Below are positions 1-64,000 of a stretch of 64,000 nt of DNA, piece by piece; the first letter of the stretch is position 1, and every line of letters begins with the position of its first letter. The stretch is from Pseudomonadota bacterium. GTDB lineage: Bacteria > Pseudomonadota > Gammaproteobacteria > Burkholderiales > Burkholderiaceae_C. Under the pieces are notes generated by a model. It did no database searches. It was not told where the DNA came from and was given only the letters and a program-made list of their open reading frames with translations. The stretch is from assembly GCA_021819435.1 (NCBI GenBank), contig JAKARB010000003.1:62001-126000 (forward strand), given 5' to 3'. The position numbers and the translations under genes were made by a program.

Positions 1-1623
1 GCCACTGGCGCGCATTCGGGCTCGCTGCCAGGTGCCCCCGCGTACGAAGACGTGCCTTCGCTGCCTGTCGTCGCACCGCCGGGTCAGGTGCCCGCATCGT
101 TCTCGGGCGACCTGCCGCTGGATGCGCACAACCCTGCTGCGGTCACGCAGGGCCTGCAACCCCAGTTGACACTCAACCCGCTCGACTGGGGCTTGCCCAG
201 CGACCAGGACCTGAGCGAGCTGCTGAGCCTGCGCTCGCCCACGCGCACCCCGCAGGACGCCGCCGGCATCGGCCAGGCGCCGTCGTTCTACTTCCTGACC
301 CAGGGTTTCGCCGGCCTGGCGGGCCACTCGCCCGGCTTGCAGGTGCCCGGTCAGGCAGCCCGGCCGCTGTCGCCCCAGGCCAATGGCTTCAACCCGGGCG
401 TCGATGTCAACCTCGTGCGCCGCGACTTCCCCGTGCTGCGCGAGCACGTCAACGGCAAACCGCTGATCTGGCTGGACAACGCCGCCACGACGCACAAGCC
501 GCAGTCGGTGATCGACCGCATCGCGTACTTCTACGCACACGAGAACTCGAACATCCACCGCGCAGCGCACGAGCTGGCCGCGCGCGCCACGGATGCCTAC
601 GAGGCAGCGCGCGAGAAGGTGCGGGGCTTCATCAACGCGCGCTCGGTCAACGAGATCGTGTTCGTGCGTGGCACCACCGAGGCCATCAACCTGGTGGCCA
701 AGAGCTGGGGCGAAGCGAACCTGCGCGAGGGCGATGAGATCGTGGTGAGCCACCTGGAGCACCACGCCAACATCGTGCCCTGGCAGCAGTTGTGCGCCCG
801 CACGGGCGCGAAGCTGCGCGTGATCCCGGTGGACGACGACGGCCAGGTGCTGCTCGATGAGTACGCGAAGCTGCTGGGTCCGCGCACCAAGCTCGTGTCC
901 TTCACGCAGGTGTCGAACGCGCTGGGCACGGTCACGCCCGCCAGGCAGATGGTGGCCATGGCCCACAGCGCTGGCGCCAAGGTGCTGGTCGATGGCGCGC
1001 AGTCGGTTTCGCACATGCGCGCCGACGTGCTCGATCTGGACTGCGACTGGTTCGTCTTCTCGGGCCACAAGGTGTTCGCGCCCACGGGCATCGGCGTGCT
1101 CTACGGCAAGGAGGCCTTGCTCAACGACACCCCGCCCTGGCAAGGCGGCGGCAACATGATCAAGGACGTGACCTTCGAGCACACGCAGTACCACGATGCC
1201 CCGGGCCGCTTCGAAGCCGGCACGGGCAACATCGCGGACGCGGTGGGGCTGGGCGCGGCCATCGATTACGTGCAGAAGCTGGGCATCGAGAACATCGGCG
1301 CCTACGAGCACCAGTTGCTGCTGTACGCGACGCGCCTGCTCAAGGACGTGCCGGGCCTCAAACTCATCGGCACGGCCCCTGACAAGGCCGCGGTGCTGTC
1401 CTTCACGCTGGAGGGCTACCAGACCGAAGAGGTCGGCCGAGCCCTCAACGAAGAAGGCATCGCCGTGCGATCGGGCCACCACTGCGCGCAGCCCATCCTG
1501 CGCCGCTTCGGGCTGGAGGCCACGGTTCGTCCGTCGCTGGCGTTCTACAACACCTGCGGCGAGATCGACACGCTGGTGGGCGTGCTGCATCGCCTGTCGG
1601 GCGGCCGTCGGCATCGGCGTTGA
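1..1623 (+). CDS. SufS-like cysteine desulfurase with long Pro-rich disordered N-terminal extension; putative Family 2A encapsulin cargo (5' end outside window)
   Basis: Frame open from base 1; tracked start at 52 is an internal GTG. Class V aminotransferase motifs (DNAATTHKPQ, SGHKVFAPTGIGVLYG, RSGHHCAQP) after ~120 aa low-complexity Pro/Ala/Leu-rich N-terminus. Confidence 0.85.
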   Translation, partial: ATGAHSGSLPGAPAYEDVPSLPVVAPPGQVPASFSGDLPLDAHNPAAVTQGLQPQLTLNPLDWGLPSDQDLSELLSLRSPTRTPQDAAGIGQAPSFYFLTQGFAGLAGHSPGLQVPGQAARPLSPQANGFNPGVDVNLVRRDFPVLREHVNGKPLIWLDNAATTHKPQSVIDRIAYFYAHENSNIHRAAHELAARATDAYEAAREKVRGFINARSVNEIVFVRGTTEAINLVAKSWGEANLREGDEIVVSHLEHHANIVPWQQLCARTGAKLRVIPVDDDGQVLLDEYAKLLGPRTKLVSFTQVSNALGTVTPARQMVAMAHSAGAKVLVDGAQSVSHMRADVLDLDCDWFVFSGHKVFAPTGIGVLYGKEALLNDTPPWQGGGNMIKDVTFEHTQYHDAPGRFEAGTGNIADAVGLGAAIDYVQKLGIENIGAYEHQLLLYATRLLKDVPGLKLIGTAPDKAAVLSFTLEGYQTEEVGRALNEEGIAVRSGHHCAQPILRRFGLEATVRPSLAFYNTCGEIDTLVGVLHRLSGGRRHRR

Positions 1624-1724
1624 CAGCCCATCGCCATTTCCGCATGAACGCATGCGGAAATGGCGCTTCACAAGCCGGCAGCGGCTGGTGAGACTGACCG
1701 TTCATCCAAAAACGCAGTCACACC

Positions 1725-3047
1725 ATGCCGTTGTTGTCCTTGTCATCCGCACCGTCTCCTTTCACCCCCGCCTCATCTTTCCGCCGGCCTCAGCGCCGCC
1801 ACAGGCTGCTCATCACAGCGGCGCTGCTGGCGGCTTCGTTTGGGTCTGCGCACGCCACCAACGGCTACTTCGCACACGGGTATGGCGCGCAGTCGCTGGG
1901 CATCGCCGGGGTGGCCATCGCCTTGCCTCAAGACGCGCTGGCGATCGCGTCCAACCCGGCGGGCATCGCGCAACTGGGCTCTCGGTTCGACGCCGGCCTG
2001 ACCCTGTTCCGCCCCGAGCGCAGCGCCACCATCCGTGGCAATGGCGTGCCGGGTTTCAACGGCGAATACAGCGGCGACGGCAAGAAGAACTTCTGGATTC
2101 CTGAGCTGGGCTACACCCGCGCCATCGACCCGAAGCTGAGCGTCGGCCTGGCCATTTACGGCAACGGCGGCATGAACACGCGCTACGAGCGCAACCCCTT
2201 CGGCGCCATCGGTGGCCAGGGCCGAGCCGGGGTCAACCTCGAACAAATCTTCGTTTCACCCGCGCTGGCCTACAAGCTCGACGACCAGCACACGCTGGGC
2301 GTGGCGCTCAACCTCGTGCACCAGCGCTTCTCGGCCGAAGGCCTGCAGCCCTTCGCACAGGCCGGCACCTCATCGGCGCCTCAACACGTCACAAACCAGG
2401 GCACCAGCAGCAGCTCGGGCGCTGGCATCCGCCTGGGCTGGCTCGGACAGTTGACGCCAGACTGGCAAGTGGGCGCCAGTTGGTCGTCGAAGGTGAACGG
2501 TTCCTTCGACCGCTACCGTGGCTTGTTCGCTGAAAGCGGCGGCTTCGACATCCCGGCCAATTGGGGATTGGGGGTGGCGTGGCAGGCGAGCCCTGACGTG
2601 AAGATCGCAGCGGACTACCAGCGCATCCTCTACAGCCAGGTGAAGTCGGTGGCCAACCCCTTGTCCAGGCTGCTGGCAGGCCAGGCGCTGGGCACGTCGG
2701 ACGGCCCCGGCTTCGGCTGGCGCGACATCAACGTCGTCAAGCTCGGCGTGAGCTGGCGGCAGTCGCAGCAACTGACGCTGAGGGCCGGCTACAGCCACGC
2801 CGACCAGCCCATTCCTTCAGACCAGACGCTGTTCAACATCCTCGCACCCGGCGTGGTGCAGGACCACCTCACGGCGGGCTTCACCTGGCGCATCGACGCG
2901 CATGGCGAAGTCACCGGCTACTACGCGCACGCGCTCAACAAAGAGGTCAAGGGACAAGGCTCCATCCCGTCCACGTTCGGAGGTGGCGAGGCCGACATCC
3001 GCATGAAGCAGAACATCTTCGGCGTGGCCTACGGCTGGAAGTTCTGA
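1725..3047 (+). CDS. OmpP1/FadL family outer membrane transport protein
   Basis: Signal peptide; ATNGYFAHGYGAQSLGIAGVAIALPQDALAIASNPAG typical of FadL/TodX family; C-terminal aromatic residue. Confidence 0.9.
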   Translation: MPLLSLSSAPSPFTPASSFRRPQRRHRLLITAALLAASFGSAHATNGYFAHGYGAQSLGIAGVAIALPQDALAIASNPAGIAQLGSRFDAGLTLFRPERSATIRGNGVPGFNGEYSGDGKKNFWIPELGYTRAIDPKLSVGLAIYGNGGMNTRYERNPFGAIGGQGRAGVNLEQIFVSPALAYKLDDQHTLGVALNLVHQRFSAEGLQPFAQAGTSSAPQHVTNQGTSSSSGAGIRLGWLGQLTPDWQVGASWSSKVNGSFDRYRGLFAESGGFDIPANWGLGVAWQASPDVKIAADYQRILYSQVKSVANPLSRLLAGQALGTSDGPGFGWRDINVVKLGVSWRQSQQLTLRAGYSHADQPIPSDQTLFNILAPGVVQDHLTAGFTWRIDAHGEVTGYYAHALNKEVKGQGSIPSTFGGGEADIRMKQNIFGVAYGWKF

Positions 3048-3152
3048 GCACGACATGCGCAAACCGTCTTTGCTCCACACCAAAGCTTCGTTCACCGCGC
3101 AGGCCGTTGCACCTATCTTTGTTTCCGCTGCATTCAACAAAAAAGGACCCTC

Positions 3153-4145
3153 ATGAATTCCCGGATCGCCTTTGCTCGCCGCCATTTGCTGGGCACCTTG
3201 GGCCGTGGACTGCTGTCGACCCTGATGGCCGCGAGCCTGTTGGGCGCCGGCCTGGCACAAGCGCAGGCACAGAACGCGGTGCTGCGCGTGGGCTACCAGA
3301 AGTACGGCACGCTCACCATCCTCAAGGGCAAGGGTGACCTGGAAAAGCGCCTGGCACCGCTGGGTGTCAGCATCAAGTGGGTGGAGTTCCCCGCTGGTCC
3401 GCAACTGCTCGAAGGCTTGAACGTCGGCTCCATCGACTTCGGCACCGTGGGCGAAGCCCCGCCCATCTTCGCGCAAGCCGCTGGGGCCGACCTGGTCTAC
3501 GTGGCCAACCAGCCGCCCGCGCCAACGGCAGAGGCCATCGTCGTGCCCAAGGGCTCCACCATCACATCGGTGGCTCAGCTCAAGGGCAAGAAGGTGGTGC
3601 TCAACAAGGGATCGAACGTGCACTACCTGCTGGTCAAGGCGCTCGAGAAAGCCGGCCTGCAATACAGCGACATCCAGGTGGTCTTCCTGCCTCCGGCCGA
3701 TGCACGCGCGGCTTTCGAGCGTGGCAGCGTGGACGCCTGGGCCATCTGGGACCCCTTCCTCGCGGCCGCTGAAAAACAGATCGGTGCACGCGTGATCGCC
3801 GATGGCAAGGGCATCGTCGCCAACCACCAGTTCTACCTGGCCTCGCGCAAGTACGCGAACCAGAACCCCGGGGTGATCAAGGCCATCGTGTCCGAGCTGC
3901 AGAAGCTCGACGTGTGGGCCGCCAACGATGTCAAGGCGGCAACCGCCGTCCTCGCACCAGAAATTGGCCTGGGTCCGGAGATCACCGAGCGGTCCCTGCG
4001 CCGCATGGCTTATGGCATCCAGCCCATCACCGCCCAGGTCGCGGCAGAGCAGCAGAAGGTGGCCGACACCTTCGCTGGCTTGAAGCTCATCCCCAAGCCC
4101 ATCCGCATCACCGACGCCTTGCCCGAAGGCGTGGCCACGAAGTGA
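3153..4145 (+). CDS. ssuA: aliphatic sulfonate ABC transporter substrate-binding protein
   Basis: LRVGYQKYGTLTILKGKGDLEKRL...WVEFPAGPQLLEGLNVGSIDFG; followed by ssuD, ssuC, ssuB. Confidence 0.92.
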   Translation: MNSRIAFARRHLLGTLGRGLLSTLMAASLLGAGLAQAQAQNAVLRVGYQKYGTLTILKGKGDLEKRLAPLGVSIKWVEFPAGPQLLEGLNVGSIDFGTVGEAPPIFAQAAGADLVYVANQPPAPTAEAIVVPKGSTITSVAQLKGKKVVLNKGSNVHYLLVKALEKAGLQYSDIQVVFLPPADARAAFERGSVDAWAIWDPFLAAAEKQIGARVIADGKGIVANHQFYLASRKYANQNPGVIKAIVSELQKLDVWAANDVKAATAVLAPEIGLGPEITERSLRRMAYGIQPITAQVAAEQQKVADTFAGLKLIPKPIRITDALPEGVATK

Positions 4146-4174
4146 CCTGACCGAGCACCCGACTGGAGTCCACC

Positions 4175-5365
4175 ATGCGCATTTTCTGGTTCATCCCGAC
4201 CCACGGTGACGCCCGCTACCTCGGCACCAGCCACGGCGGCCGGGACGCCACCTTCGCCTACTTCAAGCAGGTGGCCATCGCGGCTGACAGCCTGGGTTAC
4301 GAGGGGGTGCTGCTGCCCACCGGGCGTTCTTGTGAGGACTCATGGATCCTGGCGGCCAGCCTGATCGACGTGACTCGCCAGTTGAAGTTCCTGGTGGCGC
4401 TGCGCCCGGGCTTGATCCAGCCTGCGCAAACCGCGCGCATGGCCGCCACGCTGGACCGCATCTCGGGCGGCCGCTTGCTGGTGAACCTGGTGACTGGCGG
4501 CGACCCAGAGGAACTCGAAGGCGATGGCCTCTTCCTGAGCCACCAGGACCGCTACGTGCTGTCGCGCGAGTTCCTGACCATCTGGCGTGAGGTGCTGTCG
4601 CGCAGCCACGCGGGCGAAGGCTTCGATTTCGACGGCCAGCACCTCCAGGTCAAGGGCGCCAAGTTGCTGTACCCGCCGGTCAACCGGCCATACCCGCCGA
4701 TCTTTTTCGGCGGCTCGTCGGAAGAGGCGCACGAACTGGCGGCCGAGCAACTCGACACCTACCTCACCTGGGGCGAACCACCGGCCGCCGTGGCGGCCAA
4801 GGTGGCCGACATCACCCGGCGCGCCGAGAAGCATGGCCGCAAGCTGAGCTTCGGGATCCGGCTGCATGTCATCGTGCGCGAAACGGAAGACGCCGCGTGG
4901 CAGGCCGCGGGCGAGCTGCTCTCGCACCTCGACGAAAGCACCGTCAAGGCCGCGCAGCAGAAGTTCTCACAGATGGATTCCGTCGGGCAACGCCGCATGG
5001 CCGAGCTGAACAAGGGCCGATTCAACCGCCACAACGTGCGCGAAGGACTTGAGGTGTATCCGAACCTGTGGGCAGGCGTGGGCCTGGTTCGCGGTGGTGC
5101 GGGCACCGCCCTGGTGGGCAATCCCCAGCAGGTGGCCAACCTGATCAAGGAGTACGCGGCGCTGGGCCTGGACTACTTCATCCTGTCCGGCTACCCCCAC
5201 CTCGAAGAAGCCCACCGCTTCGCCGAGCTCGTCTTCCCGCTGCTGCCGCGCAGCGTTCAGGATCGCTTCACCCAGCAAGCTCCACAGGGCCCACGTGGCG
5301 AGATCGTGGCGAATGCCTACGTGCCCCCAGACACGCAGCCCGTGCCGCAAACATCGGCCAGTTGA
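4175..5365 (+). CDS. ssuD: FMNH2-dependent alkanesulfonate monooxygenase
   Basis: [18 protein letters not shown]...; luciferase-like; [22 protein letters not shown]; operon context. Confidence 0.95.
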
Positions 5366-5384
5366 ATCAATCAGCGACACTGCC

Positions 5385-6188
5385 ATGGCTCATCAAACCC
5401 TCTTCTCATCGCTTCGGAGCGTCCGCGCCAATCGCCTGCTGCCCTGGCTGCTGCCGATCGGGCTGATGGCCGTTTGGGAGCTGAGCGCCCGCGCCGGCTG
5501 GTTGTCCACCCGCATCCTGCCCGAGCCCTGGTCGGTGCTCACCTCATTCTGGCAACTCGCGGTGAGCGGCGAGCTGTGGCAGCACCTCGGTGTGAGCGCG
5601 GCTCGTGCCCTGACCGGGCTGGCCATCGGGGGCGGCCTGGGGCTGCTGCTGGGCCTGCTCACAGGCAGCGTGCGCTGGGCCGAGACCCTGCTCGACACCA
5701 GCTTGCAGATGGTGCGCAACATCCCGCCGCTGGCCTTGATCCCGCTGGTCATCCTTTGGTTCGGCATCGACGAGACGGCCAAGCTGTTCCTGGTCGCTGT
5801 GGGCGTGTTCTTCCCCATCTACCTCAACACCTTCCACGGCATCCGCTCGGTGGACCCGGGTCTGATCGAGATGGCGCGCAGCTACGGGCTGAGTGGTTGG
5901 CAGCTTTACCGACAGGTGATCCTGCCGGGCGCGCTGCCCTCCATCCTGGTTGGCTTGCGTTTTTCGCTGGGCCTGATGTGGGTGCTGCTGATCGTGGCCG
6001 AAACCATCTCCGCGCAATCAGGCATTGGCTACATGACCATGAACGCGCGCGAGTTCCTGCAGACCGATGTGGTGCTCGTGGGCATCATCCTGTACGCCCT
6101 GCTCGGCAAGATCGCCGATGTGCTGGCACGCGGCCTGGAGCAAGTGGCCCTGCGCTGGCACCCGGGCTATCAACCTGAAACAGCCTGA
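5385..6188 (+). CDS. ssuC: sulfonate ABC transporter permease
   Basis: Binding-protein-dependent permease; ATG at 5385 preferred over the tracked 5295 start, which overlaps ssuD. Confidence 0.9.
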   Translation: MAHQTLFSSLRSVRANRLLPWLLPIGLMAVWELSARAGWLSTRILPEPWSVLTSFWQLAVSGELWQHLGVSAARALTGLAIGGGLGLLLGLLTGSVRWAETLLDTSLQMVRNIPPLALIPLVILWFGIDETAKLFLVAVGVFFPIYLNTFHGIRSVDPGLIEMARSYGLSGWQLYRQVILPGALPSILVGLRFSLGLMWVLLIVAETISAQSGIGYMTMNAREFLQTDVVLVGIILYALLGKIADVLARGLEQVALRWHPGYQPETA

Positions 6189-6197
6189 CCGCCTCCC

Positions 6198-7073
6198 ATG
6201 AGCAGCCCTGTCCACACCTTCGCCCAACAAACATTTCCCTCGGCTCAACACGGCGTCAGCCTGAGGGTGCGCAAGCTCGGACAGCGCTTTGGCGAACGCC
6301 AGGTGCTGACCGACATCGACCTCGACATCGCACCAGGGGGCTTCGTGGCCATCGTCGGGCGCAGCGGTTGCGGCAAAAGCACTTTGCTGCGATTGCTGGC
6401 CGGCCTGGACCACGCCAGCACCGGCCACATCGAGGTCGACGGACAGGCGCTGGATCTGCGCTCGCCGGCCAGCCAGGGTGTGCGGTTGATGTTCCAGGAC
6501 GCTCGTCTGCTGCCTTGGAAATCGGTGGGCGAAAACGTGGCCTTGGGCCTTCACGGCCGAGATGTGGCCCAACGCGTGAAGGAAGCACTCGCCGCCGTCG
6601 GCCTTGAAGACCGTGCCAACGACTGGCCCGCCAAGCTGTCGGGAGGCCAGAGGCAACGCGTGGCGCTGGCCCGGGCCCTGGTACACCGCCCGCGCCTGCT
6701 GCTGCTCGACGAGCCCTTGGGTGCGCTCGATGCCCTCACCCGCATCGAGATGCAGCAGCTCATCGAGGGCCTTTGGCAGGCCCATCGCTTCACCGCCGTG
6801 CTGGTCACCCACGACGTGTCCGAGGCCGTTGCGCTGGCCGACCGCATCCTGCTGATCGAAGAGCAGGTGGTGGCCTTGGACCAGACCGTGGCGCTGCCCC
6901 GGCCGCGCCCACGTGGCAGCGCCAGTTTCGCCGCGCTCGAAGACGCGGTGTTGCAGCGTGTGCTGAAAAAGCAGCCTGCCACGCAAGCCTCATCGCACAC
7001 CGCACCGCAAGCCGCTGGCGAAACGCCATCGTCGCCCGCGGCCCCCATCCCTCGCTTCGACCTCGCGGCCTGA
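6198..7073 (+). CDS. ssuB: sulfonate ABC transporter ATP-binding protein
   Basis: Walker [10 protein letters not shown], signature [15 protein letters not shown], Walker [13 protein letters not shown]. Confidence 0.93.
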
Positions 7074-7179
7074 GCCGACACGTCCTGGCCTTGGTCGCCG
7101 CGCGGCCCGGGCACCATCGATCGCCACCATCCAGGCATGGCCGAGGGGCTCCGGGGACCGCTCAGGCACGGCCGAACAT

Positions 7180-8154
7180 TCACGACCGGGCCTGCCACAC
7201 CACCTCTGACACCTTGACCGCCTTCGGGATCAACCCCTGCTGGTGGAAGGTGTCGGCCACCCGTTGCTGCTCGGCGATGAGCTCGGGCCACAAGGGACGG
7301 GTGGGTGTGGCCGGCCTGCGCTCCAGGAACTTGAACACGGTGGCCAGGCCAAGACCACTGAACTCGGACAGCAGCCGAGCGGCATCGGGCCGGTTGGCCT
7401 GCACCCAGCGGTCCACCTCGGTGAGGCTGTTGAGCAGGGCCGTCACGGCTTGCGGGTGCGCCCGCACCCAGTCGGGGTGCCCGAGGTAGAAGGAGTTGTT
7501 GTCGGACAGGCCTACACCGTTGCTCAGCACGCGGGGCTTCACATCAACCTCGGCCGCCGCGTAGAACGGATCCCAGATGCCCCAAGCATCGACGCTGCCA
7601 CGCTCGAAGGCTGCGCGAGCCTCGGAAGGCGTCAGGTAAAGCGGCTGGATGTCCGCCCAGGGAACGCCAGCCTTGGCAAGCGCGCGCACCACGAGGAAAT
7701 GCGCACTCGAACCCCGCTGGAAAGCCACCCGCTTGCCTCTGAGATCGCCCAGAACCCTCAGCGGAGAAGACGCAGGCACCAGGATCGCCGAACTCTGTGG
7801 CTTGGGCAGCTCAGCGCCGATGTAGAGCAGCGACTTGCCCGCTGACTGGGCGAACACGGGTGGTGAATCACCCGTGAAGCCCACGTCGAGGCTGCCCACC
7901 GACAAGGCCTCGAGGATTTGCGGGCCGGCGGGAAACTCGACCCACTGCAGCCTCGTGCCCGGGAAGGCGCGCTCAAGCAAGCCGCGCTGCTTGAGAACGA
8001 CGAGGTTGACCGAACTCTTCTGAAAGCCAATGCGCAACTGCGCCGGCACGGAGCCCCTGGGGCTGGCCTGCGCATGGGCCCAGGCAGGCAGGGCCGATGT
8101 CGCCGCGCAGGCAGAAGCGATCAGGAAGCTCCGACGGTCATCGAAAAGGGGCAT
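7180..8154 (-). CDS. second SsuA-like aliphatic sulfonate substrate-binding protein (orphan)
   Basis: LRIGFQKSSVNLVVLKQRGLLERAFPGTRLQWVEFPAGPQILEALSVGSLDVG; convergent with ssuB. Confidence 0.88.
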   Translation of the reverse strand: MPLFDDRRSFLIASACAATSALPAWAHAQASPRGSVPAQLRIGFQKSSVNLVVLKQRGLLERAFPGTRLQWVEFPAGPQILEALSVGSLDVGFTGDSPPVFAQSAGKSLLYIGAELPKPQSSAILVPASSPLRVLGDLRGKRVAFQRGSSAHFLVVRALAKAGVPWADIQPLYLTPSEARAAFERGSVDAWGIWDPFYAAAEVDVKPRVLSNGVGLSDNNSFYLGHPDWVRAHPQAVTALLNSLTEVDRWVQANRPDAARLLSEFSGLGLATVFKFLERRPATPTRPLWPELIAEQQRVADTFHQQGLIPKAVKVSEVVWQARS

Positions 8155-8434
8155 GGGCGCAGTCTCCGCTCAGTCATGGTTGGGAAGGAAAGACCGCCAT
8201 CAATCTACGACCAGCCCAGCCTTGCCACAACCATCCGTCACGCATGCTCAAGCTCGGTTTCCGCATGTGCAAGGCGGGCACTGGCAAGAGGGTCATGCAA
8301 GGCCACACAGGGTCACGCGGCACATATGCCGCCATCGCATGAGCGCATGCACAAGGGTCGCTTCACAGGCCGGAACTGCCTTCCATAGACTCCGCGCTCG
8401 ATTTCGTCCCGCATTCAGCCTGCCTTCATCCAGG

Positions 8435-10696
8435 ATGCCTCCGAGTTCTTTTCCCTCCGCATTGCTGCGCCTTGCACACACCGCCAAACGGGCCAGCCTG
8501 GCGATGGGGCTTGCTCTGCTGTCGACATCGGCCGCACAGGCGGTCGAGGCCCTTGCACAAGCTCGCACCGAGCAGGTCACCGTGAGCTTGCTGCCCAGCC
8601 ACGGCCAGGTGGTGCCCGGCGGCACGTTGCGCGTGGGCATCCGCCAGGTGCTGGCTCCGCACTGGCACACCTATTGGGTGAACCCGGGGGACTCCGGCAT
8701 GGCCACACGGTTGCAATGGCACCTGCCACCGGGTTGGCAGGCTGGCGCCATCCAGTGGCCCGTTCCGCAGCGCATCGATGTCGGGCCCATCACCAACCAC
8801 GGCTATGAGCGCGAGGTGACGCTGCTCGTCGATGTGGCAGCGCCGCGCGATGCGGTGGTCGGCCAAGCCACCGAGCTCGCGGCGGATGTGAGCTGGCTCG
8901 TCTGCCAGGACGTTTGCATCCCGCAGCAGGCCAGCTTGTCGGTGCCCGTCACCATCGGTCATGAAGCGGTGGCGATCGATGCCAACCGCGAGGCGTTGCT
9001 GGCCGCGCAGCGCTCTCTGCCGCGCCACACCGATGTGCCCACTGAGGTGCTGCACACATCCCAGGGCTTGTTGATCGGGCTGTCGGGCCAACCCGCCACG
9101 GGGCAGGAGGTCTACTTTTTCGCCGAAGCCTGGGGCGTCACGCAGCACAACGCCAAGCCAGTCGTCCATCAGGCCGGTGGCCGCTGGTGGTTGCTGGCGC
9201 CGCATGGCGACGATGCGCGCCACGCGGGCGACGAGGTCTCGGGGGTGTTGCGCATCGGCGCAGCCGGCACCGAAGTGCGGACCACGCTCGTCGCAGCACC
9301 GCCAGCCCTGCTAGCTGGTCTGACCTGGACGCGGACGCAAGCCGATTCTTCCGATGCGAAGGCCCATATCACACAGCCAGGCCCTGACGCCCCGCACGCG
9401 CTCGCACCTGTGGCGGAAATCGATTTCGACGCGATCACCTTCCTCACCGCCTTGAGCCTGGCCTTTCTCGGTGGCGTGATCCTCAACCTGATGCCCTGTG
9501 TGTTCCCGGTGCTGTCGATCAAAGCCCTGTCCCTTTTGCAGCACCCAGACCGCAGCCGTTCACAGCGCATCGCGCAGGGCTCGGCCTACGCCTTTGGCGT
9601 GGTGCTGAGCTTCGTGGCGCTGGCGGCGTTGCTGCTGGCCCTGAAGGCCACGGGGCGAGAGGTCGGCTGGGGCTTCCAGTTCCAGCAACCCACCTTCGTG
9701 CTGCTGCTCGGCGGCTTGCTGTTCGCGGTGGGCCTGAACCTGCTGGGCGTGTTCGAAGTGGGCCAGGGCCTCGCGGGCATCGGCGGTCAGTTGGTCGAGC
9801 GCGAGGGCCTTGGCGGCAGCTTCTTCACCGGCGTGCTGGCCACCGTCGTGGCCACGCCTTGCACCGCTCCGTTCATGGCCAGTGCGGTGGGCTATGCGCT
9901 CACGCAAACGGCCGGCGTGGTGCTGGCCATCTTCACCTCGCTGGGCCTGGGCCTGGCCACGCCCTACCTGTTGCTGAGCACCTGGCCCGCGCTGCAACGC
10001 CGCCTGCCCCGACCTGGCCCGTGGATGCTGCGCTTCAAGCAGGCCCTGGCATTTCCGATGTTCGCGTCGGTCGTGTGGCTGGTGTGGGTGCTGGCGCAGC
10101 AGACCGGGCCCGATGGCGTGGTGGTTGCCTTGGGGGCGCTGCTGGCCATCGGCCTGGCAGGTTGGCTGCTGGGCACGGCCCAGTTCAGCCGTGGTGCGAC
10201 CTGGCCACGCCTTGGCCGAGGGCTGGCCGGCGCGCTCGTGCTGGCCACCATCGGCGTTGGCGCCTGGTCGCTGCCCGAGACCGGGGGCGCTTCATCGACA
10301 CCGACAGCCGCATCGGCCCCGAACGGCGCCGCATGGGAGCCGTTCTCACAAGCCCGGCTGGACGCCTTGCGCGCCGAAGGCAAACCGGTGTTCGTCAACT
10401 TCACCGCGGCCTGGTGCATCACCTGCCTCGTCAACGAACGGACTGCGCTGAGCCAGGATCGCGTGCTGTCTGCGTTCAAGTCGCTGGGCGTCACCTACCT
10501 CAAGGGCGACTGGACCCACCAGAACCCCGAGATCACACGCGTGCTGGGCCAGCATGGCCGCAGCGGGGTGCCGCTTTACCTCTTCTTCGGCGCTGGCTCA
10601 CAGACGCCCGCCGCCGTGCTGCCTCAGGTGCTCACGCCAGATATCGTCATCCAGGCCATCGGTGGCGCTCACCTGAGCGCGTCTTCCCAACCCTGA
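8435..10696 (+). CDS. protein-disulfide reductase DsbD/ScsB family (N-terminal DsbD domain, CcdA-like TM region, C-terminal thioredoxin domain)
   Basis: NLMPCVFPVLSIKAL TM motif; VATPCTAPFMASAVGYAL; C-terminal FTAAWCITCLVNE CxxC. Start set at ATG 8435 (signal peptide follows) rather than 8030. Confidence 0.88.
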   Translation: MPPSSFPSALLRLAHTAKRASLAMGLALLSTSAAQAVEALAQARTEQVTVSLLPSHGQVVPGGTLRVGIRQVLAPHWHTYWVNPGDSGMATRLQWHLPPGWQAGAIQWPVPQRIDVGPITNHGYEREVTLLVDVAAPRDAVVGQATELAADVSWLVCQDVCIPQQASLSVPVTIGHEAVAIDANREALLAAQRSLPRHTDVPTEVLHTSQGLLIGLSGQPATGQEVYFFAEAWGVTQHNAKPVVHQAGGRWWLLAPHGDDARHAGDEVSGVLRIGAAGTEVRTTLVAAPPALLAGLTWTRTQADSSDAKAHITQPGPDAPHALAPVAEIDFDAITFLTALSLAFLGGVILNLMPCVFPVLSIKALSLLQHPDRSRSQRIAQGSAYAFGVVLSFVALAALLLALKATGREVGWGFQFQQPTFVLLLGGLLFAVGLNLLGVFEVGQGLAGIGGQLVEREGLGGSFFTGVLATVVATPCTAPFMASAVGYALTQTAGVVLAIFTSLGLGLATPYLLLSTWPALQRRLPRPGPWMLRFKQALAFPMFASVVWLVWVLAQQTGPDGVVVALGALLAIGLAGWLLGTAQFSRGATWPRLGRGLAGALVLATIGVGAWSLPETGGASSTPTAASAPNGAAWEPFSQARLDALRAEGKPVFVNFTAAWCITCLVNERTALSQDRVLSAFKSLGVTYLKGDWTHQNPEITRVLGQHGRSGVPLYLFFGAGSQTPAAVLPQVLTPDIVIQAIGGAHLSASSQP

Positions 10697-10711
10697 ACAT
10701 CAGGAGTCCTC

Positions 10712-11329
10712 ATGCAACGCAGAACGCTCGTCTCGACCCTGTTCGCCGGACTGCTCGCCAGCGCCGCTTTGCCTCCGGCCTGGGCCGTTGAGGTGCAGCA
10801 GGCCGCACCCGATTTCACGGCACCAGGAGCCGATGGTCGGCCCATCCAGCTCAGCGCCTACCAAGGCAAGGTGGTGGTGCTGGAGTGGACCAACCACGAC
10901 TGTCCCTTCGTCAAGAAGCACTACGAGAGCGGCAACATCCCCAAGCTGCAGAAGGAAGCCGCGGCACAAGGCGTGGTGTGGCTGCAGGTCATCTCGTCGG
11001 CCCCCGGTCAGCAAGGGCATGTCGACGCCGCCACGGCCAAGCAGGTCAACGCATACCGCGATGCCAAGCCAGCAGGCATCGTGCTCGATGAAAACGGCGC
11101 GGTGGGCAGGCTGTATGGTGCGCGCACGACCCCGCACATCTTCGTGATCGACCAGCAGGGCAAGCTGGCCTACAAGGGTGGCATCGACAGCATCCCGTCG
11201 AACCGGCCCGAGGACATTGCCGAGGCAGAGCCTTATGCACGCAATGCCATCCAGGCCACGCTCAAGGGCCAGCGGGTGGCCAAGGCCAACACCCAGCCTT
11301 ACGGCTGCTCGGTGAAGTACGGCGGATGA
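10712..11329 (+). CDS. secreted redoxin/thioredoxin-family protein
   Basis: Signal peptide; APDFTAPGADGRPIQLSAYQGKVVVLEWTNHDCPFVKKHY; GARTTPHIFVID. Confidence 0.88.
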   Translation: MQRRTLVSTLFAGLLASAALPPAWAVEVQQAAPDFTAPGADGRPIQLSAYQGKVVVLEWTNHDCPFVKKHYESGNIPKLQKEAAAQGVVWLQVISSAPGQQGHVDAATAKQVNAYRDAKPAGIVLDENGAVGRLYGARTTPHIFVIDQQGKLAYKGGIDSIPSNRPEDIAEAEPYARNAIQATLKGQRVAKANTQPYGCSVKYGG

Positions 11330-11628
11330 TCAACAGCTTTCGCTCATGCTCGGGTGTGCGAGCCGATCGTCGCCATGAGTGCGTTGTGCGCATGCACGAA
11401 CCGCAGCATCCACATGGCGGCTAGCCAACAGTGCGTCGCGTCGGCATCCACTGACCCATGGGAATTGACGGTCATGACCAGCGATTTCCTCCGCTAGACA
11501 CGTCGCAAGCCCCTGCTCATGACCCTGGAACAACCCTTGCGCAATGAAGCCCACCTGCTGTCGTTTCAGCAGGCTGGTGACCACCGGCCAACCGAACAAC
11601 CGGCCGATCAACACACAAGGAAGATTCC

Positions 11629-13404
11629 ATGTCCAGACAGGTCAAACCAACGCTCGAGGCTGTCCCAAACGATGCTTCTCAGGAAGTTCCCGCCCGTCGC
11701 CGTTTCATCGGCACCACCGGTTCGCTGGTGGTCGGTGGCGCGCTGACGGGCTTGAGCGCCCAGGCCGAAGCCACCGACCTCTGGTCGCGTGGCTTCGGCC
11801 ACGGCTCGCTCGATGAGTCGCTCAAGGCCCGCACACTTCGGCTGCGCACCGAACGCGCGATCTCCAACCACCAGGTGCCCATTCCGCGTCACCAGGACAA
11901 CGACGACGAAGAGCGCTACACCAACCTCATCGGCACCGACACCCGTGGCCTGCCGCACAACGCCCGCGGCGAGGTCGACCTGGCCGCATGGGCCACGCTC
12001 AAGCAGGCCGTGACCACGCGCACGGTGGCCGATTTCGAGAAGGTCCAGCTCGGTGGCGCACGCAAGCTGGTCAACCCGCTGGGCACCTTGGGGCTCAACC
12101 TGACGGGCCTGGCCTCCAACCAGATCGCCGTGCCGTCCGCGCCCGCCTTGGCCAGCGCCGAACGCGCCTCCGACGCGGTCGAGATCTACTGGCAATCGCT
12201 GCTGCGCGAGGTGCCCTTTCACGAGTACCGCGCCGACACCAGCAACGCCTTGCTGCGCGCCGCCGCCGCCGAGATCAGCCAGTTGCCGGGTTACGTGGGC
12301 CCGCGAAACGCCGCCGGCCAGGTGACGCCGGACCTGCTCTTCCGTGGCACGGCGCGCTACCTGGACCGCAGCGACGGCAGCGGCCGCACCGCGCGCACCG
12401 TCGTGCCGCCGGGCGTGGCCATCGGTCCCTACATCTCGCAGTTCCTTCTGCTTGACGTGCCGTACGGCGTGTCCTTCGCCTCGGCCTTGATCCGCACGCA
12501 AACACCGGCCAACGAGTTCCTGAACCAGCCCGCCGAATGGCTGGCCATCCAGAACGGCCAAAATCCAACACGCTCCTTGGCCTTCGACAACACGCTGCGC
12601 TACGTGAGCACGGGGCGGGACCTGGCCGAGGTGGCCCGGGGCTCGGCCGGCGCCGGCGCGGCGTTGCAGATCCTGTCGACCGCGCGCAGCAGCAACCCAT
12701 TGCGCGTGGGCGGCATCGGGGCCGCGCTCAGCCCCACCAATCCTTACCTGCAGGCGATCACGACCTCGGCCAGCGCGGCGGGCAGCTTCTCGGCCGCTTA
12801 CCTGCAAGGCCTGCTGCCGCTGGGCGTCTCGCGCGGCATCCGCGCGGCCTACTGGCTCAAGTGGTTCGTGCACCGCACGCTTCGCCCCGAAGCCTATGGC
12901 GGGCTCGTCCACCAGCGGCTGGCCAACCAGGTGGCCTACCCCCTGCATGCCAGCATCCTGCAATCCGAAGCGGTCTCGCGCAGCCGGCAGAAGCACGGCA
13001 CCTTCCTGCTGTCACACGCCTACCCCGAAGGCGCGCCGATCCACAGCTCCTACCCGGGCGGCGCATCGGTGAGCGCGGCCGTGCAAGTGACACTGCTCAA
13101 GGCCTTCTTCGACGAAAGCACGCCCATCCCCAACCCGGTCCAACCCGATCCGCTGGACCCGACGAAGCTGGTGCCCTACAACGGCCCCACCCTGACGGTC
13201 GGCGGTGAACTCAACAAGCTGGCCACCAACCTTGGCGTGGGCCGCAACTGGGCGGGCATCCACTGGCGATCGGACGCAGGAGCATCGCTGGCCCTCGGTG
13301 AAGAAGTCGCTATCGCCCTGCTGCGCGATGAGAAGCGGACCTTCGCCGAACCCTTCGAGGGCTTTCGCTTCACCCGCTTCGACGGCAGCGCCGCGGTGAT
13401 CTGA
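11629..13404 (+). CDS. vanadium-dependent haloperoxidase homologue (PAP2 superfamily), Tat-like signal; catalytic His apparently substituted
   Basis: KWFVHRTLRPEAYGG, AYPEGAPIHSSYPGGAS, VGRNWAGIHWRSDAG align with haloperoxidase active-site motifs; RRRFIGTTG N-terminal twin Arg. Confidence 0.85.
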   Translation: MSRQVKPTLEAVPNDASQEVPARRRFIGTTGSLVVGGALTGLSAQAEATDLWSRGFGHGSLDESLKARTLRLRTERAISNHQVPIPRHQDNDDEERYTNLIGTDTRGLPHNARGEVDLAAWATLKQAVTTRTVADFEKVQLGGARKLVNPLGTLGLNLTGLASNQIAVPSAPALASAERASDAVEIYWQSLLREVPFHEYRADTSNALLRAAAAEISQLPGYVGPRNAAGQVTPDLLFRGTARYLDRSDGSGRTARTVVPPGVAIGPYISQFLLLDVPYGVSFASALIRTQTPANEFLNQPAEWLAIQNGQNPTRSLAFDNTLRYVSTGRDLAEVARGSAGAGAALQILSTARSSNPLRVGGIGAALSPTNPYLQAITTSASAAGSFSAAYLQGLLPLGVSRGIRAAYWLKWFVHRTLRPEAYGGLVHQRLANQVAYPLHASILQSEAVSRSRQKHGTFLLSHAYPEGAPIHSSYPGGASVSAAVQVTLLKAFFDESTPIPNPVQPDPLDPTKLVPYNGPTLTVGGELNKLATNLGVGRNWAGIHWRSDAGASLALGEEVAIALLRDEKRTFAEPFEGFRFTRFDGSAAVI

Positions 13405-13511
13405 TCCCCATGCCAGCCAGCGCGCTCCGAACCGGCAAGGGGCGCGCCAAGAGCCTGCCGCAGGAACCTGGTCACCGGGGCCTGCGGGGCGAGGGCCGGC
13501 AGGCAATGCGT

Positions 13512-14075
13512 TCAGGACTTGCGGGCTTTCGGCAGGTAGTGCCAACGCGTGCTCAGCAGGATGATGCCGACCGACACCAAGGTCACGCCCGCCGACAACC
13601 ACAGGGGCCAGGCCGAGGCGCCGAACCGATCGGGATAGAGGTTCCAAGCCGTGGCCAGGCCCACGCCGCTGCCTCCAAGCACCAGCACCGCGCAAGCGTG
13701 GTCGTGAAAGCGCCTCGCCTTGTTGGCTTGCGCAGCCCAACGGGCGTCGGTGTTGTAGCTCGGCAAGTGCTGGTGCGCACCCTCTAGCTGCTCAAGCTCT
13801 GACAGGAACTGCCGCAGGTTGGTGATGGCCCGCTCGCTCTTGTGATTGAGCAAGGCCAGGCAGGCCGCCGCCACCGGAAAGCCCTGCACCAGCCACTCGA
13901 CGGGCAGCACGATGCTGTCGCGCTGGATGCGCAAGGCCACGAGCGCGGCCAGCAGGCTGACCACCAGCGTCACGTACAAGGCCAGCGCCTGCTGCCGCTG
14001 GCCGATGCGGGCGTTGACCTCTTGGTAAGCAGCGACGAAACGGTAGTTGGCATCGACGAAGGATTTGGCGCTCAC
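13512..14075 (-). CDS. hypothetical multi-pass membrane protein
   Basis: GTG start; several hydrophobic segments (LALYVTLVVSLLAALVAL, WPLWLSAGVTLVSVGIILL). Confidence 0.65.
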   Translation of the reverse strand: MSAKSFVDANYRFVAAYQEVNARIGQRQQALALYVTLVVSLLAALVALRIQRDSIVLPVEWLVQGFPVAAACLALLNHKSERAITNLRQFLSELEQLEGAHQHLPSYNTDARWAAQANKARRFHDHACAVLVLGGSGVGLATAWNLYPDRFGASAWPLWLSAGVTLVSVGIILLSTRWHYLPKARKS

Positions 14076-14122
14076 GGTGTCTCCTCAAGCGGCATGACAC
14101 CGCTCGCGCCATGATGCCCGAA

Positions 14123-16110
<1,988 letters not shown>

Positions 16111-16231
16111 GGGAAGCAGGCTCCAGGAATGGTTGAACAAGGTAGCGGTTCGGCTGAACCGCCCTTGCTGTCGAAGTGAGACCGACTCTAGCGACCTGCA
16201 AGAGCGCCCGTTTGGATGAATGCGCAGATGC

Positions 16232-17689
16232 TCATGCGTTATGCGAACCAACGCTCAGGCCACCACGGATGGGTCGATCCCAGCGCTGTCTGCCCGTGAG
16301 GAAATGAACCCAACCCCAGACACCGCCGGCCAGGCGCAACAACTGAAACGTCCAGGGCTCGATCACGGCCGTCAACAGGGTGCCTCCCAGCGACAAACTC
16401 CCGACGTCGCCACGCCAGCGGCGATGGCCGCGCCACAGCCACGCCTGACAGGCGAGGTCGAACAGGGCTTTCACGCCCACACAGGACGCGACCACAAACA
16501 CCAGCGACATCCGGCCGCGTGCCAGCGACCACAGCAGCATCCACCAACCGCCGACCCCGATCAGGGGCTGCACGGTGTCAAGCGCCTTGATGGGCAGCAT
16601 CCGCAGGCCAACCGGGCCATATCGCCGCACACCCACCATGTCCCGATACCACCACTGTGTTTGCAGGAAGCCGGCGTACCAGCGGCGCCGCTGGCGCAGG
16701 AAGGCCATGGCCGGGGCAGGTGCTTCGGTGCGGGCCTGGGCGTCGCCCAGCACGGCGGTGCGCCAGCCGAGGCGACGCTGTGCGCCGACCCGCCGCAAGC
16801 GGTGGATGACTTCGTAATCCTCTACCAGGCAGTCCGGGTCGAAGCCGCCGACGTCGCGCAAGGGTCCGCACCGGAAGGCCGCGAAAGCCCCTGAGATCAG
16901 CAACAGGCCGCCCAGGTTCATCCATGCGCGCCGGGCCATGAAGTTGCGCAGGTACTCGTGCTGCTGGAACCACTGAAGGAGCCGGCCTCTCGCGGTCGGA
17001 ACGCAGACGGGCGTGAGCACGCCTGTGGCAGCCACCAGCCGGTCGTCTTGCGCGAAGGCGCTGACGACGGCCTGCAAGGCGCCCGGCTCCAGCCAGGTGT
17101 CGGCGTCGACCGTCAGCACGATGTCGGCCTCCACGGTGGCGATGGCCGCGTTCAGCGCCGAAGCCTTGCCGCCATGCGACAGGCGCATCCAGCGCAGGTC
17201 CGCCGCGTTGGGCGATGCCTCACCGACGACCTCACCGCTGCCGCTCGGCACGAGCCCGAACCGATGGCGCAACAAACATTCGGTGGCATCTGTCGACCCA
17301 TCGTCCGCGATGACGATCAGATCGGGCTTGCGTGACTGGCCCCGCAAACCCGCGATGGTCGCCGGCAGCACCGTTGCTTCGTTGTGCGCGGCGACGATGA
17401 CCGCCAGACGCAACTCGCTCCGCTGCGCAATGAGTTCAGCGGGGCGGCGCTGCCTTCCTCGCACCAGGTCGCGGTTGAGCCAGCAGACCAGGCCCTGCGT
17501 CAAGCCGTCATGCAACAGGAACCAGGCCGCCAGCCATGCCCAGCCACCTGGTGGGTCGAACGCGATGACCAAGAGCAAGCCGATCCAACCCATGATCGCC
17601 AGCCCGTGCCAAAACAGGCTTGCCCATGGCACCACGAGTGCGTGGTGGCGCGGAGCGTGCAACCGGCGCGCTTCGGCCAGCGCCTGCAT
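16232..17689 (-). CDS. membrane glycosyltransferase family 2
   Basis: [61 protein letters not shown] (QxxRW-like); TM segments. Start trimmed to 17689 to clear the upstream gene. Confidence 0.85.
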
Positions 17690-17747
17690 GGCCGTGCAGG
17701 CCACAGCGGATGGACCTGATCCAGGGCAGGCCACTCCTGTCGCGGGA

Positions 17748-18650
17748 TCAGCCACGCAGGTGCTGATTGAAGAACGCCACCGTGCGCTGCCAGGCCAGCT
17801 TGGCCGCCGCCGCGTCGTAGCGGGGCGTGGTGTCGTTGTTGAAGCCGTGCTGTGTGCCGGGATAGACATGTGCCTCATAGCGCACCTTGGCCTGCTTGAG
17901 CGCGGCCTCGTACTTGGGCCAGCCGGCGTTGATGCGCTCGTCGTTCTCGGCGTACTGGATCAACAGCGGCGCCTTGATTCGGGCCACGTCCTCTTCGGGC
18001 GGCTGGCCGCCGTAGAAAGGCACCGCAGCGTTCAATTCGGGTAACTGCACCGCGAGGTAGTTCGAGATGCCGCCGCCATAGCAAAAGCCCACCACGCCCA
18101 CCTTGCCGTTGCCCGCCGGCAGGCCCTTGAGCCATTGCGCCGCCGCGACGAAGTCGGCACGCGACTTGGGCTGCTCCAGCTTCTGGAACAGCTCTCGCGC
18201 CTTGTCCTCGTCACCGGGGTAGCCGCCCAGCGGAAACAGGGCATCGGGCGCGAAGGCAACGAAGTTGTCCAATGCCAGGCGCCGTGCGATGTCGGCGATG
18301 TGCGGGTTCAGGCCACGGTTCTCGTGCACCACCAGCACGGTGGGCAGCTTGCCCTTGGCCGCGGCTGGTTGCACCAGGTAGCCACGCACCTTGCCGTATC
18401 CCTGCGGTGAGTCGATCTCCACCCACGAGGCGATGATGCGCGGGTCCTCTGGCGGGACCTGCTGGGCATTCGCGAAGTTCGGTGCCAGTTGTGCCAACAA
18501 GGCCTCGGCGGAGACCGCTGCCGTGGCGTACTTGCCCGCACCATGCAAGAAACCACGCCGGTCCACCAGGCCGTGGACGTACTGGTCGAACAGGCGCAGC
18601 ACTTCGGGCGCGAAGTCTTGGGCGGTCAATCGGGTCTGGTTGGATGCCAT
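17748..18650 (-). CDS. dienelactone hydrolase family protein
   Basis: VVHENRGLNPHIADIARRLA; VGFCYGGGISNYLA; YPGTQHGFNNDTTPRYDAAAAKLAWQRTVAFF. Confidence 0.92.
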   Translation of the reverse strand: MASNQTRLTAQDFAPEVLRLFDQYVHGLVDRRGFLHGAGKYATAAVSAEALLAQLAPNFANAQQVPPEDPRIIASWVEIDSPQGYGKVRGYLVQPAAAKGKLPTVLVVHENRGLNPHIADIARRLALDNFVAFAPDALFPLGGYPGDEDKARELFQKLEQPKSRADFVAAAQWLKGLPAGNGKVGVVGFCYGGGISNYLAVQLPELNAAVPFYGGQPPEEDVARIKAPLLIQYAENDERINAGWPKYEAALKQAKVRYEAHVYPGTQHGFNNDTTPRYDAAAAKLAWQRTVAFFNQHLRG

Positions 18651-18761
18651 GGGGTTCTCCTCGGGGAACTGAGCGGGTGAAGGTTCACTTGGCGCGACCG
18701 CTGGCAATGCATGCCCCTTCGCGTTGATTTGCGTGCACATGCTCGAGGCATCGTCACGGCA

Positions 18762-20525
18762 TCAACGCGCGACTTCGTCAGCGGCCGTCAAGCTCTCGAA
18801 ATAGGCCTGGCTGCTGTAGCGCTGGCCCACCCGCTCGGCCAGGCGGGGCACCTCGACCACGCCATTGCGATGCGAGTAGGCGGCGTAGCCGGCTTTCAGT
18901 TCGGCGAGCTTCTCGGGGTGCTGGGCCGCCAGGTTGACCTGCTCTGCGCGATCGGTCTTCAGGTTGAAGAGCTGCCAGTCGCCGGGGCCATAGGGGGGCA
19001 CCGAGTAGACGATCTTCCAGTCGCCCTGCCGGTAGGCCTTCTGGCCGAACAGCTCCCAGCCTTTGTCGAAGCGGCCGAGCTCGTCATGGCCCTCGAACAA
19101 AGACACCAGCGAGCGCCCCTGCAACGGCGCGACTTCATGCCCCTGGTGGCGCGCCGGGTAACTGGCGCCAGCGAGCTGCAACAGGGTCGGCGCGATGTCG
19201 GTCACGTGGCCCGGGGTGGGCAGCACCTTCCCACCCTGCGGCGAGCCGGGCCAGCGCACGATGGCGGGCACCGTGATGCCACCTTCGTAGCTGTAGCCCT
19301 TGAAGAGGCTGAAAGGCAAGGCGCTGACCTGGGCCCAGTTCGGCCCGTAGCCCACGTAGGAATTGGCGCGGCCCACGTTGGCCAGGCGGTTGTCACGCGC
19401 AATGGCATCGCCTCGGGGGGCAACGTGGTTGCCTTCCGCCCCGTTGTCGGAAATGAAGACGATGACGGTGTTGTCGTACTCGCCCGAGGCCTTGAGCTGC
19501 GCGATGACCTTGCCGATGTTGCGGTCCATGATGTCGACCATGGCGGCGTAAGTGGCCATGCGGCGGGCCTCCTGGGCCTGCTGTGACGGCGTCAGGCGTT
19601 GCCATGCTGGGAACAGCGACAGCGCCTTGGCGGGCTGGAAGTCCTTGGGCAACAGGCCGCTGGCTTTCTGCTTGGCGATGCGCGCCTGCCTGATCGGCTC
19701 GTAGCCGGCCTTGTAGCGATCGGCGTACTTGGCGATGACGTCTTCAGGCGCTTGCAGCGGCCAGTGCGGCGCGGTGAAGGTGAGGTAGGCGAAGAAGGGC
19801 TTCCTGGCCTCGCGTGCATCACCTCGGCCTTCTCTCAGGTAGGACACGAGTTTGTCGCCATAGAAGTCGCTGGAGTAGAAATCAGCGGGCACGGTGGCGA
19901 GGCGGCCGTCTTCGCGGTAATAGGGCTGTGCCGGGTCGATCTTCGTGCTCCAGGGCTGCGCGTAGTGGTCGTCAGCGCCACGCAGCAGGGCGAAGGAGCG
20001 ATCAAAGCCACGCGCCTTGGGACTGCGCTCTTCGGTCAACCCCAGGTGCCACTTGCCGGCCATGTAGGTGCGGTAACCCGCCTGCTGCAACAAGGCCGGA
20101 AAGGCCACCACGCGGTCATTGAGGTAGCCCTCGTAGCCCGGCTTGCCCTTTTGCTCATCGAAAGTGATCTCGGCCATGCTGCCGATGCCAGCGATGTGGT
20201 GGTCCACGCCCGACAACAGCATCGAGCGCGTGGGCGAGCAGGTGGCGGCGCTGTGAAAGTCCGTCAGGCGAGCGCCTTCTCTGGCGAGGGCGTCGAGGTT
20301 GGGCGTGTCGATCTCGCCGCCAAAGGCCCCGATGTCGGAGAAGCCCAGGTCGTCGGCCACGATGATCAGGATGTTGGGGCGCGAGCCCGGTCCAGCCGGA
20401 GCGGCCCGGGCCGAGGTAGCCAACGAGGTCACGGCCACAGCGATGAGCGACAGCGTCAGGCCGATGTGGCGCAGGCCGTGCATGGGAGCCAATGAAGAAG
20501 CGGATGAGTCGTCGGTCAGGTTCAT
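18762..20525 (-). CDS. exported type I arylsulfatase
   Basis: NILIIVADDLGFSDIGAFGGEIDTPNLDALA; formylglycine motif CSPTR in SAATCSPTRSMLLSG; N-terminal signal-like segment; start at ATG 20525. Confidence 0.93.
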   Translation of the reverse strand: MNLTDDSSASSLAPMHGLRHIGLTLSLIAVAVTSLATSARAAPAGPGSRPNILIIVADDLGFSDIGAFGGEIDTPNLDALAREGARLTDFHSAATCSPTRSMLLSGVDHHIAGIGSMAEITFDEQKGKPGYEGYLNDRVVAFPALLQQAGYRTYMAGKWHLGLTEERSPKARGFDRSFALLRGADDHYAQPWSTKIDPAQPYYREDGRLATVPADFYSSDFYGDKLVSYLREGRGDAREARKPFFAYLTFTAPHWPLQAPEDVIAKYADRYKAGYEPIRQARIAKQKASGLLPKDFQPAKALSLFPAWQRLTPSQQAQEARRMATYAAMVDIMDRNIGKVIAQLKASGEYDNTVIVFISDNGAEGNHVAPRGDAIARDNRLANVGRANSYVGYGPNWAQVSALPFSLFKGYSYEGGITVPAIVRWPGSPQGGKVLPTPGHVTDIAPTLLQLAGASYPARHQGHEVAPLQGRSLVSLFEGHDELGRFDKGWELFGQKAYRQGDWKIVYSVPPYGPGDWQLFNLKTDRAEQVNLAAQHPEKLAELKAGYAAYSHRNGVVEVPRLAERVGQRYSSQAYFESLTAADEVAR

Positions 20526-20568
20526 GGCAACAGGTTCGGTGAGGCTTGAAAGCGTGGATGAAGGAGGT

Positions 20569-21525
20569 TCAGGGTCGACTGACCGTGCGAAAGCCAACGT
20601 GCGAGGTCGCGAGGTCGGGCTCCTGCGCCTCTCTGGCCGAGGCCCGGTAGCGCACGCAGTAGTCGGGTGAGCACAGGAAAGAGCCCCCCTTGATGACGAC
20701 TCGGGCGCCCTGTTTGGCCAGGCCGGTGCGCAGCAGCGACGGGTCACCGTTGGCATGGCTTTGATGAGGCCCGGTGTGCACGTCTCGCGTCCACTCCCAG
20801 GCATTGCCGATGAGGTCGTGCAGGCCCCAGCGGTTGGCGGCATAGCAGCCCACCGGCGCGAGGCCCGCGAAGCCGTCCTGCGCCAGGTCGTTCAAGGGGA
20901 AGCTGCCTTGCCAGTAATTGGCGGTCGGCTGGCCACGTGGGTCGGTCGGCGCGGCGTCCAGGCGCCGATCGTCGCGGCCCGCCTTGGCGGCGTGTTCCCA
21001 CTCCGCTTCGGTCGGCAGATCGCGGCCAAGCCAGTGCGCATAGGCCAGCGCATCGGCCTGCGTGACCAGCACCACAGGCTCGGCCCAGTGGCCGCGCAGA
21101 TCGCTGTCCGGACCCTTGGGGTGACGCCAGTTGGCGCCTGACACAAAGCGCCACCACGCCAGCGGCCGCTCGCGCAAGGCATCGGGCGTGGGCACCTCGA
21201 ACACCGCGCCACCGCCTTGCTTTTCGGCGTCGGTGACGTGGCCGGTGGCTTTCACGAAGGCCGCGAACTGGGCATTGGTCACCTCGGTGCGGTCCATCCA
21301 AAAGGCCTTGACGTGCACGGGTTCAGCGGCAGGTCGCTCGTCCGGGTAGCCGTCTTCGGTGCCCAGGCGGACCCAGCCCGCAGGCACCAACACCTGGCCG
21401 GCGTGTGCCTGTTTCGCAAAGCCCTTGGGCAACTCGCCCAGGTCGGCACGACAGGCCGCCTGCCCCGAACCCATCCACATCAGCGCGGCCACACCTGCCA
21501 TGAACCAACCCAGCGACAGCTTCAT
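20569..21525 (-). CDS. formylglycine-generating enzyme (SUMF1/FGE) with N-terminal signal peptide
   Basis: KGGSFLCSPDYCVRYR with both catalytic Cys (C-x4-C); NAWEWTRD; MKLSLGWFMAGVAALMWMGSGQAAC signal; overlaps ccmI stop by 4 nt (ATGA). Confidence 0.88.
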   Translation of the reverse strand: MKLSLGWFMAGVAALMWMGSGQAACRADLGELPKGFAKQAHAGQVLVPAGWVRLGTEDGYPDERPAAEPVHVKAFWMDRTEVTNAQFAAFVKATGHVTDAEKQGGGAVFEVPTPDALRERPLAWWRFVSGANWRHPKGPDSDLRGHWAEPVVLVTQADALAYAHWLGRDLPTEAEWEHAAKAGRDDRRLDAAPTDPRGQPTANYWQGSFPLNDLAQDGFAGLAPVGCYAANRWGLHDLIGNAWEWTRDVHTGPHQSHANGDPSLLRTGLAKQGARVVIKGGSFLCSPDYCVRYRASAREAQEPDLATSHVGFRTVSRP

Positions 21526-22268
21526 TTCGCCCGCCTGACCTGCGCCTCGCGGACCGAGAGTTCACGCGCCTTGTCGATCTGGGCTGTGATGCGTGTGCGC
21601 ACCTCGTCATCCGCAGGCACGATGCGCAGGATTTGCTGCCAGCGCTGGATGGCGCGCTCATAGTCATGACGCTCATAGGCGGCGCTGCCCGACAGGGCCA
21701 GCGCCTGAACATGGCGCGGGTCACGCCTCAGGACCTCATCGAGGATCTGCTCTGGCTCACCGGTCAAGCTCTGCCCACGCGCCATGCCCAGCGTGACCGC
21801 ATACGCCGTGAGCTGGTCCGCATCGGGCGGCACCAGTTGGAACAGACGCTGCCAAGCCAGCACCGCTTCATCGAATCGGTTGAGCGTCTCGTATGAGCGC
21901 ACGAGCATGCGCCAGCCGGCCTCATCTTCGGGGTTGCGCTGCAGGCGCTCGGCCAGTCGCTGCACCATGCCTTCGACCTGGGCCTGGCTCATTTGAGGCG
22001 AGGTGGCCGCGTCCGTGGGGCCCGCTGGAGCCGGCTCCTCGCCTTGTGCCGCGTCCGCCTGCGCAGCTTGCTCATGGCTCACACGATCAGCCCAAACTCC
22101 GGGCTGCCCCAACCACGCGTACATGCCGATCGCCCACACCAGCAACCCCGCCGGCAAGGCGATGGCTGCACCACGTGCAACGCGCCACAGCGGTTGCACC
22201 AGCACAAAGGTCGACAAGCCCAGCAACGCCAGGGCACCCAACGCAAACGAGAGATCGGAGGTGTTCAT
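21522..22268 (-). CDS. ccmI: cytochrome c maturation TPR protein CcmI/CycH-like
   Basis: TM region plus TPR (NPEDEAGWRMLVRSYETLNRFDEAVLAWQRL), position downstream of ccmH. Confidence 0.88.
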   Translation of the reverse strand: MNTSDLSFALGALALLGLSTFVLVQPLWRVARGAAIALPAGLLVWAIGMYAWLGQPGVWADRVSHEQAAQADAAQGEEPAPAGPTDAATSPQMSQAQVEGMVQRLAERLQRNPEDEAGWRMLVRSYETLNRFDEAVLAWQRLFQLVPPDADQLTAYAVTLGMARGQSLTGEPEQILDEVLRRDPRHVQALALSGSAAYERHDYERAIQRWQQILRIVPADDEVRTRITAQIDKARELSVREAQVRRAK

Positions 22269-22792
22269 GCTGTCATGTGGCCATCGGCCCGCGCTGGCGG
22301 ATCTCCCGCCGCGTTGTGGTCATGGCGATGTTGGCCGCCGCCCTCGTCGCCGAAGTCACCGGGCTCATCGTCCGGTTCACCCGAAAGCAAGCGCCGCTTG
22401 CGCAGCACGATGGCGAGACCGATGAGCCCACACAGCAAGATCACCACCGGCCCGATCCACAAGGCCAAGGTGCTCGCCTTGATGGGCGGTCGGTACAGAA
22501 CGAAGTCACCGTAGCGCTGGACCATGAAGTCACGCACCTCGTCGGCGCTGGCGCCAGCGGCCAGTTGCTTGCGCACCTCCTGCTTGAGCTGCACGGCGAG
22601 TGGCGCATGGGAGTCGGCCACGGTCTGGTTCTGGCAGACCAGGCAGCGCAGCTCAGAAGCCAGTTGATTGACGCGTTCATCCAGCGTCAATGCCTGGGCA
22701 TCGCTCGTGCCAATCGGTGCCGCCAAGGCAAACGCCGTGGCGCCGCAAGCCAGCCACGCAGCCAACAACCCGGAGATCACGCGGTCACGCAC
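22265..22792 (-). CDS. ccmH: cytochrome c maturation protein CcmH
   Basis: LASELRCLVCQNQTVADSHAPLAVQLKQEVRKQLAAG (LRCxxC motif). Confidence 0.94.
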   Translation of the reverse strand: MRDRVISGLLAAWLACGATAFALAAPIGTSDAQALTLDERVNQLASELRCLVCQNQTVADSHAPLAVQLKQEVRKQLAAGASADEVRDFMVQRYGDFVLYRPPIKASTLALWIGPVVILLCGLIGLAIVLRKRRLLSGEPDDEPGDFGDEGGGQHRHDHNAAGDPPARADGHMTA

Positions 22793-23384
22793 CTTGCAGC
22801 CCCCGGACGAGTGGCAGCAGGGTCTTGCGCCAGTCCTCCTCGCTCACCGGACCGGTGAACTTGTGGCGGATGCGCCCCTGCTTGTCGATGACGAAGGTCT
22901 CGGGCACCGCGACGATGCCGAGGTCAAGCCCGAGCCGACCGGTGGGCTCGGCGAAGGTGAGCCGATAGGGGTTGCCGTGTCGCGCGAGCCAGGCGCGGGC
23001 TTGCTCGTCGGTGTCTTGGTGGTTGAAGCCCACCAGGGTCACACCGCTTTGCTTCGCCTGAGCCAACAGCACCGGGTGTTCGCGCAGGCAACTGGTGCAC
23101 CAAGAGGCCCACACGTTGAGCAACCACACCTGCCCCTTGAGCTGCTCGGGTTGGAATCGGTCTGGCGCACCGGCAGGCGCGGTCAACACCGGCGCGTCGA
23201 AGGCTGGCACGTCTCGGCCGATCAGCGGCGAGGGCAAAGCCGTCGGATCGCCCACATCGGCCTGGTGCTTCAAGCCCAGGCCGAGTGTGGCGGCCAACGC
23301 CAGGAAGAGCAGCAAGGGCAACACGAACCGGGGGGCGAGGTGTTGCGCGATGCGGGGCACGATGGCCAAGCCCGGACGGCTCAT
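22785..23384 (-). CDS. ccmG: thiol:disulfide interchange protein CcmG/DsbE
   Basis: LLNVWASWCTSCLREHPVL; VPETFVIDKQGRIRHK. Confidence 0.94.
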   Translation of the reverse strand: MSRPGLAIVPRIAQHLAPRFVLPLLLFLALAATLGLGLKHQADVGDPTALPSPLIGRDVPAFDAPVLTAPAGAPDRFQPEQLKGQVWLLNVWASWCTSCLREHPVLLAQAKQSGVTLVGFNHQDTDEQARAWLARHGNPYRLTFAEPTGRLGLDLGIVAVPETFVIDKQGRIRHKFTGPVSEEDWRKTLLPLVRGLQGA

Positions 23385-25450
23385 GCTTCGGCTCCTTTCG
23401 CGGCTGCGGCAACCACCGAGCCGACCGGCATCACAACGGGTAGCCCGGACAACGGTTCATCGCCGCCCCCGCGCGCATGCCCTTGCGCCGGCCGCCGAGC
23501 ATGCGCACGGACCTTGCGGTAGCGGGCATCGGCTGCCGCGACGGCGCCACCCAGCGAGATCAGCAAGGCACCCAGCCAGACCCAGCTCATGAAGGGCTTG
23601 ACCTGCACGCGCACGCCCCAGGCCCCGTCAGGCCCGGTTTCAGCCAACGAGACGTAGAGGTCACGCGTGAAGCGGCGGTCGATGGCCGCCTCTGTCATCG
23701 GCATGCGCTGAACCAGGTAAAGGCGCTTCTCGGGGTGCAGCGTGGCGATCAGCTCGCTGCCCTGCCTGACCTCGAAGGTGGCTCGCGCCGCAATGTAGTT
23801 CGGCCCCTGCTCGCGTTGCAGCCCCTTGAAATCAAACTGATAGCCCCCCACGGAAACGCCCTGTCCCACTTGCAGGCTTGCGTCCTGCACGTGATCGAGG
23901 CCTCGCACCAGGGTCACGCCGAACACGAACACGCCCACGCCCAGGTGAGCCAACACCATGCCCCACCACGCCGCCGGGATGCTTCGCCAACGTTGCGCAA
24001 ACGACCAGCGCTCACCGCCTGCCAGCAGGCGCTGCAAGACCAGGTGCAAGGTGCCCACCGCCACCCAGACCGACAACAGCACCCCAAAAGCCAGGCCCGC
24101 GCTCAGGTGGGCCAGCAAGGCCAGCGCCGCGCTCGACACCAGGCCGAGCAACACCCATGCCGGCCAGGCACCGCGCACCCGTGCCCACAACGCGGCCCAG
24201 GCATCGCGCTTCCAGTGCAGGAATGGGCCCAGCGCCATCAGCACCAGCACCGGCACCATCAAGGGCACGAACACGGCCTCGAAGTACGGTGGTCCCACCG
24301 AGATGCGCCCGCCACCGAAGGCGTCCAACGCCAACGGGTAAAGGGTGCCCAGCAAGATGGTGGCCGTGCTCACCAGCAGAAAGACGTTGTTGAGCAGCAG
24401 CCCCGTTTCGCGCGACAGCAGGGCGAAGCGCCCGCCCAGGCCCACCGAAGGCGCGCGCCAGGCGTACAGGGCAAGCGATCCGCCAATCACCACGATCAGG
24501 AAAACCAGGATGCAGAGACCGCGCTGCGGGTCACTGGCGAATGCATGCACGGAGCTCAGCACACCCGAGCGAACCAGGAAGGTGCCCAACAGCGACAAAG
24601 AAAAAGCGAGGATGGCCAGCAGCACCGTCCAACTCTTGAACGCCCCGCGCTGCTCGCTGACCGCCAGCGAATGCAACAAGCCGGTGGCCACCAGCCAAGG
24701 CATGAAGGAAGCGTTCTCCACCGCGTCCCAGAACCACCATCCGCCCCACCCCAGTTCGTAGTAAGCCCAGAAGCTGCCCAGCAAGATGCCCAACGTGAGG
24801 AAGCTCCAGGCCGCCAACGTCCAGGGCCGCGACCAGCGCGCCCAATCCGCATCAAGCCGGCCGCTGATCAGCGCGGCAATCGCGAAGGCGAAGGCCACCG
24901 ACAGGCCCACATAGCCCATGTACAGCAAGGGCGGGTGGAAGATCATCCCCGGGTCCTGCAACAAGGGGTTCAGGTCGCGGCCATCGAGCGGTGCGGGCAA
25001 GGCGCGCTCGAAAGGGTTGGAGGTGAACAGGGTGAAACCGATGAACCCGACGCTGACCAAGCCCAGCACCGAGAGCACGCGCGCCACGGTGTCGTCGGGC
25101 AGGTCGCGGCTCAAGCGCGCCACCGCCAGGCTCCAGGCCGACAGCATGAACTGCCACAACAACAGCGAGCCCTCGTGCCCACCCCAGGTGCCAGCCACGC
25201 GCAGCGGCCAGGGCAGCAGCGAATTGGCGTGCTGGCTCACGTAGGCCACCGACCAGTCCATCTGCACGAAGGCCGCCACCAGCAAGCCGAAAGCCGTCGC
25301 CACCAGCACGAACTGGCCCAGCGCCAAGGGTCGGGCGAGCGCCACCCAGTGCGGCACCTGCCTCTGCGCGCCCCACAGCGGCAAGGTGCCTTGCAGCAAG
25401 GCCAAGCCGAGCGCCAGGATCAGGGCCACCTGCCCGAGTTCGGCGCTCAT
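23381..25450 (-). CDS. ccmF: heme lyase CcmF
   Basis: [22 protein letters not shown] motif; [17 protein letters not shown]. Confidence 0.97.
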
Positions 25451-25941
25451 CGCCCTGCCCCTTGCCCTTGCCCTTGAGCCATGGCGGGCAGCAGGCCAGG
25501 GTGATTGGCATCCCCACCCGCCTTGGCCTGCTCAATGGCACGGGCGGCCTCGGGCGGCATGTAATTCTCGTCGTGCTTGGCCAGCACCTCTTCGGCCAGG
25601 AAGCTGCCATCAGCCTGCAAGCGCCCTTGCGCCACCACGCCCTTGCCTTCCTTGAACAGATCGGGGATCAGCCCCTGATAGCGGACCTCGACGCGCTGCG
25701 CCATGTCCGTCACCACGAAGCGGTGCGTCAGGCCATCGGCCTGCCGGAGGTGACTGCCTGCCTCGACCATGCCACCGATGCGGAAGCTGCGCCCCACCGG
25801 CACCTCGCCCTTGGCGATCTGCGAAGGCGTGAAGAAGAACACCATGTTCTGCTGAAAAGCCTGCAGCACGAAGAAGGCCGCGACGCCCAGGGCCGCGACG
25901 CCACCCAGCACCAGTGCCAGACGTCGGTGTCTGGGCTTCAT
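25447..25941 (-). CDS. ccmE: heme chaperone CcmE
   Basis: [28 protein letters not shown] (His130-type motif). Confidence 0.96.
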
Positions 25942-26195
25942 GGCCGCGCCCCTTCGTGGAACGACCCATCGAATGGTTCGCCGAATGCCGCGCCGAAATG
26001 AGGATGGAACTCACCGCCACGGCCCTCCACCTCATCCACCCAACGCTGTCGGATGGCGAGGCGGCGCTGCGCATCCTGTCGCCGCAGGCTCGCCCACTCG
26101 ATCAGCAACGCCAGCGCCACCACGCCGAACGAACCCCACACGAAGCGCGCATGACCGCCCATGTCGACGAAGGCCTGCCAGCTTGACCAGTTCAT
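25938..26195 (-). CDS. ccmD: heme exporter CcmD
   Basis: Small single-TM protein between ccmC and ccmE, overlapping both. Confidence 0.85.
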
Positions 26196-27028
26196 GCTTG
26201 GCCTCCATCTTCAACCAAAGCCTGTTGACCGGCTCGATGGCCCACACCGCCCCCGACTTCTGCACGCACCCAGGCTGCGTCTTGTTCGCGCTCGAGGATC
26301 AGTCCCTGCAGGCGGCGCAACACGACCACGCCCGTCCACGCCCACAGGCCCAGCGTGCACAACAACATGCCAGCCAGCATTGACGCAGCCATGGTCGGGG
26401 CCGCCTTGAAGCTGATCGAAGCCCCCTGGTGCAAGGTGTTCCACCATTGCACCGAGAAATAGATGATGGGCACGTTGACCACGCCGACGATGGCCAGCAA
26501 CGCGCCAGCACGGTCGCCCCGGCGCGGGTCGTCGATGGCCGCTTGCAAACCGATGACACCGAAATACAAAAACAGCAGCAGCAGTTCGGATGTCAGGCGC
26601 GCGTCCCACACCCACCAAGTGCCCCAGGTGGGCTGCCCCCACAAGGCACCCGTCCAAAGGGCCAGGAAGGTGAACAAGGCGCCCGTGGGCGCGATGGCGC
26701 GCGCCAACAGCGACGACACCCGCGTGTTGAAGACCCAGCCCACCGCAGACCAGAAAGCCATCGCGACGTACAACAGCATCGACAACCAAGCCGCCGGCAC
26801 ATGCACGAAGATGATGCGGTAAGCCTCGCCCTGCTGGTGATCGGTGGGCGCGACGAAGAAGCCGATGTAGAGGCCCGCCAGCAAGGCCGCCACGGCGATG
26901 GCCAAGGCGGCTGGCTGCAGGCGGCCCGCCAACCAGAAGGCGGCCTGCGGCGATGCGAATCGCCAGATGCCGCGACCGGCCGAGGCCGCTGCGCGTTGTC
27001 CATCGAGGGACCAGGTGGTGGCGTTCAT
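26192..27028 (-). CDS. ccmC: heme exporter CcmC
   Basis: WGTWWVWDARLTSELLLLFLY WWD motif; start at ATG 27028. Confidence 0.96.
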   Translation of the reverse strand: MNATTWSLDGQRAAASAGRGIWRFASPQAAFWLAGRLQPAALAIAVAALLAGLYIGFFVAPTDHQQGEAYRIIFVHVPAAWLSMLLYVAMAFWSAVGWVFNTRVSSLLARAIAPTGALFTFLALWTGALWGQPTWGTWWVWDARLTSELLLLFLYFGVIGLQAAIDDPRRGDRAGALLAIVGVVNVPIIYFSVQWWNTLHQGASISFKAAPTMAASMLAGMLLCTLGLWAWTGVVVLRRLQGLILEREQDAAWVRAEVGGGVGHRAGQQALVEDGGQA

Positions 27029-27057
27029 GAGGTCGTCCTCTCGCATGTGTTCCGGTT

Positions 27058-27726
27058 TCAGCCCACCGAGACCTTCAAGCCCTCGGCGATGGCCCAAGGC
27101 CCCAGGGCGACGCTGGCGGCCAGCAAGGCGGCCAACAGGTAGAGGTGAGCAGCCACGCCCAAGCCACTGGCTTGGGCCGACACCGCGCCGGCCCCGAAGA
27201 TCAGCACCGGCGTGGTCAGCGGCAGCACCAGCAGGTTGACCAGCACACCGCCGCCCTTGAGGCCCAGCGTCAGCGCAGCACCGATGGCACCCAGCAGGCT
27301 TAGCACGGGCGTGCCCAGCAACAAGGTAGCCAGCAGCAACCAGATGGCGTCGGCCGGCAGGTAGAACTGCAAGGCCAGCAAGGGGGACAAAGCCACCAGC
27401 GGCAGGCCGCTGACCAGCCAGTGCGCCAGCACCTTGGCCAACACGATCAGCCCCAGCGGCTCGGGCGAAAGCAACAGTTGCTCCAGCGAGCCGTCGGCAT
27501 GGTCGTGCGCGAACAAGCGCCCGAGCGACAAGGTCGACGACAACAGCGCTGCCACCCAGAGCACCCCGGGAGCCAACTGCCGCAAGATCTCGCGCTCAGG
27601 ACTCACGGCCAGCGGAAACAGGCTGCACACCATCAGGAAGAAGAACAGCGTGGTCCACACATCGGAGCGTCGCCTGAAAGCCAGTTGCAAATCCCGATGG
27701 AGCACGGTCAAGAAGACCTGCGCCAT
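27058..27726 (-). CDS. ccmB: heme exporter permease CcmB
   Basis: DVWTTLFFFLMVCSLFPLAVSPE; SLGRLFAHDHADGSLEQLLLSPEPL. Confidence 0.95.
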   Translation of the reverse strand: MAQVFLTVLHRDLQLAFRRRSDVWTTLFFFLMVCSLFPLAVSPEREILRQLAPGVLWVAALLSSTLSLGRLFAHDHADGSLEQLLLSPEPLGLIVLAKVLAHWLVSGLPLVALSPLLALQFYLPADAIWLLLATLLLGTPVLSLLGAIGAALTLGLKGGGVLVNLLVLPLTTPVLIFGAGAVSAQASGLGVAAHLYLLAALLAASVALGPWAIAEGLKVSVG

Positions 27727-28361
27727 CAGCACGCCCTCCACATGGAAGCTCGCCCCAGGCGCAAGGTATGGTGAGCACGCGCCGCCAGCCTGCGTGGCTG
27801 GTGGGTGGTGTAGATCAGCAGCGAACCACTTTGCAGGCGATCCTCCAGCGTCTTCGCAAGCACATCCGACGCATCGGCATCGAGCGCGGTGAAGGGCTCG
27901 TCAAGCACCAGCACACCTGGCTGACGAGTGAGCGCGAGGCGCGCCAAAGACACCCTCCGGCGCTGCCCTTGCGACAAAGAACGCGCCGGCATGCTGGCGA
28001 GCGAAGCCAGGCCGAATCGGCCCAAGGCTCGCAGCACATCGTCGTCCGTGACCCGAAAGCCCGCCACCATGGCATTGACACGCAGGTTCTCGTGCGCACT
28101 CAAGTCGTCCTTGAGCGCCGGAGCGTGGCCGATGTAGCTGAGGTGGTGACCGCGCCGATTCACGCGCCCCGCGAGCGGCTCGGCCAAGCCGCACAGCACG
28201 CGCAGCAGCGTCGTCTTGCCCGCGCCATTGGGTCCAGCCACATACAAGGCCTCGCCGGCACCAACCTTCAGATCAACGCCCGCGAACAAGCGCCGCCCTG
28301 ACGGCCCGGCCGCCAGTCCAATCGCTTCCAAGCTTGCATGGGGATCAGGTCTTGCCAACAT
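27726..28361 (-). CDS. ccmA: heme exporter ATPase CcmA
   Basis: GPNGAGKTTLLRVLCGLAEP; LSQGQRRRVSLARLAL; LDEPFTALD; start at ATG 28361. Confidence 0.95.
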   Translation of the reverse strand: MLARPDPHASLEAIGLAAGPSGRRLFAGVDLKVGAGEALYVAGPNGAGKTTLLRVLCGLAEPLAGRVNRRGHHLSYIGHAPALKDDLSAHENLRVNAMVAGFRVTDDDVLRALGRFGLASLASMPARSLSQGQRRRVSLARLALTRQPGVLVLDEPFTALDADASDVLAKTLEDRLQSGSLLIYTTHQPRRLAARAHHTLRLGRASMWRAC

Positions 28362-28465
28362 GGGAGCGGACTTTATCGACCGCACCACTCGGATCCAACG
28401 AAGGAAATGGCGCTTCCTTATGCCTTATCCAATGGACATGCACACATGCGAAACCAACCCCACGA

Positions 28466-29773
28466 TCACCCCTTCGCCACGGCACCGGAGGCGGCGGCGG
28501 GCTTGGGTGCCCCCGCTTTCAAAGGCTCTTTCGTCGACTCTTTCGGTGCTTCCTTCGCGCGCACCTTCTCCCCCTCCTCGATGGTGTCTGGCGGATTCAG
28601 CACAACCGCTTCGCCTTCGACCAGCCCATCGGTCACCTCGACCGCCCGCCCCAAATCGCGACCCAGCTTGACCGGCGCCATGCGCAAGGTCTGGTCAGCA
28701 TTGAGCACCGCCACACGCGGGCCGTCCTGACGGAATTGCAAGGCCGTTGGCGGCAACAACAAGGTCTTCTGAGCACCCGATAGCTGCAGCCCCACCTCGA
28801 CGTACGTGCCGGGTCGCAACTGGCCAGCGCGGTTGGCCACGCCCACTTCCACCTGCACCGATCGGGTGGCCGGGTCGATGCCACCGGCGATGCGGCGCAC
28901 CTGGCCAGACAGCTTGACCTGGGGCCGCTCCAGCAGGCGCAGGCTCACGTCCTGGCCCACCTTCACGCCTTCGATGTGGCTCTGCGGCACGGCCACGCTC
29001 AGCCTCAACTCGTCGTCCTGAGCCAGGTAGAACAGCTCGCGGTTGGTGCTGGCGCTGCCCGCAGCCACCAGCGCGCCCACCTCGACATTGCGACGCACGA
29101 CCACCCCATCGAACGGGGCCACGATGCGCCCGAAGCGCTGCAAGGCCTCCAGGCGCTGGACGTTCGCATGCGCGGCCGCCAGGTCGGCCTGGGCCGACTG
29201 AAACGCGGCGCGGCGCTCATCGAGCTCCTGCTGCGAAACAGCGTTGCTGCTGCGCAAGCCCTCCCAACGCGCCAGCGAAGCCTGCGTGAGGCTCAGGCGG
29301 GCCTGGATTTGCTGAGCCGTGGCACGGGCCTGGGCCAGGTCCTGATCGACCTCTGGCGTGTCGATCACGGCGAGCAAATCGCCCTGCCTGACACGGTCGC
29401 CGATGTCCTTGTGCCAGGACTTCACGTAGCCATTGGTGCGCGCATGGATGGCCGCCTCCTGCCGGCCCTTGAGCGTGGCGGGCAGGTTCAGCGTGCGTTG
29501 TCCTTTGGCCACCTCCGGCCGAGCGAACAGCACAGAACGAACAGCCGACTCACGCGTTTCAAGGGCCACAGCCTTGGCGTGAGCCACGTTCACGTAGGCA
29601 CGCACTCCGCCTGCCACGGCCAGCAGGCCGAGCAAGCCCCAAGCCCAACGCGTGGCGCGGCCCAGGACCCGGCTGTCACCTGCTGCCCCGCCGATGTCGG
29701 TTTCGGCGCGAGGCAGGTGATGTGACGCGCCCTCATCTTCCGGGACTCCGATGGGATTGAGCAATGCGTTCAT
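28466..29773 (-). CDS. RND efflux periplasmic adaptor (HlyD/MFP)
   Basis: TNGYVKSWHKDIGDRVRQGDLLAVIDTPEVDQDLAQA; start ATG 29773 overlaps RND stop (ATGA). Confidence 0.93.
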   Translation of the reverse strand: MNALLNPIGVPEDEGASHHLPRAETDIGGAAGDSRVLGRATRWAWGLLGLLAVAGGVRAYVNVAHAKAVALETRESAVRSVLFARPEVAKGQRTLNLPATLKGRQEAAIHARTNGYVKSWHKDIGDRVRQGDLLAVIDTPEVDQDLAQARATAQQIQARLSLTQASLARWEGLRSSNAVSQQELDERRAAFQSAQADLAAAHANVQRLEALQRFGRIVAPFDGVVVRRNVEVGALVAAGSASTNRELFYLAQDDELRLSVAVPQSHIEGVKVGQDVSLRLLERPQVKLSGQVRRIAGGIDPATRSVQVEVGVANRAGQLRPGTYVEVGLQLSGAQKTLLLPPTALQFRQDGPRVAVLNADQTLRMAPVKLGRDLGRAVEVTDGLVEGEAVVLNPPDTIEEGEKVRAKEAPKESTKEPLKAGAPKPAAASGAVAKG

Positions 29774-32700
29774 GGGACCTGGACGGGTTCGAGGTTGAAA
29801 GGAGCGGCGGGCGAAGAAGAACGGAAGGGGCGGCGCGCTTGCAGCCAGGCGTGCACACCGGCATAGACCAGCGGCACGAAGAGCAGCGTCGACAGCGTGG
29901 CCGCCATGAGGCCGCCGATGACGGCGCGCCCGAGCGGGGCGTTCTGCTCGCCGCCTTCGCCCAGGCCCAGCGCCATCGGCACCATGCCGATGACCATGGC
30001 CAGCGCCGTCATGAGCACCGGACGCAGCCGGGTGGAACCAGCTTGCAGCGCCGCCGTCAGCGCGGGCACGCCCTCGGCGAGGCGCTGCCGCGCGAAGGAC
30101 ACCACCAGGATGCTGTTGGCCGTGGCCACGCCCACCGTCATGATGGCGCCGGTGAGCGCGGGCACCGACAGCGATGTGCCACTGAGGTAGAGCATCCAGG
30201 CAATGCCACCCAGCGCCGCCGGCAGCCCGCTGAGGATGAGGGCCGCATCCAGCCACGACTGGAAATGCACGACGAGCAGCAGATACACCAGCACCACCGC
30301 CACCGCCAGGCCCGAGAAGAGCGCGCCATGAGCCGTGTTCAAGGTATCGACCTGGCCGCGCACGGTGATCTCGGAGCCCCTCGGCAGCTTGTCGCGCACA
30401 TCGTCGATCAGGCGCTCGATGTCGGCGTAGGTGCCGCCCAGGTCGCGGCCTTCGACGCCCACATGGATGTCGAGCACGTTGGCGATGTTGTAGTGGGAGA
30501 CGTTGCCTTGCAGGCTGATGGGCTTGACCTGAACGAGGCCGCCCAGCACCTGCGGCTCGCGCGCCTGGCCCGCGCCTGACGTGCTGTTCGGCACGTTGAC
30601 AGGCAGGCTCAGCATCGCACCCAGGCTGTCGATCTGCTGCTGAGGCACCTGCACCGCCACGTTGTAGACCGTGCCGTTGACCGGGTTGAGCCAGTAAGTG
30701 GGCGCGGTCTGGAAGCTCGAACTCATCGACACCATCACGTTCTGCGCCACGTCGCGCGCCACCAGCCCCGTCTGGGCCAGCGCGGCGCGGTCCATCTCCA
30801 GCGAGATGGCGCGGCGATTGAAACGCTGGTGCAGGGTCACGTCCACCGCGCCTGGAACCTGGCGCACCTGGTTGATGAGCTCGGTGGCCACGGCCAGGTT
30901 CTCGTCGGTTTTGTTGCCCTGGATCTGGATGTCGATGGGCGCGCTCAACCCGAAATTGAGCGTCTGGCTGACCATGTCGGCGGGCTGGAAGAAAAACTCG
31001 TTGCCAGGGAACCTTTGCGGCAACTCGCGACGCAGGGTTCGGATGTGCTCAGCCACCTTGCGCAAGCCTGGCTGCAGGGTCACCAAGACCTCGGCATCGC
31101 TGCTGTCGAATGTGCCGTTGTTGTTGTAGAGCGTGTTGTAGGGCGAATAGGGACCGCCCACGATGTCGACGATGCCAACCAGCTCATCAGCCGGGATCAG
31201 CTTGCGGATGTGAGCCTCCACCTGGTCGATGAAAACCGGCATCTCCTCGATGCGGGTGCCCAGCGGGGCGCGCACATGCAGGCGGATCTGCCCGGCGTCG
31301 ACCACTGGGAAGAAGTCCCGGCCGAGCACGGCGAACAGGCCGCATGACAACACGGTCAGCAACATGAAGGCAGCGCCCACCCGACGCCTGCGCCGCAACA
31401 AGGCCGCCAGGAACACCGTGTAACCCTGACGGAATCGCTCGAACCAAGCCTCGAACGCCAGGTGGATGCGGCGCAGCGGCCCGGCCTGCCCTCGCGCGCG
31501 CCCGCCCGAGCGCGCCTGATGCCGCATCAAATACATCACCAGCGTGGGCACCAGGGTGCGCGACAGCACATAAGAGGCCAACATCGCGAACACCACGGCC
31601 AGCGCCAGCGGCTTGAAAAGCTGGCCCGCCACGCCAGGCAGGAACAGCATCGGCACGAAGACGATGCAGATGCACAGCGTGGCAACCAAGGCCGGCCCGG
31701 CGATTTCGCGAGCCCCATCGAGGATGGCCTGGACCGGTTCCTTGCCCATGTGCAAGTGGCGCTCGACGTTCTCGATCTCGACCGTGGCATCGTCCACCAA
31801 GATGCCAACGGCCAGCGCCAGCCCACCCAGGCTCATGATGTTGACCGTCTCGCCGATGAGGTGCAGCGTGATCAAAGACACCAGGATGGACAGCGGGATG
31901 GACACCGCGACGATGGCCGTGCTGCGCCAGTTGCCGAGGAAGAGCAACAGCAGAGCCGCCGTCAGGCAACCCGCGATGAGGGCTTCGTGCACGACCGACT
32001 GGATCGCCGCATCGACGAACACCGACTGGTCGGCCAGCGGCGAGACGGTGATGTCTTCGGGCAGGCTCTGGGTGAAGCGCGGCAGGTCTCGGCGTATCTG
32101 CCGGATGATGTCCAGCGTGGACGCCGTGCCGTTCTTGAGCACGGTCATCAAAAGCCCCCGCTCGCCATCGCGGCGCACCACCGTTGTCTGGGCCTGGAAG
32201 CCATCCTTGACCTGGGCAACGTCACGCACGAACACCGTGTTGCCGTTGACCGTGGTGATGGGGATGTCGCCCAGCCCCTGCATGGTGGCGGGCGACCCGT
32301 TGAGCTGAACACTCACTTCCTGCGCGCCGATCTTGGCCGAGCCGGAAGGCAGCGTCAGGTTCTGCACATTCAAGGCATTGACCACGTCAACCGCAGTCAG
32401 GCCACGGGCCGCCAGAGCCGGGCCATCGAGGTCAACAGACACCTGTCGAAAGCGCCCGCCATAAGGCGCCGTCACCGCCACACCCGGCACGGTGATGAGC
32501 TTGGTGCGCAGGACGTTGAAGGCCTGCTCGTTGAGCTCCTGCTCGCTGCGGATCGGGCTGCTGATGCCCAACTGCAAGATGGGCAGGTCGGTGGCGCTGT
32601 ACTTGATGATGGTGGGCGGGGTCGCGCCCGCTGGCAGCGAACGCAGGGCGGCCTGTGTGCTGGAGACCACCTGCGCGATCGCCGTGGCCTGGTCCACCTG

Positions 32701-32994
32701 GGGCTGGAAGAACACCTTGATGATGCCCAGGCCGGCCATGGTCTGCGACTCGGTGTGTTCCATGTCGCTGACCGCGTTGGCCAGGTTGCGCTCGATCGGC
32801 GTGATGATGCGGTCGGTCATCTCCTTGGCGTTCAGGCCGTTGTAGCTCATCAGGATGGCCACGACCGGCACATCGATCTTCGGGAAGACATCGACCGGTG
32901 CCTTGCGCAACAGCAAGGGCGCGGCCAGCAGGATCAACAAGGCCCCGACGAGGAAGGTGTAGGGGCGCCGCAGGGCGACTTGGACGATCCACAT
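29770..32994 (-). CDS. RND efflux transporter permease
   Basis: 1074 aa; TYPICAL AcrB-family motifs e.g. GGLALAVGILVDDATVEIENVERH and ALTGAIMTVGVATANSILVVSFA. Confidence 0.95.
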   Translation of the reverse strand: MWIVQVALRRPYTFLVGALLILLAAPLLLRKAPVDVFPKIDVPVVAILMSYNGLNAKEMTDRIITPIERNLANAVSDMEHTESQTMAGLGIIKVFFQPQVDQATAIAQVVSSTQAALRSLPAGATPPTIIKYSATDLPILQLGISSPIRSEQELNEQAFNVLRTKLITVPGVAVTAPYGGRFRQVSVDLDGPALAARGLTAVDVVNALNVQNLTLPSGSAKIGAQEVSVQLNGSPATMQGLGDIPITTVNGNTVFVRDVAQVKDGFQAQTTVVRRDGERGLLMTVLKNGTASTLDIIRQIRRDLPRFTQSLPEDITVSPLADQSVFVDAAIQSVVHEALIAGCLTAALLLLFLGNWRSTAIVAVSIPLSILVSLITLHLIGETVNIMSLGGLALAVGILVDDATVEIENVERHLHMGKEPVQAILDGAREIAGPALVATLCICIVFVPMLFLPGVAGQLFKPLALAVVFAMLASYVLSRTLVPTLVMYLMRHQARSGGRARGQAGPLRRIHLAFEAWFERFRQGYTVFLAALLRRRRRVGAAFMLLTVLSCGLFAVLGRDFFPVVDAGQIRLHVRAPLGTRIEEMPVFIDQVEAHIRKLIPADELVGIVDIVGGPYSPYNTLYNNNGTFDSSDAEVLVTLQPGLRKVAEHIRTLRRELPQRFPGNEFFFQPADMVSQTLNFGLSAPIDIQIQGNKTDENLAVATELINQVRQVPGAVDVTLHQRFNRRAISLEMDRAALAQTGLVARDVAQNVMVSMSSSFQTAPTYWLNPVNGTVYNVAVQVPQQQIDSLGAMLSLPVNVPNSTSGAGQAREPQVLGGLVQVKPISLQGNVSHYNIANVLDIHVGVEGRDLGGTYADIERLIDDVRDKLPRGSEITVRGQVDTLNTAHGALFSGLAVAVVLVYLLLVVHFQSWLDAALILSGLPAALGGIAWMLYLSGTSLSVPALTGAIMTVGVATANSILVVSFARQRLAEGVPALTAALQAGSTRLRPVLMTALAMVIGMVPMALGLGEGGEQNAPLGRAVIGGLMAATLSTLLFVPLVYAGVHAWLQARRPFRSSSPAAPFNLEPVQVP

Positions 32995-33010
32995 GGCCGC
33001 GCGCTCCGGG

Positions 33011-33760
33011 TCACTTCGCCGCGAAGCAGTAGAAGTAACCGGCGCCGCCCGTGCTCACCAGCTTGGGCTGGCTGCAGCCACGGCTGGCGTGGGCCGAGTT
33101 CCACGACAGCGCGGTGTGCACACCCCCCGTGCGGTCGAAGTGGCCCACCTGCACGGCGCCGTCTTCGGCGCTGCTCGTGTAGTTCTTGCACGTGCGATCG
33201 GAGGTGTCGTTGACGAAGGCGCGGCCATCGGGCTGCGAGCCGGTCAGGATGTCGTGCTCGTTGGGTGTGTCGCCAGCGCGCTTGACGGGCTGCCCCTGCT
33301 CGGTGAGCGCCGTGGCCCAGTTGATGGCGTTGCCGATTCGTGCATCTTCGAGGTTGTCGCCATGCAGGTGGGCCACATCGCGCGCGATCAACGCACCCTT
33401 GACATTGAACCAGGGGCCGGTGCCGATGCGGTCGCGGGCATTGATGGCGGGCTTGCCATCCCACGACTGGGTGCTCAGGTAGGCGCGCCAGGTGCGGTTG
33501 CCCGCACCCACCGCCGCAGCCAGCTTCTGGCAGTGCGCATCGGCGCCTGCAAGACCACCCAGGTCGGCGCCCTTGCCCGAGCCCACGCTGGTCACGAAGA
33601 AGCTGAACGGGCCGGTCTCGCGGTTGGCCGGCAAAGGCGCCGTGGCCACCGGTGCCGACTGGGCCAAAGCAGTGGTGCTCACCACCAGGGCGCTCATCAA
33701 AGTGCCCATCAAGGCGCTCATGCGGCCGGTGAGCACAGGGGAAACGAAATGAACTCTCAT
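33011..33760 (-). CDS. secreted lectin-like / endostatin-fold-like protein
   Basis: Signal peptide; FFVTSVGSGKGADLGGLAGADAHCQKLAAAVGAGNRTWRAYLSTQ...DRTCKNYTSSAEDGAVQVGHFDR; start at ATG 33760. Confidence 0.7.
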   Translation of the reverse strand: MRVHFVSPVLTGRMSALMGTLMSALVVSTTALAQSAPVATAPLPANRETGPFSFFVTSVGSGKGADLGGLAGADAHCQKLAAAVGAGNRTWRAYLSTQSWDGKPAINARDRIGTGPWFNVKGALIARDVAHLHGDNLEDARIGNAINWATALTEQGQPVKRAGDTPNEHDILTGSQPDGRAFVNDTSDRTCKNYTSSAEDGAVQVGHFDRTGGVHTALSWNSAHASRGCSQPKLVSTGGAGYFYCFAAK

Positions 33761-33767
33761 GGCGTCA

Positions 33768-34244
33768 TCAGTCCTTCTTGCGGAAATCGTCGTGGCAGGC
33801 CTTGCAGGTGCCTTGCAGCTTGCCCAGTTGGGCCTTGATCTGGGCGACATCGCCCAGGGCGGCAACGCGGGCGAGCTCGTTGGCTTCCTTGTTGAAGGCG
33901 GCGGCCACTTCACCAGCCTTCTTGTCGGTGAAGAGCTCCGGTTTGACGGCGGTTTCCTTCCAGCCCTTGCCGGTTTCAGTGCCAGGCGCGAAGAGCGCGC
34001 CCAGGCCTGAATTGGCCAGCGCCGCGATGGTGTTGGCGGCCTTGATGACGTCTTCCTTGTTGTAGGTGCCTTCAATGTTGGCCTTGACGCGGCCCGTGTT
34101 CCAGGCGATGACCTGGTAGGCCGACTGGCGCCACTTGATCAGTTGCTCGGGCTTGGGGGCCTGCTGCGCCTGGACGGACTGAGCAGCCACCAGGGTGGCC
34201 AGGGCCAGGCCGATGATGGCGCCGATGCGGGTGCTTGATTTCAT
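33768..34244 (-). CDS. cytochrome c' family protein
   Basis: Signal peptide; C-terminal CKACHDDFRKKD heme motif; start at ATG 34244. Confidence 0.9.
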   Translation of the reverse strand: MKSSTRIGAIIGLALATLVAAQSVQAQQAPKPEQLIKWRQSAYQVIAWNTGRVKANIEGTYNKEDVIKAANTIAALANSGLGALFAPGTETGKGWKETAVKPELFTDKKAGEVAAAFNKEANELARVAALGDVAQIKAQLGKLQGTCKACHDDFRKKD

Positions 34245-34290
34245 GGTCTTCCTTGTGGTGGGTTGAGGATGAACTCGTGGGTGCAAAAAA

Positions 34291-34890
34291 TCAGGACTTG
34301 CGCGCCTTGCCGGCGCCAAGCTGCTGAACGATTTCCAGCGCCTTCTGCACATTGGCATCGGGCGCGACACCACCCACCGTTGCGGCGACACGGCCATCCG
34401 GTGTGACGATGAAGGTGGTGCGGTCGGTGCGGGCGTGGTCGATCTCGACGCCGCGTGTGTCCTTGCGGCCGGCCGGGATCTCGGTGATCGGCAAGTCGAA
34501 CGCGCGGGCCACTTTGCCGTCGGCATCCGAGGCCACCGGGATCTTGCCGGCGCAGAACTGCGGGTCGGCAGAGAACTCGTTGAGGCGGGCGATGCTGTCG
34601 AGCGAGACCCCGATGATCGTGGCGCCAGCGGCGGCGAACTTCTCTGCGTTTTCGGCGAACAGGTGGGCCTGCACGTTGCAACCGTTGGTGAAAGCCGATG
34701 GGTAGAAATAGACGACGACCGGCCCCTTCTTGAGCGCGTCCTTCAAGGCGTAACTGAAGGGCTTGCCGGCCTGCGAGGCTTGCAGCTTGAAATCGGGGGC
34801 GGCATCGCCCTCTTTGAGCGCGGCCTGGGCCGGCAGGGCCAGCCAGGCGGCAGACAGCGCGAGGGCTGCGGCGGTGAAGGTCGTTTTCAT
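34291..34890 (-). CDS. exported peroxiredoxin (AhpC/TSA-Bcp-like)
   Basis: Signal peptide; EGDAAPDFKLQAS; VVVYFYPSAFTNGCNVQAHLFAENAEKFAAAGATIIGVSLD. Confidence 0.9.
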   Translation of the reverse strand: MKTTFTAAALALSAAWLALPAQAALKEGDAAPDFKLQASQAGKPFSYALKDALKKGPVVVYFYPSAFTNGCNVQAHLFAENAEKFAAAGATIIGVSLDSIARLNEFSADPQFCAGKIPVASDADGKVARAFDLPITEIPAGRKDTRGVEIDHARTDRTTFIVTPDGRVAATVGGVAPDANVQKALEIVQQLGAGKARKS

Positions 34891-34951
34891 GTGGGTGAGT
34901 CCGGTTTGAACGAAATGAGGGAACAACGTTTTGTGAGGGGCATCAAGCGGC

Positions 34952-35668
34952 CTACAGGCCGGAGAGGTGCGTGGCCAAGGCTTCGATCTCGGCATCGGTG
35001 AGGGCATGCGTGACCAGGTTCATGACTTGCCCGGCGCTGTTGCGGCGATCACCGCTGCGCCAGTCGCGCAACTGCTTGTCGAGGTAACGCCACTCTTGCC
35101 CGCCAATCCTGGGCGCCAGCGCTTGGTCTCGTCCTCCCCGCCCATCTGTGCCATGGCAGCTTGCACAAGACACCACGCCACGCGCGGCATCGCCTTGTTC
35201 ATACAAAGCCCGGCCGATGGCGCTCACGTCCTTCGGATCACCTTTCATGGCAGGCAGGCCGGAGAAGTACGCCGCGATGTCGGCCGCGTCTTCGTCGGTG
35301 ATGCTGCGCGCCATGATGGCCATCTGGTCATGCTTGCGGTCGCCCGAGCGGAAGTCCCTGATCTGCTTGAGGAAGTAAGAGGCATCTTGTCCCGCCAGGC
35401 GAGCGAACTTGCCTTCTGGTCCGTTGCTGTGCCCCTGGCCCTGTCCGTCGACGCCATGGCATTCGATGCAGCGCTCCGAATCGGCTTTCTCCCGCCCCAG
35501 CGCCGCATCGCCCTGCCCAGCGGGCGCGGGCCTTGGCACCGGGGCGGCAGACTTGGTGGCGGCGGTGCGGCCCTTGTTGGCAACGCCCGCCATCGCCCAC
35601 GACGACAGCAGCAGCAACGTGATCAGCACCACGCCCTGAATCGCGCTCTTCACAGCTCGTTCCTTCAC
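34952..35668 (-). CDS. di-heme cytochrome c (c4-like)
   Basis: Two CxxCH motifs (CIECHGVDG, CASCHGTDG); TM/signal segment. Start uncertain (GTG 35668 or 35653). Confidence 0.88.
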   Translation of the reverse strand: MKERAVKSAIQGVVLITLLLLSSWAMAGVANKGRTAATKSAAPVPRPAPAGQGDAALGREKADSERCIECHGVDGQGQGHSNGPEGKFARLAGQDASYFLKQIRDFRSGDRKHDQMAIMARSITDEDAADIAAYFSGLPAMKGDPKDVSAIGRALYEQGDAARGVVSCASCHGTDGRGGRDQALAPRIGGQEWRYLDKQLRDWRSGDRRNSAGQVMNLVTHALTDAEIEALATHLSGL

Positions 35669-35673
35669 GCGAA

Positions 35674-36054
35674 TCAGGATTGTTTGTAGAAGGTGTGGCA
35701 AGCACGACAGGTTCGAGCCAGCTCCGTGGCCGAGTCCGATGCGCCCTCGAAGTCCTTGGCACCGACCTGATCGCGGATCTTCTTGGTCAGCGTCAGGCTC
35801 TTGCGCGACAGCTCCAGGCCATCAGGCGCGTCGGGCTTGGCCTGGTAATGGCCTTCAACGACCTTGAACAACTCATGCAGTTCCTCGGCATCCTTGATCG
35901 ATGCAGGGGCATCGCGCAGGGCGATGCTGGAAGCCATGCTCTTGTTGACGTCCTCCACGTTTTGCATCAGCTCCATGTCCAGCACCGCATTGGCGGCATG
36001 GGCGAAACCGATGGCCAGGAAAAGCCCCCCCAGGGGGATGAACAGCTTTCGCAT
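35674..36054 (-). CDS. small c-type cytochrome (c'-like)
   Basis: Signal peptide; ARTCRACHTFYKQS; start at ATG 36054. Confidence 0.82.
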   Translation of the reverse strand: MRKLFIPLGGLFLAIGFAHAANAVLDMELMQNVEDVNKSMASSIALRDAPASIKDAEELHELFKVVEGHYQAKPDAPDGLELSRKSLTLTKKIRDQVGAKDFEGASDSATELARTCRACHTFYKQS

Positions 36055-36141
36055 GCGAATCACACTCTCTCCGGCGGGCTCGTTGGGCCCGCTTCTTTGT
36101 TTCAAGGGTGGCGACAACCCGCGTTGCCACCACCCTCGTCA

Positions 36142-37611
36142 TCAGGCCAGGATGTCCTTGATGACCTTGCCGTAAACCACCGTCGGTCGCTCGGAGCGAC
36201 CGTTGTGGATGAAGGTGGTTTTGAGGTGGTCCAGGCCCATCAGGTGCAGCACCGTGGCGTGCAGGTCATAGGTGTCAACCGACTTTTCCTTGTCGGCCAC
36301 TTGCAGGCCAATGTCGTCGGTCTCGCCGTAGGTGAAGCCGGCCTTCAGGCCGCCACCGGCCAGCCACTGCGTGTAGCCCCAGGGGTTGTGGTCGCGGCCG
36401 CTGCCTGACTCACCCCACGATGTGCGCGAGAACTCCGATGTCCACACCACCAGGGTGCTTTCCAGCAGGCCACGCTCCTTGAGGTCGTGCAGCAAACCGG
36501 CAATCGGCTTGTCGACCATGCGTGCCATGACGGCGTGGTTCTGGTCCAGCTCGCTGTGCGCGTCCCAGCTCTGGCGGTCGATCTCCGCGCCTTCGGGGAA
36601 GCCGGAGACCACCTGCACGAAGCGCACACCGTTTTCAACCAAGCGACGTGCGCGCAGCAGCACCTCGCCATAGCTCTGGCTGGTCTTGTCGTTCAAGCCA
36701 TAGAGTTCCTTGGTCGCGGCCGACTCGTTGCTGATGTCGACGGCCTTGGGCGCGGCGGCCTGCATGCGATCGGCCAGTTCGTAAGACTGCAGGCGGGCCT
36801 TCAGCTCGGAGTCGCTGGGATAGCGGTCGGCACCGATGTTGTTCAGGCGCTTGAGCAGGTCCAGCGATGCGCGTTGCTGGGTGGCGCTGCGCAAGTCAGG
36901 TCGATTGAGATAGAGGATGGGGTTCGGCCCCGGACGGAAAGCGGTGCCTTGGTACACAGCAGGCAGGAAGCCTGCCGACCAGTTGACCGAGCCAGCCTGC
37001 GGTTCGCGGTCACCGTTGTAGAGCACCACGTACGAAGGCAGGTCGGGGTTGTTCGAGCCCAGCGCGTAGTTGATCCATGCGCCCAGCGACGGACGGCCCG
37101 GGTTCAGGTCACCGGTGTTGAGCTTGAGGATCGAGATGTCGTGGGTGGCGCCCACGGTCGTGCTCGACTTGATGAAGGTCAGCTTGTCGGCGTGTTGGGC
37201 CAGGTTGGGCAGCAGGTTGGAGAACCAGGCACCGCTTTCGCCATGTTGCTTCCAGGTGCGCTCCTTGGAGGCGTAAAGCTTGCCCACACCGCCTTGTGTG
37301 CTGGTCTTGATGCCCTTGAGGAAGGACGCGGGCACCGGTTGGCCCGCCAGGCGCTCCAGCTCGGGCTTGTAGTCGTACAGGTCGAGCGTGGAAGGAGCAC
37401 CGTTCTGATGCAGCCAGATGACCGACTTGATCTTGCCAGGGAAGTGCGGGGCCTTGGGAGCCAGCGGGTCCACCAGGCTGGCCGACCCAGCCAGTTCGGC
37501 AGCCGTCACAGCGTTGATGGAGCCGATGCCAGGCAGGAAGCCGCCCAGTGCGGCGCCACCCAGACCCAGCCCAGCCTGGCGCAGGAAGGCGCGACGTTGA
37601 TCGATGCTCAT
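36142..37611 (-). CDS. DUF1501 family protein, Tat signal
   Basis: QRRAFLRQAGLG twin-Arg; SVIWLHQNGAPSTLDLYDYKPEL; VVWTSEFSRTSWGESGSGRDHNPWGYTQWLAGGGLKAGFTYGETDD. Confidence 0.9.
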   Translation of the reverse strand: MSIDQRRAFLRQAGLGLGGAALGGFLPGIGSINAVTAAELAGSASLVDPLAPKAPHFPGKIKSVIWLHQNGAPSTLDLYDYKPELERLAGQPVPASFLKGIKTSTQGGVGKLYASKERTWKQHGESGAWFSNLLPNLAQHADKLTFIKSSTTVGATHDISILKLNTGDLNPGRPSLGAWINYALGSNNPDLPSYVVLYNGDREPQAGSVNWSAGFLPAVYQGTAFRPGPNPILYLNRPDLRSATQQRASLDLLKRLNNIGADRYPSDSELKARLQSYELADRMQAAAPKAVDISNESAATKELYGLNDKTSQSYGEVLLRARRLVENGVRFVQVVSGFPEGAEIDRQSWDAHSELDQNHAVMARMVDKPIAGLLHDLKERGLLESTLVVWTSEFSRTSWGESGSGRDHNPWGYTQWLAGGGLKAGFTYGETDDIGLQVADKEKSVDTYDLHATVLHLMGLDHLKTTFIHNGRSERPTVVYGKVIKDILA

Positions 37612-37658
37612 GTTGATTCCTTGTTTTGAAAATGAAAGGTTCGATTCACAGGCTTCGG

Positions 37659-40010
37659 TCAGAAGCGGTAGGCGAAGTCGTTCGAGTTGGCGACCGTGTG
37701 GACCAGGTCAACGAAGGCCGCTGACTTGATCGGGTCGTAGGACTTGGTGTCCTTCAGCCCCCAAGGCACGGCGACTTCGAACTTGCCGTCAGCGGCCTTC
37801 TGGCGGATGGCGATCTGCTGTTCGGCCAGGAACTGCTTGAGCGCGGCGCGTTCGGTCTTGCTCGGCTCACGCGAGAACAGGATCTGGTAGACGCGGTTGA
37901 GTTGAGCGTCCTCGGAAGAACCGGCTTCGTTGATCACGCGTCCGGCCAGCGCCTGGCTCCAATCGAAGACGATCTCGCTGTTGAACAAGGTCAGGGCCTG
38001 CAGCGGCGTGGTCGTCACATCGCGCTTGTGGTGCGGGTTGTTCGGGTTGGCCGGGTCGAAGTTCTGCGTGATCGGGTACGGGAAGCTGCGACGCGTGAAC
38101 ACGTACAGGCTGCGGCGATACCAGTCCTGCTTGTCATCGGACACGGACCAGGCGCGGTTGCCAGCAAAGTCTTGCGACTTGCCCACGTCTGCGCCACTTT
38201 TGAGGATCGGCGGGAAGACCGAGGGGCCACCAACCTTGTCGACCAGCAGGCCCGATGCGTACAGCAGCGAGTCGCGGATCTCTTCGGCCTCCAGGCGCTT
38301 GCGTGGGTAGGCGGCCAGCAGCTTGTTGTCCGGGTCGAGCTTGGCAAGGTCACGGCGCTCGTCCGAAGACTGACGGTAAGTGGCCGACAGCAGGATCTCG
38401 CGATGCAGCTTCTTGACGCTCCAACCGTTCTCGACGAACTTGGCGGCCAGGTGGTCCAGCAACTCAGGGTGAGTCGGCTTCTGGCCAGCGCGGCCGAAGT
38501 CGGCCACCGTCGCGACGATGCCCTTGTCGAAGTACTGGGCCCACACGCGGTTGACGTAGACACGCGCGGTCAGCGGGTTGTTGTCCGCGCTCAGCCACTG
38601 GGCCAGCACCGCACGGCGACCGGAAGATTTCTCCAACGGGGCAATGGCGACCTCACCCTTGCCTCCCCACAGCGCCGGGATGCCGGGATTGACAGCCTCC
38701 AGCGGCTTTTCATGGATACCGGTGAAGCGCACGTGTGTGGCCGGTACTTCCTTGTTGGTCAGCTCGAAGGCGGTGGTGAGCTGGTTGCTGCCCTTGGCTG
38801 GCTTGAGCTTGTCAAAGGCCTTGAGCTCATTGACCAGGGCCTGGAACTGCTTCCAGTCCTTGGCGTGCTCTTCGCTGTAGCCAGCGAAGTCCTTTTCTTC
38901 GCCCACCTTCTTCAGGTAGGAGATGATGTCGTTGTCAGAGGCCACGGCCTGCCTGCGCCAGTTCACCCATTTGTCGAGTGCTGTCCACTCGGCCTCGGGC
39001 TTGAAGATGGCGGCGCGGCTGTCATCGAGGTACCGCTCGTTGTAGTACTTGCGGCCTGCCTCGCGCACCGTGTCCAGGATGGCCTTCTGGCGCGCGCGGA
39101 TGTCCTTGGTGGCCTCGTTGTAGATCGCCTGCTGCTTCAAGAAGGCCTGGTCGAATTCGGTCTCGGTGCCCTGGGCCAGCGGCGCCTTCTCGTTGAAGGC
39201 GGTGTTGGCAAAGAAGGCTTGCAGCTGGAAGTACTCCTTCTGGCTGATGCGATCAGACTTGTGGTTGTGGCAGCGCGCGCAACCAATGGTCTGCGACAGG
39301 AAGACCTCGCCGACCAGATCGGTCATGTCGGTCTCGATCTGGTACTTGCGCTGAACCAGGTCGCGCGAGTTGAAGTTGTCGGGGTAGCCGGCCAGGAAGC
39401 CCGTGGCGATGCGGGCGTTCTGGTCTCCAGGCCACAACTCATCACCCGCCACCTGCTCCTGAATGAAGCGGTTGAAGGGCTTGTCGGTGTTGAAGGCGTT
39501 GATCACGTAATCGCGATAACGCCAGTTGTTGGGACGGGTGTTGTCGTTCTGGAAGCCCGTGCTGTCCGCGTAGCGGGCCAGGTCCAGCCAGCGGCGAGCC
39601 TGGCGCTCACCGAAATGATGTGAAGCCAGCAGGCGGTCAACCAGCTTCTCGTGCGCATTGGGCGACTTGTCGTTGACAAAGGCCTTGACCTCGTCGGGCG
39701 TGGGCAGCAGGCCCCAGGCGTCCAGCGTGGCGCGACGAATGAAGGTGGCGCGGTCGGCTTCGGGCGAAGGCTTGAGGCCGGCGGCTTCCTGCTGGGCGAG
39801 CACGTAGTTGTCGATGGCGGAGCGCGCCCATTTGCGGTCCTTCACAGCCGGCACGCCTGGCGCCTTGAGGGGCTGGTAAGGACTCCAACGCGTGGCGGTG
39901 GCCGCAGATCGCTCCGCCTTCTCTGGCGCGGTGGTCGGCTGAGGTTCTGCCGCCTGCAAAGCCGTGGCGAATACGCCAAAGGCTGCCAAGACGAGCCATT
40001 TCTTATTCAT
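37659..40010 (-). CDS. DUF1549/DUF1553 (PSCyt2-PSD1) protein
   Basis: FIRRATLDAWGLLPTPDEVKAFVND; IGCARCHNHKSDRISQKEYFQLQAFFANT (CxxCH); NPLTARVYVNRVWAQYFDKGIV; TTTPLQALTLFNSEIV. Confidence 0.92.
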   Translation of the reverse strand: MNKKWLVLAAFGVFATALQAAEPQPTTAPEKAERSAATATRWSPYQPLKAPGVPAVKDRKWARSAIDNYVLAQQEAAGLKPSPEADRATFIRRATLDAWGLLPTPDEVKAFVNDKSPNAHEKLVDRLLASHHFGERQARRWLDLARYADSTGFQNDNTRPNNWRYRDYVINAFNTDKPFNRFIQEQVAGDELWPGDQNARIATGFLAGYPDNFNSRDLVQRKYQIETDMTDLVGEVFLSQTIGCARCHNHKSDRISQKEYFQLQAFFANTAFNEKAPLAQGTETEFDQAFLKQQAIYNEATKDIRARQKAILDTVREAGRKYYNERYLDDSRAAIFKPEAEWTALDKWVNWRRQAVASDNDIISYLKKVGEEKDFAGYSEEHAKDWKQFQALVNELKAFDKLKPAKGSNQLTTAFELTNKEVPATHVRFTGIHEKPLEAVNPGIPALWGGKGEVAIAPLEKSSGRRAVLAQWLSADNNPLTARVYVNRVWAQYFDKGIVATVADFGRAGQKPTHPELLDHLAAKFVENGWSVKKLHREILLSATYRQSSDERRDLAKLDPDNKLLAAYPRKRLEAEEIRDSLLYASGLLVDKVGGPSVFPPILKSGADVGKSQDFAGNRAWSVSDDKQDWYRRSLYVFTRRSFPYPITQNFDPANPNNPHHKRDVTTTPLQALTLFNSEIVFDWSQALAGRVINEAGSSEDAQLNRVYQILFSREPSKTERAALKQFLAEQQIAIRQKAADGKFEVAVPWGLKDTKSYDPIKSAAFVDLVHTVANSNDFAYRF

Positions 40011-40391
40011 TTTCGTGGCCTCCAGATGCGATACGCGAAAATTTCATTTGCTTGCTTTCCTGGGATATATGCAATAACCATGACCCGCCACAGAAACCAC
40101 CCATCCGGAGCGATGCCACGTCCGGCAGAGTCGATTGCGGAGCCTCTCTTTTGCAACTAGCGTGCCAATTCAAGCACTTCTTCACCTCACACCAAAACAA
40201 TCGCAAGTATTTGATTCACAAGCAAATTTACCCAAGTCATCAACTCATGCAATTCCCTCATTTCAAAACAGATCGAGGGCGACCAGGTCAACGGTTGAAT
40301 ACTCAACACATGTCTTGCTGAAAAATCAACACCTCACTTTTCATAAATCAACACAAGATCACAAAAACCTTGAACAAACCCTTAAAAAGGC

Positions 40392-40407
40392 TGGCACAAA
40401 GTCTGCA
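40392..40407 (+). promoter_or_regulatory. sigma-54 -24/-12 promoter upstream of porin
   Basis: TGGCACAAAGTCTGCA vs consensus TGGCACGnnnnTTGCW, correct GG-N10-GC spacing; 52 nt upstream of the proposed GTG start. Confidence 0.7.
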
Positions 40408-40459
40408 TAAAGGTGGCCTCTCTATATTCACGACAGCCATCGAATCAGGAGTTATCAAG

Positions 40460-41971
40460 GTGTCCTTCCAGAAGAAATCACAGGTGGCCATTGCAGCGCT
40501 GCTCGCGCTGTACGGAGCCACCGCCAACGCCCAGTCCAACAGCGAAGTTCAAGCCCTCAAGAGCACGGTCGAGGAGCTGCGCCGCCAGGTGGAAGAACTG
40601 CGCGGCCTGCTCAAGCAACCTGCCGCCGCCGCGACCCCAACCACCAACGCCGAGCCGCAGGAAGGCGAAAGTCAAGAATCCCTGGATGCACGCACAGCGG
40701 CTTCCAAGGCCGACATCCAAGGCCTGCGCACCGACCTTGAAAACTACAAGTACGACCAGTCGCGCCTGCAGGAGCGCAACATCCCCAGCGTGACCCGCAA
40801 CACCAAGATCGGCGGCACGGTCACCTTGGGTTACGAAACCCGCACCCCTGCCTACGCCGCTGGCGACTCGCAGACCACCGCAGCCACCAACGCCTCCCCG
40901 GCCGAGCCTCGCAGGACCGGCTTCCGCGCCCCGCTCGTTGCGCTCAACCTCAGTGGCAACCTCTATCGCGATTACGCAGAGGGTCGCAACCTGACCTACC
41001 GCTTCGCGTTGAACGCCGGCACCACCGGCACCAACGCCACGAACAACTCGCAGGTGAACCTCACCGACGCCTGGGTCCGCTACAGCTACGAGCCCAACAC
41101 CGGCAACCTGGAAGACCGACAAGGCACCATCACACTCGGACAGCAACCCGTCCCCTTCGGCCTGGACGCGCCAGCACTGGATCCAGAAGTGCGCGCCGTG
41201 ATCAACAGCGCCCTGTTCGTCACCGGCCTGGACGTGGGCACCCGGCAGGTTGGTTTGCTGGTGCAAGGCGACATCGAGCCCTACGTCGACTTCACCAACA
41301 ACTACCGCGCACCGCTGCTGGCCTACTCGCTGGGCTTCTTCAACGGCAACGGCCCGAACAAGAACGACAACAACTCGTCACGCGACTGGATCGGCCGCCT
41401 GGCCTTCACCCTGCCGGTGGACTACACGAGTTGGCTGCGTCAATTGCAGATCGGTGCGACCTACTACAAGCGCTACCTCTCCGTGGCGCCCAACGCCACA
41501 GCCACCATCGGCCAAAAAGGCAACAACGACATCACCGGCTTCGATGTCAACTGGACGCACCTGCCCTTTGCAATCGCCTATGAATGGGCGCGCGGCAAGA
41601 GCGACATCTCGCCCACGGCTGCCAACCTCGCCATCAACCCCGATGGCAAGAAACGAGGCGTGGGCCAGTACATCAACTTTGGCTACACCTTCGGCGAACA
41701 GTTCCTGGCCAGCTCTCGCAACCAGGGCAAGTTCGATGACTACTGGCCCACGTCTTTCCAGGCATTCTTGCGCATCGACACCTTCGACCCCAACGACTCG
41801 GCCAAGTCCATCAAAGACCGCCAGTTCCGCAACACGCTGGGCCTGAACGTGTTCTTCGCAGAGACCACGCGCTTCCAGATCAACTACTTCAGAGACCGCA
41901 ACCAGGCAGGCACGAACGCACAACCCAAACGTTCGAACGGCTTGCAGGCCCAGTTCGTGGCCGGTTTCTGA
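40460..41971 (+). CDS. outer membrane porin (phosphate-selective-porin-like)
   Basis: GTG 40460 with AGGAG RBS, signal peptide VSFQKKSQVAIAALLALYGATANAQ, coiled-coil N-terminus, C-terminal F. Tracked start 40370 rejected (would place the sigma-54 promoter inside the CDS). Confidence 0.85.
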   Translation: MSFQKKSQVAIAALLALYGATANAQSNSEVQALKSTVEELRRQVEELRGLLKQPAAAATPTTNAEPQEGESQESLDARTAASKADIQGLRTDLENYKYDQSRLQERNIPSVTRNTKIGGTVTLGYETRTPAYAAGDSQTTAATNASPAEPRRTGFRAPLVALNLSGNLYRDYAEGRNLTYRFALNAGTTGTNATNNSQVNLTDAWVRYSYEPNTGNLEDRQGTITLGQQPVPFGLDAPALDPEVRAVINSALFVTGLDVGTRQVGLLVQGDIEPYVDFTNNYRAPLLAYSLGFFNGNGPNKNDNNSSRDWIGRLAFTLPVDYTSWLRQLQIGATYYKRYLSVAPNATATIGQKGNNDITGFDVNWTHLPFAIAYEWARGKSDISPTAANLAINPDGKKRGVGQYINFGYTFGEQFLASSRNQGKFDDYWPTSFQAFLRIDTFDPNDSAKSIKDRQFRNTLGLNVFFAETTRFQINYFRDRNQAGTNAQPKRSNGLQAQFVAGF

Positions 41972-42000
41972 CCCCTCATTTCCCAAAGGAGCCTCAAAAC

Positions 42001-43098
42001 ATGAAACGTCGTTCATTCAGCGCGGCCCTCGCTTCGGGCCTGGCCGCCCCTGCGCTCATCGGCCTGTCCAGCGGCACCGCGCGCGCCCAGTCCAGCGGCA
42101 AGCCCGCCACCATCCGCATCGGCTTTCCCGGCGCCGGCACCGGTGGCCGCCCGCTGCCCACGTCCGGCTTCACCGCCAACGTCGTCTTCCGGGGTGACCT
42201 GGAGCAGGAATTCGCCGCCGACGGCATCAAGATCGAATGGAAGTACTACGTGGGCGCCGGCCCGGCCTTGAACGAGGCCTACGCCAACGGCCTGCTTGAC
42301 TTCTGCTTCGGCCACGGCGACCTGCCTTTGATCGTGGGCCGCTCCACCGGGCTGAAGCACAAGATCCTGCTGTCTTCAGGCCGTGGTGGCGACGTCTACT
42401 TCATCACCCCCGCCACATCCAGCGCCAAGACACTCAACGACCTCAAGGGCAAGACCCTGTCGGTGCAAAAGGGCACGGCCGGCCAGCTCACGCTCTACCG
42501 CTTCCTGGAGAAAAACGGCTTCAAGGAACCCGAGAAGGAGTTCCGCATCATCAGCCAGATCCGAGACGACCGCGTGGCCGCCCTGTCCACGGGTGACGTG
42601 CATGGCGCCATCGAGACGCCCTTCGGCCTCGAAGCGCGCGGCGTGGCCAAGCGCCTGGCCGAGGTTTTCGACGACCCCTTCATCAACCGCCCCGGCACGC
42701 TGTGGGTCGGCGAGGCCTTCGAACAGAAGTACCCGGACCTGGTGCAGCGCATCGTCAACCGCGTGGTCAAGAACGCCCACTGGAGCAGCCAGGAAGCCAA
42801 TCGCGAGACCCAGTACCAGTTGTGGACCCGTTCGGGCGTGAACACCTACATCGACAACAAGCGCACGTGGGATCGCACCAAGGACCTGCGCACCCGGCAC
42901 AACCCGCTGCTCGACGAGTACTACACCGCGTCCATCCAGCGCTCCATTGACGAAATCAAGGGCTACCGCCTGACCCGCCGCGACGTGAGCCTGGAAGGCT
43001 GGCTGGAGCCCAAGTACCTCAACAACGCGCTGCGCGATCTCAAGCTGGAGACGTACTGGCCCACCCAGGACGCCAACGGCAAGTTCATCCGGACTTGA
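42001..43098 (+). CDS. ABC transporter substrate-binding protein (SsuA/AtsR-like)
   Basis: Tat/Sec-like signal; IRIGFPGAGTGGRPL...; upstream of two permeases and an ATPase. Confidence 0.87.
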   Translation: MKRRSFSAALASGLAAPALIGLSSGTARAQSSGKPATIRIGFPGAGTGGRPLPTSGFTANVVFRGDLEQEFAADGIKIEWKYYVGAGPALNEAYANGLLDFCFGHGDLPLIVGRSTGLKHKILLSSGRGGDVYFITPATSSAKTLNDLKGKTLSVQKGTAGQLTLYRFLEKNGFKEPEKEFRIISQIRDDRVAALSTGDVHGAIETPFGLEARGVAKRLAEVFDDPFINRPGTLWVGEAFEQKYPDLVQRIVNRVVKNAHWSSQEANRETQYQLWTRSGVNTYIDNKRTWDRTKDLRTRHNPLLDEYYTASIQRSIDEIKGYRLTRRDVSLEGWLEPKYLNNALRDLKLETYWPTQDANGKFIRT

Positions 43099-43128
43099 TC
43101 CTGCGTCACCCCCAAGGAGAGTTTCACC

Positions 43129-44043
43129 ATGGCCGTTTCCAGCGATGACATCGCGATTTTCCCGCCCGAGCCGCTGAGCGCACCTGCCAGTTCGCGCGGA
43201 CGGGCTTCATCCAAAGCGAAGGCAGGGCAAGGCCGCACCCGCTCGTTGGCGCAACGCCTCGCCGCTGGCGTGGCCTGGCTTGGCTCTTCTGCCCTGACAG
43301 CTGGACTGGGCCTGATCCTGCCAGCCTTGTTGTATGGCCTGTGGTGGACAGCAGCAGACCGCCACTGGATCGCTGAGCAGATCCTGCCTTCTCCGGCCTT
43401 CGTGTGGGAGTCGCTGGGCATCGTGTGGGACAGCGGCGAACTGCTGGGGCACGTCGGGCACAGCGCCCGGCGCGCCGCCCTGAGCCTGCTCATCGGCGGT
43501 GGCATCGGCCTGGTGCTGGGCTTCGGCATGGGCCTGTCAGAGCGGGTGAAGGCCTATGTCTTCCCCACCTTCAACGCGCTGTCGCAACTGCCGGTGCTGG
43601 GGTGGATCCCTCTGCTCATCATCTTCGTCGGCATCGAAGAGGGCCTCAAGCTGTCGGCCATCTCGATAGCTGTTGTGGTGCCTGTCTCGCTGAGCGCACT
43701 CAATGGCATCAGCAACATCCCCGCCGCGCTGCTTGAGGTTGGACGGGTATACCGCTTCAGCGCCTGGCAAACGCTCACGCGCATTGTGTTGCCCGCCACC
43801 ACGCCGGCGCTGTTCACGGGCTTGCGCCAGGGCGTGATGCAGGCCTGGCTGACCACCATCTTCGTGGAGCTGTTGTCTTCCAGCGAAGGCCTGGGCTTCT
43901 TCATGTCTTACAGCCGCTCGCTCAGCCAAATCGACATGGTGATCGTCTCCATGTTCGCCATCGGCGTTCTGGGCATCGCCATTGAACTGGCACTGAGGCT
44001 CATCGAATCGCGCCTGCAAGGCTGGCGCCGCAACGCCTTTTGA
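43129..44043 (+). CDS. ABC transporter permease (SsuC/TauC family)
   Basis: SLLIGGGIGLVLGFGMGLSERVKAYVFPTFNALSQLPVLGWIPLLIIFVGIEEGLKLSAI. Confidence 0.9.
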   Translation: MAVSSDDIAIFPPEPLSAPASSRGRASSKAKAGQGRTRSLAQRLAAGVAWLGSSALTAGLGLILPALLYGLWWTAADRHWIAEQILPSPAFVWESLGIVWDSGELLGHVGHSARRAALSLLIGGGIGLVLGFGMGLSERVKAYVFPTFNALSQLPVLGWIPLLIIFVGIEEGLKLSAISIAVVVPVSLSALNGISNIPAALLEVGRVYRFSAWQTLTRIVLPATTPALFTGLRQGVMQAWLTTIFVELLSSSEGLGFFMSYSRSLSQIDMVIVSMFAIGVLGIAIELALRLIESRLQGWRRNAF

Positions 44044-44062
44044 AGTCAGGCAAGGCCACACC

Positions 44063-44848
44063 ATGTCTCAACACAAGCTGAAATCTCCCCGCATCGACTG
44101 GCGCGGCTGGGTGCTGCCCATCGCCTTCATCGCGCTGTGGTTCATCGCCACGCAACAACACTGGGTCAACACCCGCCTGATCGTGCCGCCGGTGGGCGTG
44201 CTCACCACCGGCTGGCAAGAGCTGCAGCAGTCGTCCTTTTACGAGGGGGTGGCACTGAGCCTGTGGCGCGACCTTTCTGGTTTCGCCATCGGCTCGATCA
44301 CGGGCGTGGCGCTGGGCACGCTGATCGGCGTCTCGCGCCTGGCCGACAAACTGATCGGCCCGACCTTTCACACGCTGCGTCAGATCTCGCTGTTCGCCTG
44401 GCTGCCGCTGCTGTCGGCCATCCTCGGCACGGGCGATGCGGCCAAGATCCTGTTCATCGCCTTCTCGACCTTCTACCCCGTCGTGCTGGGCACGCTCGAA
44501 GGCGTCAAGGGCGTGACGCAAGCCCACGCCGAAGTGGCACGCGTCTACCGCTTCACGCGCTGGCAGACGCTGCGACGCCTGGTGTGGCCGGCCGCCGCGC
44601 CGCAGATCCTAGGAGGCCTGCGCCTGGGCCTGATCTACGCCTGGCTGGCGACCATCGGCGCCGAGTTCCTGCTGGTCAACGACGGCCATGGCCTCGGCAA
44701 CATCGTCTTCAAGGGCCGCAACGTCTTCAACGTCGAGCTGATTCTGTTCGGGTTGATCGCCATCGGTCTGGTCGGCGTGATCTTCAACCGCATCGCCACC
44801 ACCGCCGAGCAGCGCCTGCTGCACTGGCGCGCGCCGCAGCGTCGCTGA
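44063..44848 (+). CDS. second ABC transporter permease (SsuC family)
   Basis: FAIGSITGVALGTLIGVSRLADKLIGPTFHTLRQISLFAWLPLLSAILGTGDAAKILFIAFSTFYP. Confidence 0.9.
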   Translation: MSQHKLKSPRIDWRGWVLPIAFIALWFIATQQHWVNTRLIVPPVGVLTTGWQELQQSSFYEGVALSLWRDLSGFAIGSITGVALGTLIGVSRLADKLIGPTFHTLRQISLFAWLPLLSAILGTGDAAKILFIAFSTFYPVVLGTLEGVKGVTQAHAEVARVYRFTRWQTLRRLVWPAAAPQILGGLRLGLIYAWLATIGAEFLLVNDGHGLGNIVFKGRNVFNVELILFGLIAIGLVGVIFNRIATTAEQRLLHWRAPQRR

Positions 44849-44914
44849 TCGAGGCAAACCGGCCTCAACAGCTCTGTCGCAACCCAACGCACCCATCCCC
44901 ATAAGGAGCCTCCC

Positions 44915-45727
44915 ATGTCTCAAGCAGGCACCATCGACATCCAGCAACTCCACAAGCAGTACGAGGTCAAGGGCCAAGCCTTGAAGGTGCTGCAAGACAT
45001 CAACCTGTCCATCAAGCCGGGCGAATTCATCAGCATCGTCGGCTCCAGCGGCTGCGGCAAGTCCACGCTGCTGCGCCTGCTCATCGGGCTGGAGTCTGGC
45101 TACAGCGGCCGGCTGTTGCTCGACGGCAAAACCATCAGCGGCACCAGCCTGGAGCGCGGCATCGTGTTCCAGGAGCACCGCCTCTTTCCCTGGCTCAACG
45201 TCGAGGAGAACGTCGCCCTGGGCCTGCTGAACGCACCAGGCTCGCAGGCCGAGAAGGCGCGCAGCGTCAAGGAGCACATCGAGCTCGTCGGCCTCAAGGG
45301 CTTCGAGAAGGCCTACCCCTATCAGCTCTCGGGCGGCATGTCACAGCGCGTGGCCATCGCGCGCGCGCTGGTCAACCGACCCGAAGTGCTGCTGCTGGAC
45401 GAGCCTTTCGGGGCCCTCGATGCCTTGACGCGCACCCGACTTCAGCAGGAGCTGCAACGCATCTGGCAAGCAGAGGGCATCACCGCGATCCTGGTCACGC
45501 ACGACGTCGAAGAAGCCGTTTACCTGGGCGACCGCATCGTCGTGATGGAGCCCCGTCCTGGTCGCATCAAGCGCATCGTCGACGTGCCACTGAAGCGCCC
45601 ACGTGATCGCGTCAGCGCCGATTTCGTTGCCGTCAAAGACGACGTGCTCGGCGAGTTCAACCACGAAATCAACCATGCCACCGTGGCCGAACGGCTGGAG
45701 CGATCCAGCGACCCGCTGGCCGCCTGA
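44915..45727 (+). CDS. ABC transporter ATP-binding protein (SsuB family)
   Basis: [55 protein letters not shown]. Confidence 0.93.
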
Positions 45728-45758
45728 TTCACCCACCCAAACCACAAGCACTCCAACC

Positions 45759-46304
45759 ATGAAATCTCGCACCCAATTCGCCGCGCTGGCCCTGATCACG
45801 CTGACCACCTCGCTGGCGCTGCACGCCCTGCCCGCTGTTGCACAGGAAGCCGCCGCCGCAGCTGGCGCCGAAGCCGCCTCGGCACCCACGCCCTACGTGG
45901 CCCCGCCCTGGACCTACAAGACCAAGCAACTCAGCCGCAATGACGTGGACAAGCTCCTGGGCAACCCGAAGAAGCTGCTCGTCATCGACGTGCGCCGTCC
46001 AGACGAACTCAGCAAGTACGGCAGCCTGCCCGTCTACCTGAACGTGCAGATCAAGGACCTGCCCGTCGCGCTGGACTACATCCCCCGCGACCGCGTCATC
46101 GTGACGGTCTCCAACCGGGCGCACCGCGCTGGCGCCGCCGGAGACCTTCTCTCGCAAGCAGGCTTCAAGGTGGCTGGTGCCCTGGGTTCGGAAGACTACC
46201 GCGAAGCCGGTGGCAACGTCGTCAAGGTCACGGCACCGGTGCGCACGGCGGCTGCGCCCTCGGCTGAAGCACCCACCAAGACCGCCACAGCTGCCACAAA
46301 CTGA
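45759..46304 (+). CDS. exported rhodanese-like protein, active-site Cys replaced by Ser
   Basis: Signal peptide; KKLLVIDVRRPDELSKYGSLPVYLNVQIKDLP; loop VTVSNRAHRAGAAGDLLSQAGFKV; start at ATG 45759. Confidence 0.82.
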   Translation: MKSRTQFAALALITLTTSLALHALPAVAQEAAAAAGAEAASAPTPYVAPPWTYKTKQLSRNDVDKLLGNPKKLLVIDVRRPDELSKYGSLPVYLNVQIKDLPVALDYIPRDRVIVTVSNRAHRAGAAGDLLSQAGFKVAGALGSEDYREAGGNVVKVTAPVRTAAAPSAEAPTKTATAATN

Positions 46305-46315
46305 GGAGGCCCGTC

Positions 46316-47140
46316 ATGGCCATCGCCAGCGCCCCATCTGATGCCGCCAACGACGCCACCCTTGGCGCCGCGGCAGACATCGCCACCGCAGAGTCCGGCC
46401 AGGCTGACACGCTCGCCGTGACCAACATCCACGTGTGGGACTGGCCCCTGCGCCTGTTTCACTGGCTGCTGCTGGCTGCGGTGACCACGGCCATCGCCAC
46501 GGGGCTGGCAGGAGGAGCGTGGATGGCCTGGCACGGCCGCGCTGGACTGCTCATCGTGGCCTTGCTGGGCTTTCGGCTGGTGTGGGGCCTGGTGGGTTCG
46601 ACCACCTCCCGATTCAGCCATTTTCTTCCCACGCCCTCACGCCTTCGCGCGTACTTCAGCGGGGCGTGGCAGGGTGTGGGGCACAACCCGCTGGGCGCCT
46701 TGTCGGTGATCGCCCTGCTCGGCCTGCTGGCCCTGCAAGTCACCACGGGCCTGTTCAGCAACGACGACATCGCGTTCGCGGGGCCACTGGCCCAACTGGT
46801 TGGCGAAGAAGCCGTGGGCAACATCACCGCCTGGCACCACCGGCTCATCAACGTCGTTTATGGCCTCATCGGACTGCATGTCGCAGCCATCGCCTTTTAC
46901 GCACTGGTCAAACGTGATCGCCTGGTGCCCCCCATGGTGACCGGCAAGAAACCCATCGACGCACGAACCCGGCACGTGCCGAAAGGCACTTCGCGACCCC
47001 GCGTTTGGGCGCTGTTGTTCGCCATCGCGCTGGCCGGGCTGCTCACCTGGGTGGCTTCCGGAGCCTGGATTGCACAGCCCCCAACCCCTGCCCCGTCAAG
47101 CAATGCCACAACCGCCACCACGCCGGCGCCGGCATGGTGA
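46316..47140 (+). CDS. membrane cytochrome b (b561/Ni-Fe hydrogenase b-type)
   Basis: [55 protein letters not shown]. Confidence 0.9.
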
Positions 47141-47265
47141 AGCCCCGGCCTGCGGATCCACCCAGAGCGTGCAAAAACCGCATATGCATCCACACATTGA
47201 TTCGTTCTCCGCATGAAGGCCGGCTCCTAGCATTTGCTTACCAAATTCATCAACGCATTGCTTCC

Positions 47266-48282
47266 ATGACCCAAAAGACTTTCACCCGCCGCGCCGTTCA
47301 CGCCCTGGCCCTCGCCGCCGCCCTCACCGTGGGCGGGCTGGCCCACGCCAAGGACATCTCCCTGCTGAACGTTTCCTATGACCCGACGCGCGAGCTTTAC
47401 CAGGAATACAACGCCGCCTTCGCCAAGTACTGGAAAGCCAAGACCGGCGACAACGTCACCGTCAAGGCCTCTCACGGCGGCTCGGGCAAGCAAGCCCGCT
47501 CGGTGATCGATGGCCTGGAAGCCGACGTCGTGACCCTCGCGCTGGCCTATGACATCGACGCCATCGCCGAGAAGGGCCTGCTCAAGACCGATTGGCAGAA
47601 GTCTTTCAAGGGCAACAGCTCGCCCTACACCTCCACCATCGTCTTCCTGGTTCGCAAGGGCAACCCCAAGCAGATCAAGGACTGGTCTGACCTGATCAAG
47701 CCTGGTGTCGCCGTCATCACCCCGAACCCCAAGACCTCGGGCGGCGCCCGCTGGAACTACCTGGCCGCCTGGGCCTATGAACTGAAGAAGACCGGCTCCG
47801 AAGAGAAGGCCAAGGAGTTCGTGAGCCGCATCTACCAGAACGTGCCCGTGCTCGACTCCGGCGCCCGCGGCTCCACCGTGACCTTCGCCGAACGCGGCCA
47901 AGGCGACGTGCTGCTGGCCTGGGAAAACGAAGCCCACCTCTCGCTCAAGGAATTCGGTGCCGACAAGTTCGACATCGTCTACCCCAAGTTCTCGATTTAC
48001 GCCGAGCCGCCCGTGGCCATCGTCGACAAGGTGGTCGACAAGCGTGGCACCCGCGATGTGGCCAAGGCTTACATCGAATACCTCTACAGCGCCGAAGGCC
48101 AGGACATCGCCGGCAAGAACTTCTACCGCCCAACCGACCCGAAGGCCGCCGCCAAGTACGCCAAGCAGTTCCCGAAGATCGAGCTCGCCAAGATCGATGA
48201 CGTCTTCGGCGGCTGGACCAAGGCCCAGAAAACACACTTCGCCGATGGCGGTGTGTTCGACCAGATCTACACCAAGAAGTGA
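47266..48282 (+). CDS. sulfate ABC transporter substrate-binding protein
   Basis: [61 protein letters not shown]; start at ATG 47266. Confidence 0.95.
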
Positions 48283-48348
48283 AACCGGCTCCTGGCAAGA
48301 ACGAAGTGGGGGTGCCTGAGGACTGAGAAGTCATCCGGCACATTGGCA

Positions 48349-48383
48349 ACGGTCCTGACTCTCCGGTCAGGACCGTTTTTTTA
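48349..48383 (+). terminator. Rho-independent terminator of sulfate-binding protein gene
   Basis: ACGGTCCTGAC-tctccg-GTCAGGACCGT followed by T-run. Confidence 0.9.
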
Positions 48384-48410
48384 CGTGGGGCCAGGTCACC
48401 ATCTGATCTC

Positions 48411-48445
48411 AAAAAAATGCCCCGACCTGGCAACAGATCGGGGCA
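48411..48445 (-). terminator. Rho-independent terminator of sigma-54 activator gene
   Basis: On minus strand TGCCCCGA...TCGGGGCA followed by TTTTTTT. Confidence 0.85.
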
Positions 48446-48493
48446 TGAATCGCCGTCGGCACCAGCCAACACGCGAGGACATCGTTGGCTCTT

Positions 48494-49723
48494 TCAAGCC
48501 GGATAAGGCAGCGACTCCGGCTCGTTCAATTCATCAGGCGGAAGCAAGGCACCTTCATCGGCATGACCCAGCAACCCATGCCGCTTGAGCTGCGTGCGCA
48601 GCACGTTGCGCGTGATGCCCAGCAGACGCGCCGCGCGCACCTGGTTGCGACCAGCCTGGTCAAAGGCCACGTGCACAAGGGTCGATTCGACCGTGTCGAA
48701 CAAGGCCTCGCCGCCTGCATGCAACAGCTCGGCCAGCACATCCTGCAAGCGCTGCAACACATCTCCCGATGGCTCGGCGGGCCGCAAGCCCGGATGAGCT
48801 TTCGAGAAAGCCGGCGCAGCCAGATCGCCGGCCGATCCGGGCGAAGGGCCCAGCCCCCCCAGACCACCGACCACCAGCCGCGTCGCATCGGACGACTGAC
48901 TCGCCCCCACGAGCGGCACCAGCCGGATGTCTTCGGGCTCGATGCAATGTTCGCGGCAGACGATCAGCGCGTAGTGAATGACGTTTTCGAGTTCGCGGAT
49001 GTTGCCTGGCCAGGTATAGCTCAACAAGGCTTCCTGGGCGCGCTCGCTCACACGCACATCCGGCAGGTTCAGGCGCTGCCGGTACACCGAGATGAAGTGC
49101 CGCACCAAGGGCAGGATGTCGGCGGGCCGCTCGCGCAGCGGCGGCAGGCGCACAGCGGCCACGCTCAACCTGTAAAACAGGTCGGCGCGGAAGTGCTGGG
49201 CCTCCACGGCGCGACGCAAGTCGATGTTGGTGGCCGCCACCAGGCGCACGTCCAGCGGGATGCCTCTGCGTGAACCCAGCCGCACCACCTGGCGCTCCTG
49301 CAGCACTCGCAGCAACTTGACCTGCAAGCCCAGCGGCAGGTCGCCGATTTCATCGAGGAAGAGCGTGCCGCCATTCGCAGCCTCGAACCAGCCCGCACGC
49401 GCCTGCGAGGCCCCGGTGAAGGCGCCGCTCTCATGGCCAAACAACTCCGCGTCGATCAGGCTTTCGCTGAAGGCACCGCAATTCACGGCCACGAAAGGTC
49501 CGCTGCGGCCACTTATCGCGTGGATGTGTCGCGCGATCAGTTCCTTGCCCGTGCCGGTCTCGCCAGTGACCAACACGGTCGCCTCGCTTCGAGCGATGCG
49601 CTCGACATCCAGCAACAGCCTCAGCGAGGCCGGGTCATGAAAGACCAACGCCTTTGCCCGGATGGACAAAGGCGCCGTCGGCGAGTCTGGCAGGGTCAGC
49701 AGGCGCTCAGGCATCTGATTCAA
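48494..49723 (-). CDS. sigma-54-dependent activator without N-terminal receiver domain (SfnR-like)
   Basis: GETGTGKELIARHIH, ESGAFTGA, GGTLFLDEIGDLPL, Fis-type HTH QVRAARLLGITRNVLRTQLKRHGL. Confidence 0.93.
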   Translation of the reverse strand: MNQMPERLLTLPDSPTAPLSIRAKALVFHDPASLRLLLDVERIARSEATVLVTGETGTGKELIARHIHAISGRSGPFVAVNCGAFSESLIDAELFGHESGAFTGASQARAGWFEAANGGTLFLDEIGDLPLGLQVKLLRVLQERQVVRLGSRRGIPLDVRLVAATNIDLRRAVEAQHFRADLFYRLSVAAVRLPPLRERPADILPLVRHFISVYRQRLNLPDVRVSERAQEALLSYTWPGNIRELENVIHYALIVCREHCIEPEDIRLVPLVGASQSSDATRLVVGGLGGLGPSPGSAGDLAAPAFSKAHPGLRPAEPSGDVLQRLQDVLAELLHAGGEALFDTVESTLVHVAFDQAGRNQVRAARLLGITRNVLRTQLKRHGLLGHADEGALLPPDELNEPESLPYPA

Positions 49724-50417
49724 CCCTGCGGATCACCACGAAGGCCTGCACCTGCACCTGCCCGTTGTTGCGCCAGGTGAGCTCGTCAACGGATTCGTAT
49801 TGCAGCGCCTCGCGCGGACGCACAAGATGGCGCTGCCCTTCGAGGATGACATCGAGCACGCCCTGCGAAACCGCCACGTTGACTCGCCGGGCCTGCGAAC
49901 CCACCGGCAGGCTCAGCGTGCTGTTAGGCGCCAATCGCAGCTCGTAGAAAGCCTCGTGGTGGCCATCGCGTGCCTGCTGCAGCGGGCGCAGTTCTGACTC
50001 GCCCTTCTCCAATGACAAAGGGCTGTCCGCAGGCGGCTGCAGCAACACGATGGATTCGTCGTGCGTCGGCTCCAGGAACCACGACACCGACACGCCCAAG
50101 GCGCGCGCCACCTGCCACAGCGTCTTGATGCTGGGGATGCTCTTGCCTTGCTCGACCTGGCCCAACATGGCCCGCGAGACCCCGCTGTGCGCGGCCAACT
50201 GCTCCAGCGAAAAGCGCTGCTGGCGACGCAACCGGCGCAGGTTTCGTCCCACCAACGCACACACCACCGCCTCGCTCACCGAAGCGCGATCGCTGTCGTG
50301 CGTCACGGGCTTCTCGGTTCGTGGGGCCAGGGGCAAGTGAGCCAACTGATCTCTGGCGCGCAGGGCAGCGTTCAGGACTTGCGGATCACGGACCCAGACG
50401 GTGGAAGGGGCGCTCAT
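49707..50417 (-). CDS. XRE-family regulator with C-terminal cupin domain
   Basis: LRRLRRQQRFSLEQLAAHSGVSRAMLGQVEQGKSIPSIKTLWQVARALGV HTH; cupin-like C-terminus; 17-nt overlap with the sigma-54 activator. Confidence 0.92.
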   Translation of the reverse strand: MSAPSTVWVRDPQVLNAALRARDQLAHLPLAPRTEKPVTHDSDRASVSEAVVCALVGRNLRRLRRQQRFSLEQLAAHSGVSRAMLGQVEQGKSIPSIKTLWQVARALGVSVSWFLEPTHDESIVLLQPPADSPLSLEKGESELRPLQQARDGHHEAFYELRLAPNSTLSLPVGSQARRVNVAVSQGVLDVILEGQRHLVRPREALQYESVDELTWRNNGQVQVQAFVVIRRVESDA

Positions 50418-50533
50418 GTGCTTGCCTCGGATGGAAGGTCAGATCGGGACAGCAGAAGGATGTCTGCCAGACTCGCTACCTTAGAGAGGCCGCCCGCTTC
50501 CGCCAACGATCCGATTCGCATGGCCTTGCGTGC

Positions 50534-50564
50534 TTTGCGCATGTGGAAGTGGCACATGCGCAAA
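50534..50564. promoter_or_regulatory. perfect inverted repeat TTTGCGCATGTG-N7-CACATGCGCAAA in the divergent XRE-cupin / hydrolase region
   Basis: Arms 50534-50545 and 50553-50564, read directly. Confidence 0.85.
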
Positions 50565-50606
50565 CGTCGCTTCACGCGCTGCACGGCGATGGCTAAGGTG
50601 GCGAAC

Positions 50607-51380
50607 ATGAACACCCATCCCGCACCCACCAGCGCCCAGCCCGCTTCACACGCGGCCCAGGCAGGCTGGCAGCCCAGCGCCCGACAACCGCGCCGCTCGG
50701 TGCGGGTGCTGCTCATCCCCGGCCTGCGCGACAGCGGCCCCGCGCACTGGCAGACCTGGCTGCAAGGCCAGTACGTCGACGCAGTGCGCGTGCAGCAGCG
50801 CGACTGGCACCGGCCAGACCTCGAAGCCTGGTCGGCGCGCATCGAGGAAACCTTGTCGCGCCACAGCCGCCACACGCAGTGGGTGGCCGTGGCACACAGC
50901 TTTGGCACGCTGGCTCTTGCGCACCACATCGCCACGCGGCAGATGGCGCACGCGGATTCTTCAGCCCACGGCGATGCAACCGGTGTCGGCCTCCGACACG
51001 GTCGCATCGTCGCGGCACTGATGGTGGCGCCAGCCGACCCAGTTAAGTTCCAGCTCGAAGAGCACCTGCCACGCCATCGGCTCGACTTGCCCTTGAGCGT
51101 CATCGGCAGCGAGAACGACCCCTGGATGCCGCTGGAGCGCGCCCGCGATTGGGCCCATGCCTGGGGCGCGGGTTTTCGCAACCTCGGTCAGGTTGGCCAC
51201 ATCAACACCGAATCGGGCTTCGGGCCTTGGCCGCTGGCGCGCCAAAAGGTGGACGAACTCATCCGCCGGCAATTGCGCCAAGAGCCATGCTTGTGCGCTC
51301 TGGGTGAGGGCATCGCGCGTGCCGACATGGCGAACGTGGCGAACCAGGCCATCGCGACAAGTCGAAGCTGCCCGGCCTGA
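50607..51380 (+). CDS. alpha/beta serine hydrolase (RBBP9/YdeN-like)
   Basis: VRVLLIPGLRDSGPAHWQTWLQGQYVDAVRVQQRDWHRPDLEAW; VAVAHSFGTLALAHH; start approximated at ATG 50607. Confidence 0.87.
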   Translation: MNTHPAPTSAQPASHAAQAGWQPSARQPRRSVRVLLIPGLRDSGPAHWQTWLQGQYVDAVRVQQRDWHRPDLEAWSARIEETLSRHSRHTQWVAVAHSFGTLALAHHIATRQMAHADSSAHGDATGVGLRHGRIVAALMVAPADPVKFQLEEHLPRHRLDLPLSVIGSENDPWMPLERARDWAHAWGAGFRNLGQVGHINTESGFGPWPLARQKVDELIRRQLRQEPCLCALGEGIARADMANVANQAIATSRSCPA

Positions 51381-51392
51381 GCCCGGAACCGG

Positions 51393-52310
51393 TCAACGCA
51401 CCGGCCGCGCCTGCACCGCCCCGACCTCGCGCATCGACTGCTCCATGCCGTTGCGCGGCACGATGGCCCCCGCGCGATCGCTGATGCGCGGCCAGGCCTC
51501 GGCCACCCGATCTGCCGCATCCGCCCCGCCGCCGATGAACACCGGCTCCCCCAAACCCACGTGCGAGGCCGCGAACACGCCCGCGCCAGCATTGAGGATG
51601 GCGCGCGTGGGCGCCTCGTCGCTCACCAGGTAAACCAACCCCGGTGAAACGCTTTCTGGCGTCAACACAGCCAGCGCCTCGGGCGGCAAGATGCCCTGCG
51701 TCATCGCCGTGGCTGCCGTGGGCGCCAGGCAGTTGACGCGGATGTTGGCCTTCTCGCCCTCGATCGACAAGGTCTGCATCAGCCCGACCAGCGCCATCTT
51801 GGCCGCGCCGTAGTTGGCCTGCCCGAAGTTGCCGAACAGCCCCGAAGACGAGGTTGTGAACACGATGCGGCCAAACTGCTGCGCGCGCATCGTCTCCCAC
51901 ACGGCCTTGGTGCAGACGACCGCGCCCATCAGGTGAACGTCGACCACCAGGCGGAAATCGTCGAGCGACATCTTGGCGAAGCTCTTGTCACGCAGGATGC
52001 CGGCGTTGTTGACCAGGATGTCGATGCGCCCGAAGCGCCCGAGCGCCTGCTCGACCATGGCTTGCACGGCAGCCTCCTCGGTGACCGAGCCCGCGCAGGC
52101 CAGCGCCACGCCCCCGGCTGCGCGCACCTCTTCGGCCACGGCCTCGGCCGGCGCGAGGTGCAAATCGTTGATCACCACGCTGGCTCCCCGGGCCGCCAGG
52201 GCCAGGGCGTGCGCTCGCCCCAGGCCGGCGCCAGCGCCGGTGACGAGGGCAATGCGGCCATCCAGTCGAAGCTGAGAAGGACAGGGGTGGGATGTGGATG
52301 GAGCGTTCAT
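51393..52310 (-). CDS. SDR family oxidoreductase
   Basis: RIALVTGAGAGLGRAHALALAARGASVVINDL; NNAG; NYGAAKMALVGLMQTLSIEG. Confidence 0.93.
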   Translation of the reverse strand: MNAPSTSHPCPSQLRLDGRIALVTGAGAGLGRAHALALAARGASVVINDLHLAPAEAVAEEVRAAGGVALACAGSVTEEAAVQAMVEQALGRFGRIDILVNNAGILRDKSFAKMSLDDFRLVVDVHLMGAVVCTKAVWETMRAQQFGRIVFTTSSSGLFGNFGQANYGAAKMALVGLMQTLSIEGEKANIRVNCLAPTAATAMTQGILPPEALAVLTPESVSPGLVYLVSDEAPTRAILNAGAGVFAASHVGLGEPVFIGGGADAADRVAEAWPRISDRAGAIVPRNGMEQSMREVGAVQARPVR

Positions 52311-52530
52311 GGGACCTCTTGGCGCTCGGTTGATCGGGTGGGGCGTGAAGAATGAACAGGAGAACAGGCAGGAAACAGTCGGTAAGAGGGAACAGGGAAG
52401 AGGGCGAGGCGCACGAACCTGGTCTGAGAGCGCCTCCAAGGCACCAAAACCTGGTGATAACCCCGAGACCACCTCAGCCAGCCTCCATCGGCGAACCCCT
52501 CAGTGTCGCCCAGGATGCCCACCTGTCGCA

Positions 52531-52546
52531 TTGACGTGCACGTCAA
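52531..52546. promoter_or_regulatory. 16-bp perfect palindromic operator TTGACGTGCACGTCAA
   Basis: Perfect dyad read directly; 50 nt upstream of CDS 52597. Confidence 0.7.
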
Positions 52547-52596
52547 GCAACTAACGATTACTAGACTTCACCCATTCGCAGCGCCGAGGAGATCCC

Positions 52597-53478
52597 ATGA
52601 ACACATCCAAGCACAACGGCCCAGAGCACATCGTTCCCCGTGAAAAGCTCGATTTCGAGCTCGACGAAAACACCCCGCGCTGGTGGTACGGCAACGACGC
52701 TTTCAAAACCCGCCTGTTCGACGGCATGCAAGCCGCCTTCCCCGATGGCGAGCGCTACTTCATCACCAGCGTGCGCGCCTTCCGCCACCTGATCACCGAC
52801 CCCAAGCTGGCCGAGGACGTGAAGAACTTCATCCGCCAGGAAGGCCAGCACGGCATCGCCCACACGCACTACAACGACCTGCTGCGCAAGCAGGGCTGCG
52901 ATGTCGACACCATCATCCGCGATGCCAAGGCCCTCTTCGACGACTACACGAAGAAGTACTCGGCCAACTACAACCTCGCGCTGACCGCCGCCTTCGAGCA
53001 CTTCACGGCCATGATGGCGCAGATGCTGTTCGAGTCGAAAGAGGTCATGGCCCCCGCCGATGCGAAGGTGCGCGCCATGTGGGCCTGGCACGCCATCGAA
53101 GAGATGGAGCACAAGGCCGTGGCCTTCGACGTGATGCAAAACGTGGCCAAGGTGGGCTACTTCATGCGCTGCGCCGCCATGACCCACGCGCTCTACAAGG
53201 TCGTGGTCGACAGCATGCGCCTGACCAACCGCCTGCTGATCGGCGACAAGATCTCGGCGCCCAAGCGCTTCTGGCTGTGCCTAAAGGGCTCGTGGTGGGT
53301 GTACGGCCCCAAGGGCCTCTTCGCGCGCAACACCCTGAAGCTGCTGGACTACTACCGCCCCGGCTTCCACCCCTGGCAGCACCAGGTCATCCACAGCTAC
53401 CCGGTGTGGATCAAAGCCTTCGAAGAAACCGGCAACCCCATGAAGGCCGGGGACGCGCTCTTTCAGGCCGCCTACTGA
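52597..53478 (+). CDS. metal-dependent hydrolase family (PF10118-like, ferritin-like E/H ligands)
   Basis: [68 protein letters not shown]. Confidence 0.88.
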
Positions 53479-53514
53479 GTCGCGTCACCCTCTCACTCTT
53501 GAATGCATCGTGTT

Positions 53515-53552
53515 GGCCGCCTTCGCTGTTCGCAGCGGGGCGGCCTTTTTTT
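53515..53552 (+). terminator. Rho-independent terminator
   Basis: GGCCGCC-tt-CGCTG-TTCG-CAGCG-gg-GGCGGCC then TTTTTTT. Confidence 0.9.
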
Positions 53553-53618
53553 GCGGCGACTTGTTTTGATGGATGAGGGTTTTGGGGATTTGGGTTCGTG
53601 CGGCGGCTGGTGCGCGGC

Positions 53619-54003
53619 TCGGTGGGCGGGGTGGGTGTGATCCGGCCCTGCGCGGGGCATCACCGAGCTTTGCTGAGGTCACCCCTTGAACACCGGCCAG
53701 GTGGTTGCCGAGCCATGACACCGCACATGTCGGGCCGGCTCACACCCACCCCACCCACCGAACCCGAACCACCGCGCACTGCGGGGTTGGCGGAAGAAGA
53801 AGGGCGAGGCTTGCGTCGCCCTTCTTCTTCCTTCTCCGCCTGCCACGTTGTGTCGCGGGCAGGGGGCGAGGGGTGCCTGCGCAGGCCCGACATGTGCGGT
53901 GTCATGACTCGGCGCCTGCTTGGCTCGCGTTCAAGGGGTGATGGTGGCAAAGCTCGGTGATGCCCCGCGCAGGGCCGGAGCAGGCACCCCTCGCCCCCTG
54001 CCC
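53619..54003. repeat. composite inverted-repeat element, probably non-coding
   Basis: Exact IRs 53641-53673/53947-53979 (33 bp), 53714-53736/53884-53906 (23 bp), 53857-53880/53980-54003 (24 bp); near-perfect 53619-53640/53740-53761; hairpin 53792-53807/53816-53831. Confidence 0.85.
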
Positions 54004-54151
54004 GTAGCTCAACCGTGGCCCCACCCACCCAAAGAGCCAACACCCTGAACACACACCAAGCCCTATTTCACACTCACCCAAAGGGCCTCAGGGTCTGCCC
54101 TCGTTGCCACACCCACCGCAAGTGCGACGATGAAGCCATCGGGAGCAAACC

Positions 54152-55564
54152 ATGGCCATCTCGGTGTTCGACCTCTTCAAGGTGGGCATCGGCCCATCCA
54201 GTTCCCACACCGTGGGACCGATGCGAGCCGCCCGCCTCTTCGCGCTCAGGCTGCAGCGCGAAGGCCTGTTGATGCGCGCGGCACGGCTGCGCTGCGAACT
54301 GCTGGGCTCCCTGGGCGCGACCGGCCGAGGCCACGGCAGCGACCGTGCCGTGCAACTCGGCTGGATGGGGCACGAGCCCGACACCGTGCCACTCGACGCC
54401 ATCCCCGGCTGGCTGCAAGCCGTGCGCGACACGCACCGCCTCGCGTTGCTCAACGAGCGAGACGTGGCCTTCGACCCTGACCACGACCTCGTGCTCGACG
54501 GCCGGCGCAGCCTGCCCTTCCACCCCAACGCGATGACCATGGCGGCGCTCAACGCATCAGGCGAGGTGCTGCTGAGCGAAACCTGGTACTCCGTCGGCGG
54601 GGGCTTCGTCGTGTCGCAAGACGTGGCCGATCACGCCGACCGGCAGGCCGACATCGCCCCGGGGCCCGACACCCTGCCCTTGCCCTTCCACAGCGCGGCG
54701 GAACTGCTGGCGCTGTGCCAGAAGCATGGCTTGAGCGTCGCCAGCGTGATGCGCCGCAACGAAGGCCACTGGCGCGACGATCAAGCCACGCGCGAAGGCC
54801 TGCAAGCCATCTGGCAGGCGATGCAGGCCTGCGTGCGCCGAGGCTGCGGCATCGACGAGGTGCATCAAGGCGGGCTACCCGGTGAACTGCCCGGCGGCTT
54901 CCAAGTGCGTCGCCGCGCGCCCCAGGTGCGCCAGCGGCTGTTGAACACGTCGGACAACACCCCCGACCCGCTTCAGCACATGGACTGGGTGACGCTCTAC
55001 GCCCTCGCCGTGAACGAAGAGAACGCCTCGGGCGGCCGCGTGGTCACGGCCCCCACCAACGGCGCGGCCGGCATCGTGCCAGCGGTGCTGCACCACGCCA
55101 TGTTCCACCTGCCCCATGCCACCGAAGAACGCATGGAGGACTTCCTGCTCACCGCCGCCGCCATCGGCCTCTTGTGCAAGGAGAACGCCTCCATCTCAGG
55201 CGCCGAAGTGGGCTGCCAGGGCGAGGTGGGCGTGGCCTGTGCGATGGCCGCCGCAGGCCTGTGCGCCATCATGGGCGGCACGCCCGAGCAGGTCGAAAAC
55301 GCCGCCGAGATCGGCCTGGAGCACCACCTGGGCCTGACCTGCGACCCGGTGGGCGGCCTGGTGCAAATCCCCTGCATTGAACGCAACGCGGTTGGCGCGG
55401 TGCAGTCCATCCACGCCGCGCGCCTGGCCCTGCTCGGCGACGGCCGCCACCGCGTCAGCCTCGATCAGGCCATCCTCACCATGAAACAGACCGGCGCCGA
55501 CATGCAAAGCCGCTACAAGGAGACCTCGCTGGGCGGACTGGCCGTCAACATCGTGGCCTGCTGA
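54152..55564 (+). CDS. sdaA: L-serine ammonia-lyase
   Basis: [42 protein letters not shown]-like; [41 protein letters not shown]. Confidence 0.96.
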
Positions 55565-55658
55565 CGACACCGCCCCGTCCTGCCGCAACCCCTGCCCCAC
55601 ACCGGCCCTTGGCGAACCTAGACTCGGCACTGGCGGGGAGGGCCCGCATCGAGGCTTC

Positions 55659-56129
55659 ATGCAAGACACGGAACCTTTTGTCCCGCGCGTTCCCGGCATC
55701 GACTACGGCGTGCTCGACACCTTTCTGGGCTACGCGGTTCGCCGCGCCCAGATCCGGCTCTACGAGGACTTCATCGCCTCGCTCGCGCCCTGGGGCATCA
55801 CGCCGCCGCGCTTCACGGCCATGGTCATCGTTTCGCGCAACCCAGGCCTCAAGCTGATCCAGCTCGCCAAGGTGATGGGCATCGCGCGCTCAGGCGCCGT
55901 GATCCTCGTGGATGCGCTGGAGGACCTGGGTTACATGCAGCGCCACCCCGTGCCGGAAGACCGGCGTGCATTCAACCTGGCGCTAACCGAAAAAGGCCGA
56001 ACCGACCTGGTGAACATCATCCAGGCCGTGCAGGAGCACGACCAACGCATGTCACGCATGTTCTCCACCGAAGAACAAGCCCGCTTGCGCCGGCAGTTGA
56101 TCCAGCTGGCGGGCGGCACCCCGGAGTAA
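55659..56129 (+). CDS. MarR family transcriptional regulator
   Basis: [66 protein letters not shown]. Confidence 0.92.
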
Positions 56130-56180
56130 ACCGGCAGGCCGTTGGCGTCGCTCAACCCGTTCTCACCCAATTCAAACCAA

Positions 56181-56777
56181 TCAACGCCGCACGATGGCCA
56201 CCACCGTGCGCCAGATCAGCCACACGTCCAGCCACAGAGACGACCGCTCCACGTAGCGCGCGGCGAGCGCCAGCTTGTGCGGCAGCACCTCGTGCACATA
56301 GGCGTGCTCGGGGTTGGCGGCGCGGGCCAGCACAGCGCTCTCATCGCGGTATTCGATGGAGGCGATGTCGGTGATGCCCGGCCGCACCGACAGCACCTTA
56401 TCGCGCAGCTCGGCCGGGTAGTGCGCCACGTAGCGCGGCACCTCGGGGCGGGGCCCGACCAGGCTCATGTCGCCCAGCCACACGTCCAGCAACTGCGGCA
56501 GCTCGTCGAGCTTGGAGGCGCGAAGGAAGCCACCCACGCGCGTGATGCGGCGGTCCGCCCCCACGGTGATTTGCAGCCCCTGCCCCGTCGGCTCGTGGCG
56601 CATGGTGCGGAACTTGTGGATGCGAAAGGGCCTGCCAAAGCGCCCCACGCGCTCTTGCCTGAACATCACCGGCCCCGGCGAGTCGAGCTTGATCAGCGCG
56701 GCGATCAGCAGCAGCAACGGCGCAAGCAGCAGCAGTCCCAGCGTCGAGAGCAGCAGGTCAAAGAGGCGTTTGGCCAT
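56181..56777 (-). CDS. bacterial sugar transferase (initiating glycosyltransferase)
   Basis: MAKRLFDLLLSTLGLLLLAPLLLLIAALIKLDSPGPVMFRQERVGRFGRPFRIHKFRTM. Confidence 0.95.
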   Translation of the reverse strand: MAKRLFDLLLSTLGLLLLAPLLLLIAALIKLDSPGPVMFRQERVGRFGRPFRIHKFRTMRHEPTGQGLQITVGADRRITRVGGFLRASKLDELPQLLDVWLGDMSLVGPRPEVPRYVAHYPAELRDKVLSVRPGITDIASIEYRDESAVLARAANPEHAYVHEVLPHKLALAARYVERSSLWLDVWLIWRTVVAIVRR

Positions 56778-56803
56778 GGGCTGGGCTCGTGGAGGCGCCT
56801 GGC

Positions 56804-58003
56804 TCAGGGCTGAGCGACCGACGCGAAGGCCCGGCGCACCGAGTCCACGACGCGGTCGACGTCGGCGTCCGTCATGCGCGTGTACAGCGGCAGGCTGACC
56901 ATGCGTTCGTACGCCAGCTGGCTGTGCGGGAACTGCTCGGGCTTCAAGCCGTAGCGGTCGCGCCAGTAGGGGTGCAGGTGCAGCGGGATGTAGTGCACGC
57001 TCACGCCGATGCCATCGGCGAACAACTGCTCGATGAGCTGATCACGCGTGATGCCGGCCTCGTCCTTCAGGCGCACCACGTAGAGGTGCCACGAGTGGCA
57101 GTCGCCCGCGTGAACGGGGCGCGGCGGCAGCACCAGCGGCAGGTCGGCCAGGGCCGCGTCGAAGCGCTGTGCCAGGTGCTCGCGCTTGTGCTGGAAGCCC
57201 TCGATGCGTTGCAACTGGTGCAGGCCCAGCGCGGCGGCGATGTCGGTCAGGTTGTACTTGAAGCCGGGCGCCACGATCTCGTAGTACCAGCTCGGCACCT
57301 TGGCCGTGAAGCGGTCGAAAGCATCTCGGTTGATGCCATGCAGGCGCATGACCTTGGCGCGCGCGGCCAGCTCGGCGCTGCGTGTGACCAGCATGCCGCC
57401 TTCGCCCGTGGTCATCGTCTTGTTGGCGTAGAAGCTGAAGACGATGGCGTCGCTGTCATGCAGGCCGATCAGCTTGCCGCGCCAGGTCGTGGGCAAGGCA
57501 TGCGCTGCGTCCTCGACCACCTTCACGCCATGCTTGCGCGCGATGGCTTGCACCGCGTCCATGTCCACCGCCAGGCCGGCGTAGTGCACCGGCATGATGG
57601 CTTTCGTCTTCGGCGTGATGGCCGCCTCAAGCTGGGCCAGGTCGATGTTGAGCGTGGCCGGGTCGATGTCCACCAGCTTCACATCGGCACCGAGGTAGCG
57701 CACCACCTCGGCCGTGGCCGTGAAGGTGTGCGTGGTGGTGATGACCTCATCGCCCGGCCCGATGCCCAGTGCTTCGAGCGCCAGGTGCAGACCGGCGGTG
57801 GCCGAGTTGACGGCGATGCAATGCAGCCCCGGCTCACCCAGGAAAGCGCCGAAGGCCTCTTCGAACTTGCGCGCCTTCGGGCCCGTGGTCACCCAGCCCG
57901 AACGCAAGGTGTCAACGACCTCGGCGATTTCTTCTTCGCCGATTTCAGGCAGGGCGAAGGGCAGGAACGGTGTTTTCGTGGAGGGGTTGTTCTCAGCGCT
58001 CAT
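56804..58003 (-). CDS. DegT/DnrJ/EryC1/StrS aminotransferase
   Basis: [58 protein letters not shown]. Confidence 0.95.
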
Positions 58004-58102
58004 GGTGGGATCGCAATGCAGCAACGGTGCGAAAGGTATGCGGGAAAGATTGGGCAGGGTGCAGCAGGTTCGGCAGATGCCAGCGACGGTGGTTGTGCAC
58101 GT

Positions 58103-59230
58103 TCAGCGCGTGAGGCGGCCAAACGCCGGGTCGGGCCGGCCACGCACCAGGGCGTCGAACCAGCCGCGCAAGGAGCCAAAGCCATAGCCGAAATGGTAGG
58201 CCGCGATCACATCGGGCAGGTGCCAAAACAGATCGCGCCCTGCCTCGCCCGCGATGCGCCAACTCACCGCCAGCACGGCCGAGCCATAAAGCAGCGTCAG
58301 CCCCATCAAACCAGCGATGCCAACGGCCGAGACCCACAATGCGCCCAGGCGGTGGTTCTGCCCCGGCTCGATCAGCAGGGCCATGGCCGAGCCGGCGATC
58401 ATCATCAGCACACACAACAGCAGCGCGGCCACGAACATGCCGGGGATGAGGTGGCGCAGCGCAGCGGCCTGGCCATGCTTCTTCATGACGAAGGGCTTCC
58501 AGTAGCCGTACTGGCGGTATTGCCGAAAGACATCGCCCTTGCTGCTGCGCGGAAAGTAAACCGATCGGATGGCCGAGGACTGCCAGATGCGCCCGCCACC
58601 CAGGTGGATGCGCAGGTTGTGCTCGTCGTCCTGGTTGCGCACCAGGTTCTCGTCGAACACGCCGAAGCGTTCGAAGGTCTGTCGCGGCCAGGCGCCCAGG
58701 TAGACGGTGTCGGCCTCGCCGTTGTGGGCCAGGTCGCGCGAAAGCGCGCCGCCCGCCACCCACTTCGACTGGAAAGCCGCGGCCACGGCACGCTGCACGC
58801 GGCCACGCGGGCCTTCTTCGCCCTGGGCGCGCCAGGGGCCGCCCACGTTGTCGGCGCCCGTGGCCTGCCAGGTGGCCAGGCATTGGGCGATGTAGTCCTC
58901 GGCGTAGACCGTGTGCACATCCAGCCGGACGATGAACTCGCCGGTGGCGCGCTCGATGCAGCGGTTCAGGCCGGTCGAGACGATGCGCCCGGGGTTGTCG
59001 ATCATCGTGAAGCGGGCGTCGTTTTCCTCGCAGAAAGCGGCCAGCCGCTCACGCGTGCCATCGTTGCTCATGCCATCGGCGATCCACACCTCCAGCATCC
59101 AGCCTTCGGGCAGGCGTTGCGCCGCCACGCTCTGGCAAAAAGGCACGATGTGCTCGACCTCGTTGCGGCAAGGCACGATGACGGAAACACGCCGCGATGC
59201 CACGGGTTGACCCATGCTGTCACTGCTCAT
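58103..59230 (-). CDS. glycosyltransferase family 2
   Basis: VSVIVPCRNEVEHIVPFCQSVAAQ; start at ATG 59230. Confidence 0.92.
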   Translation of the reverse strand: MSSDSMGQPVASRRVSVIVPCRNEVEHIVPFCQSVAAQRLPEGWMLEVWIADGMSNDGTRERLAAFCEENDARFTMIDNPGRIVSTGLNRCIERATGEFIVRLDVHTVYAEDYIAQCLATWQATGADNVGGPWRAQGEEGPRGRVQRAVAAAFQSKWVAGGALSRDLAHNGEADTVYLGAWPRQTFERFGVFDENLVRNQDDEHNLRIHLGGGRIWQSSAIRSVYFPRSSKGDVFRQYRQYGYWKPFVMKKHGQAAALRHLIPGMFVAALLLCVLMMIAGSAMALLIEPGQNHRLGALWVSAVGIAGLMGLTLLYGSAVLAVSWRIAGEAGRDLFWHLPDVIAAYHFGYGFGSLRGWFDALVRGRPDPAFGRLTR

Positions 59231-59238
59231 GCGCGCCC

Positions 59239-60366
59239 TCAACCGCTGACCGCGCGCTTGCGCTGCATGCGCAGGCCGCCGCAGTTCAGCAGCTTCTGGT
59301 AGTGGCGCCACATGGCGTCCATCTGCCCGCGCCGGGACGCGTCACGCTCGATGCGGTCGCGGTTGCGCGGGCCCATCTGCGCGGTCTGCTCGGGGTGGTC
59401 GTGCAGGCGCAGCAGGGCTTGCGTCAGCGCATCGGCATCGCGCACAGGCACGATGCAGCCGCCCTGCTCGTCCACCCACTGGCGGTTGGCCGGCAGGTCC
59501 GAAGCCACGATCGGCAAGCCGCAAGCCATCGATTCGAGCACCGACACCGAGGTCGCATCCGAGGTGGGCACCGACACCGACACCCGGCTTCGCTGGATGG
59601 CATCGACCATCGCGCGATCACCCACGCGGCCATGGAAGATCACCTGATCGACCAGCCCCAGGTGCTTGACCTGCTGCTCCAGCTCGCCTTGCAGGCTGCC
59701 GCCGCCCAGCAGGTGCAGGCGCGCCGCCGCATCGGGCCGCTCAGCCACGAAACGCGAGAAGGCGTTGACGATCACGTCGATGTTGTAGTTCGGCTCCCAA
59801 CTGCGCAGGCTGACGATGTCGAAGCTCGCAGGCTTGAGAGCAGCCTCCAGCGGGGTGAACAGCTCGGTGTCCGCGCCCCACAGGATCTGATGGCACGGCG
59901 CCGAGGGGTGGTAGAGCGCGATCTCGTCGATCATGTCCATCGAGTCGGCCGTGATGAGGTCGGCGCGGCGCAGCGACCAGGCCACGATCAGGCGCATCAG
60001 CCGGCTCTCGCGCGGCGTGACCAGGATGTCGCTGCCCCAGGCGGTGAGCACCGTCGGGCAGGTCAGCCCGCAAGCCGCTGCCCACAACCCATACGACGTG
60101 ACGTAATGGCCATGCACCAGCGTGGGCTGGAAACGCGCGGCCACCTCGCGGGCCACGCGGCGCACCTCGGGCAGCGCCTTGAACCAACCCAGCTTGTCCC
60201 CACCCGGCCGGATGGCAATGACTTCTTTCGCACCAGGCACCTCGGCCGGCTGTCGGGTGATGACGATGGCTTCACCACCCCGGTCCACCACAGCCTGCAC
60301 CCAGCGGCGCGTGTGCACGCTGGCCGCGTCGGCAAAAAAGAGGATGCGGGTCGGGCAGGTGTTCAT
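59239..60366 (-). CDS. glycosyltransferase family 4
   Basis: ILFFADAASVHTRRWVQAVVDRGGEAIVITR; SDATSVSVLESMACGLPIVASDLPANRQWV. Confidence 0.93.
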   Translation of the reverse strand: MNTCPTRILFFADAASVHTRRWVQAVVDRGGEAIVITRQPAEVPGAKEVIAIRPGGDKLGWFKALPEVRRVAREVAARFQPTLVHGHYVTSYGLWAAACGLTCPTVLTAWGSDILVTPRESRLMRLIVAWSLRRADLITADSMDMIDEIALYHPSAPCHQILWGADTELFTPLEAALKPASFDIVSLRSWEPNYNIDVIVNAFSRFVAERPDAAARLHLLGGGSLQGELEQQVKHLGLVDQVIFHGRVGDRAMVDAIQRSRVSVSVPTSDATSVSVLESMACGLPIVASDLPANRQWVDEQGGCIVPVRDADALTQALLRLHDHPEQTAQMGPRNRDRIERDASRRGQMDAMWRHYQKLLNCGGLRMQRKRAVSG

Positions 60367-61037
60367 GCGGTGAACGAGCGGTTCGTGGAGCGGCCCTCGT
60401 CGCCCTGGGCGACCAGCCCATCAAGCGCGCGACGCAAGTGATCCTTGCCCGCCCACTGGGCGTAAACAGCGTGCAGCTCGGGGTGCCGCTGCAACAAGGC
60501 CCGATCAAGCTCGCGGGTGTCGCCCAGCACAGCGGCCGGTTTGCCATGCGCCTCGGGGCCGACGATGGCGAAGTCTGGCACCACGCCCGAGACAAAGCTG
60601 TAAGCCTGCACGATCACGCCCTTGCCGATCTGCGCACCGGGCGCGACCACGCTGTGCGGGCCGATGAAGCTGTAGGCACCCACCCGCGTGGCCTTGCGGA
60701 TGTAGCCCACCGGCTGCGGGTCACCCAGGTAACGCCGCCCCATGACGCGCACCGCGCGGTGGCTGGAGTGGCTGAGGATGGACACGTAATTGGTGACCTG
60801 CACGCCTTCTTCGATCAGCAGCCCGTTGGAGCCATCCAGCCGGTTGAAGTGGCCGATGAAAACATGATCTTGCAAGACCAGGCCTTCGAGCCCCTCCAGG
60901 CAGGTGTGGGTGCTCACGCGCGTGCTGGCGCACCAGCCACCATCCGGGTTCGACCAACCGTACACCATGCGCGGGCCGGTGAACGCCGCGACGGCGCGCA
61001 CCAGGGGGCGTTTGAGTTGCTGGATCAAAACCGACAT
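60363..61037 (-). CDS. left-handed beta-helix acyltransferase
   Basis: Hexapeptide-repeat region RVGAYSFIGPHSVVAPGAQIGKGVIVQAYSFVSGVVPDFAIVGPEAHGKPAAVLGD; overlaps GT4 by 4 nt. Confidence 0.88.
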   Translation of the reverse strand: MSVLIQQLKRPLVRAVAAFTGPRMVYGWSNPDGGWCASTRVSTHTCLEGLEGLVLQDHVFIGHFNRLDGSNGLLIEEGVQVTNYVSILSHSSHRAVRVMGRRYLGDPQPVGYIRKATRVGAYSFIGPHSVVAPGAQIGKGVIVQAYSFVSGVVPDFAIVGPEAHGKPAAVLGDTRELDRALLQRHPELHAVYAQWAGKDHLRRALDGLVAQGDEGRSTNRSFTA

Positions 61038-61056
61038 GGGTCCGCATTCTCCCCGA

Positions 61057-62481
61057 TCAGCCGGCGGCCCGGGGCGTTGCGTCGCGCCAAAGCGCGCTCA
61101 GCGGCAGGCCGGCGTGGCGCAGGAACACGCCGTAAGCCACCACGATGGCACCGATGTAGCCCGAGCTCGACGCCGCCGCCGCCCCCACCGCCCCCCAGAC
61201 CGGCACCCACCACAGGCCCAGGCCGAAGCTGATGAGCAGCGACAGCCCCGCGATGGCGCCCGAGAGCTGCGGCCGCCCCAGGTGGTTGGTGTAGAACGCT
61301 GACAGGCTGGACGCCGCCGCATAGGCCGCCACGCCCGGCAACAGCGCCGCCAGCGGCAGCAACGAAGCCTGGTAGGCCTCGCCCAGCACGCTCGGCAGCG
61401 CCCACCAGGCGCCCAGCATGAGCAGCGGTGCGGCCACCAGGGTGGCGAGCACATTGATGCGCACCGCATGCACCGTCATGGCGGCGGCGGCGGCACGCTC
61501 CGGGTGACCGATGCGCGCATAAACCGACACCGTCACAGAAGAAGACAGCAGCCACAGCAACTCGGCCACCGTCACCGCCACCGAGTAAGTGCCCACCGCT
61601 TCCAGCCCATGAAATCGCTCCACGAGGAACAGCGAAGCACGGTAGTTCAGCAAGCTGATGACGTTGGTGACGCCGATGGTGGCCACGAAGCGCCACTCGC
61701 CGTGCCAGCTTGGCGATGGCAACCAGGTGACGCCGGTCTGGCCGGGGTGGGCCTCACGGGCCTCGAAGGCCTCGTCGCGCTGGCTCGCGTGGCGCAAGGA
61801 CGCCAGCGCCGTGAGCAGCGCCACCAAGGCCTTGCCGCTGACCCAGGCGATCAGCACCATCACCACCACCGGTGCGCGCCCAACGTAATCGGCCGTCAAC
61901 CAACCCGCCCCGAGCAGGCCCGCCAGCACCACCGCCGGCGCGGCCACCTGGGCCAGGTTGATGGGCCACATGCGGCCCTCGCCCAGCCACAGCCCCGTGG
62001 CGGTGGGCACCAGCAACAAAAACGGCGCCGCCAGCGCCAGCAGCCAGAGCTGCGAATAAGGCATGGCCGTGGCCTGCCACGACACCAGCGAGAGGCCGAC
62101 CGCAGCCAGCGCGCCCAGCACCACGGCCGCGCGCAGCACGCCCACCAGCATCGGCAGCGAACGCCAAACATCGCCCCTCACCTGACGCGACATCTGCCGC
62201 GCCAGCCACAGCCCCAGACCCGAGAACAAGGTCAGCAGCCCCGACTCCACCGCCACGAACAGCGCGAAAGCGCCCTGCACCTTGGGCCCCATGCGCGCCA
62301 CCAGCACCGTGATGGCCAGGCCCAGGCCGACGATGGCCAGCTTGGCCATCAGGTTGCCCAACGCGGCCCGGGGCACGTTCGCCAGCGCCTGCTGCAAGCG
62401 AGCGCGCCAGCCAGAGGCGGAGGCGGCGGGAGCGGGGACAGATGCGGAAGCCGCGGACCGGGGGGGCAAGGAGTCGGACAT
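61057..62481 (-). CDS. polysaccharide flippase (Wzx-like)
   Basis: Multi-TM; FALFVAVESGLLTLFSGLGLWLARQMSRQVRG; NYRASLFLVERFHGLEAVGTYSVAVTVAELLWLLSSSVTVSVYARIG. Confidence 0.87.
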   Translation of the reverse strand: MSDSLPPRSAASASVPAPAASASGWRARLQQALANVPRAALGNLMAKLAIVGLGLAITVLVARMGPKVQGAFALFVAVESGLLTLFSGLGLWLARQMSRQVRGDVWRSLPMLVGVLRAAVVLGALAAVGLSLVSWQATAMPYSQLWLLALAAPFLLLVPTATGLWLGEGRMWPINLAQVAAPAVVLAGLLGAGWLTADYVGRAPVVVMVLIAWVSGKALVALLTALASLRHASQRDEAFEAREAHPGQTGVTWLPSPSWHGEWRFVATIGVTNVISLLNYRASLFLVERFHGLEAVGTYSVAVTVAELLWLLSSSVTVSVYARIGHPERAAAAAMTVHAVRINVLATLVAAPLLMLGAWWALPSVLGEAYQASLLPLAALLPGVAAYAAASSLSAFYTNHLGRPQLSGAIAGLSLLISFGLGLWWVPVWGAVGAAAASSSGYIGAIVVAYGVFLRHAGLPLSALWRDATPRAAG

Positions 62482-62562
62482 GGGCCGCATTGTCGCCGAC
62501 CAAGGCCATTCAAGGCGGCACACCAGCGCATGGGACACGTCGTCGCCGTCGGCCTCGAAAAG

Positions 62563-63078
62563 TCAACGAAGCAGAAATTCCACAAGCCGCCCCAACGCAG
62601 GCTCCCTTTGGCGAGCGGCTTCCAGCAAATCTCTGGGGAAATGGCGCTCAAACAAACCTGGCGTGTGAGCCTCCATCCCAAATTTTTTCTCGAATGCGCT
62701 CTTGCACTGCTTCGTGGTGTGGGGCACGCGATGACCGGCCACGCGCAACAGCAGTGCCTCCAGGCAGGGCTGCGCCTCAAAAACCTCGATGTCCTGTTTC
62801 GCAGCCAAGGCGCGCTGCGCGTCGTTCCAATCGGTGTCCGTGTCGAGCAAGGCCCCGACTTGGTCATAAGCCGCTTGAGCGCTCTGGCGATGCGTGTGAT
62901 TCAGAACATTCGCTCCGCCTTTGCCCTTGGCTGTCTTCACGGTGACGTGCTTGCTACCCCGCAACACATAGATCGCCTTGAGGTGGTTCAAGAAGGCCTG
63001 CTCAGCCAGCCCCTCCCCCACCAACAAGGCGGTCTTGCGCTGTGAGCGCCCTCGTGAAGCCAAGGCAGAGCGCGCCAT
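62563..63078 (-). CDS. RloB-like family protein
   Basis: ALLVGEGLAEQAFLNHLKAIY...FEAQPCLEALLLRVAG; coupled (TGATG) to upstream ATPase. Confidence 0.75.
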   Translation of the reverse strand: MARSALASRGRSQRKTALLVGEGLAEQAFLNHLKAIYVLRGSKHVTVKTAKGKGGANVLNHTHRQSAQAAYDQVGALLDTDTDWNDAQRALAAKQDIEVFEAQPCLEALLLRVAGHRVPHTTKQCKSAFEKKFGMEAHTPGLFERHFPRDLLEAARQREPALGRLVEFLLR

Positions 63079-64000
63079 CAGAGTTGTGGCACGGCGCCAT
63101 AGGCGCCCGCCATGTACTTGGCGTAGAAATTGTCGTCATTGCGGATGCCAAGGATGCTGTCCATGCGCCAGGCAGTGCTCTCGCACTCTTCGTTCTTTTC
63201 GACCAGCATCACCTGCGACTTGTGCAACACATTGAGCACCTCCATTGCATGGCAGGTGAAGATGATTTGCGCCTTGTGGGGATTGGTTTCTTTGTGGGCG
63301 AACAGGTCAAGGATGGGCTCCAGCATGTGGGGATGCAAGTCGTTCTCGAACTCGTCCACCACAACCAAGCCACCCTCAGCCAAGGCCGGCAACAGGCCTG
63401 CCAACAGCACAAACGCGCTTTGAGTACCGCTTGATTCGTTAAAGAACGACAACTCGTGCTTCAGGCCTTGCCGGTCGGTGTGCACACCAAACGGCAGCCA
63501 GACTTTCTCAGGCTCTTCACCGGGCATCTGCAAGGTTTGCTCACGCACTTGCACATCGCTCAAGCCCAAGTTCCAGGACTTCAACAAGGACACCATCCAG
63601 GCCTGCTGCTCTTGATTGAGTGCAAAGTGCCGCGCTGCCACGGGCAAATCCCTGTCAGCTCGAAAGGACATTCGGCCCGTGGCCACCACGTTGGTCTGCA
63701 GATGGATGCGGGTGAACATCTGTGCTTGCTCAACGCCGTATTGGGCCGCGGTAGAAATCAGCGAAGCGTTAGGGCGAACTTTGCGGGCCTCGGATGGCGC
63801 CATGCCGAAGTCCTGCTGTTTGACTTGATAGTGCTGCGCAGATTCATCCCAATCGCGCACGAACACGTAGCTGAATCCCTTGACCTTTTGCTGATAGAGC
63901 GCCTCGTGCAGCACTCGCTGGGGCGTCAGGCGCAGCACATAACGCCACAGTTGGCCGTCCGGATCTTCGGCCTCGACCTCGAACTCGGTTGGCTCATCAA
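63078..64000 (-). CDS. AAA family ATPase, RloA/AbiL-like (5' end outside window)
   Basis: GGLVVVDEFENDLHPHMLEPILDLFAHKETNPHKAQIIFTCHAMEVLN; frame remains open to base 64000, so tracked start 63938 is internal. Confidence 0.88.
   Translation of the reverse strand, partial: DEPTEFEVEAEDPDGQLWRYVLRLTPQRVLHEALYQQKVKGFSYVFVRDWDESAQHYQVKQQDFGMAPSEARKVRPNASLISTAAQYGVEQAQMFTRIHLQTNVVATGRMSFRADRDLPVAARHFALNQEQQAWMVSLLKSWNLGLSDVQVREQTLQMPGEEPEKVWLPFGVHTDRQGLKHELSFFNESSGTQSAFVLLAGLLPALAEGGLVVVDEFENDLHPHMLEPILDLFAHKETNPHKAQIIFTCHAMEVLNVLHKSQVMLVEKNEECESTAWRMDSILGIRNDDNFYAKYMAGAYGAVPQL

Follow-up and report, generated by a model that had tools for sequence, protein, structure and literature searches.

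Four promoters in one stretch of bacterial DNA carry a similar box upstream of the -35 hexamer, and the genes behind them include genes of sulfate and sulfonate uptake. The question raised by this locus is whether the box is a genuine regulatory site and, if so, which protein would read it. The stretch (the window) comprises 64,000 nucleotides from a Pseudomonadota bacterium of the Burkholderiaceae_C. A first, sequence-only reading had described four boxes, each with a distance of 37 nt from the box to the -35 and a promoter with a 17-nt spacer (N17), and all of them were found where it had placed them. The four features, read from the letters, are:

3054..3119, forward strand: ssuA operator and promoter
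8202..8267, reverse strand: ssuA2 operator and promoter
47168..47233, forward strand: sbp operator and promoter
50478..50543, reverse strand: XRE-cupin operator and promoter

At ssuA, the distal box CATGCGCAAACCG (3054-3066) is followed by TTCGTT (3087-3092), a -35 of TTCACC (3091-3096), N17 and a -10 of TATCTT (3114-3119); ssuA itself occupies 3153-4145 and ssuD begins at 4175, both above the NCBIfam cut-offs. The reverse-strand ssuA2 gene (8154-7180), whose product scores above the SsuA family cut-off of NCBIfam, is preceded by the distal box CATGCGGAAACCG (8267-8255), a second CATGCG (8246-8241), TGGTT (8233-8229) and a promoter made up of TTGTGG, N17 and TAGATT (8207-8202), and its site has one mismatch to the box-plus-spacing pattern. 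The sbp gene (47266-48282) has a distal box CGTGCAAAAACCG with two mismatches (47168-47180), GCATATGCA at 47180-47188, TTCGTT at 47201-47206, a -35 of TTCTCC at 47205 and a -10 of TAGCAT at 47228-47233. On the reverse strand, the XRE regulator gene (50417-49707), which is followed directly by the gene for a sigma-54 activator (49723-48494), lies behind the distal box CATGCGCAAAGCA (50543-50531), a second CATGCGAAT (50522-50514), TCGTT (50509-50505), TTGGCG, N17 and TAAGGT (50483-50478).

With the orthologous promoters of relatives set beside these four, the noted box is best read as the distal part of a larger, putative LysR-type operator of about 40 bp. A stretch of this length, from about -72 to -33 (with starts assumed from the -10), is present at all four promoters and at their orthologues, and consists of CATGCGCAAA near -72, either GCATAWGCAA near -60 or a second CATGCGAAA at -51, and TTCGTTC, which abuts the -35. 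The most conserved element is TTCGTT, which had gone unremarked at first; its first base precedes the called -35 by 4 nt, and the -10 (TANNNT) begins at a fixed +27 from it. Counted from TTCGTT, the distal CATGCGCAAA has its first base 33 nt upstream in the majority of XRE-cupin orthologues; the two close orthologues of ssuA share this distance, as do several of sbp (L102, L108, L113 and L114). Most sbp orthologues have no good distal box but carry GCATAWGCAA 21 nt before TTCGTT; in this group the distal box is variable and the central element is the conserved part. In XRE-cupin promoters, CATGCGAAA is repeated 21 bp after its first copy. Conservation at fixed offsets is seen, in all, in orthologues of three different promoters.

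Taken by itself, the 13-mer of the distal box is non-specific and was dropped as a definition of the site: with at most one mismatch it occurs at 45 places in the 4.41-Mb genome of this bacterium, mostly without a promoter layout, as against 11 for the pattern read backwards, and among 30 near-copies checked only ssuA and ssuA2 have the promoter geometry (TT at +37, TANNNT at +60). The combined pattern CATGCRNAAA-N24-TCGTT has two exact matches in the 4.41 Mb, which are ssuA and XRE-cupin, and four with one mismatch, two of which are ssuA2 and sbp; with up to two mismatches there are 41 places versus 12 in the reversed control. This pattern was shaped partly on the sites themselves, and therefore an independent test was made with a model trained, on sequence only, from the aligned promoters of sbp, XRE-cupin and ssuA orthologues in relatives, leaving out the genome under study. 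The three best matches of this model in that genome are sbp (E 3.9e-9, the top match), XRE-cupin (E 1.5e-5) and ssuA (E 4.9e-4). When the 127,858 positions of the window are scored with it in ungapped matrix form, the top five are, in this order, sbp, XRE-cupin, ssuA, ccmA and ssuA2 (ranks 1-5; 52.8, 36.0, 31.1, 24.5 and 20.4 bits), after which there is a large fall to 9.0, 3.0 and then at most 1.1 bits. A genome scan for GCATAWG-N14-TTCGTTC with at most two mismatches found no enrichment, with 21 places and 21 in the reversed control; its two best matches are sbp and ccmA. To the earlier worry that the box plus its spacing might be as common in unrelated sequence, the genome pattern scan and the window ranks answer no.

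In 41 genomes of the genus scanned with the relatives' model, the genes downstream of 35 matches, nearly all of them outside the training set, were read; the filters were strict and part of the candidates were scored, such that the size of the regulon is a lower bound. Among these genes are sbp or sbp2, cysT, ssuE, XRE-cupin and an arylsulfotransferase gene, together with four TauD-type dioxygenases, three RBBP9-like hydrolases, three GntR/UTRA regulators, three ccmA, four rhodanese-like proteins (Pfam confirms one, and the other three were assigned by eye) and some single genes whose link is unclear; the GntR, PEP-CTERM and sterol desaturase members have no plain sulfur link. Order-wide matches include some before sbp, ssuA-like and TauD-like genes; in other families of the order they precede sbp and, in two of these families, sulfite-reductase-like genes (judged by sequence only). 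The matched set has the makeup of a sulfur-assimilation regulon, as far as gene identities predict, and the proposal that a common regulatory site defines a sulfur-limitation regulon draws support from these comparative data, both from the conservation and from the genes behind the matches.

We consider it probable, at roughly 0.8, that a LysR-type activator of the CysB family has its operator here, with the box as the distal part, and LTTR1 is the most likely such activator. A tetramer of LTTR1 would bind the distal and proximal halves and so occupy about -72 to -33, and during sulfur shortage it would activate the sigma-70 polymerase where the -35 hexamer of the promoter is poor, thereby turning on sulfate and sulfonate uptake as well as a local regulator pair, the XRE-cupin protein and the sigma-54 activator. 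LTTR1 presumably binds the operator directly, and activation seems likelier than repression because the regulator would be of the CysB family and the site lies upstream of the -35. LTTR1 may also act on its own gene, its inducer is probably acetylserine-like, and the signal may pass on through the XRE-cupin protein and the sigma-54 activator to a -24/-12-like sequence at 40392.

Two CysB-family LTTRs are encoded in this genome, on different contigs. LTTR1 (G000:C4:54771-55718, reverse strand) comes directly after cysA of sbp2-cysTWA, 6.3 kb to the left of the window, and LTTR2 lies at G000:C6:9136-10074. Both are above the cut-off of 402 of the CysB-family model NF009327, an NCBIfam subfamily model (LTTR1 475.2, LTTR2 437.7), and both are below those of the CysB equivalog NF009326 (cut-off 436; 407.9 and 351.9) and the Cbl equivalog NF009324 (cut-off 491; 384.1 and 311). 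LTTR1 shares 49% identity with CysB and 53% with Cbl, and its recognition helix is Cbl-like. Among the N-acetylserine pocket residues described for CysB (PMC11329422), it retains T100, Q103, T149, E150, W166 and Y197 and differs at 102, 199 and 246.

The alternative that survives best, and which we nevertheless regard as unlikely, is that LTTR2, or both paralogues, binds the site. Paralogues of the CysB family can share sites, and hardly any genome of the genus lacks LTTR2; G007, which has sites and no detected LTTR1, carries it too. Against this stand the 510-bp stretches upstream of the regulator genes in the genus, where the model finds 27 matches for 39 LTTR1 genes (best E 3e-5) and none for 38 LTTR2 genes; since LTTRs usually control their own genes, these counts favour LTTR1. 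Genome G021, with LTTR2, no LTTR1 and no site match, also speaks against LTTR2. About 40-50 nt separate the site from LTTR1 downstream of it in G020, G005, G002 and G008, and sites in front of LTTR1 might instead serve divergent genes. Across genomes the co-occurrence of LTTR1 and site is imperfect, with G007 on one side and G003 and G023 (LTTR1 without a match) on the other, and it is only suggestive of a link. In the genome under study, the model search gave no clear sites in the regions around LTTR1 and LTTR2 (L251, L252), no site in the cysH region and, at sbp2 (L255), a weak site of 6.7 bits with TAGCAT. One further genome, G029, has an LTTR1 with an in-frame TGA (G029:C5:154906-155844), no sbp match and no site match, as if regulon and LTTR1 had decayed together.

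Recognition of the box by the XRE-cupin regulator or the sigma-54 activator is very improbable. One of the sites does precede both genes, and the divergent region there holds a near-palindrome, but the promoters are of the sigma-70 type, their N17 spacer is fixed, and the site sits directly against the -35. Moreover, strong sbp sites occur in at least eight genomes (e.g., G001, G007, G013, G017 and G033) that lack an XRE-cupin orthologue, so this protein cannot be the general binder; the role was rejected for the sigma-54 activator as well. A chance likeness of four promoters chosen by eye, which the many stray copies of the 13-mer might suggest, is hardly credible and is refuted by ranks 1, 2, 3 and 5 under a model from other species, by the fixed-offset conservation and by the sulfur genes behind the matches in relatives.

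Of the systems already described, those of CysB, Cbl and SsuR come closest to this one. CysB activation sites are centred 50-60 bp before the start, and the enteric CysB consensus is very weak (PMC11329422), which makes enteric regulon prediction poor. The Salmonella and E. coli sites (cysP, cysK and cysJIH) resemble the present ones in lying directly upstream of the -35 with a centre at about -50 to -60, in having several half-sites and in serving sulfur genes, with a regulator of the same family as LTTR1 that acts on its own gene, as LTTR1 may do too (PMC11329422); they differ in consensus, which here is a clear CATGCGCAAA / GCATAWGCAA / TTCGTTC. Among E. coli CysB promoters only cysD, which carries TTTCATTCGTTCTC, resembles the site (E 0.1 in 81.5 kb, with the enteric consensus weak); the others gave no match to the relatives' model. 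E. coli Cbl, the regulator of the ssu and tau operons in sulfate starvation, is like LTTR1 in identity (the 53% given above), in a very similar DNA-binding domain and in the types of target, ssu and tauD-like, and unlike it in that LTTR1 falls under the Cbl cut-off (384 vs 491 bits) and that the regulon here adds sulfate uptake. SsuR of Burkholderia cenocepacia, as described, is likewise a second CysB-family LTTR in a betaproteobacterium; it controls ssu, tau and tauD-like genes from DNA that lies just ahead of the -35 or overlaps it. Its recognition motif, reportedly poorly conserved, differs from the clear consensus found here.

The sequence-only reading did not recognise the box as a published CysB, Cbl or SsuR site. 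The hint that it belongs to no known type goes too far, because the position upstream of the -35, the sulfur genes behind it, the presence of a candidate regulator and the site at the regulator's own gene (LTTR1 in relatives, with divergent genes as a possible alternative) fit the CysB/Cbl/SsuR family. The shared site is real, and by most tests the predicted operator is a lineage-specific member of that kind serving sulfur limitation. In full-text searches of open-licence papers, judged by titles and abstract openings, no betaproteobacterial CysB motif of this kind and no CysB-ccm link turned up. Three things are new, as predicted from these comparisons: a clear consensus in three parts for the lineage, LTTR1 as the assigned regulator, and a conserved site in front of ccmA. 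Given a clear consensus and a fixed promoter geometry, one can read the lineage's sulfur-starvation regulon from sequence, and the site points both to a likely regulator, LTTR1, and to unexpected candidate members, namely ccmA, the RBBP9-like hydrolases and a GntR/UTRA regulator. The window holds three further predicted sites:

28370..28430, reverse strand: predicted ccmA operator (relatives' model, E 0.013, rank 4)
50529..50600, forward strand: weaker divergent site toward the RBBP9-like hydrolase gene (rank 6, 9.0 bits)
16217..16247, reverse strand: weak operator-like stretch before groES-groEL (12.1 bits)

The ccmA site, the best extra site of the window and the least expected part of the set, consists of GCATAAGG (28423-28416), TTCGTT (28402-28397) and a -10 of TAAAGT (28375-28370) before the cytochrome c maturation gene ccmA (27726-28361, reverse strand), and three relatives (L231, L235 and L241) have a matching ccmA site. 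The site toward the RBBP9-like gene shares the palindrome TTTGCGCATGTG...CACATGCGCAAA with the XRE-cupin site and has a -10 of TAAGGT at 50594-50599; three relatives (L243, L245 and L247) have sites before such a gene. The stretch before groES-groEL (16113-14123, reverse strand) has no -10 at the usual distance and a -10-like TAGAGT 3 nt further away. We would suggest, tentatively and with more doubt than confidence, that in this lineage a Cbl/SsuR-like paralogue reads a well-defined three-part operator that can be found genome-wide with a profile, and that the starvation regulon extends past sulfur uptake to the cytochrome c maturation operon (ccmA) and possibly to this copy of groES-groEL. 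Cytochrome assembly would then be linked to the supply of sulfur.

Some minor observations concern the same window. The groES-groEL stretch CGCATAACGCATGAGCATCTGCGCATTC, taken as 16217-16254 on the reverse strand, almost matches the corresponding part of the sbp promoter in two relatives (L093 and L094). A weak site at 8320-8391 on the forward strand (3.0 bits, rank 7) points away from ssuA2, toward a DsbD-like gene. At 40392-40407, also on the forward strand, TGGCACAAAGTCTGCA is a GG-N10-GC sequence of the sigma-54 type, on which the sigma-54 activator encoded at 48494-49723 might act. Finally, the inverted repeat GCCATTTCCGCATGAACGCATGCGGAAATGGC at 1631-1664, which closely follows the 52-1623 gene, has the box-like CATGCGGAAA on each strand and looks like a transcript-end hairpin rather than a promoter site.
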